Shown one piece after another: positions 1 through 64,000 of a stretch of 64,000 nt of DNA. Both the position numbers and the translations under genes were made by a program. The stretch covers positions 210,427 to 274,426 of the forward strand of contig NZ_CAMFLC010000001.1 in NCBI RefSeq assembly GCF_945957465.1. The letters run 5' to 3'. The notes under the pieces are model-generated. The model saw nothing but the letters and a program-made list of their open reading frames with translations, did no database searches and was not told where the DNA came from. Numbering within the stretch: the first letter of the stretch is position 1; the number at the start of each line of letters is the position of its first letter. Source of the DNA: an uncultured Leifsonia sp. (GTDB lineage Bacteria; Actinomycetota; Actinomycetes; Actinomycetales; Microbacteriaceae).

Positions 1-1971
1 CCCGGCTGGTGCCCGGCGTCGCTGGGTCGCGTTGCGCACGACCGCCGCGCGCACGGCCGCCGCGACCTCGGCACCGCGGGAGTACTCGAACCGGAGGATC
101 GCACGCACCGCCTTCTCGTCCACTTCAGCCGGGCCGAGCACGTCGATCAGGATGCCGGGGTCGACGGCCTCCAGCACCGCGCGCACAGCGGACTCGGCAC
201 CGGTGACGGACGCGAGTCGCACAGCGGGCGGGAAGCGCAGCTGACGCCGGTCGGCCAGTTCTTCGCGGGCGAAATCGACCAGCCGGTCGGTGGCGAAATC
301 ACGCGCGAGGTCTCCGGACACACCGACGAGCAGCGTCGGCGCTCCGGGGGCCGCCAGCACCGCAGCGCTGGTCCACCAGCGCAGGCAGTCCTCGGCGACG
401 TGCAGCGTCTCCCGTGCGAGCATCCGCTCGCCGTCGAGTAGGAGGACTGCCTGGTACCCGCCCTCCGCGATGGGCTCGGCGCCACGGGTGGCGACGACCA
501 GCGCGGGCGACGCAGCGACCCGCAGCACCGGATGGTCGCCGTCCGCCAGGATCACCCGGGTGCCGGGGAACGCGCGGCCCAGTTCCTCCGCCGTACGGCC
601 GGAGCCCGGCGTGACCGTCCGCAGCTTCGTGTGCTCGCAGCGCGTGCAGCGCCACCCGGTGGCCAGGGCCCCGCACCACCCGCACGACGCCGTCGCACCC
701 GCACGGCGCTGGCCGAGCGGACCCGTGCACTTCGCGCACCGGGCGGCCTGGCCGCAGTGGGCGCACGCCAGCACCGGCCGATAGCCCGGCCGGGCGACCT
801 GCACGAGCACCGGACCGCGCGGTCTGCCGTTCTCGCCGCTGAGTGCCTCCTGCGCCGCACGCCAGGCGGACGACGGGATGCGCGCCGCCCGCGCCGCCGG
901 TTCGGACGCGCTCTGGTTGGCCGTCAGCACGACCTTCGGCGAATACGCCCGCTCGGGTCCGACGTCATGCAGCCAGCCGAGCTCCACCAGACGCTGAGCC
1001 TCCACGCTCCGTACCAGGCCGCTCAGGACGAGCGCACAGCCCTCCAGTTCCTGACGGACCAGCGCGGCGTCCCGGGCGTGGACGTACGGGCTCAGCGGCT
1101 CCGCGAGCAGGGGATCGCTGTCCTCCCAGACCACGATGAGGCCCAGGCGGCGTGCGGGGGCATAGACGACTGAACGGTTCCCGATGACGATCCGCGCGCC
1201 CGAGAGCGCCGCCAGGAAGCCCTTGTAGCGATCCGGATTCGACTGGGAGGCGTCGGCGCGGACGACCGCCTCAGCCGGGGCGATCGCCCCGAGGGCCGCC
1301 GCCAGTTGGTCGAGATCGCGGTGATCGGGGACGGCGACGATCGCGGTGCTTCCCTGCCTCCAGGTCGCCATGGCGAGTGCCGCGAGGGTCACCGCCCACT
1401 CGCCCACCCAGGTTCCGTCGGGGAGTCGGCTGAGGCGCGGGATGGGGCGCAGTGCGAGCCGCTCCCCCGCCGCGATCGCGGCCTCCAGCACACCGCTCCG
1501 ATAGCCGCGCACCGGGAAGGCCGGCACCGCGGACGCTGCGCCTGCCGCGTGCCCCGCATGCTCCGGAGGAACGGATGCGGCGTCGCCGGACGGCTGCTGC
1601 GAGGCGAGCCAGGCCTTCTCGACGCGCACCATGCGTGCGGGCACCGCGAGGCGCAGGATGTCGCTGGCCGTGCCCGCACTGCGGTCGGCGAGGCGACGGG
1701 CGAGCCTCCAGACCGGGTCGGTCAGCACGGGAACGGGCGACACGACCGCCTCGATCGGGCTCAGGCTGCCGGAGAAGGCCGCATCCGGCTCGGCGAGCTC
1801 CACGACGAACCCGTCGGCCACCCTGCCCGCCGAACGGAGCGGGACGCGCACACGGACTCCCGGTGCCACCTGCCCTGACAGCTCTTCCGGCACGCGGTAG
1901 TCGAACAGGTGGTCGAGCTGCGGCAGCGGCGAGTCGAGGACGACGCGGGCGACCGGCGCGGCCGCCTCCAC
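1..1971 (-). CDS. priA: Primosomal protein N' PriA, actinobacterial type (partial, runs off the left edge)
   Basis: Minus-strand reading frame from a GTG at 1971 (VEAAAPVARVVLDSPLPQLDHLFDYRVPEEL...) open to the window edge. Zinc-binding Cys pairs CAHCGQAARCAKC...CGWCGALATGWRCTRC. Follows metK, as in other actinobacteria. Not in the supplied ORF track, probably because it lacks one end. Confidence 0.88.
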   Translation of the reverse strand, partial: MEAAAPVARVVLDSPLPQLDHLFDYRVPEELSGQVAPGVRVRVPLRSAGRVADGFVVELAEPDAAFSGSLSPIEAVVSPVPVLTDPVWRLARRLADRSAGTASDILRLAVPARMVRVEKAWLASQQPSGDAASVPPEHAGHAAGAASAVPAFPVRGYRSGVLEAAIAAGERLALRPIPRLSRLPDGTWVGEWAVTLAALAMATWRQGSTAIVAVPDHRDLDQLAAALGAIAPAEAVVRADASQSNPDRYKGFLAALSGARIVIGNRSVVYAPARRLGLIVVWEDSDPLLAEPLSPYVHARDAALVRQELEGCALVLSGLVRSVEAQRLVELGWLHDVGPERAYSPKVVLTANQSASEPAARAARIPSSAWRAAQEALSGENGRPRGPVLVQVARPGYRPVLACAHCGQAARCAKCTGPLGQRRAGATASCGWCGALATGWRCTRCEHTKLRTVTPGSGRTAEELGRAFPGTRVILADGDHPVLRVAASPALVVATRGAEPIAEGGYQAVLLLDGERMLARETLHVAEDCLRWWTSAAVLAAPGAPTLLVGVSGDLARDFATDRLVDFAREELADRRQLRFPPAVRLASVTGAESAVRAVLEAVDPGILIDVLGPAEVDEKAVRAILRFEYSRGAEVAAAVRAAVVRNATQRRRAPAG

Positions 1972-1972
1972 G

Positions 1973-3166
1973 TCAGAGCCCTGCGGCGGAACGCAGGTCG
2001 TCGACGCGGTCCAGCCGCTCCCAGGTGAAGTCGGGGAGATCGCGGCCGAAGTGGCCGTAGGTCGCCGTCTGCGCGTAGATCGGCCGGAGCAGGTCGAGGT
2101 CGCGCACGATCGCGGCGGGGCGGAGGTCGAAGACCTCGCGAATCGCGCGGATGATGCGCTCGTCGGGAACCGTGCCGGTGCCGAACGACTCCACGTACAG
2201 GCCGACGGGGGCCGCCTTGCCGATCGCGTACGCCACCTGCACCTCGAGACGGTCGGCGAGACCCGCGGCGACCGCGTTCTTGGCGACCCAGCGCATGGCG
2301 TAGGCCGCCGAGCGGTCGACCTTCGACGGGTCTTTGCCCGAGAAGGCGCCTCCGCCGTGCCGGCTCGCGCCGCCGTACGTGTCGACGATGATCTTGCGGC
2401 CGGTGAGCCCGGCGTCGCCCTTGGGACCGCCGATCTCGAAGCGGCCGGTCGGGTTGATGAGCGTGCGGATGTGCGCGGTCTCGAGGCCGGCTGCGTGCAT
2501 CACCGGGGCGATGACCTCTTCGACCACCTCGGCCTGGAGCTGCTCGCTGGACACGCGCGGCGCGTGCTGGGTGGACAGGACGACGGTCTCGACCGAGCGC
2601 GGCGTGTAGCCCTCGTAGCCGATCGTCACCTGGGTCTTGCCGTCGGGGCGGAGGTAGTCGAGCGTGCCGTCTTTGCGGACGGCGGCGAGTCGCTCGGCCA
2701 GCCGGTGCGCCAACCAGATCGGCAGCGGCATGTATTGCGGGGTCTCCGTCGTCGCGAAGCCGAACATGATGCCCTGGTCGCCGGCGCCCTGGCGATCGAG
2801 ATGGTCGACGCTCTGCTCGGCACGCGTCTCGAGAGCGTTGTCGACGCCCTGCGCGATGTCGGGAGACTGGGCGCCGATCGAGACCGAGACACCGCACTGG
2901 GTGCCGTCGAAACTCACGTCCGACGAGTCGTAGCCGATCTCGACGATCTTCTCGCGAACCAGGGCCGGGATCTCCACGTAGCCGTTGGTCGTCACCTCGC
3001 CCGCGACGTGCACCAGCCCGGTCGTGACCAGGGTCTCCACGGCCACCCGGCTGCTCGGGTCGACGGCGATCAGTGCGTCGAGGATGCTGTCGGAGATCTG
3101 GTCGCAGATCTTGTCCGGGTGACCCTCGGTGACCGACTCGGACGTGAAAAGGCGCAGATCTGCCAT
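1973..3166 (-). CDS. metK: S-adenosylmethionine synthetase
   Basis: [32 protein letters not shown]... is canonical MetK; start trimmed from the longer ORF 1973..4147. Confidence 0.97.
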
Positions 3167-3225
3167 TGTTCTCCTTGATCGCGGGGACGAGGGCGGTGCC
3201 CGGGATGCCGTGTCCTCGACGTCGA

Positions 3226-4521
3226 CTAGACGACGACGTCGAGAATACGGTCGGCCACCGACAGCTTGCTCCCCGAGGCCTCCATCACTATATCGCCGCC
3301 CTTGCGCAGCACCACGACCTCGTTGCTCTCCGTTGCGAACCCCTGCTCCCAGCCCACCTGGTTGAGCACGAGGAAGTCGCTGCCCTTGGCCGCGAGCTTG
3401 GTGCGGCCGAGCTCGATCAGCGTCGAGGGGTCGGGCTCGGTCTCCGCCGCGAACCCCACGACGACCTGGCCCTCCGGGCGGTTGGCCGAGAGGCCGGCGA
3501 GGATGTCGGGGTTGGCGACCAGCTCGATGCTCAGGGTCTCGCCCGCCTCGGACTTCTTGATCTTGGCGTCGCGCGTCACAGCGGGCCGGTAGTCGGCGAC
3601 CGCCGCCGTCATCACCACGATGTCGGCCGATCTCGCCGCTTCGGTCACGGCCTCCTGCAGCTCGAGCGCGGTCTGCACCTCGACCAGTTCGACGCCCTCG
3701 GGAGGGTCGACTTCGAGGTGCGCGGCGATCAGCATCACGTCGGCGCCGCGGGCCTGCGCAGCGGCGGCCACGGCGACGCCCTGGCGTCCGCTCGAACGGT
3801 TGCCGAGGAATCGGACCGGGTCCAGCGGCTCGCGTGTGCCACCCGCCGTGACGACGATGCGCTTGCCCGCCAGATCGACACCCCCGCGCGGAAGGCGGGA
3901 GGCGTCGTTCGCACGCCGCCGCTCGGAGAGCACGACGACGTCGGCGACCGGCTCGGGCACCGCGGCGACCGCGAGCCGCGGCGAGATCCCCGCCGCGCGC
4001 AGCGCCGCCCGCACGATCACGTCGGGCTCTTCCATTCGGCCGGGCCCGGAGTCGGCGCCCGTGAGCTGACCGGAGGCCGGCCCGACCACCGTGACGCCGC
4101 GGCTGCGCAGGGTGGCGACGTTGGCCACCGTGGCCGGATTGCGCCACATCTCGGTGTGCATCGCCGGCGCGACGACCAGCGGCGCCGTCGATGCGAGCAC
4201 GGTGTTGCCGAGCAGATCGTCGGCGAGGCCGGCGGCCAGCTTGGCCAGCGTGTTGGCCGTGGCGGGCGCGATGACGATGAGGTCGGCCGATTGGCCGATG
4301 GCCACGTGCCGCACCTCGGCGACGCCCTCGTAGAGGTCGGTCGCCACGGGGTTGCGGCTGATCGCCTCGAGCGTCGGGCGCCCGACGAACCGCAGGGCGG
4401 CCTCCGTCGCGACGACGTGGACCGAGTGGCCCTCGAGCACCAGGGCGCGGATCACGCCGACGGCCTTATACGCGGCGATGCCGCCGGTCACTCCGACGAC
4501 GATGGTCAATCGTGGGCTCAC
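3226..4521 (-). CDS. coaBC: Bifunctional phosphopantothenoylcysteine decarboxylase / phosphopantothenate-cysteine ligase
   Basis: [27 protein letters not shown]... plus C-terminal ligase domain ([30 protein letters not shown]). Confidence 0.96.
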
Positions 4522-4649
4522 GGCGGCATCTCCTATCGGCCGGATGTCCGGCTGCGATCGTGCGGCTGCTCTGGGCGCGCTGGCCTTCGGCGCTGTCTCC
4601 GAAGCGCCGGGTCAGCGGCTCTCGGCCTGCGGGAACTCGGTCGTCCGGG

Positions 4650-4910
4650 TCACTCCGCGGCGATCGGCTTGATGACGAGCTTGTCCTCGTTGATCTCGTG
4701 CAGCGCGACCGAGAGCGGCTTGTCGTCGACCGACGAGTCGACCAGCGGGCCGACGTTGTCGAACAGGCTGCCCTCGTGGAGGTCGGCGTAGTAGTCGTTG
4801 ATCTGACGCGCGCGCTTGGACGCGAAGATGACGAGCGCGTACTTGGACTCGACACGAGCCAGGAGGTCGTCGATGGGCGGGTCGATGATGCCGTTGTTGG
4901 TGGTTGCCAT
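4650..4910 (-). CDS. rpoZ: DNA-directed RNA polymerase omega subunit
   Basis: 86 aa, [41 protein letters not shown]; located between gmk and coaBC as in other actinobacteria. Confidence 0.95.
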
Positions 4911-5015
4911 GCGGAAACCCTCTCTTTCGTGCGTCCACTCCTCGGCACGAGGCGCGGAAGACTGGTGGGTGAGCGCCTGGTGCGGCGCGACACGGTTCGG
5001 TCTGAGACTGGCGGT

Positions 5016-5957
5016 CTACGGGCGCGACGGCGCCGCGCGGACATTCATCAAGTCTACGACCTCGCGAGCGGCATCGGCGACCGTGTGGTTGACCACCCGG
5101 TAGTCGAACTCGTCCTGAGCGGCCAGCTCGACCTTGGCGGTCTCCAGCCGGCGCTGCTGCTCCGTCGCGTCCTCGGTGCCGCGGCCGATGAGCCGCCGCA
5201 CCAGCTCCTCCCACGTCGGCGGAAGCAGGAAGATCAGCCGCGCTTCCGGCATCGACTCGCGCACCTGCCTGGCCCCCTGGAGGTCGATCTCCAGCAGCAC
5301 GCTCCTGCCCTGTTCCAGCGCGTCCTCGATCGGGGCACGCGGCGTGCCGTAGCGGTAGGCGTTGTGCACGGTCGCGTGCTCCAGCAGCTCGCCCTCGGCG
5401 ATCATGCGATCGAACTCGGCGTCGTCGACGAAGTAGTAGTTGACGCCGTCGACCTCGCCGGGGCGCGGCGCGCGCGTGGTGGCCGACACCGAGAGGAGGA
5501 CGTCCGGGTAGTTCTCGCGGATGTACGTCGAGACCGTGCCCTTGCCGACGGCGGTCGGACCGGCGAGGACGACCAGCTGGTTGCGCCGCCGGCCGGCGCG
5601 GTTCTCCCGCTCGATCAGGAACTCCCGCAGCTTGAGACGCTGATGGCGGCCGAGACCGCCGAGACGCTTGGCCGGCGAGATCGCCAGCCTCTGCAACGCC
5701 TCCTGCATCTTGGTCGTCCCGATCGCCGGCACGCTGAGCAGGAACTCCGTGACGCGCAGCCGCCCCTCGACCCCGTCGGGGGCCGCGGTCGCGCGGTCGA
5801 GGATCACGAGCGGGGACACCTCGCGGGCGGCGATCGCGTTCTTCACGGCCGCGCGCGCCCGACGCGCCGCCACCGCCGCGGCCGAGGCGGCCGCCCGGTC
5901 GACCTCCGGAGGCGCCGGGCGGCGGGACGCCGTGTGCTCGGCAGCCGATTCAGCCAT
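5016..5957 (-). CDS. gmk: Fusion protein: N-terminal actinobacterial integration host factor (mIHF-like) domain plus C-terminal guanylate kinase
   Basis: Single ORF. N-term ...[48 protein letters not shown] is mIHF-like; C-term [50 protein letters not shown] is guanylate kinase. Start MAESAAEH at 5957 overlaps the pyrF stop. Confidence 0.93.
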
Positions 5958-6824
5958 GGCCGGCGAGCACCTCCTCGGCGCGGCGCTCGATCGCGCCCGC
6001 CAGACCGTCGGGGCCCGCACCCAGGAGGCCGCGGGATTCGCTGACGATCACACCGGGCGCGAACGACCCGAACAGCCGGGCCATGTCTTCGACTCGTGCG
6101 CCCTGGTGGCCGAAGCCGGGGGCGAGCACCGGGAAGGCCGGCTGGACGGAGACGGCCGTGTCGATGCCGTAGTCGCCCAGCGCGACCGTGGCGCCGAGCA
6201 CCAGGCCGACGGTGCCGAAGGGATGCGGAGGCTGCTCCTGATTGAACGCGTGCACGTCTTCGATGATCGCACGGGCGACGCTCGCGCCGGCGTGCGCGCC
6301 CGAGTGGACCAGGGCCTGCTGCAGCTCCGCCGCCTCAGGGTTGGAGGTCGCGGCCAACACGAACAGCCCCTTGCCGGTGCGCTCGGCCAGGCTCATCGGC
6401 TCGGCGAGCGACCCGACTCCCTGGAAGGCGGCGACGGTGAGGGCGTCGGCCTCCAGCGGCGACCCGGGCGTCAGCCACGCCTCGCCGTAGGCCGCGACGC
6501 TCGTGCCGATGTCTCCGCGTTTCGCGTCGGCGATCACCAGCAGCCCCGCTGCACGGGCCTCGCGGATGACCTCTTCGAGCACCGCGTAGCCCGCGGACCC
6601 GAAGCGCTCGAAGAACGCGACCTGCGGCTTGACGATGCCGGCGCGGCCTGCGGCCGCCTCGACGACGCGCAGACCGAATTCGCGCAGTCCGGCGGCCGAG
6701 GCCGGAAGGCCCCACTCGCCCAGGAGATGCCGGTGCGGATCGATCCCCACGCACAGTCGGCCGCGCTCGGCGAACACGCCGGAAAGGCGGTCGCCGAACG
6801 ACGGCGCTGCGGTCGTGCGGTCGG

Positions 6825-6828
<4 letters not shown>
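5950..6828 (-). CDS. pyrF: Orotidine 5'-phosphate decarboxylase
   Basis: [32 protein letters not shown]...; [13 protein letters not shown] motif; adjacent to carB. Confidence 0.95.
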
Positions 6829-10105
<3,277 letters not shown>

Positions 10106-10106
<1 letters not shown>

Positions 10107-11275
10107 CAGTCGTTGCCTTCCTGGGTCGTGTCGTCGTGCGATGCGGCCTCGCGGGCGTGGATCATCTCGAGGAACCGGTCGAAGAGGTAGTTGGCGTCGT
10201 GCGGGCCGGCGGCGGCCTCCGGGTGGTACTGCACGCTGAAGGCGTTGATGTCGAGGCAGTTCAGCCCCTCGACGACCTGGTCGTTGAGGCTGAAGTGGCT
10301 GACCTCCACCGCGCCGAAGCCGGCCGGCGAGTCGAAGGTCCCGTCGATTGGCGCCTTCACGGCGAAGCCGTGGTTCTGCGCCGTGATCTCGACCCGGCCC
10401 GTGCGCTTGTCGAGCACCGGCTGGTTGATGCCGCGGTGGCCGAACGGCAGCTTGTAGGTGGTGAGCCCGAGCGCGCGGCCGAGCAGCTGGTTGCCGAAGC
10501 AGATGCCGAAGTACGGCAGCCCGGCACGCAGTGTCTCCTGGAGGAGGGCGACGTGCTTGTCGGAGGCCTGCGGGTCTCCGGGGCCGTTCGAGAAGAACAG
10601 CGCCGACGGATTCAGGCTGAGCACGTGCTCGGCCGTGACCTGCTGCGGGAGGACGTGCACGTCGAGGCCGCGGGCCGCGAGGTTCTCGAGGGTCGACTTC
10701 TTGACGCCGAGATCGAGCACGGCGACCGAGCCGATGCGCTCGCCGACCGCCGGCATCGTGTAGGGCTCGACCGTGGAGACCTCCGCCGAGAGGTTCCGGC
10801 CGGACATTTTCGCGCCCGAGAGGACGAGCTCCAGCTGCTCCGAGTCGCTCAGCCCGAAGTCGTCGCCGGAGAAGATCCCGGCACGCATCGCGCCCGCCGA
10901 CCGGATGTGCCGGGTGACCGCCCGGGTGTCGATGCCGCTGATGCCCACGACGCCCTGCTCGACGAGGTCGTCGTCGAGGCTGCGCTGGGCGCGGAAGCTG
11001 GAGACCACGCGGCTGGGCTCGCGGACGACGAAGCCGTCCACCCAGATGCGACGCGACTCCATGTCCTCGTCGTTGGTGCCGGTGTTGCCGATGTGGGGCG
11101 CCGTCATCAAGACGATCTGCCCCGCGTACGACGGGTCGGTCAGGGTCTCCTGATAGCCGGTCATGCCGGTCGCGAAGACCGCCTCGCCGAGTGTGCGGCC
11201 ACGGGCGCCGTACGCCCTGCCCACATAGCGCTTCCCGTCTTCGAGGACGAGGACGGCGGGTTCTGCTGCGGCCAC
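10106..11275 (-). CDS. carA: Carbamoyl-phosphate synthase small subunit
   Basis: 389 aa; glutamine amidotransferase motif [18 protein letters not shown]; abuts carB. Confidence 0.98.
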
Positions 11276-11276
11276 G

Positions 11277-11804
11277 TCACACCTCCCTTTCGGTGCTGTC
11301 GCCCGGCGTGCTGGCCGCCGGGATGATGTCGTCGACAGCCGCGGTCAACCGACCGCGGCCGGCCGGGTCCACGACCCGGAAGTAGCTGTCGGCGGCCACG
11401 CCGCCGCTGGTGGTCCAGCAGAGGCGGACCAGGCCGTCGCGCTCCACGACCCGGTCGATCGCGACCGTGGAGGCACCGACGCCGGTGAGCGAGGCGGCGG
11501 GGATGAACACGGGGTCTTCCCCGGTCACCCGCAGTTGCACGCCGTCGGACGAGACGTCGACCGTGCCGCGCCCCCGGTAGGCGAGCCCCGGCAGCGCCAG
11601 ACGCTCGAGCGGCTCGCCCGCCTTGGTCGTCGCGACGTAGAGCACCTCGGAGGACGCGGTCGCGGCCGAGAGGCTCTGCGGCGCCGGATAGCCGCCACCT
11701 GCCGGTGCGTCGCGTCGCACCCGGCGGCGCCAGCCGACGATCGCGAGCGCGAGCACCACGATGACGACGAGCAGGATACCGATCGTGGGCAGGAGCTTAT
11801 CCAC
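11277..11804 (-). CDS. Single-pass membrane protein of the pyrC-carA interval, function unknown
   Basis: 175 aa, [31 protein letters not shown]-terminal TM helix plus a beta-rich soluble domain; overlaps pyrC. Confidence 0.8.
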
Positions 11805-13143
11805 GGGCCACCCCCAGCTCCTCGACGACGACGCCGTCGAGGACCGTCGCGTACCCGCGGTGGAACGTGGCGTGGACGCGTCCGGGGAGCGTCATCGACA
11901 GGTACGGGGAGTTCACGCCCTTGCCGGCGAGGTCGCCGGTGGAGAACGCACGCGACGCGGCCGGGTCGTACAGGAAGAGCTCTGCGGGGGCTCCCGCCTC
12001 GAGCGGGAGGCCGTGGCCGCGCAGGCGGCCGATGCGCGCCGGAGCCGACGAGAGCACGCGCGCGATGTCGGTCCACCCGAGCAGGCCGGTGTCGACGACG
12101 GAGGCCTGGACGACCGAGAGGGCGGACTCCAGCCCCACCATGCCGAACGCGGCCGCATCCCACTCGCAGTCCTTCGACTCCACCGGGTGCGGAGCGTGGT
12201 CGGTCGCGACGATGTCGATGGTTCCGTCGGCGAGACCGGCGCGCAGCGCTTCGACATCCTCCGCGCGGCGCAGCGGCGGATTCACCTTGTACCGGGCGTC
12301 GTAGCCCGACGCCAGCTCCTCCGTCAGCAGGAGGTGGTGCGGGGTGACCTCGGCCGTGACGTCGACGCCGCGGGCCTTTGCCCAGCGGATGACGTCCACC
12401 GAGCCGGCGGTGGAGACGTGGCAGACGTGCAGGCGCGAGCCGACGTGCTCGGCGAGGAGCACATCGCGGGCGATGATCGACTCTTCCGCGACCGCCGGCC
12501 ACCCGGCGAGACCGAGCTCTCCGGACAGCGCGCCCTCGTTCATCTGCGCGCCCTCGGTGAGCCGCGGCTCCTGGGCGTGCTGGGCGATGACGCCGCCGAA
12601 CGCCTTGACGTACTCCAGCGCGCGGCGCATCAGCAGCGGGTCGGAGACGCACTTGCCGTCGTCCGAGAACACGCGCACTCCGGCTCGCGAGTCGGCCATG
12701 GCGCCCAACTCGGCGAGCCGCTCCCCCGCCAGGCCGACGGTCACCGCACCGATCGGCTGCACGGTGGCGTACCCGGCGGCCTCGCCGAGGCTGAGCACCT
12801 GCTCCACCACCCCGGCGGTATCGGCGACCGGGGAGGTGTTCGCCATCGGGAAGACCGCGGTGAAGCCTCCCGCCGCCGCGGCGCGTGTGCCCGTCAGGAC
12901 GGTCTCGCTCTGCTCGTAGCCGGGCTCGCGCAGATGCGTGTGCAGGTCGACCAGACCCGGCAGCGCGATCAGACCGTCGGCATCGATCACCGTGGCGCCG
13001 ACGGAAGCCGCATCGGAGCCGGTCGCGGCGATCCGGCCGTCGGCGAGCAGGAGGTCGGTGCGCGTGCCATCGGCCAGGGAGGCGCCCCGGATCAGATATC
13101 TCTCGGTCATCACCCTGTCGCTCTCGTCCACACCGTCGCTCAT
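11797..13143 (-). CDS. pyrC: Dihydroorotase
   Basis: [16 protein letters not shown] and ATDHAPH motifs; 4-bp overlap with pyrB supports the 13143 start. Confidence 0.96.
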
Positions 13144-14132
13144 CGCACACCGCCGTTCGCCGGTGGCTCCTCATTCGTCTTCTGGCCGTCGCGGTCGCCA
13201 CCGGACAGCAGCAGGTACAGCGCCGCCATTCGCACGGACACACCGTTGGCGACCTGCTCCCGCACCGTCGACCGCGGCGAGTCGGCGGCGGCCGCCGAGA
13301 TCTCCAGCCCGCGGTTCATCGGTCCGGGATGCATGACAATGCTATCCGGCCGCAGCCGGCCGAGCCGCTCCTCGTCGAGCCCCCAGCGCCGGGCGTACTC
13401 GCGCTCCGTCGGGAAGTACGCGGCGTGCATGCGCTCGCCCTGGATGCGGAGCATCATCACGACATCCGGCTCGGCGTCGAGCGCGCGGTCGAGGTCGTAG
13501 CCGATCGTCGCCGGCCAGCTCGACACGTCCACCGGAAGCAGCGTGGGCGGAGCGACGAGGCTCACGTGCGCACCGAGGGTCCGCAGCAGCCACACGTTGG
13601 AGCGTGCCACCCGCGAGTGCAGGATGTCGCCGACGATCGTCACCGTCACGCCGTCGAGGTCCTTGCCCCGCGACGCGCCGCCGTGCAGCCGGCGCCGCAT
13701 GGTGAAGGCGTCGAGCAGCGCCTGCGTCGGATGCTCGTGCATCCCGTCACCCGCGTTCAGCACGCCGGCGTCGATCCAGCCGCTGGTCGCGAGCGTCTGC
13801 GGCGCCCCGGACGCGCTGTGCCGCACCACGACCGCGTCCGCGCCCATCGCCGCGAGCGTCTGGGCGGTGTCTTTCAGGCTCTCGCCCTTCGACACGCTCG
13901 AGCCTTTGGCGGAGAAGTTGATCACGTCCGCCGAGAGCCGCTTGGCGGCGGCCTCGAACGAGATGCGCGTGCGGGTGGAATCCTCGAAGAAGAGGTTCAC
14001 GACCGTCTTGCCACGCAGCGTCGGCAGCTTCTTGACCTCCCGGTCCTGCACGTCCGCCATGTCCTCTGCCACGTCGAGCAGTGCGATGGCGTCGTCGCGA
14101 GACAGGGTCTTGGTGCTGAGCAGGTGCCTCAC
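13140..14132 (-). CDS. pyrB: Aspartate carbamoyltransferase catalytic subunit
   Basis: [25 protein letters not shown]...[15 protein letters not shown]; in pyr operon. Confidence 0.97.
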
Positions 14133-14680
14133 GCGCCGGCCTCCTCGATCGTCACCGATTCCTCCCCGTCGATCTCGTCCAGCCGCACGTAGATGCGCTC
14201 CGCCGCCGCCGACGGCAGGTTCTTGCCGACGAAGTCGGCGCGGATGGGGAGCTCGCGGTGTCCCCGGTCCACCAGCACCGCGAGGCGGACGGCCCGCGGC
14301 CTCCCCAGGTCGCTGAGCGCGTCGAGCGCCGCCCGGATCGTGCGGCCCGAGAACAGCACGTCGTCCACGAGCACGACCGTCCGGCCGTCGATCGGGCCCG
14401 GCAACGAGGTCGGCTGCGGGGCTCGCGTGGGATGCCGCGACAGGTCGTCGCGGTACATCGTCACATCGAGCGAGCCGACGATCTCGTCGGGAGAAGCGAC
14501 CGACTGCGGCTCGATGCGCTGGATGTTCTCGGCGATCCGCCGGGCGAGCACGACGCCGCGCGTCGGGATCCCGAGGACCACCAGATCGTTCGTACCCCGG
14601 TTGGACTCCAGGATCTCGTGGGAGATCCGAGTCAACGCCCGGGCGATGTCAGCCTGCTGCAGCACAGTGCGCGCTGTCAC
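14129..14680 (-). CDS. pyrR: Bifunctional pyr operon regulator / uracil phosphoribosyltransferase
   Basis: [26 protein letters not shown]...[21 protein letters not shown]; first gene of pyr operon. Confidence 0.97.
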
Positions 14681-14688
14681 GCCGACCT

Positions 14689-14720
14689 CCTTCCCCGCCT
14701 CACAGGACGGCTGTTAAAGG
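14689..14720 (-). promoter_or_regulatory. PyrR-binding RNA element overlapping the pyrR Shine-Dalgarno
   Basis: Minus-strand CCUUUAACAGCCGUCCUGUGAGGCGGGGAAGG, immediately followed by AGGUCGGC-GUG. Matches the known PyrR-binding loop pattern (UUUAA...UCC.GUGAGG...AAGG), with an outer CCUU/AAGG stem and inner CCGUC/GGCGG stem. Confidence 0.8.
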
Positions 14721-14757
14721 ATGCCAATTGAGTCGAGCCTAGCAGGAGCTGCGCCGC

Positions 14758-15474
14758 TCAGCGCCCGAGGAAGCTCGCGAACTCCTTCTCGTCGCTGATC
14801 GACCCGGTGTACTGCTTGCCGTTCAGCAGCACGGTCGGCGTGCCCTGGATGGTGTCGAGCACCTTCTTGCCGTCGACCGTGATCGGACCCGACTGCGAGT
14901 GCGCGGTGTTCGCCTGTGCCCACGCCTGATACGGCCCGCTGCGGTCGATGCAACCTGAGATGTCGGAGATGCCGAGGTCGTCGGCACGCTTGGCCAGCTC
15001 TTTGTCGGTCAGCCCGTTGGAGTTCTCTTCGGGCTGGTTCGTGAAGAGCGCCTGATAGTAGTCGAGAACACGGTTGGGGTCGTGCACGCCGACGCACACC
15101 AGCGCCGCGGCCGCGCGCGTGGAGTAGCCGGTGCCGTTCGACGCGCGGTCGAGGAAGGTCAGCGGGTGCAGGCGCAGTGTGATCGCGCCGTCCCGGACGG
15201 CGTTCGACAGCGTCTCGCCGTTCGTCTTCTCGAAGGCGCCGCACACCGGGCACATCGCATCGAACCAGATGTCCACCTTCTTCGAGCCGGTGCCGGCCGC
15301 GACGACGCCGCCGTCGAAATCGACGGCGCCGTCTGTGCCCGTCGGCGGTTTCGCCGTCGCGACGGGCACGTTCGAGTTGCCGCCGAGGAGCGAGCAGGAC
15401 GCGACGCCCGCTGTCACTGCGACCGCGAGCGAGGCGGCCGCGACGATCCGCGCGAACCTGCTCCGCGTCCTCAT
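14758..15474 (-). CDS. DsbA/thioredoxin-fold lipoprotein
   Basis: MRTRSRFARIVAAASLAVAVTAGVASCSLLGG (lipobox VASC), CPVC redox motif in WFDAMCPVCGAFEK; 4-bp overlap with nusB. Confidence 0.88.
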   Translation of the reverse strand: MRTRSRFARIVAAASLAVAVTAGVASCSLLGGNSNVPVATAKPPTGTDGAVDFDGGVVAAGTGSKKVDIWFDAMCPVCGAFEKTNGETLSNAVRDGAITLRLHPLTFLDRASNGTGYSTRAAAALVCVGVHDPNRVLDYYQALFTNQPEENSNGLTDKELAKRADDLGISDISGCIDRSGPYQAWAQANTAHSQSGPITVDGKKVLDTIQGTPTVLLNGKQYTGSISDEKEFASFLGR

Positions 15475-15893
15475 GCGCGCTGCGGGCGGTTCTGCGCGAT
15501 CTTGGCGAGCAGTCCGTTCACGAAGCCGGCCGAGTCGTCCGTCGAGAGCACGGTCGCCGCCTCCACGGCCTCCGAGATCGCGACACCGTCGGGAACCTCG
15601 TCGTTGAACAGCAACTCCCAGACGCCGATGCGCAGGATCGCGCGATCGACAGCCGGCATCCGGGCAAGGGTCCAGCCCTGCGCGTACGTCTCGATCTGCT
15701 CGTCGATCTCGTCCTGGTGGTCGATCACGCCGTCGACGATCTCCCGCGCGTACAGCCACGACGCCTCGCGCGTAGGCTCGTTCGCGGCACGCTCCGCCTC
15801 GGCGGCCAGCGCCTGCGGCAGCGTCAACTGCCGCAGGTCGGCGCTGAACAGCACGTCGAGCGCGCGCTTGCGCGCCTTGGTCCTCGCGCTCAC
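15471..15893 (-). CDS. nusB: Transcription antitermination protein NusB
   Basis: MSARTKARKRALDVLFSADLRQL...; adjacent to efp. Confidence 0.95.
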   Translation of the reverse strand: MSARTKARKRALDVLFSADLRQLTLPQALAAEAERAANEPTREASWLYAREIVDGVIDHQDEIDEQIETYAQGWTLARMPAVDRAILRIGVWELLFNDEVPDGVAISEAVEAATVLSTDDSAGFVNGLLAKIAQNRPQRA

Positions 15894-16456
15894 TAGTCGT
15901 TGACGCGGCCGAGGTAGTCGCCGCTGCGGGTGTCGACCTTGACCTTGGTGCCGGTCTCGAGGAACAGCGGGACCTGGATCTGGTAGCCGGTCTCGACGGT
16001 CGCCGGCTTGGTGCCGCCGGTCGAGCGGTCGCCCTGGAGGCCCGGCTCAGTGTAGGTGATCTCGAGAACGACCGACGCCGGCAGCTCGACGTAGAGCGGC
16101 GAGCCCTCGTGCAGCGCGACCGTGACGTTCTGGTTCTCGAGCATGAAGTTGGCGGCGTCGCCGACGACCGGGCCGGGAATGGTGATCTGGTCGTAGTCGC
16201 TGGTGTCCATGAACACGAAGTCCGCGCCGTCCTGGTACAGGTACTGGTAGTCACGGCGGTCGACGTTGGTGATCTCGATCTTCGCACCGGCGTTGTAGGT
16301 GCGGTCGACCGTCTTGCCGGTGGTGACGTTCTTCAGCTTCGTGCGGACGAACGCTCCACCCTTGCCCGGCTTGACATGCTGGAACTCGATGACGCTCCAG
16401 AGCTGTCCGTCGATGTTGAGGACGATGCCGTTCTTGATGTCAGCGGTCGATGCCAT
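15893..16456 (-). CDS. efp: Elongation factor P
   Basis: 187 aa from [44 protein letters not shown]. Confidence 0.97.
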
Positions 16457-16555
16457 GCGCGAGTTCCATTCGGTTTGCGGAAGATTCGGGTGGATGCGGC
16501 GCTCGGCACCGTCCACGGAGGGCTCGGCGTGCGGAGCCCCACAAGATTCTAGACG

Positions 16556-16993
16556 TCAGCGCGCGTTTCGGCGAATGAAGGCCAGTGCCAGCCGGTACGA
16601 CTCGAACCCGAACCCGGCGATCACGCCCGTCGACACCGCGCTGATGACGCTCGTGTGCCGGAACTCCTCCCGGGCGTGCGGGTTCGACAGGTGCACCTCG
16701 ACGACCGTGCCTCCGGCCTTCGTCACCAGGGAGACCGCGTCGCGCAGCGCATACGAGTAGTGCGTCCAGGCACCGGCGTTGAGGATGACCGGCGTGCCCG
16801 CGTCGGCCGCCTCGTACAGCCAGCCGAGCAACTCGCCCTCGGTGTCGGTCTGGCGGAGGTCGACGTCCAGTTCCGGAGCGTCCGCCTGCAGCACCGTCCG
16901 CAGGTCGTCGAGGCTGCCGGCACCGTAGACGTCGGGCTCGCGCGTACCGAGCCGGCCGAGATTGGGTCCATTGAGGACGAGGACGGATGCCAT
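16556..16993 (-). CDS. aroQ: Type II 3-dehydroquinate dehydratase
   Basis: MASVLVLNGPNLGRLGTREPDVYG...VILNAGAWTHYSYALRDA...EVHLSNPHAREEFRHTS. Confidence 0.96.
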   Translation of the reverse strand: MASVLVLNGPNLGRLGTREPDVYGAGSLDDLRTVLQADAPELDVDLRQTDTEGELLGWLYEAADAGTPVILNAGAWTHYSYALRDAVSLVTKAGGTVVEVHLSNPHAREEFRHTSVISAVSTGVIAGFGFESYRLALAFIRRNAR

Positions 16994-17090
16994 GCCGTTC
17001 ACCCTACCGATGCGTGGCGATCGGCGTGCGGACGGACGCGCGCAACGGCCACGCCGGGCCCGGCCTCCCACCGCTCGTGCACCGCGGCCA

Positions 17091-18170
17091 TCAGGAGCCG
17101 ATCTCCTGATACGCCGCGAAGAGCAGGCTCTGGTCGGGGCCCGCGAGGATCGTCGGCCGGGCGAGATCGTCGAGGACGATGAACCGCAACAGGCTCCCCC
17201 GCGCCTTCTTGTCGCGCTGCATGGTCGCCAGCAGCGTCTGCCACCGGCCCGCCGGATACGTCGTCGGAAGCGTGAGCGACTCCAGGATCCGGCGATGCCG
17301 CTCCACGACCTCATCGCTCAGCCGCCCGCTCAGCCGCGCGAGCTCGGCGGCGAACACCATGCCGACCGACACCGCTGCACCGTGCCGCCACTGGTAGCGC
17401 TCCGCGTGCTCGATCGCGTGGCCGAGGGTGTGCCCGTAGTTGAGGATCTCGCGCAGGCCCTGCTCCGTGAAGTCCTCCCCGACCACGCGGGCCTTGATGC
17501 CGACCGAGAGCTCGATGAGCCGGCGGAACTCCGGCGACTCGGGGTCGGTCGCGACGTCGACGTCACGCTCGATGATGTCCAGGATCTCCGGCTCGGCGAT
17601 GAAGCCGTACTTGACGACCTCGGCGAAGCCGGCGAGCAGCTCGTTGCGCCCGAGGGAGGTCAGCGTGTCCAGGTCGCAGACCACTGCGGCCGGCGCGTAG
17701 AAGGCGCCGACGAGGTTCTTGCCCTCCGCGGTGTTGATGCCGGTCTTGCCGCCGACAGCGGCATCCACCATGCCCAGCAGCGTGGTCGGCACCTGGACGA
17801 GCCGCACGCCGCGCAGCCAGGTGGCCGCAACGAACCCGGCCAGATCGGTCACCGCGCCGCCACCGAAGCCGATCACCGCGTCCGAGCGCGTGAAATCCGC
17901 CTGGCCCATGATTCCCCAGAGGAAGGAGGCGACCTCGACGCGCTTCGCTGCCTCGGCGTCCGGCACCTCGGCGAGCAGAACCTCGTACCGGCCGATCAGC
18001 GACTCGCGGAGTTCGGCCGCTGCGGCGCCCAGCGTCGGAGGATGCACGACGAGCACCTTGCTCACACCCGGACCGAGGTGCTGGGCGAGCCCGAACCGCA
18101 GGCCTCTGCCGATGACGACCGGGTACTGCTCGGCTCCGGCGACGAGGATCTCGGTGGGCTGGTCAGTCAT
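17091..18170 (-). CDS. aroB: 3-dehydroquinate synthase
   Basis: MTDQPTEILVAGAEQYPVVIG...GFGGGAVTDLAGFVAATWLRG...NYGHTLGHAIE. Confidence 0.97.
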   Translation of the reverse strand: MTDQPTEILVAGAEQYPVVIGRGLRFGLAQHLGPGVSKVLVVHPPTLGAAAAELRESLIGRYEVLLAEVPDAEAAKRVEVASFLWGIMGQADFTRSDAVIGFGGGAVTDLAGFVAATWLRGVRLVQVPTTLLGMVDAAVGGKTGINTAEGKNLVGAFYAPAAVVCDLDTLTSLGRNELLAGFAEVVKYGFIAEPEILDIIERDVDVATDPESPEFRRLIELSVGIKARVVGEDFTEQGLREILNYGHTLGHAIEHAERYQWRHGAAVSVGMVFAAELARLSGRLSDEVVERHRRILESLTLPTTYPAGRWQTLLATMQRDKKARGSLLRFIVLDDLARPTILAGPDQSLLFAAYQEIGS

Positions 18171-18672
18171 GGGGCTCCTTCTTCGAGGCAGGGTCTTCGA
18201 TCCAGCGTGCGATCTCATCCACGATGGCGTCGATCGGCCGGGAGGACGTGTCCGCCGTGTAGTCCGCCAGCGACTCGTACAGCGGCCGCCTCGCCTCCAC
18301 GAGCCGCTTCCACGACTCGACGTCCGTCACGAGAGGCCGCCTGCCGCTCGTGATCCGCGAGGCGATCACCGCGGGCTGCACGGTCAGCAGTACGACGCGC
18401 GTCGCCGCCAGGTCATGCCGGGTATCGGGGTCGAGCACGGCCCCGCCACCCAGTGAGACGACGCCGGGTCGCGCCACCGCCTCGGCGACGGCGGCGCGCT
18501 CCAGCCTGCGGAAATACGGTTCGCCGTGCTGCGCGAAGATCTCCGCGATCGCGCCGTGCTCCGCTGTCACGACCGCGTCGGTGTCGACGAACGGGAGGTC
18601 GAGTCGCCTGGCAAGGCGCTTGCCCAGCCGCGACTTGCCGGCGGCCGGAGGACCGATGAGAACGATCGTCAC
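18163..18672 (-). CDS. aroK: Shikimate kinase
   Basis: MTIVLIGPPAAGKSRLGKRLARRLDLPFVDTD; P-loop; between aroB and aroC. Confidence 0.96.
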   Translation of the reverse strand: MTIVLIGPPAAGKSRLGKRLARRLDLPFVDTDAVVTAEHGAIAEIFAQHGEPYFRRLERAAVAEAVARPGVVSLGGGAVLDPDTRHDLAATRVVLLTVQPAVIASRITSGRRPLVTDVESWKRLVEARRPLYESLADYTADTSSRPIDAIVDEIARWIEDPASKKEPHD

Positions 18673-18678
18673 GGTCGC

Positions 18679-19887
18679 TCAGGCGTAGGGCGCGCTGACG
18701 CGCTCCGTCGACAGGTTGTCGGGGATCGCGTCGAGGTAGCCGCGCAGATTGCGGGCCGTCTCGGCCACCGAGTCTCCCCCGAACTTCTCCAGCACTGCGT
18801 TGGCGAGCACCAACGCGACCATCGCCTCGGCGACGACACCCGCGGCCGGCACCGCGCAGACGTCGGAACGCTGGTGGTGGGCCGGTGCCGCCTCGCTCGT
18901 CGAGACGTCGATCGTGCGGAGCGCGTGCGGAACCGTCGCGATCGGCTTCATGCCGGCGCGGACCCGCAGCACGCCTCCGGTGCTCATTCCACCCTCGGTG
19001 CCGCCTGCGCGGTCGCTCGTGCGCACGATGGTGCCGTCTTCGGCGACCAGTTCGTCGTGCGCCTGCGAGCCGCGACGCGTGGTCGTGAGGAAGCCGTCGC
19101 CGACCTCCACCCCCTTGATGGCCTGGATGCCCATGAGCGCCGCCGCGAGCTGGCCGTCGAGCCGGCGGTCCCAGTGCACGTGGGAGCCGAGCCCCGGCGG
19201 AAGGCCGTAGGCCAGCACCTCCACGACGCCGCCGAGGGTGTCCCCGTCCTTGTGGGCGTCGTCCACCTCCGCCACCATCCGCTCGGAGGTCGCGGGGTGG
19301 AAGCAGCGCAACGGGTCGGCGTCGAGCGTCGCGACGTCGGCCGGGGTGGGCAGCGGGGCGTCCTCCGGAACCCGCACGGGGCCGATCGAGAGCGTGTGAC
19401 TGACCAGGGTGATGCCGAGCTCGGCGAGGAACGACCGGGCCACCGCGCCGAGCGCGACCCGGGCGGCGGTCTCGCGCGCGCTCGCGCGCTCCAGCACGGG
19501 ACGCGCTTCGTCGAAGCCGTACTTCTGCATTCCGACGAGGTCGGCATGCCCGGGACGCGGGCGGGTCAGAGCGGCGCCGCGACCGGTCGCGAGCTTCTCG
19601 GGCGCGACCGGCTCCGCGCTCATCACGTCGACCCACTTGGGCCACTCGGTGTTGCCGATCCGCAGCGCGATGGGGCTGCCGAGGCTCAGCCCGTGGCGGA
19701 CGCCGCCCGAGAAGTCCAGAGCGTCCTGCTCGAACTTCATCCGCGCCCCACGCCCATAACCGAGCTTGCGGCGGGCGAGGTCGGCGCGGACCGCGTCCAG
19801 CGAGACGGGAACTCCGGCGGGGAGGCCCTCCAGGACGGCGATGAGTTCGGGGCCGTGGGATTCCCCGGCCGTGAGCCAACGAAGCAT
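18679..19887 (-). CDS. aroC: Chorismate synthase
   Basis: [29 protein letters not shown]... Confidence 0.98.
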
Positions 19888-19990
19888 GCTTCGATTCTGG
19901 CACAGCGGCGAAGGCGCGCTTCGCGCCGTTACGCCCGGGCTCCACCGATCATCCGGGTCAGGTGGACGAGCCCGCGGTCGGGCCGAGCCG

Positions 19991-21250
19991 TCACTCCGGC
20001 TCTGCGGCCTCCGAGCCGTCGCCGACCGGAGCGCCCTGCGCGTCGATCCCGACCGCGGCGAGCATCGCCTCCAGGACCACGGCCTCGTCGGGCAACGGCT
20101 GCAGCGGGTCGCCGGAGACGAAGATCCGCACCTGCAACAGCGCCTGGTGCGTCAGCATCGCGAGCCCGGAGACGACTCTCCCGCCGACCAGCTGCCAGGA
20201 CCGGCCCAACGGGCTCGGCCACGGGTCGTAGGCGACGTCGAGCAGCACAGCCCTGCGTCGGGTCGAGTCGGTGTAGACCGCCGCCGTGACCGCGCCGCCC
20301 GGAAGCGTGCTGATGAGGAGCTCGGGCACGTCGAGCGAGCGGTCGGCCTGGGCGAACGAGCGGATCCGGACCATCAGGCCGAGTTCGTGGGCCAGCGGCT
20401 CCAGCCAGAGGCTCTTCTGGAGGTCTCGCACGTGCACGTCGACCCGCTCCGCCCCGAGTTCCGCTGCGGCGACCAGCGCAGACGCGGCCGTCGCTCCTCC
20501 ACCGAGTACGTGGACGTAACGCGCACTCTCCAGCCCCGCTGCGCCGAGAGCACGGACGATGCCGGCCACATCGGTGTTGAATCCGCTGATCGCGTCGCCG
20601 TCGAGCAGCACCGTGTTGACGACGCCGGTCTGCTCGGCGACGCGGTCCACCGACGACAGCAGAGGGACGACCGTCTGCTTGAGCGGCATCGTGAGCGAGA
20701 GGCCGCGCCACTCCGGGCCCAGACCGTCGATGAAGTCGGCCAACCGGTCCTCGGCCACGTCGACCGGCTCATACGACCACGGCAGACCGAGCGCGTCGTA
20801 GGCGGCGCGATGCAGTACCGGAGACTGGGAATGGCCGATCGGCGAGCCCAGGACGGCCAGGCGGCGCGCAGGACGGGTCGGGACGGGCGCTTCGATGCCT
20901 GGCGGTTCGTCGGCGTTCGGCGCGTCGGCCTCGGAGTCGTCGGCATCGGACTCGTCGGCATCGGACTCATCGTCGAGCGGCTCTTCGCTGTCCGCCGCCT
21001 CCTCGGCCGCCGCGATCGCAGCCTCCTCCGCCTCGGCTTCGCGCTCGGCGTCGACGAGTGCGGCGATCTGCGCCTCGGCGGAGGCTTCGGACACGCCGTC
21101 CTCGACCGAGACGTCGTCGGCCAGGGTCTCCTCGACCGCGGCTTCTCCGTGCTCTTCGATCACGGCTTCGCCGGCGGTCCGCTTCTGCGCGGGCTTGCGG
21201 CTCGCCGCGGTGCTCTTCGCGGACGACCTGGTCTTCGGATCGTCACTCAT
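19991..21250 (-). CDS. aroE: Shikimate dehydrogenase with a long acidic low-complexity N-terminal extension
   Basis: Core [26 protein letters not shown]...[11 protein letters not shown]...[14 protein letters not shown] preceded by ~125 aa rich in A/E/D/S. Confidence 0.85.
20939..20968. repeat. Perfect 15-bp tandem duplication encoding the acidic ESDAD repeat in AroE
   Basis: gtcggcatcggactc twice head-to-tail. Confidence 0.95.
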
Positions 21251-22880
21251 AGCCGGGGTTGTCCTTCATCCACTGCTGCCACTTCTCGACCGCCGCCTCG
21301 TGCTCCGCCTCCGTCGTGGAGAAGATCGTCTCGCCGGTCTTGAGGTTCCAGGTGACGAAGAACATCCACGGTCCGTCCGCCGGGTGCACGACCGCGTTGA
21401 TCGCCAGATCGCCCGGGTTCGAGATCGGTCCCACCGGCAGCCCCGGATGCACGTAGGTGTTGTACGGGTTCGATGCATCCGCGCGCTCGGCGTCAGTGGT
21501 CTCCACCCGGTGCGTGTTGCCGGTGCCGTAGGCGACCGTCGCGTCCGACTGCAGATCCCAGCCCTGGGCGAGCCGGTTGAGGAACACGCGCGCGACCTTC
21601 GGGTAGTCGTCCTTCAGCCCGGCTTCGCGTTGCACGATCGACGCGAGCAGCACCGTGTTCCACCGGTCGGCCGGAGCCACGCCGGCCTCATCGAGCGACT
21701 GGAACGACCGATCGACCATGGTCTTGACCACATCGTGCGCCGATGCTCCGGGCGGGAACGTGTAGGTCGCCGGAAAGAGGAAGCCCTCCAGCGAGGTCGC
21801 CTGCGACGGCAGGCCGTACTCCGCCGGGTTGGCCGCCGCCTGCTGGAGCTCGGCCAACGGGATCTTCGTCGCGTCCGACACGGTCTGCAGAGCGTCCTTC
21901 TCCGCCGTCCCCTCCGGGATGACGGCGGTGTTCTGCATGCGGTTGGCGGGATCCTGCAGGGCGGTGAGGGCCGCCTGAGCACTCATCCCCTTGGCCAGTT
22001 TGAACACCCCGGGCTGGAACTCGACCTCGGGATGCTGGCGGAGCAGCAGTGAATAGAACGCGTCGTAGCTTTTGGTGACGCCGGCCTTCTGCAGGTTGGT
22101 CGCGATCGAGGATCCGGTGTCGCCCGACTTGATCGTGAACGCCACCTGACCGGTGCCGGAGCCGGTGTAGTCGTTATCGACCGGGGACAGGGCCGTGATG
22201 AGCTTGGCGACCTGCGGCTGGAACGCCGCATAGGCGCCCCCGGCCAGACCGCCGAGGACAGCCACGATGACGACGGTGACGACGAGCGGCTTCACCCAGC
22301 GCCGCTTGCGCTTGGGCGGTTTGTCGTCCGACAGGTACTTCTGCTGCCGCCACGCGAGCGGGTGCTCGCGCTCGCTGCCTCCGACCTCACCGCGGTCATC
22401 GGACAGTGGCGAGAAGATCGCGTGCGCAGGGTCCTCGAACCGCCCGTGCTCCGTGCCGGATGCGCCGTGCGCCGCCTCGTGCCGGGAGGCCGCGCCGACG
22501 ACCTCGCGGGCCGTCGGTGCGTCCCGGTCGCCGTCGACGGGGATCGGACCGGTCACAACAGCGTCGAAGTCGAGCCCGGCGAGCGTCTGCCGGTGGGCGG
22601 AGGTCTCGGCGGGCGGCGGGGTCCACGGCCCCGGGGTGTGCGGGTGGCGCTCGTCGGCCGGCTGAGGTGCAGGTCCCGAGGCCTCCGGAGCTCCCGTGGG
22701 CTGCTTGGCCTCCTGAGCTCCCAGTGCCTCCTGAGCTCCCAGTGCCTCCTGAGCTCCCAGCGCCTCCTGAGCCGCCCTGGCCTCTCGGGCCTCTCGGCGT
22801 GTCAGAGGCTGCCGGTTCACGGCGGGGAAGGCAGGGGGTTCCGGCTTCTCCTGCGGGTTCTGCGACAAACTAGGGTCCAA
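21243..22880 (-). CDS. mltG: Endolytic transglycosylase MltG with an unusual cytoplasmic N-terminus
   Basis: TM helix (PLVVTVVIVAVLGGLAGGAYAAF) followed by YceG/MltG domain (VIPEGTAEKDALQTVSDATKIP...ASIVQREAGLKDDYPKVARVFLNRLAQGWDLQSDATVAYG). Confidence 0.94.
   Translation of the reverse strand: MDPSLSQNPQEKPEPPAFPAVNRQPLTRREAREARAAQEALGAQEALGAQEALGAQEAKQPTGAPEASGPAPQPADERHPHTPGPWTPPPAETSAHRQTLAGLDFDAVVTGPIPVDGDRDAPTAREVVGAASRHEAAHGASGTEHGRFEDPAHAIFSPLSDDRGEVGGSEREHPLAWRQQKYLSDDKPPKRKRRWVKPLVVTVVIVAVLGGLAGGAYAAFQPQVAKLITALSPVDNDYTGSGTGQVAFTIKSGDTGSSIATNLQKAGVTKSYDAFYSLLLRQHPEVEFQPGVFKLAKGMSAQAALTALQDPANRMQNTAVIPEGTAEKDALQTVSDATKIPLAELQQAAANPAEYGLPSQATSLEGFLFPATYTFPPGASAHDVVKTMVDRSFQSLDEAGVAPADRWNTVLLASIVQREAGLKDDYPKVARVFLNRLAQGWDLQSDATVAYGTGNTHRVETTDAERADASNPYNTYVHPGLPVGPISNPGDLAINAVVHPADGPWMFFVTWNLKTGETIFSTTEAEHEAAVEKWQQWMKDNPGYE
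22708..22771. repeat. 18-bp in-frame tandem repeat (about 3.5 copies) encoding (AQEALG)n in MltG
   Basis: gcctcctgagctcccag[t/c] at 22708, 22726, 22744 and partially 22762. Confidence 0.95.
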
Positions 22881-23337
22881 TGCTCGGTTCGACGGGACGG
22901 CCCGGCGGACGGCCAGAAGCGCGCTCCGCGTCGAGGGCGTGCTGCAAAATTATCGTGGCGGCCACCTGATCCACCACCGGACGCGCGCTTTTGGAGTTCT
23001 TGCCCGACGCTCGCAGGGCCGAGTGGGCCGAAACGGTCGAGAGCCGCTCGTCCACGAGACGAACGGGAGTCTCGACCTCGGCTTCGAGCGCTTCCGCGAA
23101 CGAGACGGCGTCCGCCGTCGAAGCAGTGTGCGCACCCGAGAGCGCCAGAGGTAACCCGACGATAATCTCGAAAACTCCGAGTTCGGTCACAATGTCCGCG
23201 ATCCTGCGGCGATCCGCAGCGTCTTCGGAGCGTGAGACCGTCTCCAGCGGCGTCGCCAGCATCCCGTGCGGGTCCGACCGGCTCACACCGATCCGGACCT
23301 TGCCGACGTCGATGCCGAGGCGGACTCCGCTGCGCAC
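22870..23337 (-). CDS. ruvX: Putative Holliday junction resolvase / pre-16S rRNA nuclease YqgF
   Basis: RSGVRLGIDVGKVRIGVSRSDPHGMLATPLETV; between alaS and mltG. Confidence 0.94.
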   Translation of the reverse strand: MRSGVRLGIDVGKVRIGVSRSDPHGMLATPLETVSRSEDAADRRRIADIVTELGVFEIIVGLPLALSGAHTASTADAVSFAEALEAEVETPVRLVDERLSTVSAHSALRASGKNSKSARPVVDQVAATIILQHALDAERASGRPPGRPVEPSIGP

Positions 23338-23340
23338 GCG

Positions 23341-25998
23341 TCAGCCGATCGCCGAGACCACGGCGGACAGCGCGGCGGGGATCGCCTCGGAATCCGTGCC
23401 ACCACCCTGTGCGAGGTCGGCCTTGCCGCCGCCTCCTCCGCCGAGCACCCCGGCGGCGGTCTTGGCCAGAGCGCCGGCATTCACCCCGGCATCGCGCGCG
23501 GCCTGGTTGGTGGCCACGATGACGACGGGCTTGCCCGCGGCACGGGCGGCCAGCGCGACCGTCGCCGGCTCCGAGCCCAGACGCTCGCGCACCGTCGTCA
23601 CCAGCAGGCGCAGGTCGTCCGCCGAATTGAGCGTCCCCGCGTCCTCCGCGACCACCGCGACGGCGCCGCGCCGCGTGGCCGACTCCAGCAGGGCCGGAAC
23701 CTTGTCGAGCACCGCGCGCGCTTCGAACGCTTGGATGCGCTTCTCAGCGGCCTTGAGGCTCGCCATCAGGTCGGCGATCTTCTCGGGGAGCTGCTCGCGC
23801 GGGGTCTTCAACGCGCCGGACAGCTGGGAGACGATCGTCCGCTCGACCGCGAGGTCTTGGAACGCCTCCAAGCCGACCAGCGACTCGACCCGCCGGTTGG
23901 TCGAGCCGACCGACGACTCGCTGATCAGGTTGATCATCCCGATCTCGGCGCTGGTGGACACGTGGGTGCCCGCGCAGAGTTCGCGGGACCAGGGACCGCC
24001 GATGTCGACGACGCGGACGACGTCGCCGTACTTCTCGCCGAAGAGCGCCATCGCCCCGAGCGCTTTCGCCTCGGCGAGCGGGAGCTCCCGGGTCGTGACC
24101 TGCAGGTTGTCCCGGATCGCGTTGTTCGAGATCTCCTCGATCTCGCTGCGCGTCTCCGCGGACAGCGCCTGGTTCCACGAGAAGTCGAGGCGCAGGTAGC
24201 CGGCCTTGTTGAACGAGCCCGACTGGTGGGCGTTCGGGCCGAGCACCTGCCGCAGGGCGGCATGGATGATGTGCGTGCCCGAGTGCGCCTGCGTCGCCCC
24301 GCGCCGGTACTGCGCGTCGACCAGGCTGGTCGCGGGCGCGCCGACGCCGACCTCGCCGCTGCGCACGAGGACCTTGTGGCTGATGAGACCCTTGACCGGC
24401 TTCTGCACGTCGAGCACGTCGAGCTCGTAGCCCGGGCCGACGATCGTGCCGGCGTCGGCGCTCTGGCCGCCGGACTCCGCGTAAAGCGAGGTCGCGCCCA
24501 GGATGACCTCGGCGACCTGCCCCTCGCGCGCTGCGTTCACCGACTGACCGTCGACGATCAGTCCGAGCACGCTCGACTCGGTCTCGAGGTCGGTGTAGCC
24601 GGTGAAGACGGTCTCGCCCTGCGCACGGAACGCGCTGTACACCGAGAGGTCGGCCAGCGCGGTCTTCTTCGCCTTGGCGTCGGCCTTCGCGCGAGCGCGC
24701 TGATCGGCCATCAACGTGTCGAACGCCGTGCGGTCGACGCTGAGCCCCGCCTCCTCGGCCATCTCCAGGGTCAGGTCGATCGGGAAGCCGTACGTGTCGT
24801 GCAGCAGGAAGGCCGTGTCGCCCGCGAGCCGGGTGCTCCCCGCCTTGCGGGTGTTCGCCACCGCCGTGTCGAGGATGCTGGTGCCGGCAGCGAGCGTGCG
24901 GAGGAAGGTCTCCTCCTCCGCGTACGCGAGCTGGGAGGTGCGGGCGAACTCGGCCTCGACCTCCGGGTACGCCGCCTTCATCGCGTCGCGCGAGGCGGGG
25001 AACAGCTCGGGGAAGGTCGCCGTCTCGACGCCGAGGAGACGCATCGCGCGCACGGTGCGGCGCAGCAGCCGGCGCAGGACGTAGCCACGGCCCTCGTTCG
25101 ACGGCGTCACGCCGTCGGTCATCAGCATGAGCGCACTGCGCACGTGGTCGGCGACGACGCGCAGCCGCACGTCATCCTCGTGCGCCTCGTTGCCGTAGGG
25201 CTTGCCCGCGAGCTCCGCGGCTCGATCGAGCACCGGGCGCACCTGGTCGATCTCGTACATGTTGTCGACGCCCTGCTTGATGAACGCGACGCGCTCGAGT
25301 CCGAGGCCCGTGTCGATGTTCTTCTTGGGAAGGTCGCCGAGGATGTCGAAGTCCTTCTTGCCGGTCCCCTCGCCGCGCAGATACTGCATGAAGACGAGGT
25401 TCCAGATCTCGACGTACCGGTCGTCGTCTGTCGCGGGGCCGCCGTCGACGCCGTAGGCCGGGCCGCGGTCGAAGAAGATCTCGGAACAGGGCCCCGCCGG
25501 GCCCGGTTGGCCGGTCGACCAGTAGTTGGTGTCTTTGCCGAGGCCCTGGATGCGCTCGGCCGGCAGCCCAGCCACGCGGCTCCAGATCTCGCGCGCCTCG
25601 TCGTCCTCCTCGTAGACCGTGACCCAGAGGTCCGCGGGATCGAAGCCGAGGCCGCCCTCGTGCTCGGACGAGGTCAGCAGCTCCCAGGCGAAGGTGATCG
25701 CCTGCTCCTTGAAGTAGTCGCCGAAGGAGAAGTTGCCGCACATCTGGAAGAAGGTGCCGTGCCGCGGGGTCTTGCCGACCTCCTCGATGTCGAGGGTGCG
25801 GATGCACTTCTGCACGCTCGTGGCGCGCGGGAAGGGAGCCGGGACGACCCCGGTGAGGTAGGGAACGAAGGGCACCATCCCGGCCACCGTGAACAGCAGC
25901 GACGGGTCGTCGCTGACGAGCGAGGCGGAGGGGACGACGGTGTGACCGCGCGTGGCGAAGAAGTCGAGCCAGCGGCGGTGGATTTCAGCAGTCTGCAT
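23341..25998 (-). CDS. alaS: Alanyl-tRNA synthetase
   Basis: 885 aa, MQTAEIHRRWLDFFATRGHTVVPSASLVSDDPSLLFTVAGMVPFVPYL... Confidence 0.98.
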   Translation of the reverse strand: MQTAEIHRRWLDFFATRGHTVVPSASLVSDDPSLLFTVAGMVPFVPYLTGVVPAPFPRATSVQKCIRTLDIEEVGKTPRHGTFFQMCGNFSFGDYFKEQAITFAWELLTSSEHEGGLGFDPADLWVTVYEEDDEAREIWSRVAGLPAERIQGLGKDTNYWSTGQPGPAGPCSEIFFDRGPAYGVDGGPATDDDRYVEIWNLVFMQYLRGEGTGKKDFDILGDLPKKNIDTGLGLERVAFIKQGVDNMYEIDQVRPVLDRAAELAGKPYGNEAHEDDVRLRVVADHVRSALMLMTDGVTPSNEGRGYVLRRLLRRTVRAMRLLGVETATFPELFPASRDAMKAAYPEVEAEFARTSQLAYAEEETFLRTLAAGTSILDTAVANTRKAGSTRLAGDTAFLLHDTYGFPIDLTLEMAEEAGLSVDRTAFDTLMADQRARAKADAKAKKTALADLSVYSAFRAQGETVFTGYTDLETESSVLGLIVDGQSVNAAREGQVAEVILGATSLYAESGGQSADAGTIVGPGYELDVLDVQKPVKGLISHKVLVRSGEVGVGAPATSLVDAQYRRGATQAHSGTHIIHAALRQVLGPNAHQSGSFNKAGYLRLDFSWNQALSAETRSEIEEISNNAIRDNLQVTTRELPLAEAKALGAMALFGEKYGDVVRVVDIGGPWSRELCAGTHVSTSAEIGMINLISESSVGSTNRRVESLVGLEAFQDLAVERTIVSQLSGALKTPREQLPEKIADLMASLKAAEKRIQAFEARAVLDKVPALLESATRRGAVAVVAEDAGTLNSADDLRLLVTTVRERLGSEPATVALAARAAGKPVVIVATNQAARDAGVNAGALAKTAAGVLGGGGGGKADLAQGGGTDSEAIPAALSAVVSAIG

Positions 25999-26058
25999 GG
26001 GTTCCGGTCATTCGAGGCGGTGCGGTCGTTCGAGGGAGGCGGGAGGAGAGGGCGGGGA

Positions 26059-26250
26059 TCAGTCGCCGTCGATGGCCGAGCGGATCTCGGCCTCGCGCTG
26101 GCGATAACCGTCCGAGACGGCCTCCCCGAAGTCGCGCGCCTTCTTGTCGAGCGTGCCGAAGAACTCGCGACCCTTGGGGGTCTCGTTGACCTTGTGGGCG
26201 ACGACGAAGCCGACGGCGACGCCGATCAGGAGCCACAGGAAACTCTTCAT
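26059..26250 (-). CDS. Small membrane protein, function unknown
   Basis: 63 aa MKSFLWLLIGVAVGFVVAHKVNETPKGREFFGTLDKKARDFGEAVSDGYRQREAEIRSAIDGD; upstream of alaS. Confidence 0.8.
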   Translation of the reverse strand: MKSFLWLLIGVAVGFVVAHKVNETPKGREFFGTLDKKARDFGEAVSDGYRQREAEIRSAIDGD

Positions 26251-26299
26251 TGCAGGATCTTCCCTCCGTGGATGCGTGCGTGGGCGCACTCGCGCAAGT

Positions 26300-26677
26300 C
26301 TAGTCCGCCTTGCGGCGGGAACGGCCGGTCGCTCCGGGCACCCGGAAGGCCGCGCGCACGGCGGCACTGAACCCGGCCAGCTTGATCAGCGGCCCGCCCA
26401 CGGTCGCGGCGAAGAGCGCCACGAGCGCCGACACATTGCCGGTGACATCGGCCACGTTCTTCGTGATGACGTCGACCCGCGCGAGCTGCTTGTTGGTCTC
26501 CTGGAGAGTGGTGGCCGTCTCGTCGAGGATCGGCGTGATGCCGTCGCTGGCCTCCTTGATGGCATCCCGCGTGGAGTCGAGGACGCGCCCCAGCTTGAGC
26601 AACGGGACCGCGATGAACGCGACCAGGACGGCGAAGACCCCCGCCGCGATCAGACCAGCGATGTCGCCTCCAGACAT
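26300..26677 (-). CDS. DUF948-like membrane protein
   Basis: MSGGDIAGLIAAGVFAVLVAFIAVPLLKLGRVLDSTRDAIKEASDGITPILDETATTLQETNKQLARVD; conserved neighbour of rpsD/alaS in actinobacteria. Confidence 0.8.
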   Translation of the reverse strand: MSGGDIAGLIAAGVFAVLVAFIAVPLLKLGRVLDSTRDAIKEASDGITPILDETATTLQETNKQLARVDVITKNVADVTGNVSALVALFAATVGGPLIKLAGFSAAVRAAFRVPGATGRSRRKAD

Positions 26678-26790
26678 GTCGGCTCCCTCCATTCCGAGAC
26701 GGGCATACATGCCAGCGTATCGGGAACCGCGCGGACGGGAACCCCGCATCCGGACGATGCGGCGCGAAGCGCGCTCGAGCGACTGAAGCA

Positions 26791-26824
26791 GAACGGGGCC
26801 GTGGCCGAAGCCACGACCCCGTTC
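26791..26824 (-). terminator. Terminator-like hairpin after rpsD, capped by a UUCG tetraloop
   Basis: GAACGGGGTCGTGGC-TTCG-GCCACGGCCCCGTTC (minus strand): 15-bp stem with one mismatch; no strong U-tract. Confidence 0.7.
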
Positions 26825-26851
26825 CGGGACTCTGTCTCGAGTTCGGCTGCC

Positions 26852-27475
26852 TCAGCGGGCGGCGTAGTACTCGACGACCAGCTGGACCTCGCACGTGACG
26901 GGGACCTCGACGCGCTTCGGGCGACGCACGAGGCGGGCCTGCAGCTTGTCGATCTCGACGTCGAGGTAGGCCGGGACCTTGGGCAGGACGTCGACGTGTC
27001 CGCCGGCGGCCGCGACCTGGAAGGGCTCGGTGCCCTCGGAGCGGGCCTTGACGTGGATGAGCTGACCCGGCTTCACGCGGAACGACGGGCGGTCCACGAT
27101 CTTGCCGTCGACCAGGATGTGGCGGTGCACCACGAACTGGCGGGCCTGCGAGATGGTGCGGGCGAAGCCGGCGCGGAGCACGAGGGCGTCGAGACGCATC
27201 TCGAGGAGCTCCACCAGGTTCTCACCGGTCAGGCCCTGGGTGCGACGCGCCTCTTCGAACGCGATGCGGATCTGCTTCTCGCGGATGCCGTACTGGGCGC
27301 GAAGACGCTGCTTCTCGCGCAGACGCACGGCGTAGTCGGAGTCGGCCTTGCGCTTGGTGCGGCCGTGCTCACCCGGGGCGTACGGGCGCTTCTCCATGTA
27401 GCGGGCCGCCTTCGGGGTCAGGGCGATGCCCAGGGCGCGCGACTCGCGGGTCTTGCTGCGGGAACGTGAAGACAC
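26852..27475 (-). CDS. rpsD: 30S ribosomal protein S4
   Basis: 207 aa, MSSRSRSKTRESRALGIALTPKAARYMEKRPYAPGEHGRTKRK... Confidence 0.98.
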   Translation of the reverse strand: MSSRSRSKTRESRALGIALTPKAARYMEKRPYAPGEHGRTKRKADSDYAVRLREKQRLRAQYGIREKQIRIAFEEARRTQGLTGENLVELLEMRLDALVLRAGFARTISQARQFVVHRHILVDGKIVDRPSFRVKPGQLIHVKARSEGTEPFQVAAAGGHVDVLPKVPAYLDVEIDKLQARLVRRPKRVEVPVTCEVQLVVEYYAAR

Positions 27476-27672
27476 GGTTTCCTTTCGGTTTTCTCTCTAC
27501 GAAATGTTGGTCGCAGAGCGCACAGGGGCGCACTGCGCAGGGTTTTTCACCTGCAAGAGAGAGGGATTCACGCCAGGGACGCCCGGCTACAGGGCTGGTC
27601 CCGTCGAAGACGTGTGTCGGGCAGCCGCACCCTGAACACGCTTCTAGGCCCGTCGATTCTAGCAGATCGCGG

Positions 27673-29013
27673 TCAGCGCCCGCGCACGATGCGGCGCAGC
27701 TTCGCCAGCCGTGCCGCGACGTCGCGCTCGTTACCGTGTTCGGTCGGCGTGTAATAGGTGGTCTCGCGCAATTCGTCGGGCAGATACTGCTGCTCGAGAA
27801 CGCCGAGCGCGTCGTCGTGGGGGTATTTGTAGCCCTTGCCGTGACCGAGCCGCTTGGCACCCGGGTAGTGCGCATCGCGCAGGTGCTTGGGGACGCGGCC
27901 GATCTTGCCGGCGCGCACGTCGGCGATGGCGGCGTCCAACGCCATGTAGGCGGCGTTCGACTTGGGGGCGGTTGCGAGATGGACGACCGCTTGCGCGAGC
28001 GGGATGCGACCCTCCGGCATGCCGATGTACTGCACGGCGTCGGCGGCGGCGATCGCGACGACGAGCGCCTGCGGATCGGCCATCCCGATGTCTTCCGAAG
28101 CCGAGACGATGATTCTGCGGGCGATGAATCGCGGGTCCTCCCCCGCCTCGATCATCCGCGCGAGATAGTGCAGAGCGGCGTCGACGTCGGACCCTCGGAC
28201 GGACTTGATGAACGCGCTGATGACGTCGTAGTGCTCGTCGCCGTTGCGGTCGTAGCGCAGCAGCGCGCGGTCGACCGCCTGGGCCACGAGCTCCGCCGTG
28301 ATGACGGGCTTCTTCTTGGAGGTCGCGGGCGTCGCCGACGCGGCGGAGACCGACGCGGCCTCCAGAGCGGTGAGAGCGCGGCGGGCGTCGCCGGACGCGA
28401 GCCGGATGAGCGCGGCGCGCGCCTCGTCGTCGAGGGTGTACTTGCCGGCCAGGCCGCGGTCGTCGGCGACGGCCCGGTCGATCACGACGCCCAGGTCGTC
28501 GTCGCTCAGCGTCTCGAGCGTCAGCAGGAGCGAACGCGAGAGCAGCGGAGAGATCACCGAGAAGGACGGGTTCTCGGTGGTCGCGGCGACGAGGATGACC
28601 CAGCCGTTCTCCACTCCGGGGAGCAAGGCGTCTTGCTGCGCCTTGGTGAACCGGTGGATCTCGTCGAGGAACAGCACGGTCGAGACGCCGTAGAGGTCGC
28701 GCGTGGAGAGCGCCTCCTCCATCACCAGGCGAACGTCCTTCACCCCGGCGGTGACAGCGGAGAGCTCGACGAACCGGCGCCCCGAGGAGTGGGCGATGGC
28801 CTGCGCGAGGGTCGTCTTGCCCGTTCCGGGAGGGCCCCACAGGATGACGGAGACAGAGCCGGACTGGCCCTCCTTGTCGGTCGCCAGGGCGACGAGGGGC
28901 GAACCGGGGCGGAGCAGGTGGCGCTGACCGGCGACCTCGTCGAGCGACTTCGGCCGCATGCGCACGGCGAGAGGCGTCGCTCCCGTCCGGAGCCCAGGTT
29001 GCACGTCGACCAC
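27673..29013 (-). CDS. rarA: Replication-associated recombination protein A (AAA+ ATPase)
   Basis: [21 protein letters not shown]...[31 protein letters not shown]... Confidence 0.95.
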
Positions 29014-29157
29014 CCGACAAGATTAGTCGCAGCCGCTGACATGGGGCCGGTCGGGCGGGTTTGGGAGCTCATAGCCGCGACGGATAAGGTTCGTGCAGCA
29101 TCCCATCGGCTCGATGGCAGACCATCCCCCGCTCGACGGCGCCCCCGGAGGACAGAC

Positions 29158-29928
29158 GTGGCACCCAGCAAGCAGAACGACCGCGACGCACGCCAGGCCC
29201 GCGAACGCCTGCGCGCCTACCAGGCGCGCCAGACCGTTCACGAAGAGAAGGTGAAGCGCCGCAAGCGCGACAACTGGATCGGCGGGATCGCGGTGATCGT
29301 GATCGTCGCGCTGGCGATCGGGACGCAGTTGCTCTTCTTCTCGAAGCCGGCGGCGACCAGCGCGTCCGCCTCGCCGTCCCCCTCCGCCTCGACGGCGGCG
29401 GGAGTCCCGTCGAAGTCGATCGCCGAGGGACGCACGTGGACGGGCGATCTCACGATCAACGGGATCAAGCTCGGCGTCTCGCTGGACGGCGCCGCGGCAC
29501 CACAGGCCGTCTCGTCGACGATCTCGCTCGTGCGGAAGAAGTTCTACGACGGCCTCACCTGCCACCGGCTCACCAACGGCGGCTTCTACGTGCTGCAGTG
29601 CGGCGACCCCAAGGGCGACGGCTCCGGCGGCCCCGGCTACTCGTACGGCCCGATCGAGAACGCGCCGAAGGACGACAAGTACCCGGCCGGCACCATCGCC
29701 ATGGCGCGTCAGGGCGGCAACGCCGACAGCCAGGGCAGCCAGTTCTTCATCGTCTACAAAGACACCACCATCCCGTCCGACGCGGCAGGCGGGTACACGG
29801 TCATCGGCACGATCACCAGCGGTCTGGACACTCTCGTGACGGATGTCGCCGACAAGGGCGTACAGGGCGGCGGCACCGACGGCAAGCCCGCCGTGACGAC
29901 GAAGATCGACAGCTTCACGCTGCAGTGA
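29158..29928 (+). CDS. Membrane-anchored cyclophilin-type peptidyl-prolyl cis-trans isomerase
   Basis: GTG start; TM segment WIGGIAVIVIVALAIGTQLLFF; FYDGLTCHRLTNGGFYVLQCGDPKGDGSGGPGY...GTIAMARQGGNADSQGSQFFIVY. Confidence 0.93.
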   Translation: MAPSKQNDRDARQARERLRAYQARQTVHEEKVKRRKRDNWIGGIAVIVIVALAIGTQLLFFSKPAATSASASPSPSASTAAGVPSKSIAEGRTWTGDLTINGIKLGVSLDGAAAPQAVSSTISLVRKKFYDGLTCHRLTNGGFYVLQCGDPKGDGSGGPGYSYGPIENAPKDDKYPAGTIAMARQGGNADSQGSQFFIVYKDTTIPSDAAGGYTVIGTITSGLDTLVTDVADKGVQGGGTDGKPAVTTKIDSFTLQ

Positions 29929-29983
29929 TCCTGCGTGTGCAATAGGCTGATTCCCAACGTGGCACGCAAGCAAGGTGAGGCTC

Positions 29984-31213
29984 TTGGCTACTTCTGAACA
30001 GCACCCCTGGGGTCGCGTCGACGAGACCGGCACCGTGTACGTCCGCGAGGGCGACGGCGAGCGTGCCGTCGGCGAGTACCCGGACGGCACGCCGGAGGAG
30101 GCGATCGCGTACTTCGAACGCAAGTACACCGACCTCGCCGGCCAGGTCGGCCTGCTGGAGCAGCGCGCCCGCCGCGGCGCCCCCGCCGCCGACGTCGCGA
30201 AGTCGGTCGCCAGCCTGCGCGCGTCGGTCGAGGGTGCCAATGCGGTCGGCGACCTCCCCTCGCTCCTCGCCCGCCTGGATGCACTCGGCGGCACCGTCGA
30301 AGAGCTCACCGAGCAGCAGAGCGCCGAGGCCAAGGCCGCGCTGGAGCGGGCCATCGCCGAGAGGAGCGCGATCGTCGAGCAAGCCGAAGCGCTCGCGGCG
30401 CAGGATCCCGCGCGCACGCAGTGGAAGCAGACCACCGCCGAGCTCGACGCCCTCTTCGCCAGCTGGCAGGCGCACCAGCACGACGGTCCGCGGCTCCCCA
30501 AGAACGAAGCCAACGAACTGTGGAAGCGCTTCCGCGCGGCGCGGTCGACCATCGAGCACAATCGCAAGGCCTTCTTCGCCGAGCTCGACAACCAGCACCG
30601 CGACGTGCGCTCCCGGAAGAACGCGCTCATCGAGCAGGCCGAGCGCCTCATCCCGCTCGGGGCCGACGGTGTTCCGGAGTACCGGAGGCTCCTCGACCAG
30701 TGGAAGCTCGCCGGCCGCGCGGGCAAGAAGAACGACGACGCCCTCTGGGCACGCTTCAAAGCCGCGGGTGACGCGATCTATTCCGCGAAGGCCGAGGTGG
30801 ACGCCCGCGACAACGAGGAGTACCAGGCCAACCTCGAGCTCAAGCTCGCACTGCTCGACGAGGCGGAGCCCCTCCTGAACGAGAAGGATCGAGAGACCGC
30901 TCGCGCCAAGCTGCTCTCCATCCAAGAGCGCTGGGACGCCATCGGCCGTGTGCCGCGCGACCAGGTGAGACCGATCGAAGACCGGCTGCGCAAGGTCGAG
31001 TCGGCCGTGCGCCGCCTCGACGAGGAGCACTGGGAGCGCAACGATCCCGAGAAGAAGGCGCGCTCCGAGGGGCTGGCGAGCCAGCTCAACGCTGCGATCG
31101 CGAAGCTGGAGCAGGAGCTCGAGGAGGCCAAGGCCAGCGGCGACTCCGCCAAGGTCAAGGAGGCCCAGGAAGCGCTGGACGCCCGCAAGGTCTGGCTCGA
31201 CGCTCTGGGCTGA
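29984..31213 (+). CDS. DUF349-domain coiled-coil protein
   Basis: MATSEQHPWGRVDETGTVYVREGDGERAVGEYPDGTPEEAIAYFERKYTDL... with repeated W-K/R-F DUF349 units (ELWKRFRAARSTIEHNRKAFFAELDNQ; ALWARFKAAGDAIYSAKA). The ORF track gives a GTG at 29975; the TTG at 29984 is an alternative. Confidence 0.88.
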   Translation: MATSEQHPWGRVDETGTVYVREGDGERAVGEYPDGTPEEAIAYFERKYTDLAGQVGLLEQRARRGAPAADVAKSVASLRASVEGANAVGDLPSLLARLDALGGTVEELTEQQSAEAKAALERAIAERSAIVEQAEALAAQDPARTQWKQTTAELDALFASWQAHQHDGPRLPKNEANELWKRFRAARSTIEHNRKAFFAELDNQHRDVRSRKNALIEQAERLIPLGADGVPEYRRLLDQWKLAGRAGKKNDDALWARFKAAGDAIYSAKAEVDARDNEEYQANLELKLALLDEAEPLLNEKDRETARAKLLSIQERWDAIGRVPRDQVRPIEDRLRKVESAVRRLDEEHWERNDPEKKARSEGLASQLNAAIAKLEQELEEAKASGDSAKVKEAQEALDARKVWLDALG

Positions 31214-31231
31214 TCCGCTGTTCGGGTCGTA

Positions 31232-31250
31232 CGGTCGCGATTCGCGACCG
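31232..31250. repeat. Short perfect inverted repeat downstream of the DUF349 gene
   Basis: cggtcgcga-t-tcgcgaccg: 9-bp arms with a 1-nt centre. Confidence 0.8.
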
Positions 31251-31357
31251 GCCGGGCGTTCACCTGTCGGTCCTCCACAGGACGACTCGCGGACGACGTC
31301 TCCACGGCTTCACGGAATCGCCCCGGTCGCGCGCTGTCCGGGCATCAGGCTGAGGGC

Positions 31358-31954
31358 ATGACCACTGCATGCCCGCTCCTGTTCGACCGCACCGTCCTCC
31401 CGCTCGCCGAGCTGTTCTCGCTCGTGCTCGACGGCCAGCTCTACCGGGTCGGCGAGGCCTTCGCGGCGATCGACACGCCTGACACGCCGGCGTTGCGCGC
31501 TCAGGCGTTCGGCGCGCTTCGCCCCGGCCGGCTGGTCGCCGACCGGGGCACGGCCGCTTGGATCCACGGCACTCGCTCCACGCCTCCCCTGCAACCGCAA
31601 GTCTGCATCGACCGCAGGAGCCGAGGTCGGGTGCCCACCGGCTTCGACGCGCACCAGCACGCGCTCGGCCCGGCAGACACGCTCGACCTCGACGGGGTGT
31701 GGGTGACGACCCCGTTGCGCACCGCGATGGACCTCGTACTCACGCTCCCGGTCTTCGGCGCCGCGGAGGCACTCGAAGCGAGGCACCTGCTGGCGATCGC
31801 ACGGGCCTCGCCCGAGGACCTGGCGGGCCGCCTGGCGAGCTCGCGTCGGCGCGGCGCCGCACGGGCGGTCATGCGCCTGGCCGGCATCGAGCGCGCGGAG
31901 CTACCAGGATCGGCCGAGTTCGCGGATCCGGCCGAGTTCGCGGAGCCCGCGTGA
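31358..31954 (+). CDS. AbiEi-antitoxin-like/DUF559-family-related protein (solo)
   Basis: 198 aa; ...RLVADRGTAAWIHGTRSTPPLQPQVCID...VWVTTPLRTAMDLVLTLPVFGAAEALEARHLL resembles the actinobacterial 'type IV TA AbiEi family antitoxin domain' proteins. Confidence 0.6.
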   Translation: MTTACPLLFDRTVLPLAELFSLVLDGQLYRVGEAFAAIDTPDTPALRAQAFGALRPGRLVADRGTAAWIHGTRSTPPLQPQVCIDRRSRGRVPTGFDAHQHALGPADTLDLDGVWVTTPLRTAMDLVLTLPVFGAAEALEARHLLAIARASPEDLAGRLASSRRRGAARAVMRLAGIERAELPGSAEFADPAEFAEPA

Positions 31955-31971
31955 ACCTCCTGAGGACGCGA

Positions 31972-34221
31972 TCAGCCGCCGCTGACGCGATACACGTCGT
32001 AGACGCCGTCGATGCGCCGCACGGCATTGAGCACGCGGTCGAGATGCGTGGTGTCGCCCATCTCGAACACGAACCTGCTCAGAGCGAGTCGATCGCTCGA
32101 GGTGGTGACCGTTGCCGACAGGATGTTCACGTGATGCTCGGAGAGCACCCGCGTGACATCGGAGAGCAGCCCGGAGCGGTCGAGCGCCTCGACCTGGATC
32201 TGCACCAGGAACACGCTCTTCGAACTCGGCGCCCACTCCACATCGATCATGCGGTCGGGCTCCTGCAGCAGGGACTGCACGTTGTGACAGTTGGCCTGGT
32301 GCACCGAGACGCCCTGTCCGCGGGTCACGAAGCCGACGATCGGGTCGCCCGGAACAGGGGTGCAGCACTTCGCGAGCTTCACCAGGATGTCCGGAGCACC
32401 GCGCACGAGCACACCCGAGTCGCTGTTGCGCAACTGCCTCGCACGCCCCTTGACGGGGATCTCCAACTCGCCGTCGGACTCGACCTCGCTCTGCAGCGAA
32501 GCCACGATCTTCTCGATCACCGACTGCGTCGAGATGTGGCCTTCGCCGACGGAGGCGTAGAGCGATGAGACGTCGGGATGCTTCAGCGACGACGCGACCT
32601 CGACCAGCGCGTCCTGCGTCATCAGCTTCTGCAGAGGGAGGTTCTGCTTGCGCATCGCGCGCGCGATCGCGTCCTTGCCCTGCTCGATCGCCTCGTCTCG
32701 GCGCTCTTTGGTGAACCACTGGCGGATCTTGTTGCGCGCTCGGGGGCTTTTGACGAAGTTCAGCCAGTCCTGACTCGGACCGGAGTCGGGGTTCTTGGAG
32801 GTGAAGATCTCCACGACGTCACCCGTGGAGAGCGCGCTCTCCAGCGGCACCAGGCGACCGTTCACCTTGGCGCCCATGGTGCGGTGCCCCACCTCCGTGT
32901 GCACGGCATACGCGAAGTCCACCGGGGTCGCGCCCGCGGGGAGGCCGATGACGCGCCCCTTCGGGGTGAAGACGTAGACCTCCTTCGCACCGATCTCGAA
33001 TCGGAGCGAATCGAGGAACTCCGAGGGGTCGGCCGTCTCGGCCTGCCAGTCGGAGATATGCGCGAGCCAAGCCAGGTCGGTGTCGACCTTGGCGGGGCCA
33101 CCGGTGCTCTTGCCGGTGGTCTGCTCCTTGTACTTCCAGTGCGCTGCCACACCGAACTCCGCACGCTGGTGCATCTCCTCCGTGCGGATCTGGATCTCGA
33201 CCGGGCGGCCCTGGGGCCCGATCACCGTGGTGTGCAGCGACTGATAGAGATTGAACTTCGGAGTCGCGATGTAGTCCTTGAACCGGCCCGGCATCGGCGT
33301 CCACCTGGCGTGGATCGAGCCGAGCACCGCGTAGCAGTCGCGCACCGTGTTCACGAGGACGCGGATGCCCACCAGGTCGTAGATGTCGTCGAACTCCCGC
33401 CCGCGCACGACCATCTTCTGGTAGATCGAGTAGTACTGCTTCGGTCGGCCCACGACCTTGCCGCGGATCTTCGCCGTCTTGAGGTCGTCGTTGATCGCGT
33501 CGATGACCTGCTGCACGAGACGCTCGCGCTCCGGGGTGCGCTGCTTCACCAGGCTCTCGATCTCGGCGTAGAGCTTGGGATAGAGCACGGCGAACGAGAG
33601 GTCCTCGAGCTCCCATTTGATCGTCTGGATACCGAGGCGGTGCGCCAGCGGGGCGTAGATCTCGAGGGTCTCGGTCGCCTTGCGGGTGGCGTTCGCGGCG
33701 GGCACGAAGCCCCAGGTGCGAGCGTTGTGCAGACGATCGGCGAGCTTGATGATGAGCACACGGATGTCCTTGGACATCGCCACGATCATCTTGCGGACGG
33801 TCTCGGCCTGCGCGCTGTCGCCGTACTTGACCTTGTCGAGCTTGGTGACACCGTCGACCAGCATCGCGATCTCGTCGCCGAACTGATCCCGCAGCTCGTC
33901 CAACGTGTAGCTGGTGTCTTCGACCGTGTCGTGAAGCAGCGCGGCCGCGATCGTCTTCGCGCCGATGCCGAGGTCGGCGATGATCTGGGCGACGGCGACG
34001 GGGTGCGTGATGTACGGCTCGCCCGACCGGCGCTTCTGGCCGTCGTGCGCCCGCTCGGCGACCGCGTAGGCGCGTTCGATGAGCGACAGGTCGGCCTTCG
34101 GATGGTGCATACGGACCGTGCGGATCAGGGTGTCGACCGCTCCGGCGGGCTGCGCGCGAGAGAAGATGCGGGGAACGAGGCGGCGCAGCGAAGCGGACTG
34201 CGGTGTCGAAGTGTCAACCAT
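31972..34221 (-). CDS. rel: Bifunctional RelA/SpoT (p)ppGpp synthetase/hydrolase
   Basis: 749 aa; HD motif LLHDTVEDTSYTLDELRDQFG, synthetase region, TGS and ACT domains. Confidence 0.97.
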   Translation of the reverse strand: MVDTSTPQSASLRRLVPRIFSRAQPAGAVDTLIRTVRMHHPKADLSLIERAYAVAERAHDGQKRRSGEPYITHPVAVAQIIADLGIGAKTIAAALLHDTVEDTSYTLDELRDQFGDEIAMLVDGVTKLDKVKYGDSAQAETVRKMIVAMSKDIRVLIIKLADRLHNARTWGFVPAANATRKATETLEIYAPLAHRLGIQTIKWELEDLSFAVLYPKLYAEIESLVKQRTPERERLVQQVIDAINDDLKTAKIRGKVVGRPKQYYSIYQKMVVRGREFDDIYDLVGIRVLVNTVRDCYAVLGSIHARWTPMPGRFKDYIATPKFNLYQSLHTTVIGPQGRPVEIQIRTEEMHQRAEFGVAAHWKYKEQTTGKSTGGPAKVDTDLAWLAHISDWQAETADPSEFLDSLRFEIGAKEVYVFTPKGRVIGLPAGATPVDFAYAVHTEVGHRTMGAKVNGRLVPLESALSTGDVVEIFTSKNPDSGPSQDWLNFVKSPRARNKIRQWFTKERRDEAIEQGKDAIARAMRKQNLPLQKLMTQDALVEVASSLKHPDVSSLYASVGEGHISTQSVIEKIVASLQSEVESDGELEIPVKGRARQLRNSDSGVLVRGAPDILVKLAKCCTPVPGDPIVGFVTRGQGVSVHQANCHNVQSLLQEPDRMIDVEWAPSSKSVFLVQIQVEALDRSGLLSDVTRVLSEHHVNILSATVTTSSDRLALSRFVFEMGDTTHLDRVLNAVRRIDGVYDVYRVSGG

Positions 34222-34242
34222 GCGCTCGCCTCCTCTCGTCCA

Positions 34243-34584
34243 TTATGGCCGCTGATCCGGCCCGGACAGCGGCCCCCCGGACGCCTGCCAGGCGAGCATG
34301 CCGCCGGCGACGTTCGCCGCCGGGTAGTTCGCCTCCACGAGCGCGTCCGTCACCATGCGGGAGCGGGCCCCGCTGTGACAGATCACCAGGATCTGCGCGT
34401 CCTCCGGCAACTCGTGCTGGCGGTGGCCCAGTTCGGAGAGGGGGATGTGATGGGCAGTCGGCGCGTGACCGGCCTCCCACTCGTCCACCTCCCGAACGTC
34501 GAGCAACCACGCTGCTCCGGAGTCGATGAGCTCACGCGCGCGCGCGGCGCTCACCTCATCGTCCGACAGGTAGAAACCGCTCAC
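34243..34584 (-). CDS. Rhodanese-like domain protein
   Basis: 113 aa; ILVICHSGARSRMVTDALVEANYPAANVAGGMLAW (CHSGARS active loop). Confidence 0.92.
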   Translation of the reverse strand: MSGFYLSDDEVSAARARELIDSGAAWLLDVREVDEWEAGHAPTAHHIPLSELGHRQHELPEDAQILVICHSGARSRMVTDALVEANYPAANVAGGMLAWQASGGPLSGPDQRP

Positions 34585-34593
34585 GCGCCCCCG

Positions 34594-35610
34594 CTATTCC
34601 GCCGCTACCGGCTCGACCGCAGAGACGGTCGCCTTCGGACGTACCGAGAGCACCTTCTGGTCGTGCTTCTTGATCGCGGCTTCGCCCTCGCGGAACTGCG
34701 AGTACATCGGGGCCGCGAGGAAGATCGTCGAATACGTACCCACGATGATGCCGATGAGGAGCGCGAGCGAGATGTCGCGGAGTGTCGCCGCACCGAACGC
34801 ATACGCGCCGATGAAGAGGATGGACGCGACCGGCAGCACCGCCACCACCGCGGTGTTGATCGATCGCACCAGCGTCTGGTTGACGGCGAGGTTCACCGCC
34901 TCCGGGAACGTCCGCCTGGTGAGATCCAGCTCCTCGCGGGTGTTCTCTCGCACCTTGTCGAAGACCACGACGGTGTCGTAGAGCGAGTAGCCGAGGATCG
35001 TCAGGAAACCGATCATCGTCGCGGGCGACACCTCGAAGCCGACGAGCGCATAGATTCCCGCCGTGATGATGAGGTCGTGGAACAGCGAGATGATCGCCGA
35101 AGCCGACATCTTCCACGTGCGGAAGTACAGTGCCATGGCGATGAAGGCCAGCAGGAGGAAGACGATCAGGCCCTGGATGGTCTGCTGGGTGACGTCCGCG
35201 CCCCACGAGGGACCGATGAAGGTCGAGGAGACCTCGGACGACGGGACCCCGTACGCCTTCGCCAGAGCGTCCCCGACCGCCTTGGTCTGGGTCTCGGACA
35301 ACTGATCGGTCTGCACCTGGATCGCGTTGGTGCCGACGACGCTCACATGCGACACGGCGTTCGGCACCACGCCCTGCACGGCGCCTTGCGCCTTGGAGGT
35401 GTCGGTGCTCTGCACCTGGCTGATGAGGAACTGGGATCCACCGCGGAACTCGATCGAGAAGTTGAACCCGCCCTTGACGACCGGGATCAGGATCGAGATG
35501 ACGACCATCACGATCGCGATGGAGTACCAGATCTTGCGCTTGCCGACGAAGTCGAACGAGCGGGCGCCGGTGTAGAGGTCGTTTCCGAACCGGGTGAGGC
35601 GGCTGGCCAT
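34594..35610 (-). CDS. secF: Protein translocase subunit SecF
   Basis: 338 aa; FSIEFRGGSQFLI...LTILGYSLYDTVVVFDKVREN. Confidence 0.96.
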   Translation of the reverse strand: MASRLTRFGNDLYTGARSFDFVGKRKIWYSIAIVMVVISILIPVVKGGFNFSIEFRGGSQFLISQVQSTDTSKAQGAVQGVVPNAVSHVSVVGTNAIQVQTDQLSETQTKAVGDALAKAYGVPSSEVSSTFIGPSWGADVTQQTIQGLIVFLLLAFIAMALYFRTWKMSASAIISLFHDLIITAGIYALVGFEVSPATMIGFLTILGYSLYDTVVVFDKVRENTREELDLTRRTFPEAVNLAVNQTLVRSINTAVVAVLPVASILFIGAYAFGAATLRDISLALLIGIIVGTYSTIFLAAPMYSQFREGEAAIKKHDQKVLSVRPKATVSAVEPVAAE

Positions 35611-37349
35611 CAGTTGTCCTTCCCCTCGGACGAGCGATCCGACGAGGTCGATGCGGAAGCGGAAGCGAGCTCGGCCGCCTTGCGCTCGGCGATCGTCTGG
35701 CGGCGGGCGGCCTCCCCGCTGCTGCGAGCCGCCTTGCCCGCGCCGACGGTCGCCGGGGTCGGTGTGCGGAAGCGCGCGGCACCGCGATACACGGCGCCCA
35801 GGGCGTCTGGATCGAGGCCCGACAGCGGGTGTCCGCTGCTGAAGAACCGGGTCTTCGCGAGCAGCTGCAGCGTCGGGTGCGTGAACAGCAGCACCACGAT
35901 CACGTCGATGATCGTCGTGAGGCCGAGCGTGAACGCGAAGCCGCGGACGTTCGCCGCCGCGAGGATGTACAGGACGACCGCGGCGAGGAGGTTGGTCGCC
36001 TTGGACGCGTAGATCGTGCGTCGCGCGCGGCCCCAGCCGGCCTCGACTGCGGATTCGAGGCTCCGCCCATCCCGGAGCTCATCTCGTATTCGCTCGAAGT
36101 ACACGATGAACGAGTCGGCCGTGAAGCCGATCGCCACGATCAGACCCGCGACGCCGGCCAGCGAGAGACGGTAGTCGTAGTGCCACGACAGCAGCGAGAT
36201 CGTGAGCCAGGTGAGCGAACCGGCGACCACGAGCGAGAAGATCGTGACCAGGCCGAGAAGACGGTACTGGAAGAACGTGTAGATCGCGACCAGGATCAGA
36301 CCGATCAGACCGGCGATCAGTCCGCTGATGAGCTGCGAGGTGCCCAGCGTGGCCGAGATGTCGTCCTGGCTCTGCACCTTGAAGCTGAACGGCAGCGCGC
36401 CGAACTTCAGCTGATCGGCGAGGGCCTTGGCACTGGCTTCCGTGAAGTTGCCCGAGATCTGCGGCTTGCCGTCGGTGATGACGGCGTTCGTCGTGGGCGC
36501 CGAGATGACCCGGCCATCGAGAACGATGGCGAACTGGTTCTGCGCGCCGGTCAGGCCGTTGAGCCGCGTGGTGACCTCGGCGAACTGCTTGGTGCCGGTG
36601 CTGTCGAAGACGATGTTGACCGCCCACTGACCGTTCGACACGCCCTGCGAGCTCTGCATGATGCCGGCGCTCGCGTCGGAGATGTTCTGGCCCTTGACCT
36701 CCACCGGGCCGAGCAGGTACTTGACCGTGTTGCCGTCGTCACACGTGATGAGCGGCTTGTCGGTCGGCGCGGCGCTGAGGTCTTTGTTCTTGTTGGCCGC
36801 GCAGTCGTACGCGTTGAACTGCGCCTGAAGCTCGGGCGTGACCCAGGCGAGGTCGCTGCCGTTCGTCGGCTTGGTGGACGGAGTCGACTGGAGGCCGGGG
36901 GCCGGGCTCGGAGCGGGGGTCGACTTGCCGTCGGCGCCCACGACCTCGTTGGTCGGGCCGCTCGTCGCGAGGACGGGGCGGAAATCGAGGCGCGCACTCG
37001 CCTTGACCCGGTCGAGCGTCTGCTGGTCGGGCTTGCCCGGCAGCGAGACCACGATGTTTCGCGAGCCCTCGGTGGAGATCTGCGCCTCGGAGACGCCCGA
37101 GGCGTCGATGCGCTGGCGGATGATCGACACCGCCTGGTCGAGCTGCTGCTGCTGCACGGTCTGGCCGTTCTCGACCTGCGGCGCGAGGATGATCTGCGTG
37201 CCGCCCTCCAAGTCGAGCGCGAGCTTGGGCAGCCACGTCGCGTTGCTGAAGAGGACGCCGGCCGCGAGGGTCCCGAGAAGGACCACCACGATGACGCCGA
37301 GCCACGTCAGCGAACGCCAGGCTTTTTTGACCGGGGTCGACTTTGCCAC
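35610..37349 (-). CDS. secD: Protein translocase subunit SecD
   Basis: 579 aa; LALDLEGGTQIILAPQ...GFTADSFIVYFERIRDELRDGRSL. Confidence 0.96.
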   Translation of the reverse strand: MAKSTPVKKAWRSLTWLGVIVVVLLGTLAAGVLFSNATWLPKLALDLEGGTQIILAPQVENGQTVQQQQLDQAVSIIRQRIDASGVSEAQISTEGSRNIVVSLPGKPDQQTLDRVKASARLDFRPVLATSGPTNEVVGADGKSTPAPSPAPGLQSTPSTKPTNGSDLAWVTPELQAQFNAYDCAANKNKDLSAAPTDKPLITCDDGNTVKYLLGPVEVKGQNISDASAGIMQSSQGVSNGQWAVNIVFDSTGTKQFAEVTTRLNGLTGAQNQFAIVLDGRVISAPTTNAVITDGKPQISGNFTEASAKALADQLKFGALPFSFKVQSQDDISATLGTSQLISGLIAGLIGLILVAIYTFFQYRLLGLVTIFSLVVAGSLTWLTISLLSWHYDYRLSLAGVAGLIVAIGFTADSFIVYFERIRDELRDGRSLESAVEAGWGRARRTIYASKATNLLAAVVLYILAAANVRGFAFTLGLTTIIDVIVVLLFTHPTLQLLAKTRFFSSGHPLSGLDPDALGAVYRGAARFRTPTPATVGAGKAARSSGEAARRQTIAERKAAELASASASTSSDRSSEGKDN

Positions 37350-37414
37350 CTAGGAACTCAGCTTTCTACGAGCGAACCGCGCACCCTCTCGGCGCGCGGA
37401 GCACAGGGATGCTA

Positions 37415-37822
37415 TCAGTCGTCGCTCTTGGCGCCGGGCTTCTTCGGCGCGTCGTCGATCCGCTCGCCGAACTCCGGCTCCGACGGCTCGACGGCGATCG
37501 CGTGATCCTCGTTGAGCTCCGGACCGGCGGCCTCGACGTCGGCGGTCTCGGCGGTCTTCGGCTCGACGACGCGGGCGAGCACCTGACGGTGCACCTTCAC
37601 GACGTGGCCGGGGCTGGTCTCGATGAGCGCGGTGTTGTCGTCCTCGTCGACGGACAGCAGGGTGCCGTAGAGCCCGAAGTTGGTCATGACCTCGGCGCCT
37701 GGCACCATCTTCGAGCGCGTCTCCGCCTGCTCCTTCTGCCGCTTGCGGCTGTTGCGGAACATGAAGAACACGAGGGCCGCCAAGATGACGACCATCACAA
37801 TGGTCAACGGGTCAATGGGCAT
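37415..37822 (-). CDS. yajC: Preprotein translocase subunit YajC
   Basis: MPIDPLTIVMVVILAALVFFMFRNSRKRQKEQAETRSKMVPGAEVMTNFGLYGTL; upstream of secD. Confidence 0.93.
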   Translation of the reverse strand: MPIDPLTIVMVVILAALVFFMFRNSRKRQKEQAETRSKMVPGAEVMTNFGLYGTLLSVDEDDNTALIETSPGHVVKVHRQVLARVVEPKTAETADVEAAGPELNEDHAIAVEPSEPEFGERIDDAPKKPGAKSDD

Positions 37823-37878
37823 GAAGTCTGCCGAACCTTCCGGTTAAGTCAAGGGGGTAGGCGAATGGCCAGCTTGAA

Positions 37879-38916
37879 TTATAGGTCATCCATCAGGGAC
37901 GGTTGCTGTGAGTGGCCCTGCTGCGGGCTGGGCATCCCGAAGTGCCGCCAGGCCGCGGGGGTCGCGACACGTCCGCGCGGGGTGCGCGAGAGCAGCCCGA
38001 TGCGCACGAGGAAGGGCTCGACGACCGACTCGATGGTCTCCGCCTCTTCGCCCACCGACACCGCGAGGGTGTTCAGCCCCACCGGTCCACCGTCGAATCG
38101 CTCCAGGATCGCGTGCAGCACTGCGCGGTCGAGGCGGTCGAGGCCGAGAGCGTCGACGTCGTAGAGGTCGAGCGCGGAGCGCACCGCCTCGCGGTCGGCG
38201 CGGCGGCCGTGGACGAGCGCGTAGTCGCGCACGCGGCGCAGCAGCCGGTTGGCGATGCGCGGGGTCCCCCGGCAGCGCCCGGCGATCTCGGCGAGGGCCT
38301 CCCGGTCGATCTCGAACTCCAGCATGGTGGCCGCCCGCGAGAGCACCTGCGTCAGTTCGCTTTCGTCGTAGAACTCGAGGTGGGCGGTGAATCCGAATCG
38401 GTCGCGCAGCGGGTTCGGCAGCAGCCCGGAACGCGTCGTGGCTCCGACGAGGGTGAACGGCGCGAGCTCGAGCGGGATGGAGGTGGCGCCTGCGCCCTTG
38501 CCGACCATGATGTCGATCCGGAAGTCCTCCATGGCCAGGTAGAGCATCTCCTCGGCGGAGCGCGCCATGCGGTGGATCTCGTCGATGAAGAGCACCTCCC
38601 CCGGCGTCAGTGAGGACAGCAGCGCGGCGAGGTCGCCCGCGTGCTGGATCGCCGGCCCGCTGGAGAGCCGCAGGGGCCGCTCGCTCTCGTGAGCCACGAT
38701 CATCGCAAGGGTCGTCTTGCCGAGCCCCGGAGGCCCGGCGAGAAGGATGTGGTCCGCTGTGCGATCCTGCATCTTGGCTGCCGTGAGCAGCAGCTGAAGC
38801 TGCCCGCGCACCTTCGCCTGGCCCACGAACTCCGACAGTGTGCGGGGACGCAGGGCGCCCTCGAACGCGAGCTCGGACTCGGACTCGAGCTCGGGGGCGG
38901 TGAGGTCGTCGCTCAT
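37879..38916 (-). CDS. ruvB: Holliday junction DNA helicase RuvB
   Basis: [23 protein letters not shown]...[22 protein letters not shown]. Confidence 0.98.
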
Positions 38917-39551
38917 CGTGCGGCGCCCCTCGCCGGACCCGCCGCTGCCGGGCCGAGCCGAGCGAGCGTGAGACGCAGGAGCGTCTGCACGGAATCACGC
39001 GCGCTTTCGTCCGTCTCGGCGACGACGTCGGCGACCGCCTCCGCCGCGACCTTCTCGGGCCAGCCGAGGCCCACCAGCGCCACGAGCACGCTGTCGGGAA
39101 CCGCCGACGGCGCTCCCCCGGTCGGGACGGCACGCGCCGGCGCGCGGCGCGCGGCGGCCAGCTTGCCCGTGAGCGACACGACGATCAGCTTGGCGGTCTT
39201 GGGTCCGATGCCCGACACCTTGCGGAACGGGGCGTCGTCGTCCGCGGCGACCGCGTCGGCGACCTGCTCCGGGCTGAGCACGGACAGGACGCCGATCGCC
39301 GATTTCGGGCCGACTCCCGAAACGCCGTTGAGCAGTTCGAAGACCTGCAATTGCTCGAGGTCGGAGAAGCCGAAGAGTTGGAGAGCGTCTTCGCGCACGA
39401 TCAGCGTCGTGTGGACGAACGCCTCCTCGCCGACGCGCAAGGACAGCACGTGGTCGGGGGTGAGCTGCACGGCGAAGCCGACGCCGCCCACCTCGATCAC
39501 AGCGGTACCGCCGATCGCAGAGAGGACGGTGCCGCGGAGGGAGGAGATCAC
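38913..39551 (-). CDS. ruvA: Holliday junction DNA helicase RuvA
   Basis: [32 protein letters not shown]...[32 protein letters not shown]. Confidence 0.97.
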
Positions 39552-40138
39552 CTGGCAAGCCTACGGGGCGCCGCCGACGCCCGGGCGGAGCGCTCGGCGG
39601 CGCGCCATGCCGCCTGGGCGGGAGTCTGCGCCTCCCCGGTCGCCGCGGCGCCCGTCTCGGTTGAGCCGCGCCACGCGTGGCAGATCGCGATCGCGAGCGC
39701 GTCGGCCGCGTCGGCCGGCTTGGGGGCCTCGGCAAGCCCGAGGATGCGGGCGACCATCGCCTGCACCTGCCGCTTGTCGGCCGAGCCGTAGCCGGTGATC
39801 GCGGCTTTCACCTCGCTCGGCGTGTGCAGGGCGACGGGGAGGCCGCGACGGGCGGCGGAGTGCAGGGCGACACCGCTCACCTGGGCGACCCCCATGACGG
39901 TTCGGAGGTTGTGCTGGGCGAAGACCCGCTCGATGGCGACGACTTCGGGACGATGCTCGTCGAGGAGGGCGTCGAGGCCGGTGCCCACGGCGAGCAGCCG
40001 TTTCTCCAGCGGCATGTCCGCCGGAGTCCGGATGACCGTGACCTCCACCAGCGTCGCGCGGCGGTCGGGTCGCACGTCGACCACACCGACGCCGCAGCGC
40101 GTCAGACCCGGGTCGATGCCGAGCACCCGGATCGTCAT
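39548..40138 (-). CDS. ruvC: Holliday junction resolvase RuvC
   Basis: [21 protein letters not shown]...[25 protein letters not shown]. Confidence 0.97.
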
Positions 40139-40183
40139 CGCGGCGCCCCTTCTGTCGTGTTCGGACGGTCCGTCCCGCCGGGA

Positions 40184-40945
40184 CTACTCGTCGTCTTCGA
40201 GCTGGGCCTGCACCTCGGGTGTGAGGTCGAGGTTGGTGTAGACGTTCTGCACGTCGTCGGAGTCCTCCAGCGCGTCGATGAGCCGGAACACCTTGCGTGC
40301 CACCTCGACGTCGGCCTCGACGTTCACCGTGGCCACGAACTCGGCGTCGGCCGAGTCGTAGTCGATGCCCGCCTCCTGCAGAGCCGTGCGCGCTGCGACG
40401 AGGTCGGTGGCCTCCGTCAGCACCTCGAAGCTCTCGCCGCGGTCGGTGACCTCCTCTGCACCGGCGTCGAGGACCGCCGAGAGCACGGCGTCCTCATCGA
40501 CACCGTCGGCGTGCGGGACGACGATGACGCCCTTGCGGTGGAAGTTGTAGGCCACGCTCCCCGGGTCGGCCATGGTGCCGCCGTTGCGCGTCATCGCGGT
40601 GCGCACCTCGGCGGCGGCGCGGTTCTTGTTCTCGGTGAGGCACTCGATCAGTAGCGCGACGCCGCCCGGGCCGTAGCCCTCGTACATGATCGTGGTGTAG
40701 TCGATCGACTCGCCGGTCAGACCCGCACCGCGCTTGATGGCCCGATCGATGTTGTCGTTCGGGACGGAGGTCTTCTTCGCCTTCTGGACCGCGTCGACCA
40801 GGGTCGGGTTTCCCGAGAGGTCGGCGCCGCCGGTCTTGGCCGCCACCTCGATGTTCTTGATGAGCTTCGCGAACGACTTGGCGCGGCGGGCGTCGATGAC
40901 CGCCTTCTTGTGCTTGGTCGTTGCCCACTTGGAATGCCCGGACAC
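40184..40945 (-). CDS. YebC/PmpR family protein
   Basis: GTG start, (V)[39 protein letters not shown]...; upstream of ruvC. Confidence 0.95.
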
Positions 40946-41070
40946 TGGTGCTCCCTCGAGTTGCGGTTGAACCTGTCCATAATAATGCCTCGGCTGCGAC
41001 GGGCCCGAAGGCGACGGCGACGGAGCGTCGAGGCACCGGCTCCGGACGAGGCCGTGGCGCCCGAGGCGGA

Positions 41071-42732
41071 CTACCGCATCGCGAGCGCCCGGTGCACCGA
41101 CGCGACAGCGCTGGCACCCTCGCCTACCGCGGCGGCGATCCGTTTCATCGAGCCGTGCCTGACGTCTCCCGCCGCGAACACGCCGGAGATGCTCGTCTCG
41201 AACGGCAGCGGCCCGCGTCCGGCTCTCCGGGCAGGCGGGAGGTCGACGTCGGTGAGCAGGAACCCGCTGACGTCGACCGCCGCGCCGCTCAGCCACGATG
41301 CCCGCGGCTCGGCGCCGACGAAGCAGAACAGGGCTGCGGCGGCGAGCTGCTCGTGCTCCCCCGTCGCCGACGAGGTCAGCGTCACGGCCTCCAGTTGGTC
41401 GCCGCCGAGCAGACCGGTCACGTCCGACGACGGGTGCACCGTGATCCGCTCGTGCGAGAGCACCCGGTCGACCAGGTACGTCGACATCTTGGCGGCGATG
41501 TCCGGTCCGCGCACCACGAGCGCGACCTCGCTCCCCAGACTCGCGAGATACAGCGCGGCCTGCCCGGCCGAGTTCGCGCCGCCGACCACCACAGCCGGGC
41601 GTCCGGCGACGGTGCGCGCCTCGAGCTCCGTCGTGGCGAAGAAGATGCTCCCGCCCTCGAAGTCCGCCCAGCGGTCGAGCGGGAGGCGCCGGTACCGGGC
41701 ACCGGTCGCGACCACGATCGCCCTGGCGCGGATGCTCTCGCCCTCCACCAGCGTCAGCTCATGGTCGCCCTCGGCCGCTGCGCGCGCCGCGACCTCGGCC
41801 GGAGCCGAGAGCCTGACTCCGAACTTGAGCGCCTGGACGAGGCCGAGCTCGGTGATCTCTCCACCGGAGACGCCGGACGGGAAGCCCAGGTAGTTCTCGA
41901 TGCGGGAGTTCGCCGCCGCCTGGCCGCCCGGCGCGAGCGCGTCGACGACCAGCGTCGAGAGACCCTCCGACGCACCGTAGATCCCGGCCGCGAGACCGGC
42001 GGGCCCCGCGCCGACGACGACCAGGTCGAACTCGTCGCCATCCCGGTAGCGATAGGCGAGGCCCACCGCCTCGGCGAGCGCGAGCGGGGTCGCCTGCGCG
42101 ATCACCGTGTCGCGGGCGACGACCAGCGGGAGGTCGAGATCCGCCTGGCCCGACGCCTCCAGCGCGTCGCGCCCCTGCTCGGTGCCGACGTCGTACCAAC
42201 GGTGCGGCAGCTCCATCCGTCCGGCGTATCGCCGCAGCGCCAGCGCGGCGGCTGAACCTTCGGTGCCGAAGATCTGGGTGGTGCGGCCCGCGGCGGCCAT
42301 CAGCAGCCGCCGCCGCGCCCGGAAGGCACCGAGCAGCGTCTCCGACAGCGCGCCGTCGTTCGACATCAGCTGTTTGAACACCGCGTTCGGGATGCGGCGA
42401 ACGGTGCTGGGCTCCACGATCCGCGCGGTCAGCAGCGAGGCCTGCCCGGTGAGCATGCTCAGTTCGCCGAGGAACTCCCCCGCCTGCCATTCGGCGACGA
42501 CGCGGGCCGGCGAGTCCGCCGTCGCCTCGCGCACGATGTCCACACGCCCCGACTCCATCACGAAGAAGTCGAGCTCGTCGTCGCCGGCGCGGAACAGGGT
42601 GTCGCCGACCGCGAACTCCTCGGACGCACCGAGCGCCAGCAGTCGCGCCAGCGCGTCGTGCTCGAGGACCGGGTTGGCGGCAGTGCCGACCGGGACCCGG
42701 AACGGCGGCCGCTCAGCGGGTGGCGTCGACAC
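41071..42732 (-). CDS. cNMP-binding-domain / thioredoxin-reductase-like FAD oxidoreductase fusion, lacking CxxC
   Basis: N-terminal cNMP domain ([22 protein letters not shown]...[14 protein letters not shown]), then [36 protein letters not shown] and NADPH-binding [19 protein letters not shown]; no CxxC between the FAD and NADPH regions. GTG start. Confidence 0.9.
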
Positions 42733-42773
42733 GCCGTGATCATAGAGGGCTGCGGGCGCGTCGCGCCAGAGCG

Positions 42774-43400
42774 TCAGCCCCGTGCTCGCACCTTCGCCAG
42801 GAAGTATGCGTGGAAGCGCGTGTCCCCGGTGATCTCGGGATGGAACGAGGTGCCGAGGAGTCCGCCCTGCTCGACCGCCACCACGCGGCCGTCCGGCACG
42901 CGCGCCAGCACGGACGCGCGCTCCCCCACGCTGTCGACGATCGGCGCGCGGATGAACACCGCGTGCACCGGCTCCTGACCCAGCTGCGGGATGTCGAGGT
43001 CGGTCTCGAAGGAATCGACCTGGGACCCGAAGGCGTTGCGGCGTACGGCGACGTCCAGGCCGCCGAGGCTCTGCTGGCCGGCGATCCCGTCGACGATCGT
43101 GTCGGCGAGCATGATCAGGCCGGCGCACGTGCCGTACACCGGGAGGCCTCCCGCGATCGCCGCCTTCAGGGGCTCGGCGAGGCCGAACGCCCGGGACAGC
43201 TTGTCCATGACGCTCGACTCGCCGCCGGGGATGACCAGGCCTGCGACCTGCTCGAGCTCCTCCGGACGGCGCACCGGCACCGCGTCGGCGCCCAGCCCGC
43301 GCAGGACCGCGATGTGTTCGCGGAAGTCGCCCTGCAAGGCGAGGACGCCGACGCGGAGGCCGGAGGCTCCGCCCGGCTCCGTGAGGGGATTACCAGCCAC
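42774..43400 (-). CDS. pdxT: Pyridoxal 5'-phosphate synthase glutaminase subunit PdxT
   Basis: [35 protein letters not shown]...[14 protein letters not shown]; probable GTG start overlapping the pdxS stop. Confidence 0.95.
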
Positions 43401-44292
43401 GCTCGGCGAGACGGTGCGGGGCGGCCAGGTCGGACACGTTGATGCCGACCATCGCCTCACCGAGACCGCGGGAAACCTCCGCGATGACCTTCGGGTCGTC
43501 GTAGAACGTGGTCGCCTTGACGATCGCGGCCGCGCGCTGCTCGGGATTGCCCGACTTGAAGATGCCGGACCCGACGAACACGCCGTCCGCGCCCAACTGC
43601 ATCATCATCGCAGCGTCGGCGGGTGTGGCCACGCCGCCGGCGGTGAACAGCACAACGGGGAGCTTGCCGGTCTCGGCGATCTCGGCGACGAGCTCGTAGG
43701 GGGCCTGGAGGTCCTTCGCGGCGACGTACAGCTCGTCACGGCTCATCGACGTGAGGGCATTGATCTCCGACGTGATCTTGCGGATGTGCTTGGTGGCCTC
43801 CGACACGTCGCCGGTGCCGGCCTCGCCCTTGGAGCGGATCATCGCGGCGCCCTCGTTGATGCGGCGCAGCGCCTCGCCCAGGTTGGTGGCACCGCAGACG
43901 AACGGCACGGTGAACTTCCACTTGTCGATGTGGTTGACGTAGTCGGCGGGCGAGAGCACCTCGGACTCGTCGATGTAGTCGACGTCGAGCGCCTCCAGGA
44001 CCTGCGCCTCGACGAAGTGGCCGATGCGGGCCTTCGCCATGACCGGGATGGACACCTCGGCGATGATCGCCTCGATGAGGTCAGGGTCGCTCATCCGGGC
44101 GACGCCGCCCTGGGCGCGGATGTCGGCGGGGACCCGCTCGAGCGCCATGACGGCGACGGCGCCGGCGTCCTCGGCGATGCGCGCCTGCTCGGGGGTGACG
44201 ACGTCCATGATGACGCCGCCCTTCAGCATTTCGGCCAGGCCGCGCTTGACCCGGCTCGATCCGGTCGCGGTCGCCTGTTCTGTGTCTGTCAT
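43390..44292 (-). CDS. pdxS: Pyridoxal 5'-phosphate synthase lyase subunit PdxS
   Basis: [59 protein letters not shown]. Confidence 0.98.
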
Positions 44293-44387
44293 CGTCGCCC
44301 TCTCTGCGGTACAAACTCTGTTTTGGCCTATGCCGAACGATAGCATCCCCCTCGCGGCTCACTAGACTCGGAAAGCCAGGGGGTGGA

Positions 44388-45725
44388 ATGGACGAACAGG
44401 TCATCACGGGAACGACGGCGGCGGAGATCGCCGCGAGCGTGCGTGCGCTCCACGAACGCGGGACGCTCCGCCGTGGCGACGCGCTGCCGCCGGTGCGCGA
44501 GCTGGCCGCCCGGCTGCGGGTCAACCGCAACACCGCCGTCGCGGCCTACCGGCTGCTCGCCCAGGCCGGGGTGGTGGTCGCCCGCGGCCGCGCAGGCACG
44601 GTCATCGCGGGCGTGGAGGCGGTCGCCCAGGAGGGCTTCGCCGCCGACAGCGTGCTCCGCGACATCGGGACGGGCAATCCCGACCCCCGTCGGATCCCCG
44701 ACCTGTCCACCGCGCTCGCCCGTGCGGTCGGCCGGCCGGTGCTCTACGGCGAGCCGGTCATCGACCCCGCCCTGGAGGCCAGAGCCCTCTCCTGGGTGCG
44801 GGAAGACCTTCCGCTGCACGACATGCGGATCACGGTCACCAACGGCGCGGTCGACGCCGTCGAGCGACTGCTCGCGCAGGCGCTGCTGCGCGACGACGCG
44901 GTCGCGCTCGAGGACCCGTGCTTCCTGGCCAGCATCCACACCGTCCGGCACGGCGGCTACCGAGCCGTTCCCGTCCCGGTCGACGCCGAGGGGATGACGG
45001 TCGACGGGCTGGCCGCGGCGCTCGACGCCGGTGTGCGGGCGATCATCTGCACGCCGCGCGCTCAGAACCCGACGGGCGCGACCCTCTCCCCCGCCCGCGC
45101 GGCCGAGCTGCGCGCACTGCTCGCCGATCACCCCTACGTTCTCGTGATCGAGGACGACCACTTCTCCATGCTGTCGCAGCGGTCGTACGAGACCCTCATC
45201 GGTCCGGGCCACCAGCGGTTCGCGCTGGTGCGCTCGGTGTCGAAGTTCCTCGGTCCGGACATGTGCCTCGCGGTCGCGGCGACGGATCCGGAGACCGCCG
45301 AGCGGCTCGCTTTCCGGCTCAGCCCCGGCACGACCTGGGTCAGCCACATCCTGCAGCGACTCGTGCTCGCCCAGCTGAACGACGGGAGCGTGCTCGCCGA
45401 GGTCGCGGAGGCCGGCCACCACTACGCCGAGCGCAACGCCGACTTCGCCGCACGCCTGACCGAGCGCGGGCTGCCGACGGAGGCCGCCGACGGGCTCAAC
45501 CTGTGGGTCGACCTCCCCGTCGAGGCACGCTCCGTCGCCGAGAGGCTGATGCGGCGCGGCTGGCTAGCCCGCACCGGCGACGAATTCGGGCTGGACGACC
45601 GGCGGCCGCCGTCGCACCACCTGCGGTTGACCGTGCACGACCTCACGCCGGACGAGAGCGAGCGGCTGCTCGACGATCTGGTCGACGTCGCGGTGCCCCG
45701 GGCGGATCGTCGACCGGCGGGATGA
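44388..45725 (+). CDS. MocR/GntR-type PLP-dependent transcriptional regulator, PdxR-like
   Basis: N-terminal GntR HTH (LPPVRELAARLRVNRNTAVAAYRLLAQAGVVVARGRAGTVI) fused to an aminotransferase fold (SVSKFLGPDMCLAV); divergent from pdxST. Confidence 0.92.
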   Translation: MDEQVITGTTAAEIAASVRALHERGTLRRGDALPPVRELAARLRVNRNTAVAAYRLLAQAGVVVARGRAGTVIAGVEAVAQEGFAADSVLRDIGTGNPDPRRIPDLSTALARAVGRPVLYGEPVIDPALEARALSWVREDLPLHDMRITVTNGAVDAVERLLAQALLRDDAVALEDPCFLASIHTVRHGGYRAVPVPVDAEGMTVDGLAAALDAGVRAIICTPRAQNPTGATLSPARAAELRALLADHPYVLVIEDDHFSMLSQRSYETLIGPGHQRFALVRSVSKFLGPDMCLAVAATDPETAERLAFRLSPGTTWVSHILQRLVLAQLNDGSVLAEVAEAGHHYAERNADFAARLTERGLPTEAADGLNLWVDLPVEARSVAERLMRRGWLARTGDEFGLDDRRPPSHHLRLTVHDLTPDESERLLDDLVDVAVPRADRRPAG

Positions 45726-45737
45726 GAGGATCGGGGG

Positions 45738-46589
45738 ATGAAGATCCTCTCGATCCAGTCCGCTGTCGCCTACGGTCACGTCGGCAACTCCGCCGCCGTC
45801 TTCCCTCTGCAGCGCATCGGCGTCGAGGTGCTCCCGGTGTACACCGTCACCTTCTCGAACCACACCGGGTACGGCGCCTGGCGCGGGCCGCTCATCTCTC
45901 CCGATGACGTCCGCGACGTGATCACCGGCATCGAGGAGCGCGGTGTCCTCCCCCACATCGACGCCGTCCTCTCCGGCTACCAGGGCAGCGAAGGCATCGG
46001 CCATGTGATCGTCGACGCGGTCGCCCGCGTCAAGGCGGCGAACCCGGACGCCGTGTACGCCTGCGATCCGGTCATGGGCAACGCGAAGTCCGGCTGCTTC
46101 GTGGCACCGGCCATCCCCGAACTCCTGCGTGATCGGGTCGTGCCGGTCGCCGACATCATCACGCCGAACCAGTTCGAGCTCGGCTACCTGACGGGCACCG
46201 AGCCCGGCGACCTGGAGTCCACCCTCGCCTCGGTCGATGCGGCCCGCGCGATGGGCCCGCGCACCGTCCTCGTGACGAGCGTCGAGCGCCCGGACCAGCC
46301 GGAGGACACGATCGAGATGCTCGCCGTGGACGACGCCGGCGCGTGGATCGTCCAGACGCCGCGGCTGCCGATGAAGGCGAACGGCTCCGGCGATGTGACG
46401 GCTGCGCTGTTCACCGCCCACTATGTCGCCTCCCGCGACGCGGCGAGCGCGCTGCGCAAGACGGTGTCGAGTGTGTACGACCTCCTCGACCGCACGCTGC
46501 AGTCGGGCGAGCGGGAGCTGCAGCTGGTCGAGTCGCAGGAGTTCTACGCGCACCCGCGCGAGCAGTTCGCCGTCACGCAGGTGCGCTGA
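45738..46589 (+). CDS. pdxY: Pyridoxal kinase
   Basis: MKILSIQSAVAYGHVGNSAAVFPLQRIGVEVLPVYTVTFSNHTGYGAWRG...KANGSGDVTAALFTAHY. Confidence 0.93.
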   Translation: MKILSIQSAVAYGHVGNSAAVFPLQRIGVEVLPVYTVTFSNHTGYGAWRGPLISPDDVRDVITGIEERGVLPHIDAVLSGYQGSEGIGHVIVDAVARVKAANPDAVYACDPVMGNAKSGCFVAPAIPELLRDRVVPVADIITPNQFELGYLTGTEPGDLESTLASVDAARAMGPRTVLVTSVERPDQPEDTIEMLAVDDAGAWIVQTPRLPMKANGSGDVTAALFTAHYVASRDAASALRKTVSSVYDLLDRTLQSGERELQLVESQEFYAHPREQFAVTQVR

Positions 46590-46603
46590 CCACTCGAGAG
46601 GTC

Positions 46604-47185
46604 TTACACACCGCTCTTCGGCCAGGCATCGGCCAGGGCGGTACGAACGTCACCGAGCAGCTGCGGGAGCGCCTTCGTGCGCGCGATGATCGGGAGGAAG
46701 TTCGCGTCCTGAGCCCAGCGCGGCACGATGTGCTGGTGAAGGTGTGCGGCGATTCCCGCGCCGGCGACGGCGCCCTGGTTCATCCCGATGTTGAAGCCGT
46801 CGCTCTTCGACACCTCGCGGATGACCCGCATCGCCGTCTGCGTCATGCTGCCGATCTCGGCGACCTCGTCGGCCGTCGCGTCGTCGTACAGCGCGACGTG
46901 GCGGTACGGGCACACCAGTAGGTGCCCGCTGTTGTACGGGAACAGGTTGAGCAGGGCGTAGGCGTGCTCGCCGCGCGCCACGATGAGGGCGTCCTCATCG
47001 CTCAACGCCGGCGCGACGCAGAACGGGCACCCGTCGTGGCCGGGGTCGCCCTGCTGGATGTAGACCATGCGGTGCGGCGTCCACAACCGCTGGAACTCGT
47101 CGGGCACACCCACGAGATACGAGGGATCGTCGACGCGGACGGGACCGTCGATCCCGTCCGCGTCGCCGTGGATCAGTCGAGCCAT
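46604..47185 (-). CDS. HIT family hydrolase
   Basis: [10 protein letters not shown] histidine triad; CPFC zinc motif; overlaps thrS. Confidence 0.93.
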
Positions 47186-49164
47186 GCCGTGTCGACCAGC
47201 TCGTGGCTCCCGATGCTCGCGACGATCCGCTCGATCGCCTCGTCGACGGTCACGCCGTTGCGCTGCGTGCCGTCGCGGAAACGGAAGCTGACCGTGCGGG
47301 CCGACGCATCCTCTTCACCGACGATGAGCTGGAACGGCACCTTCGCCTTCGTGTGGGTGCGGATCTTCTTCTGCATGCGGTCGTCGGAGTGGTCGACCTC
47401 CGCACGCACCCCGCGCGCCCTCAACCGCGAGATCACGTCGTCCAGGAACGGCCCGTAGGCATCGGCCACCGGGATGCCCACGACCTGGACAGGAGACAGC
47501 CAGACCGGGAACGCACCCGCGTAGTGCTCCAGCAGGATCGCGAAGAAGCGCTCGATCGAGCCGAGCAGCGCGCGATGGATCATCGCCGGCTGCTTGCGGG
47601 TGCCGTCGGCCGCGTTGTACTCGAGTTCGAAGAGCTCCGGCTGGTTGAAGTCCAGCTGAACGGTCGACAGCTGCCAGGTGCGACCGATCGCGTCGCGGGC
47701 CTGCACCGAGATCTTCGGGCCGTAGAAAGCCGCTCCGCCCGGGTCGTCCACGAGCTCGAGGCCGGACTCGATGGCGACCTCGCGGAGGGTCTCCGTCGCG
47801 GTCTCCCAGCTCTCGTCACTGCCGACGTACTTCTCCGGGTCCTTGGTGGAGAGCTCGAGGTAGAAGTCGGTCAGGCCGTAGCCGCGGAGCGTCTCGAGCA
47901 CGAACTCGAGCTGACGCGCGACCTCGTCCTTGATCTGGTCTTCCGTCACGTAGATGTGCGCGTCGTCCTGCGTGAGCCCGCGGACGCGGGTCAACCCGGA
48001 CAGCGTGCCCGACTTCTCGTATCGGTAAACCGTGCCGAACTCCGACAGGCGCAGCGGGAGCTCGCGGTAGCTGCGGCCGCGCGCGCGGTAGATCAGGTTG
48101 TGCATGGGGCAGTTCATCGGCTTGAGGTAGTAGTCCTGCCCCTGCCGGGTGATGTTGCCGTCGGCGTCCCGCTCCTCGTCGAGGTGCATCGGGGGGAACA
48201 TGCCCTCCTTGTACCAGTTGAGGTGCTGACTGGTCTCGAACAGGTGCGCCTTGGTGATGTGCGGCGTGTTCACGAGCTCGTAGCCGTTCGCGATCAGCCG
48301 ATCGCGCATGTAGTCCTCGATCTCCTTGCGGATGATCCCGCCCTTGGGGTGGAACACCGCGAGTCCGGAGCCGATCTCGTCGGGGAAGGAGAACAGGTCG
48401 AGCTCCGCCCCGAGCTTGCGGTGGTCGCGCTTGGCGGCCTCCTCCATCCGGGTCTGGTAGGCGCGCAGCTCGTCTTTGGTCGGCCAGGCGGTGCCGTAGA
48501 TGCGCTGCAGCTGCGGGTTCTTCTCGGAGCCGCGCCAGTAGGCCGCCGCGACACGGGTGAGCGCCCAGCCGTTGCCGATCATGCGGGTGTTCGGGAGGTG
48601 CGGGCCGCGGCAGAGGTCCTTCCAGACCGTCTCGCCAGTCTTGGGGTCGACGTTGTCGTAGATGGTCAGCTCGCCCGAGCCGACCTCCACGGACTCGTCG
48701 CCGCCTTCCGCCGCTCCGCCCTTCAGCCCGATCAGCTCGAGCTTGTACGGCTCCGCGGCGAGTTCGGCGCGCGCCTCGTCGTCGGTGACGACGCGACGCA
48801 CGAAGCGCTGGCCGGCACGGACGATGCGCGACATCTCCTTGTCGAGCGCCTTGAGGTCCTCGGGAGTGAACGGCTCCGCGACGTCGAAGTCGTAGTAGAA
48901 GCCGTCGGTGATGGGCGGCCCGATGCCGAGCTTCGCCTCCGGGTTCACCGACTGCACGGCCTGCGCCAGAACGTGCGCGGTCGAGTGCCGCAGGATGTTC
49001 AGCCCGTCAGGCGAGTCGATCGTCACCGGCTCGACGGCGTCGGTGGTCGTGACGGTCGTCGCGAGGTCCTTCAGCTCACCGTTGACGCGCATCGCGACAA
49101 CGGAACGGTCGGTGAAGAGCTCGAAGCCGTCGGCCACCTGTCCACTCCTAGAGTCGTATTCCAA
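47173..49164 (-). CDS. thrS: Threonyl-tRNA synthetase
   Basis: 663 aa; ...[39 protein letters not shown]... Confidence 0.97.
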
Positions 49165-49472
49165 TGGGATGGGTCAACTCTAGTCGGCCGCCGGCGCTCG
49201 TCTGTCGCCGGTCATCGGACGTGCAGCAGCCGGAGCCGCGCCTCCACGCTGTCGAACGGGTCGCGAGGCAGGCGAGGGCACGAGACGTGCAGCGGCGCCG
49301 ACGCTCGCACGGTGGCCGGACACATCGGCGGCGACACCCGGACACGGCCCGATGAGGTCCCCGACGGGTGGGAGACCACCGGGGGCGCCGAGTGGGGGGC
49401 TGACCGGTCGATGCCCTTGGGACACTTGAGACGCTCGCTGAGGACGTAGACACGGAGCGCGCTGCAACGACA

Positions 49473-49496
49473 AAACCCCCGGTTTTCCGGGGGTTT
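49473..49496 (-). terminator. Rho-independent terminator after the minus-strand tRNA operon
   Basis: aaacccccgg-tttt-ccgggggttt: 10-bp perfect stem with T-rich flank on the minus strand. Confidence 0.85.
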
Positions 49497-49504
49497 CTCT
49501 CGGT

Positions 49505-49575
49505 GGGCGATACTGGGATCGAACCAGTGACCTCTTCCGTGTCAGGGAAGCGCGCTACCGCTGCGCCAATCGCCC
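49505..49575 (-). tRNA. tRNA-Val(GAC)
   Basis: Cloverleaf GGGCGAT...CTGACAC anticodon loop...GGTTCGATCC...ATCGCCC. Confidence 0.93.
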
Positions 49576-49598
49576 GAGCCTGAACGAATCAGGATCGA

Positions 49599-49668
49599 GG
49601 TGGATACGGGATTCGAACCCGTGTATACGGCTTTGCAGGCCGCTGCCTCGCCTCTCGGCCAATCCACC
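49599..49668 (-). tRNA. tRNA-Cys(GCA)
   Basis: GGTGGAT...CTGCAAA anticodon loop...GGTTCGAATCC...ATCCACC. Confidence 0.93.
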
Positions 49669-49738
49669 GAAGCCACAACACGGAAGAACCGTACCGTATT
49701 CGAGAGGCCCGGAATCCGAGGAAACCGGGCCGACTCGA

Positions 49739-49810
49739 GCGGATGACGAGACTCGAACTCGCGACCCTCACCTTGGCAAGGTGATGCGCTACCAACTGCG
49801 CTACATCCGC
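49739..49810 (-). tRNA. tRNA-Gly(GCC)
   Basis: GCGGATG...TTGCCAA anticodon loop...GAGTTCGAGTC...CATCCGC. Confidence 0.93.
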
Positions 49811-49996
49811 ATTTCGCGCCCCGGTCTCCCGCGGCACTTGAATGACTTTAGCCGATCCCCGCTCCGATGACAAAACCAGGCGCGCCGTCCGGGTGTGTCG
49901 CGACGCGCAACGCCCGATAGGCCGCCCGATGTGCAATCGGGGGTCGCGGTCGGCTAGTATCGAGACTCGCAGCCGGAAGCGTCCGGCGGCAGCGAC

Positions 49997-50072
49997 GGGC
50001 GATTGGCGCAGTTGGTAGCGCGCTTCCTTCACACGGAAGAGGTCATCAGTTCGAGTCTGGTATCGCCCACCA
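49997..50072 (+). tRNA. tRNA-Val(CAC), CCA encoded
   Basis: GGGCGAT...TTCACAC anticodon loop...AGTTCGAGTCT...ATCGCCC-A-CCA. Confidence 0.94.
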
Positions 50073-50077
50073 CCTGA

Positions 50078-50109
50078 AGAAGGGCCTCCGATGATCGGAG
50101 GCCCTTCTT
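50078..50109 (+). terminator. Rho-independent terminator after tRNA-Val(CAC)
   Basis: agaagggcctccgatgatcggaggcccttctt: perfect inverted repeat with TTCTT tail. Confidence 0.88.
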
Positions 50110-50164
50110 ACGTTCCGTGACACCCGCGCTCGCGTCGGAGGCCGCCGTGCGGCAGCCTGTCCCA

Positions 50165-51340
50165 ATGAGCTTCACGCCGGCACGCCCCCTGGAGCAGCTC
50201 TTCGCGTCCAGGTCGAGCATCAAATGGCGCCGGTACCCGGCCGACGTCCTGCCGGTGTTCGTAGCCGAGATGGACTTCGATGTGGAGCAGGCGATCCTTG
50301 ATCGGGTGGCCGACACGCTGCGCAACTCCGACACGGGCTACCTCGACTCCGCCGGCCCGCTCGCGCCCGCGTTCGCCGATTTCGCCTGGAGCTCGTGGTC
50401 GTGGGGCGTCGACCCGGAATGGGTGCACCTGGCGACCGACGTCACGGTGGGCGTCGTGGAGACCCTGCGACTGGTGCTGCCGGAGTCGGGCGGCCGCGTC
50501 GTCCTGACGCCTCCGGTGTACCCGCCCTTCTTCGAGATGATCGAGGAGGCCGACGCGGTCGCCGTGACGGTGCCGCTGCGCGAGGACGCCGGCTGGGCGC
50601 TCGACCTCGACGCGCTGGAGGCCGCGTTCGCCTCCGGGGTGGACGCGATGCTGCTGTGCAATCCGCAGAACCCCACGGGACGATGTCACAGCCGCCGCAC
50701 CCTGGAGGCGCTCGCGCGTCTCGCCGCCCGGTACGGCGTGTTCGTCGTCAGCGACGAAGTCCATGCCCCGCTCGCGCACCCGGGCACCCGCTTCATCCCG
50801 TTCGCACCCGTCGCCCGCGCCGCGGGCGCCCGCTCCGCCACCGTGACGTCCGCCAGCAAGGCGTGGAACCTCGCGGGCCTGAAGTGCGCAGTCATCGTCG
50901 CTGCCGAGCCTGCGACAGCCCGACTGCTCCACCGGCTGCCGGACGAGCTCGCGGCCCGCACGAGCATCCTCGGCCTGCACGCCAACGTCGCGGCGCTATC
51001 GTGTCTGCGCTGGCGTGACGGCCTGCTCGACCAGATCGTCGAGAACGTGCGGCTGCTGGAAACGGAGCTCGCCGTGCACGCGCCGGACGTCCAGCTCGTA
51101 CACCCCGAAGCCGGCTATCTGGCCTGGCTCGACTTCCGTTCCACGGGCCTCGGCGACGACCCGGCCCGCACGCTCATCGACGTCGGCCGGGTGGCCCTCA
51201 ACTCCGGGCTCGCGTTCGGCGAGCAAGGCAGGGGCTTCGCCCGCATCAACCTCGCCTGCGACCCGTCCACGGTCGTGGAGGCCGTGCAGCGCATCGCGCG
51301 CACCCTCGCCGCGGTCCACTCCCCCGCCCTCGCCGGCTGA
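50165..51340 (+). CDS. MalY/PatB-type PLP-dependent aminotransferase / cystathionine beta-lyase
   Basis: PLEQLFASRSSIKWRRYPADVLPVFVAEMDFDVEQAIL...LLCNPQNPTGR...VTSASKAWNLAGLKCA. Confidence 0.88.
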   Translation: MSFTPARPLEQLFASRSSIKWRRYPADVLPVFVAEMDFDVEQAILDRVADTLRNSDTGYLDSAGPLAPAFADFAWSSWSWGVDPEWVHLATDVTVGVVETLRLVLPESGGRVVLTPPVYPPFFEMIEEADAVAVTVPLREDAGWALDLDALEAAFASGVDAMLLCNPQNPTGRCHSRRTLEALARLAARYGVFVVSDEVHAPLAHPGTRFIPFAPVARAAGARSATVTSASKAWNLAGLKCAVIVAAEPATARLLHRLPDELAARTSILGLHANVAALSCLRWRDGLLDQIVENVRLLETELAVHAPDVQLVHPEAGYLAWLDFRSTGLGDDPARTLIDVGRVALNSGLAFGEQGRGFARINLACDPSTVVEAVQRIARTLAAVHSPALAG

Positions 51341-51368
51341 CGCCCGACTCGCCCTCGCCGGCTGACGC
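51325..51368. repeat. 19-bp direct repeat (25-bp period) duplicating the 3' end of the upstream gene
   Basis: cgccctcgccggctgacgc at 51325-51343 (spans the stop codon) and at 51350-51368. Confidence 0.9.
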
Positions 51369-51374
51369 TGAACG

Positions 51375-51425
51375 GGGGTCGCAACACGCCGCGCCCGCCG
51401 GCGCGGAGCGGCGTGTTGCGACCCC
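51375..51425. repeat. Perfect 18-bp inverted repeat, 15-nt GC-rich loop, between convergent genes
   Basis: ggggtcgcaacacgccgc - gcccgccggcgcgga - gcggcgtgttgcgacccc; no T-tract. Confidence 0.95.
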
Positions 51426-51441
51426 ACGTCGCGGGGCCGAG

Positions 51442-52743
51442 TCAGGCGTCGATCGCGTTCAGGGCCCGGTCGAGGTCATCGAGGAGGTCGCGGGGACTCT
51501 CCAGACCGACGGAGAGCCGGACCAGGCCGGGAGTGATCCCGGCCTCCAGCCGCTCGGCCTCGCTGAGTTTGGCGTGGATCGTGCTGCCGAGGTGGATCGC
51601 CAGCGTGCGGACGTCTCCGATGTGCGTCATCGGGGTGATCAGCTCCAGCGCGTCGAGGAAGCGGCGCGCGGCCGCCCTGCCGCCGGCGAGGTCGATCGAG
51701 ACGATCGAGCCCGCGCCGCGCGGGAGATAGCGAAGGGCGAGTTCGCGATACGGATCGCCCTCGAGACCGGGATAGTGCACCCGGGCGACCTCGGGCCGCT
51801 CCTGCAGCCACTCCGCGACGGCCTGGGCGTTCTGCACGTGCCGGTCCATCCGCACCGACAGCGTCTCGATGCCGTGCAGCAGCAGGAACGTGCTGAGCGG
51901 CGGCACCGTCGGTCCGTACTCGAGCACGATCACCGCACGCAGATAGGCCAGGAGCGCAGCGCGGCCGTAGCGCTCGACGAACGACGCCACCCCGGGGCGC
52001 GGTGGCTCCGTCAGCTGCGGGAACCGGTCGGCGTGGGCCGACCAGTCGAAACGTCCCGCGTCGACCACCGCACCGCCGATCACCGAGCCGTGACCGGACA
52101 ACCACTTGGAGGTCGAATGGATCACGATGTCCGCGCCGTCCTCGATCGGTCGCCACAGGTAGGGGGTGGGCACCGTGTTGTCGACCACGAGCGGAACGCC
52201 CCCGGCGTGCGCGACGGCGGCCAGGCGCGCGATGTCGACCACCTGGTTCAGCGGGTTCGGCAGAGTCTCCGTGTACACGGCCTTGGTGTTCGGGCGGAAA
52301 CGCGCCGACCATTCCTCCTCGGAGGCGTCGTCGTCGACGTACTCGATGTCGATGCCCTGGCGCTTGAGGATGCCGCGGAACATCTCCTGGGTGCCCTCGT
52401 AGAGGGAGCGCGTGGCCAGCACGTGGTCGCCGGACGCGGCGAGCGCGTTGATCGCGGCGGCGATGGCGGCCTGGCCGCTCGAGACGACGACACCGTCGAC
52501 TCCGCCCTCCAGGTCGGCGATGCGGCGGCCGGCCACCGCGTTGGTGGGGTTGTCGTTGCGCGAGTAGGCGCGGTAGGGGCTGCGGCCTGCGAACCGGTCC
52601 TCGCCGTCCTCGAAGTCGTCGAAGACGTACCCGGCGGTCTGATAGATGGGCGTGACGCGGGCGCGGGTCTGGGCGTCCACGATCGCTCCCGCATGGATCT
52701 GGCGGGTCTCGAAGTCCTGGGAGCGCGAACAGTCGTCAGGCAT
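51442..52743 (-). CDS. O-acetylhomoserine aminocarboxypropyltransferase/cysteine synthase family (Cys/Met metabolism PLP enzyme)
   Basis: [53 protein letters not shown]...[22 protein letters not shown]. Confidence 0.92.
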
Positions 52744-52860
52744 GCGGCCACTGTAGCGACGGGCAGGCTTCGGCGTGGCGGCGACCTTCACTGTTCGTCA
52801 CGGAGCGTCGACCGAGGGCGGCGCCGCGCTGCGCCGCCCGGCTCGCGGACGGGGCCGGAC

Positions 52861-53421
52861 TCAGCGCCAGCCGTACCGTTCCCGCAGAGCGGCGCGCACG
52901 GTGGCGTACCGGCGCACGTCCAGAGCGGCCCCCTCCCGCCGCATGCCGGTCGTGTGCACACGGAAGACCCGGTCGATCCGGGCGAAGCTCGGGCGGCCCT
53001 GGCCGTCCCACGGGCCCGAGCCGATCGCGACGTACTCCGGCCGCCCCGGGTGCGCCTGGCTGGTCAGGGCCACGGCGATCACGGAGTCTCCCGGCTCCGC
53101 GGCCACCACCAGTACCGGCCGGTCCTTCCCGCGCCCGTCGGCCTCCTCGAACGGGACCCACGTCCAGACGACCTCGCCGGGGTCGGGGTCGCCGTCGATC
53201 CGGGGGCTGTAGGAGGTGCGGAGGCCCGGAAGCCGGCTCGGATCGACCTCGCTCGTGGCGTCGACGCCGGTCCGGCCGGGTTCCGCACCGCTGAAGCCCC
53301 GCACTGCTCCGGACTGCGCCGGTCCCGACCGCGTGGGGGCGGCCGTCAGGCCACGGTGGTCAGCGCTCGTGGACGGCGCCGGGCGGAACAGTCTCGCGAT
53401 CGCGTTCAGCAGTCGGCTCAT
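52861..53421 (-). CDS. Orphan PemK/MazF-like toxin-family protein with N-terminal extension
   Basis: GEVVWTWVPFEEADGRGKDRPVLVVAAEPGDSVIAVALTSQAHPGRPEYVAIGSGPWDGQGRPSFARIDRVFRV is PemK/MazF-like; start MSRLLNA at 53421 (or MLGM at 53430). Confidence 0.7.
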   Translation of the reverse strand: MSRLLNAIARLFRPAPSTSADHRGLTAAPTRSGPAQSGAVRGFSGAEPGRTGVDATSEVDPSRLPGLRTSYSPRIDGDPDPGEVVWTWVPFEEADGRGKDRPVLVVAAEPGDSVIAVALTSQAHPGRPEYVAIGSGPWDGQGRPSFARIDRVFRVHTTGMRREGAALDVRRYATVRAALRERYGWR

Positions 53422-54601
53422 TCCGAGCACGATAGCCGACGCGCGTGAGCCCCATCGTGTACCGGAGCGCGAGCGCGATGCAGAGCGCGATGAGGAACGA
53501 TCCGATCAGCACGGAGAACCCCGCGATGCCCTGGGCGGTGAACAGGTCGAAGTTCCCGCTGTCCACCATCCCGCCGCCGTTGGAGAAGAGTCCGATGTAC
53601 AGCAGGCCCACCATGCTCGCCACGGTGACGATCACGATCAGTGTCATCGAGGCGCCGAACCGGGCCCGTGCGGCGACGTCGACCATGGTCGCGCAGGCGA
53701 GGGCGGCGATGACGCCCAGCAGCAGCGACCAGCCGAGGGTCAGGACGCCCGACGCCGGAGTGATCGCCACGAGCCCGGAGAAGGCGCCGCACAACGCACT
53801 CGTCGTCGTGGGCCGCCTCAGCAGCACGCGGTCGACGACCATCCAGGCGAGGCACCCTCCGGCCGAGGCGAGAAAGGAGTTGACTGCGATGAGCCCCGTG
53901 TACGCGTCGACGGCGCCCTCGGATCCGGTGGTGAGGCCGAGCCAGCCGACCCAGACGAGTGTTCCGCCGATCGCGACGGCACCGAAGCTCCGCTCGCCCG
54001 GCCGGCGGTGCTCGCCGCGACCGCAGGCGAGGATCACCCCGGCTGCCGCGGCTCCGGCCGCGACCCCGATGGGGAGCGCCCCGCCGAAGTCGATGACACC
54101 CATCACGCCGGTCGCCCAGCCGTCGTCGAGTGCGAACACCGCGTACGCGACGGGATAGAGCACCAGCACCGACCAGAGCACGGTGAACACCAGCCACGCG
54201 CGCAGCGTGATCCGGGAGGCGACGGCGACCCCGACGATCGCCACCGACACCGAACAGGCGGCCAGGAGCGCGCCGGCGTGCGCCAGCGCGTAGAGCGAGC
54301 CGCCGCGGCCGCCCGCTGCACCGTGGGCGCCCGTCGCGCCGAAGCCGGTCGCGAGGTCCAGCGATGGCGTCCCCACGATGTGCGCGATCCACGGGGACCC
54401 GGCGAGTATCCCGTAGCCCCCGAGCACCCCGAGCAGGACGGTCGTCGCCGTCCCCGTCAGTGCGAACAGCAGGGCGCGGGAGGCCGCCGATCGCCCGTTC
54501 AGGCCGCCGACGAAGAACGCGAGCCCCGGAGGGATCAGCAGCGTGAGCGCTCCGCAGACGAACAGCAGCAGCGCGTCCACCTGCTCGCTCGTCGCGACCA
54601 T
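53360..54601 (-). CDS. Divergent Amt/ammonium-transporter-family paralogue lacking canonical pore residues
   Basis: MVATSEQVDALLLFVCGALTLLIPPGLAFFVGGLNGRSAASRALLFAL... aligns along its length with the downstream-coordinate AmtB (YPVAYAVFALDDGWATGVMGVIDFGGALPIGVAAGAAAAG; VAITPASGVLTLGWSLLLGVIA). Confidence 0.85.
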   Translation of the reverse strand: MVATSEQVDALLLFVCGALTLLIPPGLAFFVGGLNGRSAASRALLFALTGTATTVLLGVLGGYGILAGSPWIAHIVGTPSLDLATGFGATGAHGAAGGRGGSLYALAHAGALLAACSVSVAIVGVAVASRITLRAWLVFTVLWSVLVLYPVAYAVFALDDGWATGVMGVIDFGGALPIGVAAGAAAAGVILACGRGEHRRPGERSFGAVAIGGTLVWVGWLGLTTGSEGAVDAYTGLIAVNSFLASAGGCLAWMVVDRVLLRRPTTTSALCGAFSGLVAITPASGVLTLGWSLLLGVIAALACATMVDVAARARFGASMTLIVIVTVASMVGLLYIGLFSNGGGMVDSGNFDLFTAQGIAGFSVLIGSFLIALCIALALRYTMGLTRVGYRARNEPTAERDRETVPPGAVHER

Positions 54602-54731
54602 CCCGCTCCTTCGCCAGTCTCGTGCAGGCAATACCCTAGCGGCCCGGCACGAGCACCGATGGTGCCGCGGGCGGATACGGCGGACGGGGTGCCGCCCGAA
54701 GGCGACACCCCGTCGACGTGCTGTTGAGCGG

Positions 54732-56006
54732 TCAGACCGTCTCGAGCGAGTAGCCCTCCTCGCCGTGCACCACGGTGTCGACACCGGCCAGCTCGTCCTC
54801 GTTCTTGATCCGGAAGCCCATGGTCTTCTGGATGACCCAGCCGATGGCGTAGGCCAGGACGAACGAGTAGATCAGGACGCTGAAGGCGCCGAGCGCCTGC
54901 ACCCCGAGCTGCGACCAGCTGCCGCCGTACCAGAGGCTCGAGAACGGCTTGGAGGCGTCGCCGTCCACGTGGGTGAACCCGAAGAAGCCGATCCAGAGCG
55001 TTCCGACGACACCGCCGATGAGGTGGATGCCCACCACGTCCAGCGAGTCGTCGAAGCCGAGCTTGAACTTCAGGTCGATGGCGACGGCGCAGATGGCGCC
55101 GGCGACCAGGCCGAGCAGGATCGCGAAGCCCGGGGTCAGGATGTTACAGGCCGGGGTGATCGCGACCAGACCGGCGACCGCACCGGATGCGGCGCCGATG
55201 GAGGTGGGCTTGCCGTCCTTGATCTTCTCGACGATCAGCCAGCCGATGGTCGCGGCGGCCGGAGCGGCCAGCGTGTTGATCCAGGCGATGGCCGCGACAC
55301 CGTCCACCGCGGCCTCGGAGCCCGCGTTGAAGCCGAACCAGCCGAACCACAGCAGCGCCGCGCCGAGAAGGGTCAGCGGCACGTTGTGCGGCTTGCTCAT
55401 GCCCTTCGAGAAGCCGACGCGCTTGCCGAGCACCAGGGCGAGGGCGAGGCCCGCGGCACCGGCGTTGATGTGCACCGCGGTGCCGCCGGCGAAGTCGTTC
55501 ACGTGCAGGACGGAGGCGATCCAGCCGTCCTGGAGGTTGAACACCCAGTACGCGACCGGGAAGTAGACGACCGTCACCCAGATGCCCGCGAAGACCATCC
55601 ACGCGCCGAACTTCGCCCGGTCGGCGATGGCGCCGGAGATCAGGGCGACGGTGATGATCGCGAAGGTGGCCTGGAAGCCCGCGAACGCGAGGCCGCCGAG
55701 GTCGGGGGTGATCCCGTCCTTGCCCATCAGGCTGGCGAGGAACAGGTCGGGCGTGCCGAGGACGTGCGGGATGAGCGGCTTGCCGAACGACAGGCCGTAA
55801 CCGTAGACGACCCAGAGCACTCCGACGATGGCCATCGCGCCGAAGCTCATCATCATCATGGACACCACGCTCTTGGCGCGGACCATGCCGCCGTAGAAGA
55901 ACGCGACGCCGGGCGTCATCAGAAGAACGAGTGCTGCGGCCACGAGCAGCCACAAGGAGTTGACGGTTCCTGTGGATGCGTAGTCCGCTGCTGTGTGCAA
56001 CACCAT
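54732..56006 (-). CDS. amtB: Ammonium transporter
   Basis: VLLMTPGVAFFYGGMVRAKSVVSMMMMSFGAM...NDFAGGTAVHINAGAAGLALALVLGKR...DDSLDVVGIHLIGGVVGTLWIG; both pore His present. Confidence 0.97.
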   Translation of the reverse strand: MVLHTAADYASTGTVNSLWLLVAAALVLLMTPGVAFFYGGMVRAKSVVSMMMMSFGAMAIVGVLWVVYGYGLSFGKPLIPHVLGTPDLFLASLMGKDGITPDLGGLAFAGFQATFAIITVALISGAIADRAKFGAWMVFAGIWVTVVYFPVAYWVFNLQDGWIASVLHVNDFAGGTAVHINAGAAGLALALVLGKRVGFSKGMSKPHNVPLTLLGAALLWFGWFGFNAGSEAAVDGVAAIAWINTLAAPAAATIGWLIVEKIKDGKPTSIGAASGAVAGLVAITPACNILTPGFAILLGLVAGAICAVAIDLKFKLGFDDSLDVVGIHLIGGVVGTLWIGFFGFTHVDGDASKPFSSLWYGGSWSQLGVQALGAFSVLIYSFVLAYAIGWVIQKTMGFRIKNEDELAGVDTVVHGEEGYSLETV

Positions 56007-56105
56007 GCCGGATCTCTACCTCTCTGTGCGACGCCCTGGGGGTGGGTTCGAGCTCATCGGAGCCGAGCCGGGCGCTTCGGGGTGGAGCCAGTCTGTTCTC
56101 GCGAG

Positions 56106-56143
56106 GTTTCGGGTGCGGGATGCGGGTGTTTCGTCGGTGTTAC
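56106..56143 (-). promoter_or_regulatory. Candidate GlnR-type box upstream of amtB
   Basis: Minus strand GTAAC-ACCGAC-GAAAC-ACCCGC-ATCCC-GCACCC-GAAAC, i.e. a-n6-b-n6-a-n6-b phasing, ~100 bp upstream of amtB. Confidence 0.7.
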
Positions 56144-56160
56144 GCGATCCCGAGTTGTGT

Positions 56161-56173
56161 AAACAGTCTGTTT
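56161..56173. repeat. Short palindrome in the amtB upstream region
   Basis: aaacag-t-ctgttt, perfect 6-bp arms, adjacent to the GlnR-type box. Confidence 0.6.
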
Positions 56174-56211
56174 CGTCGCTCCCCCAATCCGCCGAGGAGA
56201 GGAGGGCGCGT

Positions 56212-57267
56212 TCAGTCGTCGTGCGGCGGCAGCTCGCCCGCGGTCAGGGCGATCATGCGCGACACGGAGCGGAGGTACTTCTTTCGGTACCCGCCGCCGA
56301 GCATCTCGTCGTCGAAGACTTCGCTGAGCGGGGTGCCGGTCTGCACGATCGGGATCTCGGCGTCGTACACGCGGTCGATGAACGCGACCAGGCGCAGCGC
56401 CGCCATCTGGTCGTGCAGCACGTGCACATCGGCGAGACCGATGACGTCGACGCCGTCCAGCATCTTGATGTAGCGCGACGGGTGCACCGTCGCCAAGTGT
56501 GCGATGAGCGTGTCGAAGGTGTCGCTGGTGACCGTCTCGCCGCGGCCGGCGAGCGCCGTCAGCGCCCGCTCGTACTCTGCCGCGTCGACAGTGACGGCGG
56601 AACCGGACGTGTCGCGGCGGCGGTAGTCGAGGCCGTCGATGCGCAGAGTCTGGAAGTTCGACGACAGCGACTGGATCTCGCGCAGGAAGTCGCTCGCGGC
56701 GAACCGCCCCTCGCCGAGGGCGTTCGGCGGGGTGTTGCTCGTCGCGGCGATCCGGGTTCCGGAGGCGACCAGCTCGCCCAGCATGCGCGTCATCATCATC
56801 GTGTCGCCCGGGTCGTCGAGCTCGAACTCGTCGATGCAGATGAGAGTGGAGCCGCGCAGCAGCTGCACCGCGCCCGCGTAGCCGAGTGCGCCGACCAGCG
56901 CGGTGTACTCGATGAAGGTGCCGAAGTACTTGGGCCCGGGCGCCTCGTGCCAGAGCGCCGCGAGGAGGTGGGTCTTGCCGACGCCGAAGCCGCCGTCGAG
57001 ATAGACGCCCGGCTTCATGGCCTCCACCTTCTTGCGGCTGCGGCTGAACAGGCCGGCCGGGCGCTGCGGCTCCCACGACTTGGCGAACAGCTTCAGCGTG
57101 GCGACGGCCTCCGACTGCGAGGGGTAGTCGTGGTCGGGGCGGTAGGAGTCGAAGGTGGCGTGCTCGAACTGCGACGGCGGCACCAGGCTCGCGGCGATCT
57201 CAGCGCCGGTGATCTGCGGCGAGCGGTCGGCGAGGCGGGGCAGGGCTCCGGTCGTCTCGAGGGTCAT
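56212..57267 (-). CDS. zapE: Cell division protein ZapE (AFG1-like ATPase)
   Basis: GVYLDGGFGVGKTHLLAALWHEAPG...LICIDEFELDDPGDTMMMTRML...AATSNTPPNAL. Start MTLE at 57267 or MHPAM at 57279. Confidence 0.9.
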   Translation of the reverse strand: MTLETTGALPRLADRSPQITGAEIAASLVPPSQFEHATFDSYRPDHDYPSQSEAVATLKLFAKSWEPQRPAGLFSRSRKKVEAMKPGVYLDGGFGVGKTHLLAALWHEAPGPKYFGTFIEYTALVGALGYAGAVQLLRGSTLICIDEFELDDPGDTMMMTRMLGELVASGTRIAATSNTPPNALGEGRFAASDFLREIQSLSSNFQTLRIDGLDYRRRDTSGSAVTVDAAEYERALTALAGRGETVTSDTFDTLIAHLATVHPSRYIKMLDGVDVIGLADVHVLHDQMAALRLVAFIDRVYDAEIPIVQTGTPLSEVFDDEMLGGGYRKKYLRSVSRMIALTAGELPPHDD

Positions 57268-57404
57268 GGCGGGGTGCACCTTCGGTCGTCGTTTGTGTGT
57301 CGAAGTGTTGACGGGACGCCCTCCTGGTGCGGCGCGCCGCGTAGCCTGGAGGTCGCGCCCCGCGAACTCGCAGGGTTCCAGCCTAAGCCGTAAGGATCAG
57401 CAGC

Positions 57405-58322
57405 ATGGCCATCGCCACCGACCCGTCGTCCGACTTCGCCGGCTACGCCCACCCCGAACGGCTGGTCAGCACCGGCTGGCTCGCGGAGCACCTCGGCGAG
57501 CCGGGGTTGGTCGTGGTGGAGTCCGACGAGGACATCCTCCTCTACAACACCGGCCACATCCCGGGAGCGGTCAAGATCGACTGGCACACCGACCTCAACG
57601 ACCCGGTCGTCCGCGACTACGTGAGCCCGGAGCGCTTCGCCGAGCTCCTCGGGTCGAAGGGGATCGCCCGTGACACCACCGTGGTGATCTACGGCGACAA
57701 GAACAACTGGTGGGCCGCTTACGCGCTCTGGGTGTTCAGCCTCTTCGGCCACGAGGATGTCCGGCTGCTCGACGGCGGCCGTGACAAGTGGATCGCCGAG
57801 GGCCGGGAGATCACCCGCGACGTCCCGTCGCCGGCGCCGGTCGAGTACCCGGTGGTCGAGCGCGACGACCACACCATCCGCGCCTTCAAGGAGGACGTGC
57901 TCGCGCACCTGGAGCGCGTGCGTTCGGGCGGTGCGGCGCTGATCGACGTCCGGTCGCCCGAAGAGTACAGCGGCGAGCGCACCGAGATCCCGGGCTACCC
58001 GACCGAGGGTGCGCTGCGCGCGGGCCACATCCCCTCGGCGGCGTCGGTGCCGTGGGCGCGCGCCGCCGCGCCCGATGCCACGTTCAAGCGCCGCGCCGAC
58101 CTGGAGGCCGTGTACCTGGGCGACGCGGGGCTGAAGCCCGGCGACGACGTCGTGGCGTACTGCCGCATCGGCGAGCGCTCCAGCCACACCTGGTTCGTGC
58201 TCACCCACCTGTTGGGCTTCGAGAACGTGCGCAACTACGACGGATCGTGGACCGAGTGGGGCTCGGCCGTGCGCGTTCCGATCGTGACGGGCACCGAGCC
58301 CGGCGAGGTGCCGGCGCGCTGA
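57405..58322 (+). CDS. sseA: Sulfurtransferase (two rhodanese domains, SseA-like)
   Basis: [46 protein letters not shown]...[22 protein letters not shown] (CRIGERS active loop). Confidence 0.93.
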
Positions 58323-58356
58323 TCTCCCCGGCCTCCGGCGACGGTAGCCTGGAGAG

Positions 58357-58791
58357 ATGACCGCCCTCACCGGCACGCTCGCCGAGATCCGCGACGACTT
58401 CCAGGCGCTGGAGCAGAACGACCGCCTCCAGCTGCTGCTGGAGTTCTCCGACGAGCTGCCCGACCTCCCGGAGCGCTACCGCGACCACCCCGACCTCCTG
58501 GAACGGGTCGAGGAGTGCCAGGCGCCGGTGTTCATCTTCGTGGAGGTGGACGACGCGAACATCGTGCACCTCTACGCCACCGCGCCCAAGGAGGCGCCGA
58601 CCACGCGCGGCTTCGCGTCGATCCTGGTGCAGGGCCTCGCGGGCCTCACGGCCGACGAGGTGCTGGCGGTTCCCGACGACTTCCCCGACACACTCGGCCT
58701 GACGCAGGCGGTCTCGCCCCTGCGCATCCGGGGGATGTCGGCGCTGCTCGGGCGCACCAAGCGGCAGGTGCGCGCGAAAGCGGCGGCCTAG
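58357..58791 (+). CDS. SufE family Fe-S metabolism protein
   Basis: IRDDFQALEQNDRLQLLLEFSDELPDLPERYRDHPDLLERVEECQAPVFIFVEV; directly after sseA. Confidence 0.92.
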   Translation: MTALTGTLAEIRDDFQALEQNDRLQLLLEFSDELPDLPERYRDHPDLLERVEECQAPVFIFVEVDDANIVHLYATAPKEAPTTRGFASILVQGLAGLTADEVLAVPDDFPDTLGLTQAVSPLRIRGMSALLGRTKRQVRAKAAA

Positions 58792-59849
58792 GCCCTGCTG
58801 TAGTCGGCGAACACCCGTCTGCGCACGCCGTCGAGGGTGACGCTGCCGCCGTAGGGCACGATCCACTGCGGCGAGGTGTGACCGAACGGCACGCCGACGC
58901 ACACGACCGCGTCGGGGTTGTACTCGGCGACCGTGTCGATCACGGCGTCGCGTTGGGCTGTGCGGAACGCCTCCCGCTCGCGTGCGCCCGGCGTGTGCTC
59001 GAGAGTGCTCGCCGGCGGGCGCGCGGCCAGCACGCCGGCGAGCGGCGCGAGGAGGCCGCGCTCCCCCAGCGCCCGGAGGGTGTAGCGCACCCAGTGGGCG
59101 GGCGGCGTGAGTTCGCTGGTCTCGAGCAGGAGCACGGCGCCCTCGAGGGCGGCCGGGGCGAACGGGAAGCGGTCTGCGAGCAGGATCCAGTCGACGACCT
59201 CCAGACAACCGCCCCAGGTCGGGCCGCTGACCGTGCGCTCGGGACCGGCCCAGCCGAAGCCGTCCGTGGGCTCGCGCTCTCCCGTCTCCGTGAGCGCACG
59301 CGGGTCGCCCCAGTCGACGCCGACGTCCTCGGACTCCCCCGGGTCGGTCAGTTCGATCCTCCCGCCACCCAGCAGGGCGGCACGCAACGATCGCGCATGG
59401 ATGTCGTGCACCTGCGGCCCGGGCCCCAGCTGCACCTGAGTGCTGCCGCCGTAGAACCCGCCGACGCCCGTGCTCCACAACCAGTTGAGGAGGTTGGTGT
59501 TGTCGCTGTAGCCGAGGAACGGTTTCGGATCCGCCAGCACGGCACCGCGGTCGAGATGCGGGATCACCCGGAGCTGGTCATCGCCTCCGATCGTCGCGAC
59601 GACCGCGCGGATGTCCGGATCGGCGAAGGCGGCGTTCAGGTCTCGTGCGCGCTCCTGGGGCGAAGCCCCCAGCTGACGCGTGGTCGGATACTCCACGGGG
59701 ATCAGCCCGGTGAGTTCGTGGATCCTGCGCAGCGCCTGCTCGTGCACCGTCGGCCAGCGCCCCGGTGCGGCGAACGAGGGCGACACCACGGCGACTCGAT
59801 CGCCGGCGTGCGCCACGGGAGGGAGGACGGGCCGGTGCGGGCAGCTCAC
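58788..59849 (-). CDS. S66 family LD-carboxypeptidase-like peptidase
   Basis: AHAGDRVAVVSPSFAAPGRWPTVHEQALRRI...IRAVVATIGGDDQLRVIPHLD...KPFLGYSDNTNLLNWL. Confidence 0.9.
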   Translation of the reverse strand: MSCPHRPVLPPVAHAGDRVAVVSPSFAAPGRWPTVHEQALRRIHELTGLIPVEYPTTRQLGASPQERARDLNAAFADPDIRAVVATIGGDDQLRVIPHLDRGAVLADPKPFLGYSDNTNLLNWLWSTGVGGFYGGSTQVQLGPGPQVHDIHARSLRAALLGGGRIELTDPGESEDVGVDWGDPRALTETGEREPTDGFGWAGPERTVSGPTWGGCLEVVDWILLADRFPFAPAALEGAVLLLETSELTPPAHWVRYTLRALGERGLLAPLAGVLAARPPASTLEHTPGAREREAFRTAQRDAVIDTVAEYNPDAVVCVGVPFGHTSPQWIVPYGGSVTLDGVRRRVFADYSRA

Positions 59850-61063
59850 GCGCGCGGGCCTTCAGCCTCCAGGCCCTGCGCCGCCAACCACTCCCGGATC
59901 GCCCCCGTCCACTTCGCCTCGTCGAAGTTCCAGAGCTTCGTGTGCAGTGCGACCGTGAACGGCACGAAGGTGACGATGTCGCTGCGCGCGGCGGCGAGCG
60001 CACGCGAACCGGTGTCCGGCACGAACCCGTCGTCTTCGCTGTGGAGGACGAGCATCGGGAGGCTGAGGTCGGCCGCTCGCGCGACGAAGTCCATGCTGCG
60101 CAGGTCGATCGGCGCTCCGAGCCCGGTGATGGGTCCGCTCCAGGTGGCCTCGATCAGCCGGATCGCGCCGCGCGCGATCGGGTCGGGCAGGCGCAGCAGG
60201 TTGGCCTGGTATTCGAGCGTGTCGATCCAATCGATGACGGGCGACTCCAGCACGAGCCCCGTCACGAGCTCGAGGTTCTCCGAACGGGTCACGGTCTGCA
60301 GCACGACGGCCCCGCCCATGGACCAGCCCATCAGCACGATCGACCGGGCGCCCTGCGAGGCGGCATAGCGGATCGCGGCGTCGATGTCCCGCCACTCCGT
60401 GCCGCCCAGCCCGTAGCGCCGGTCCGCGCTCTCCGGCGCGTCGCCGTCGTTGCGGTAGGAGGCGAGCAGGCAGGTGTATCCGGCGTCGTGGAAGGTGCGC
60501 ACCGCACGCAAACCCTCCTGGCGGGTGGCTCCCCAGCCGTGCACCTGGATGACCCAGCGGTCGGAGCCGGCCTCGGCGGCAGCAGGGAACACCCACGCCG
60601 GCGCCGATCCCAGGTCGGTGTCGATCTCGACGCTCGTCACCGGCAGGCCCAGCTCCTCCGGATCCAGGTAGTAGTAGCCGCTGATGCGCGCCCGGCCGGG
60701 ACCCAGGTCGCCGAACTCCACGCGTTCCAGCTCCCGCACGACCTCGCCGTCGCGGCGTTCCAGCAGACCGCCGAGCTTGGCGTGACCCGACTCGGAGCCG
60801 AACCAGAGGCCGAAGCGACCGGGCATCGCGGCGTCGGGCGTGTCCCGCAGGGTGATCGCGCCGCCCGCGCGGTCGACGACGCGCACGAGCTCGCGCTGCG
60901 GCCGCCTGCGGACGGGTGTGATCACCGTGCGCGCCACCCGGGCCATCGCGTACGCGGCACCGGCCGCGGTCACCAGCACGAGCCCTCCCGCGAGCGCGGC
61001 GGTCAGTCCGACCGCCCTCCCGAACGCGCTGTGTCCGCCCGGTCCGTTGCTGGTCGCCGCCAT
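59846..61063 (-). CDS. Alpha/beta hydrolase with N-terminal membrane segment
   Basis: RSIVLMGWSMGGAVVLQTV (GWSMG nucleophile elbow); AFGRAVGLTAALAGGLVLVTAAGAAYAMARV TM region. Confidence 0.9.
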   Translation of the reverse strand: MAATSNGPGGHSAFGRAVGLTAALAGGLVLVTAAGAAYAMARVARTVITPVRRRPQRELVRVVDRAGGAITLRDTPDAAMPGRFGLWFGSESGHAKLGGLLERRDGEVVRELERVEFGDLGPGRARISGYYYLDPEELGLPVTSVEIDTDLGSAPAWVFPAAAEAGSDRWVIQVHGWGATRQEGLRAVRTFHDAGYTCLLASYRNDGDAPESADRRYGLGGTEWRDIDAAIRYAASQGARSIVLMGWSMGGAVVLQTVTRSENLELVTGLVLESPVIDWIDTLEYQANLLRLPDPIARGAIRLIEATWSGPITGLGAPIDLRSMDFVARAADLSLPMLVLHSEDDGFVPDTGSRALAAARSDIVTFVPFTVALHTKLWNFDEAKWTGAIREWLAAQGLEAEGPRA

Positions 61064-61164
61064 GGGGCACAGCGTAGCCGGGGGCGCGCGCCCACGTCTT
61101 CAGGACATCCCCAGGCGGCGTGCCTTACCGATGCGAGCCCGCAAAGGCTTCTAGTGTTCGTAAG

Positions 61165-61761
61165 GTGTCGACACCAACCTCGACCCCGCACCTCCCAGGA
61201 GAATATGCGGCGGCACTGCAGTCCATCCGCAGCGCTCACGCACGCCCGGAGCTCGTGGTCACGGAGATCCCCGCGCCGGCCCAGCTCGCGCCGTTCTCGG
61301 TCGCGCTGGCCGCCGACGTGCGGCCGGCGCGGCACGGCGACGACTCGGATCTCGGCACCGGCCGCTTCATCCTGCTCTACGACCCCGACGAGCCCGAAGC
61401 GTGGGGCGGACCGTTCCGGGTGGTCTGCTTCGCGCAGGCGCCGCTCGAGACCGACATCGGGCTCGACCCGTTCCTCGCGGACGTCGCATGGTCGTGGCTC
61501 GTCGACGCCCTCGACGCCCGGCACGCCCGCTACACCGCCGCGAGCGGCACAGCGACCAAGATCATCTCCACCGGCTTCGGCGAGCTCGCCAGCCAGGGCG
61601 ACGGCGCCCAGATCGAGCTCAGGGCCTCGTGGAGCCCGCTGGAGACCGACCTGGCCGCGCACGTCGAAGGCTGGGGCGAGCTCCTCTGCATGCTGGCCGG
61701 CCTCCCACCGACCGGGGAGGGCGTGAGCCTGTTGACGACGAGACGGTCACCGCGTGGCTGA
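61165..61761 (+). CDS. DUF3000-like protein
   Basis: GTG start, STPTSTPHLPGEYAAALQSIRSAHARPELVVTEIPAPAQLAPFSVALAADVRP...; overlaps the rnd-like gene by 8 bp. Confidence 0.85.
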   Translation: MSTPTSTPHLPGEYAAALQSIRSAHARPELVVTEIPAPAQLAPFSVALAADVRPARHGDDSDLGTGRFILLYDPDEPEAWGGPFRVVCFAQAPLETDIGLDPFLADVAWSWLVDALDARHARYTAASGTATKIISTGFGELASQGDGAQIELRASWSPLETDLAAHVEGWGELLCMLAGLPPTGEGVSLLTTRRSPRG

Positions 61762-62950
61762 GCACACGGTCATCGACACCCGCGACGGTTACCGCGCAGC
61801 CGTCGATCTGATCGTCGCGGGCGACGGACCGATCGCCGTCGACGCCGAGCGCGCGAGCGGCTTCCGCTACTCGCAGCGCGCCTACCTCATCCAGATGTTC
61901 CGGCGCGGCTCGGGGACGTTCCTGTTCGACCCGCCCGCGATCGGCCGCTTCGACGAGCTGAACGAGGCGATCGCCGGCGACGAGTGGGTGCTGCACGCCG
62001 CCACTCAAGACCTCACCTGCCTGCGTGAGGTCGGCCTGGACCCCGTGAGCATCTTCGACACCGAGCTCGCCGCCCGCCTGCTCGGGATGCCGCGCGTCGG
62101 GCTCGGCACGGTCGTCGAGGAGCTGCTCGGCATCCACCTCGCCAAGGAGCACAGTGCGGCGGACTGGTCGACGCGCCCGCTGCCGGAGCCCTGGCTCGAT
62201 TACGCGGCGCTCGACGTCGAGCTCCTGCCCGACCTGCGCGACGCCATCGCCGCACTCCTGGTCGAGGCCGGCAAGACGGAGATCGCGCGGCAGGAGTTCG
62301 CCGACGAGCTCACCCGCGCGCTGAGCGTGCAGCGCAGCGAGCCGTGGCGCCGGCTGTCCGGAATCCACTCCATCCGCGGCATCCGCAACCTCGCGGTCGC
62401 GCGCGAGCTCTGGACGAGCCGAGACGCGCTGGCCCGCCAGCTCGACGTCGCACCGGGACGACTCGTCCCGGACGCTTCGCTGACCGCCGCCGCCAAGGCG
62501 ATGCCGGACAGCAAGCGCGCGCTGGCCGCGATGCGCGAGTTCACCGGGCGCGCGAGCCGCACGGAACTGGACCGCTGGTGGGCGGCCATCGAGGCCGGGC
62601 GCACCACCGACGACCTCCCGGTGCTGCGCGGCACGGGCGAGAGCCTGCCGCCGCCGCGCGCCTGGGCGGACCGCAACCCGGAGGCCGATGCGCGGCTGAA
62701 GGGTGCCCGTGCGGCGCTGACGACGCTGGCGGAGCAGCTCTCGATACCGCTGGAGAACCTGCTGACCCCCGATACGCTCCGCCGTGTCGCGTGGTCTCCG
62801 CCCGCCGAGGTCACCCCGTCCTCGATCGCCGAGGCACTCGCCGAACACGGCGCACGTCGCTGGCAGATTGAGGCAACCTCACAGTCGATCGCCCAAGCGT
62901 TTGTGGAAAGCCGCCAAACGCCCGACGACTCGTCCGAAGCCGCTTCGTAG
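61754..62950 (+). CDS. rnd: Ribonuclease D-like 3'-5' exonuclease with HRDC domain
   Basis: GTG start; PIAVDAERASGFRYSQRAYLIQMFRRGSGTFLFDPPAIG...WLDYAALDVELLPDLRDAI; C-terminal HRDC region. Confidence 0.93.
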   Translation: MAEHTVIDTRDGYRAAVDLIVAGDGPIAVDAERASGFRYSQRAYLIQMFRRGSGTFLFDPPAIGRFDELNEAIAGDEWVLHAATQDLTCLREVGLDPVSIFDTELAARLLGMPRVGLGTVVEELLGIHLAKEHSAADWSTRPLPEPWLDYAALDVELLPDLRDAIAALLVEAGKTEIARQEFADELTRALSVQRSEPWRRLSGIHSIRGIRNLAVARELWTSRDALARQLDVAPGRLVPDASLTAAAKAMPDSKRALAAMREFTGRASRTELDRWWAAIEAGRTTDDLPVLRGTGESLPPPRAWADRNPEADARLKGARAALTTLAEQLSIPLENLLTPDTLRRVAWSPPAEVTPSSIAEALAEHGARRWQIEATSQSIAQAFVESRQTPDDSSEAAS

Positions 62951-63021
62951 GAAGAATCAAACGATTCCCGCCCCGGCTGCGGGCCTCCTTAGGATCGATG
63001 TCGACCTGATTGGGAGGCACT

Positions 63022-64000
63022 GTGGCCGATAGAACGGAAGTCGTGTTCGTCGACGGAGTCCGTACTCCGTTTGGACGTGCGGGCGAAAAAGGGCAGTACT
63101 GGAACACACGCGCGGACGACCTGGTCGTCAAGGCCATGATCGGCCTGCTCGAGCGCAATCCGAACGTGCCGAAGGAGCGCATCGACGACGTCGCCATCGC
63201 CGCGACGACACAGCAGGGCGACCAGGGACTCACCCTGGGCCGCACCGCGGCGCTGCTCGCCGGGCTGCCGAAGTCGGTGCCCGGTTTCGCGATCGACCGG
63301 ATGTGCGCCGGTGCGATGACCAGCGTCACCACGCTCGGTTCCGGCATCGCGTTCGGCGCCTACGACCTGGTGATCGCCGGCGGCGTCGAGCACATGGGAC
63401 GCCACCCGATGGGATTCGGCGCCGACCCGAACCCGCGCTTCCTGTCGGAGCGCATGGTCGCGGAGGACGCTCTCAATATGGGCATGACCGCCGAGCGCAT
63501 CCACGACCGGTTCCCCGCGCTCACCAAGGAGCGCTCCGACCGCTTCGCGCTGGGCAGCCAGCAGAAGACCGCCGCGGCCTATGCCGCGGGCAAGCTCCAG
63601 CCCGACCTGGTCTCGGTCGCCATCCGCTCCGAGCAGGGCTGGGGCCTCGCGACCGAGGACGAGGGCATGCGGCCGGAGACGACGATGGAGGGCCTCGCCA
63701 CCCTCAGGACGCCGTTCCGCCCGCACGGACGCGTGACGGCGGGCAACTCGTCGCCGCTCACCGACGGTGCCACCGCCAGCCTCCTGGCCTCCGCCGACGC
63801 CGTGAAGGAGTTCGGCCTCACGCCCAAGATGCGGATGGTCAGTTTCGCCTTCGCCGGCGTCGAGCCGGAGATCATGGGCCTCGGCCCGGTGCCCTCCACC
63901 GAGAAGGCGCTGCGCAAGGCCGGGCTCACGATCGACGACATCGGACTGTTCGAGCTGAACGAGGCGTTCGCCATCCAGGTGCTGTCGTTCCTCGACCACT
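63022..64000 (+). CDS. Acetyl-CoA acyltransferase (thiolase), truncated by window end
   Basis: GTG start; VADRTEVVFVDGVRTPFGRAGEKGQYWNTRADDLVVKAMIGLL...AIDRMCAGAMTSV...AGGVEHMGRHPMG...NEAFAIQVLSFLDH. Confidence 0.95.
   Translation, partial: MADRTEVVFVDGVRTPFGRAGEKGQYWNTRADDLVVKAMIGLLERNPNVPKERIDDVAIAATTQQGDQGLTLGRTAALLAGLPKSVPGFAIDRMCAGAMTSVTTLGSGIAFGAYDLVIAGGVEHMGRHPMGFGADPNPRFLSERMVAEDALNMGMTAERIHDRFPALTKERSDRFALGSQQKTAAAYAAGKLQPDLVSVAIRSEQGWGLATEDEGMRPETTMEGLATLRTPFRPHGRVTAGNSSPLTDGATASLLASADAVKEFGLTPKMRMVSFAFAGVEPEIMGLGPVPSTEKALRKAGLTIDDIGLFELNEAFAIQVLSFLDH

Follow-up and report, generated by a model that had tools for sequence, protein, structure and literature searches.

Locus organization

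Within the window analyzed here, a 64,000-nucleotide stretch of DNA from an uncultured Leifsonia sp., two Amt-family genes lie next to one another on the minus strand, and a genome search identified these two as the only members of the family in the genome. The first is a canonical amtB (54732..56006, read from 56006 to 54732), whose product of 424 aa scores 430 bits against TIGR00836, above the cut-off, and has both the twin-His pair (H179/H328) and the Phe gate (F115/F226). The second, 130 bp downstream on the same strand, encodes a divergent Amt paralogue of 413 aa that has lost its pore residues, which we refer to as PAR (53360..54601, read from the start ATG at 54601 to 53360). An earlier note on this DNA had described the open reading frame as adjoining amtB, which is confirmed here, with the strand of both genes now added. 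A domain search found PF00909 as the sole domain in PAR, at 124 bits against a curated cut-off of 23.2. Against TIGR00836, the NCBIfam ammonium transporter model, PAR reaches 146 bits, under the cut-off of 343.3.

The intergenic region contains a terminator-like hairpin (54683..54714, minus strand; −33.6 kcal/mol, z −5.3), a pattern shared by all Leifsonia loci except those of the two smallest genomes (L052/G402 and L055/G417). It is followed by a −10-like element, TAGGGT (54633..54638, minus strand), 37 bp before the ATG and part of a likely PAR promoter, and by a ribosome-binding site, GAAGGAG (54606..54612, minus strand). Most Leifsonia loci have the motif TA[AG][GT]GT in front of PAR, as a rule 35–42 bp before the ATG, and a few are without it. 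Given a likely promoter of its own behind a terminator hairpin, PAR is probably a separate transcription unit, and co-expression with amtB would not be required. At its other end, PAR overlaps by 62 nt with the start of a PemK/MazF-like gene (52861..53421, minus strand; PF02452), a neighbor that is not known to act with PAR. The same arrangement, with the PemK/MazF-like reading frame opening in the +1 frame within the 3′-terminal part of PAR, is seen in most Leifsonia (positions 52861–53430 here). A further −10-like element, CTATCGT, is located in the conserved VRYRA codons of PAR, and may be the reason why the VRYRA stretch is conserved.

Loss of pore and gate residues

Residue columns come from two sources: PAR aligned by MAFFT to E. 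coli AmtB and A. fulgidus Amt-1, and an independent profile–profile alignment. Both methods place G179 of PAR (codon at 54065..54067) at H168 of E. coli AmtB, V325 (53627..53629) at H318, A115 (54257..54259) at the gate residue F107, and L223 (53933..53935) at the gate residue F215, all on the minus strand. In the profile–profile alignment, the corresponding segments of PAR and AmtB are DFGGALPIG and DFAGGTAVH, TLIVIV and DVVGIH, AGALLAAC and AGFQATFA, and GWLGLTTGS and GWFGFNAGS. The reading by eye in the earlier note, with the first twin-His replaced by Gly, the second by Val, both gate Phe lost and the Asp preceding the first His retained, is therefore upheld at every position. That Asp is D171 (54089..54091, minus strand), equivalent to D160; W212 (W220), T273 (T281) and S219 (S227; 53921..53923, minus strand), which belongs to the periplasmic S1 ammonium site, are conserved as well. 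PAR also lacks Q104, N216, D310 and D313 of AmtB, of which D310 and D313 are on the cytoplasmic side. The earlier note had named an alignment that restores the pore histidines as grounds for abandoning its reading, and comparisons at the sequence, profile and fold level restore none.

To place these substitutions in the wider clade, residues were counted in 29 intact PAR orthologues and compared with the 29 neighboring AmtB proteins. Position 168 is Gly in 12 orthologues, deleted in 11, Ser in six and His in none (n = 29), and position 215 is Leu in 29/29. Position 107 is more variable (Val 13, Ala 8, Leu 6, Thr 2; n = 29), as is position 318 (Val 10, Thr 7, His 6, Ala 4, Met 2; n = 29). The claim that both pore histidines are gone thus holds for the PAR of the window and for most of the clade, but not for the 6/29 orthologues that keep H318. 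By comparison, F107, D160, H168, F215 and H318 are all kept in 29/29 neighboring AmtB proteins. Because the loss of H168 and F215 is common to 29 orthologues and all four pore and gate residues are kept in the 29 neighboring AmtB proteins, the residue loss goes far beyond chance. Other positions of PAR have been held or changed just as consistently: D160 is Asp in 28/29, W212, S219 and T273 are invariant, and A162 is replaced by Gly in 29/29. Bulkier residues are found in the pore, with I266 changed to Phe in 18/29 and C262 to Leu or Phe.

In the early-branching PAR proteins (g29, L009, L050, L053 and L054), H168 is lost and H318 kept, and the orthologues with H318 retained, which carry Ser at position 168, form early branches in the tree. 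From this tree, we infer that H168 and the gate were lost first, and H318 later. PAR itself is on a long branch for which long-branch attraction is likely, and the root of the PAR clade was not used. A one-residue deletion at position 168 is present in two separate branches, its exact placement being dependent on the alignment.

Predicted fold

The AlphaFold2 model of PAR, built with 19 orthologues, has 11 membrane helices (pLDDT 75.5, pTM 0.79), and Foldseek matches it to Amt-1 and AmtB structures (2b2f, 2npk) with TM scores of about 0.8–0.87. By homology and fold, PAR is a member of the Amt/Mep/Rh superfamily. Within this fold, however, the share of charged, Asn, Gln and His residues falls from AmtB to PAR in TM5 (13.0% to 4.4%), TM6 (4.5% to 0.3%) and TM10 (16.7% to 1.0%). 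The C-terminal tail motif of AmtB is absent from PAR, whose tails vary, are short and run into the start of the next gene, and an invariant SGNFD motif has been gained in the TM10–TM11 loop. TM7 and TM9 of PAR have 26% and 39% identity with the AmtB consensus; in modeled Rh heterotrimers, TM7 and TM9 are at the subunit interface (PMC3832391).

Distribution and selection

The PAR gene was found in 28/28 Leifsonia genomes and is intact in 27/28, and the named relatives are all Leifsonia. One sister genus also has it, in 2/2 genomes and at ~50% identity. In 30/30 Leifsonia and sister-genus loci from whole genomes, PAR is directly behind amtB on the same strand, with a gap of 91–224 bp. A further PAR-like protein was found in none of the genomes searched more widely (400 from the family, 347 from the order, 397 from the phylum), though low-scoring divergent Amts could escape such detection; the next matches below PAR were ordinary AmtB. 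In addition, a literature search found no publication on a Leifsonia Amt paralogue. The one defective Leifsonia copy (G416; L060/L098) is missing its usual ATG and is frameshifted near residue 325, likely a recent loss, or else an assembly error.

Could PAR simply be a redundant, functionless duplicate in slow decay? Its protein sequence evolves several times faster than that of AmtB, the G416 copy is broken, and the pair from the two 2.6–2.7 Mb genomes (L052 and L055; G402 and G417) has a dN/dS of 0.66, which looks relaxed, with D160N in one of the two. Elsewhere, however, close PAR pairs have a dN/dS of about 0.08–0.2 (Nei–Gojobori), with AmtB at roughly 0.01–0.16 by the same method, and the reading frame is intact in all Leifsonia but one. 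The promoter-like element and the ribosome-binding site are conserved as well. Of the near-invariant PAR positions, 76 agree with AmtB and another 61 hold a fixed residue unlike that of AmtB, as expected of a change in function and not of decay. PAR is not a pseudogene, and slow decay, already disfavored by the selection data, is very unlikely as an account of the clade. Decaying relatives, which would have counted against the idea of an intact, non-canonical Amt put forward earlier, were not found apart from the broken G416 copy and the relaxed pair, and the idea itself is strengthened by genus-wide presence, purifying selection and the 61 PAR-specific fixed sites. The PAR branch has probably been kept for a job other than ammonium transport.

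Possible functions of PAR

Published mutants of E. coli AmtB provide a guide to what the lost residues do. The H168A/H318A double mutant retains an interaction with NH4+ near S1 but no transport, and its residual current needs S219 (PMC7447429). Single twin-His alanine mutants conduct K+ and rescue K+-limited yeast, and single-His mutants still sustain growth on ammonium (PMC7447429). At the gate, replacement of F215 by Ala, His, Glu, Ser or Trp abolishes AmtB transport, and F107A leaves AmtB unaffected (PMC10433425). Both histidines and F215 are lost in PAR while S219, D160 and W212 are retained, and we therefore infer that the AmtB mechanism of ammonium transport does not operate in it. This loss of transport is not certain, as no description of F215L, the change seen in PAR, was found in the AmtB mutant studies consulted. 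An altered route for ammonium or ammonia might be imagined, given that F107A is harmless, that single-His mutants permit growth on ammonium, and that W212, S219, D160 and T273 are all in place. Against it, both histidines and F215 are missing together, the AmtB double-His mutant is without transport, and PAR scores 146 bits where the NCBIfam ammonium-transporter model asks for 343; we consider such a route quite improbable.

A second reading is that PAR makes homotrimers that conduct another substrate, either as a channel for K+ or hydrated NH4+, or by passing a neutral small molecule through its apolar pore. The K+ conduction of single twin-His mutants is relevant here, as the early-branching PAR proteins resemble that state, and the 61 PAR-specific fixed sites, including the invariant SGNFD motif, would suit a new function. 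On the other hand, helices TM5, TM6 and TM10 have been stripped of polar residues and the pore has gained bulkier ones, which speaks for a dry pore and against a hydrated ion channel, and an open K+ leak would burden the cell. The new-substrate role suggested in the earlier note is thus weakened as far as ions are concerned, and overall we regard another substrate as possible but rather doubtful.

The same note had also raised a sensor, and the retention of D160, W212 and S219 in a protein whose transport residues are gone is what would be expected if PAR bound NH4+ at the outer site and signaled without transport, as a transceptor. Sensor Amts with impaired transport do exist, for example KsAmt5 (PMC10433425), and 8qj3 and 6eu6, both of this kind, were among the Foldseek matches. 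The gene context, however, is unsupportive of this role: PF00909 is unaccompanied by any fused signaling domain, no kinase or cyclase is adjacent, and the genome has no GlnK/PII. Moreover, KsAmt5 itself retains the twin-His pair, and the C-terminal tail of PAR varies, is short and shares its coding DNA with the start of the following gene. A sensor therefore seems unlikely to us, more so than a channel for another substrate.

The reading that we favor over another substrate, a sensor, residual ammonium conduction and decay is that PAR is a modulator of AmtB, that is, a transport-incompetent Amt retained by selection. We put this forward tentatively, as a proposal that comes close to an even chance without reaching it. 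PAR is a tandem-duplicate Amt protein in which the overall fold of AmtB is predicted to persist and the outer vestibule still has its floor (D160, W212, S219). What it has lost are the parts that move ammonium, namely the two gate Phe, the first His always and the second mostly, together with the polar side chains that line the pore helices and the cytoplasmic mouth, and it would be retained as a non-conducting Amt subunit. Such a subunit could modulate the adjacent AmtB by entering mixed trimers with fewer active pores, much as RhCE and RhD associate with RhAG. Alternatively, separate PAR trimers could bind ammonium without passing it. The residue losses, their conservation, the purifying selection, the linkage and the predicted fold are shown, but any action of PAR on AmtB is conjecture. 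The specific version in which pore-dead PAR joins AmtB in mixed trimers and sets AmtB activity in bacteria that lack GlnK, as a bacterial counterpart of RhCE/RhD with RhAG, appears to us distinctly less probable than modulation in general. A mixed-trimer role, also raised in the earlier note, is compatible with the unbroken linkage to amtB, which tandem duplication alone could also explain. Weighing against modulation are the likely promoter that PAR has to itself behind the hairpin, the 26% and 39% identity of its TM7 and TM9 to the AmtB consensus, and the missing AmtB tail.

No PII/GlnK was identified in the source genome, where AmtB works without this usual regulator, and PII was absent from 179/200 sampled family genomes. 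We also considered PAR as a general replacement for GlnK and rejected it, as those 179/200 family genomes lack PII and PAR is confined to two genera.

If PAR does modulate AmtB, it would represent a route of regulation independent of GlnK. Whatever its role, the PAR clade amounts to a natural experiment on twin-His function: the first His has given way to Gly, Ser or a deletion, the second went later, and the orthologues that kept H318 and those that lost it provide ready intermediates for studying selectivity and gating. It also shows that the Amt scaffold can be maintained by selection without its transport chemistry.

Comparison with known Amt and Rh proteins

Compared with prokaryotic AmtB and Amt-1 (PF00909, TIGR00836), PAR is alike in full-length homology, in its 11 helices and in D160, W212, S219 and T273, and is found beside a canonical amtB. 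It differs in the absence of the twin-His pair, the Phe gate, Q104, N216, D310/D313 and the C-terminal tail, and in a TIGR00836 score below the cut-off. Annotation of PAR as a functional ammonium transporter is inappropriate, because the curated score, the twin-His pair and the Phe gate all fail to support it. The sensor Amts KsAmt5 and Sd-Amt1 share the Amt fold with PAR and have impaired or no transport. Both carry fused signaling domains, and KsAmt5 keeps the twin-His pair; PAR has neither of these features.

RhCE and RhD are like PAR in being divergent paralogues that stand beside a transporting homologue, in their case RhAG. They too are not known to carry the twin-His pair. However, they belong to the animal Rh branch and have a proven complex with RhAG (PDB 7uzq), whereas PAR is not known to form one.

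In the fungal Mep1-type H168E Amts, the first pore His is also naturally changed; these proteins have Glu and still transport ammonium, whereas in PAR that position is Gly, Ser or deleted, and the Phe gate is absent as well. A 2020 eLife study described the twin-His pair as essential to the point that His→Glu in fungi is its sole natural variation (PMC7447429). Tandem amt pairs in which the second copy is H168E were seen in two other Micrococcales lineages (L029/L097 in G226 and L079/L096 in G651; DFAGGTVIEINSG and DFAGGTVVEVNAG), and with these two bacterial His→Glu copies, the restriction of His→Glu to fungi is not upheld either. The PAR clade is an exception to the wider rule, in that its first pore His has been replaced by Gly or Ser, or deleted, in bacteria.
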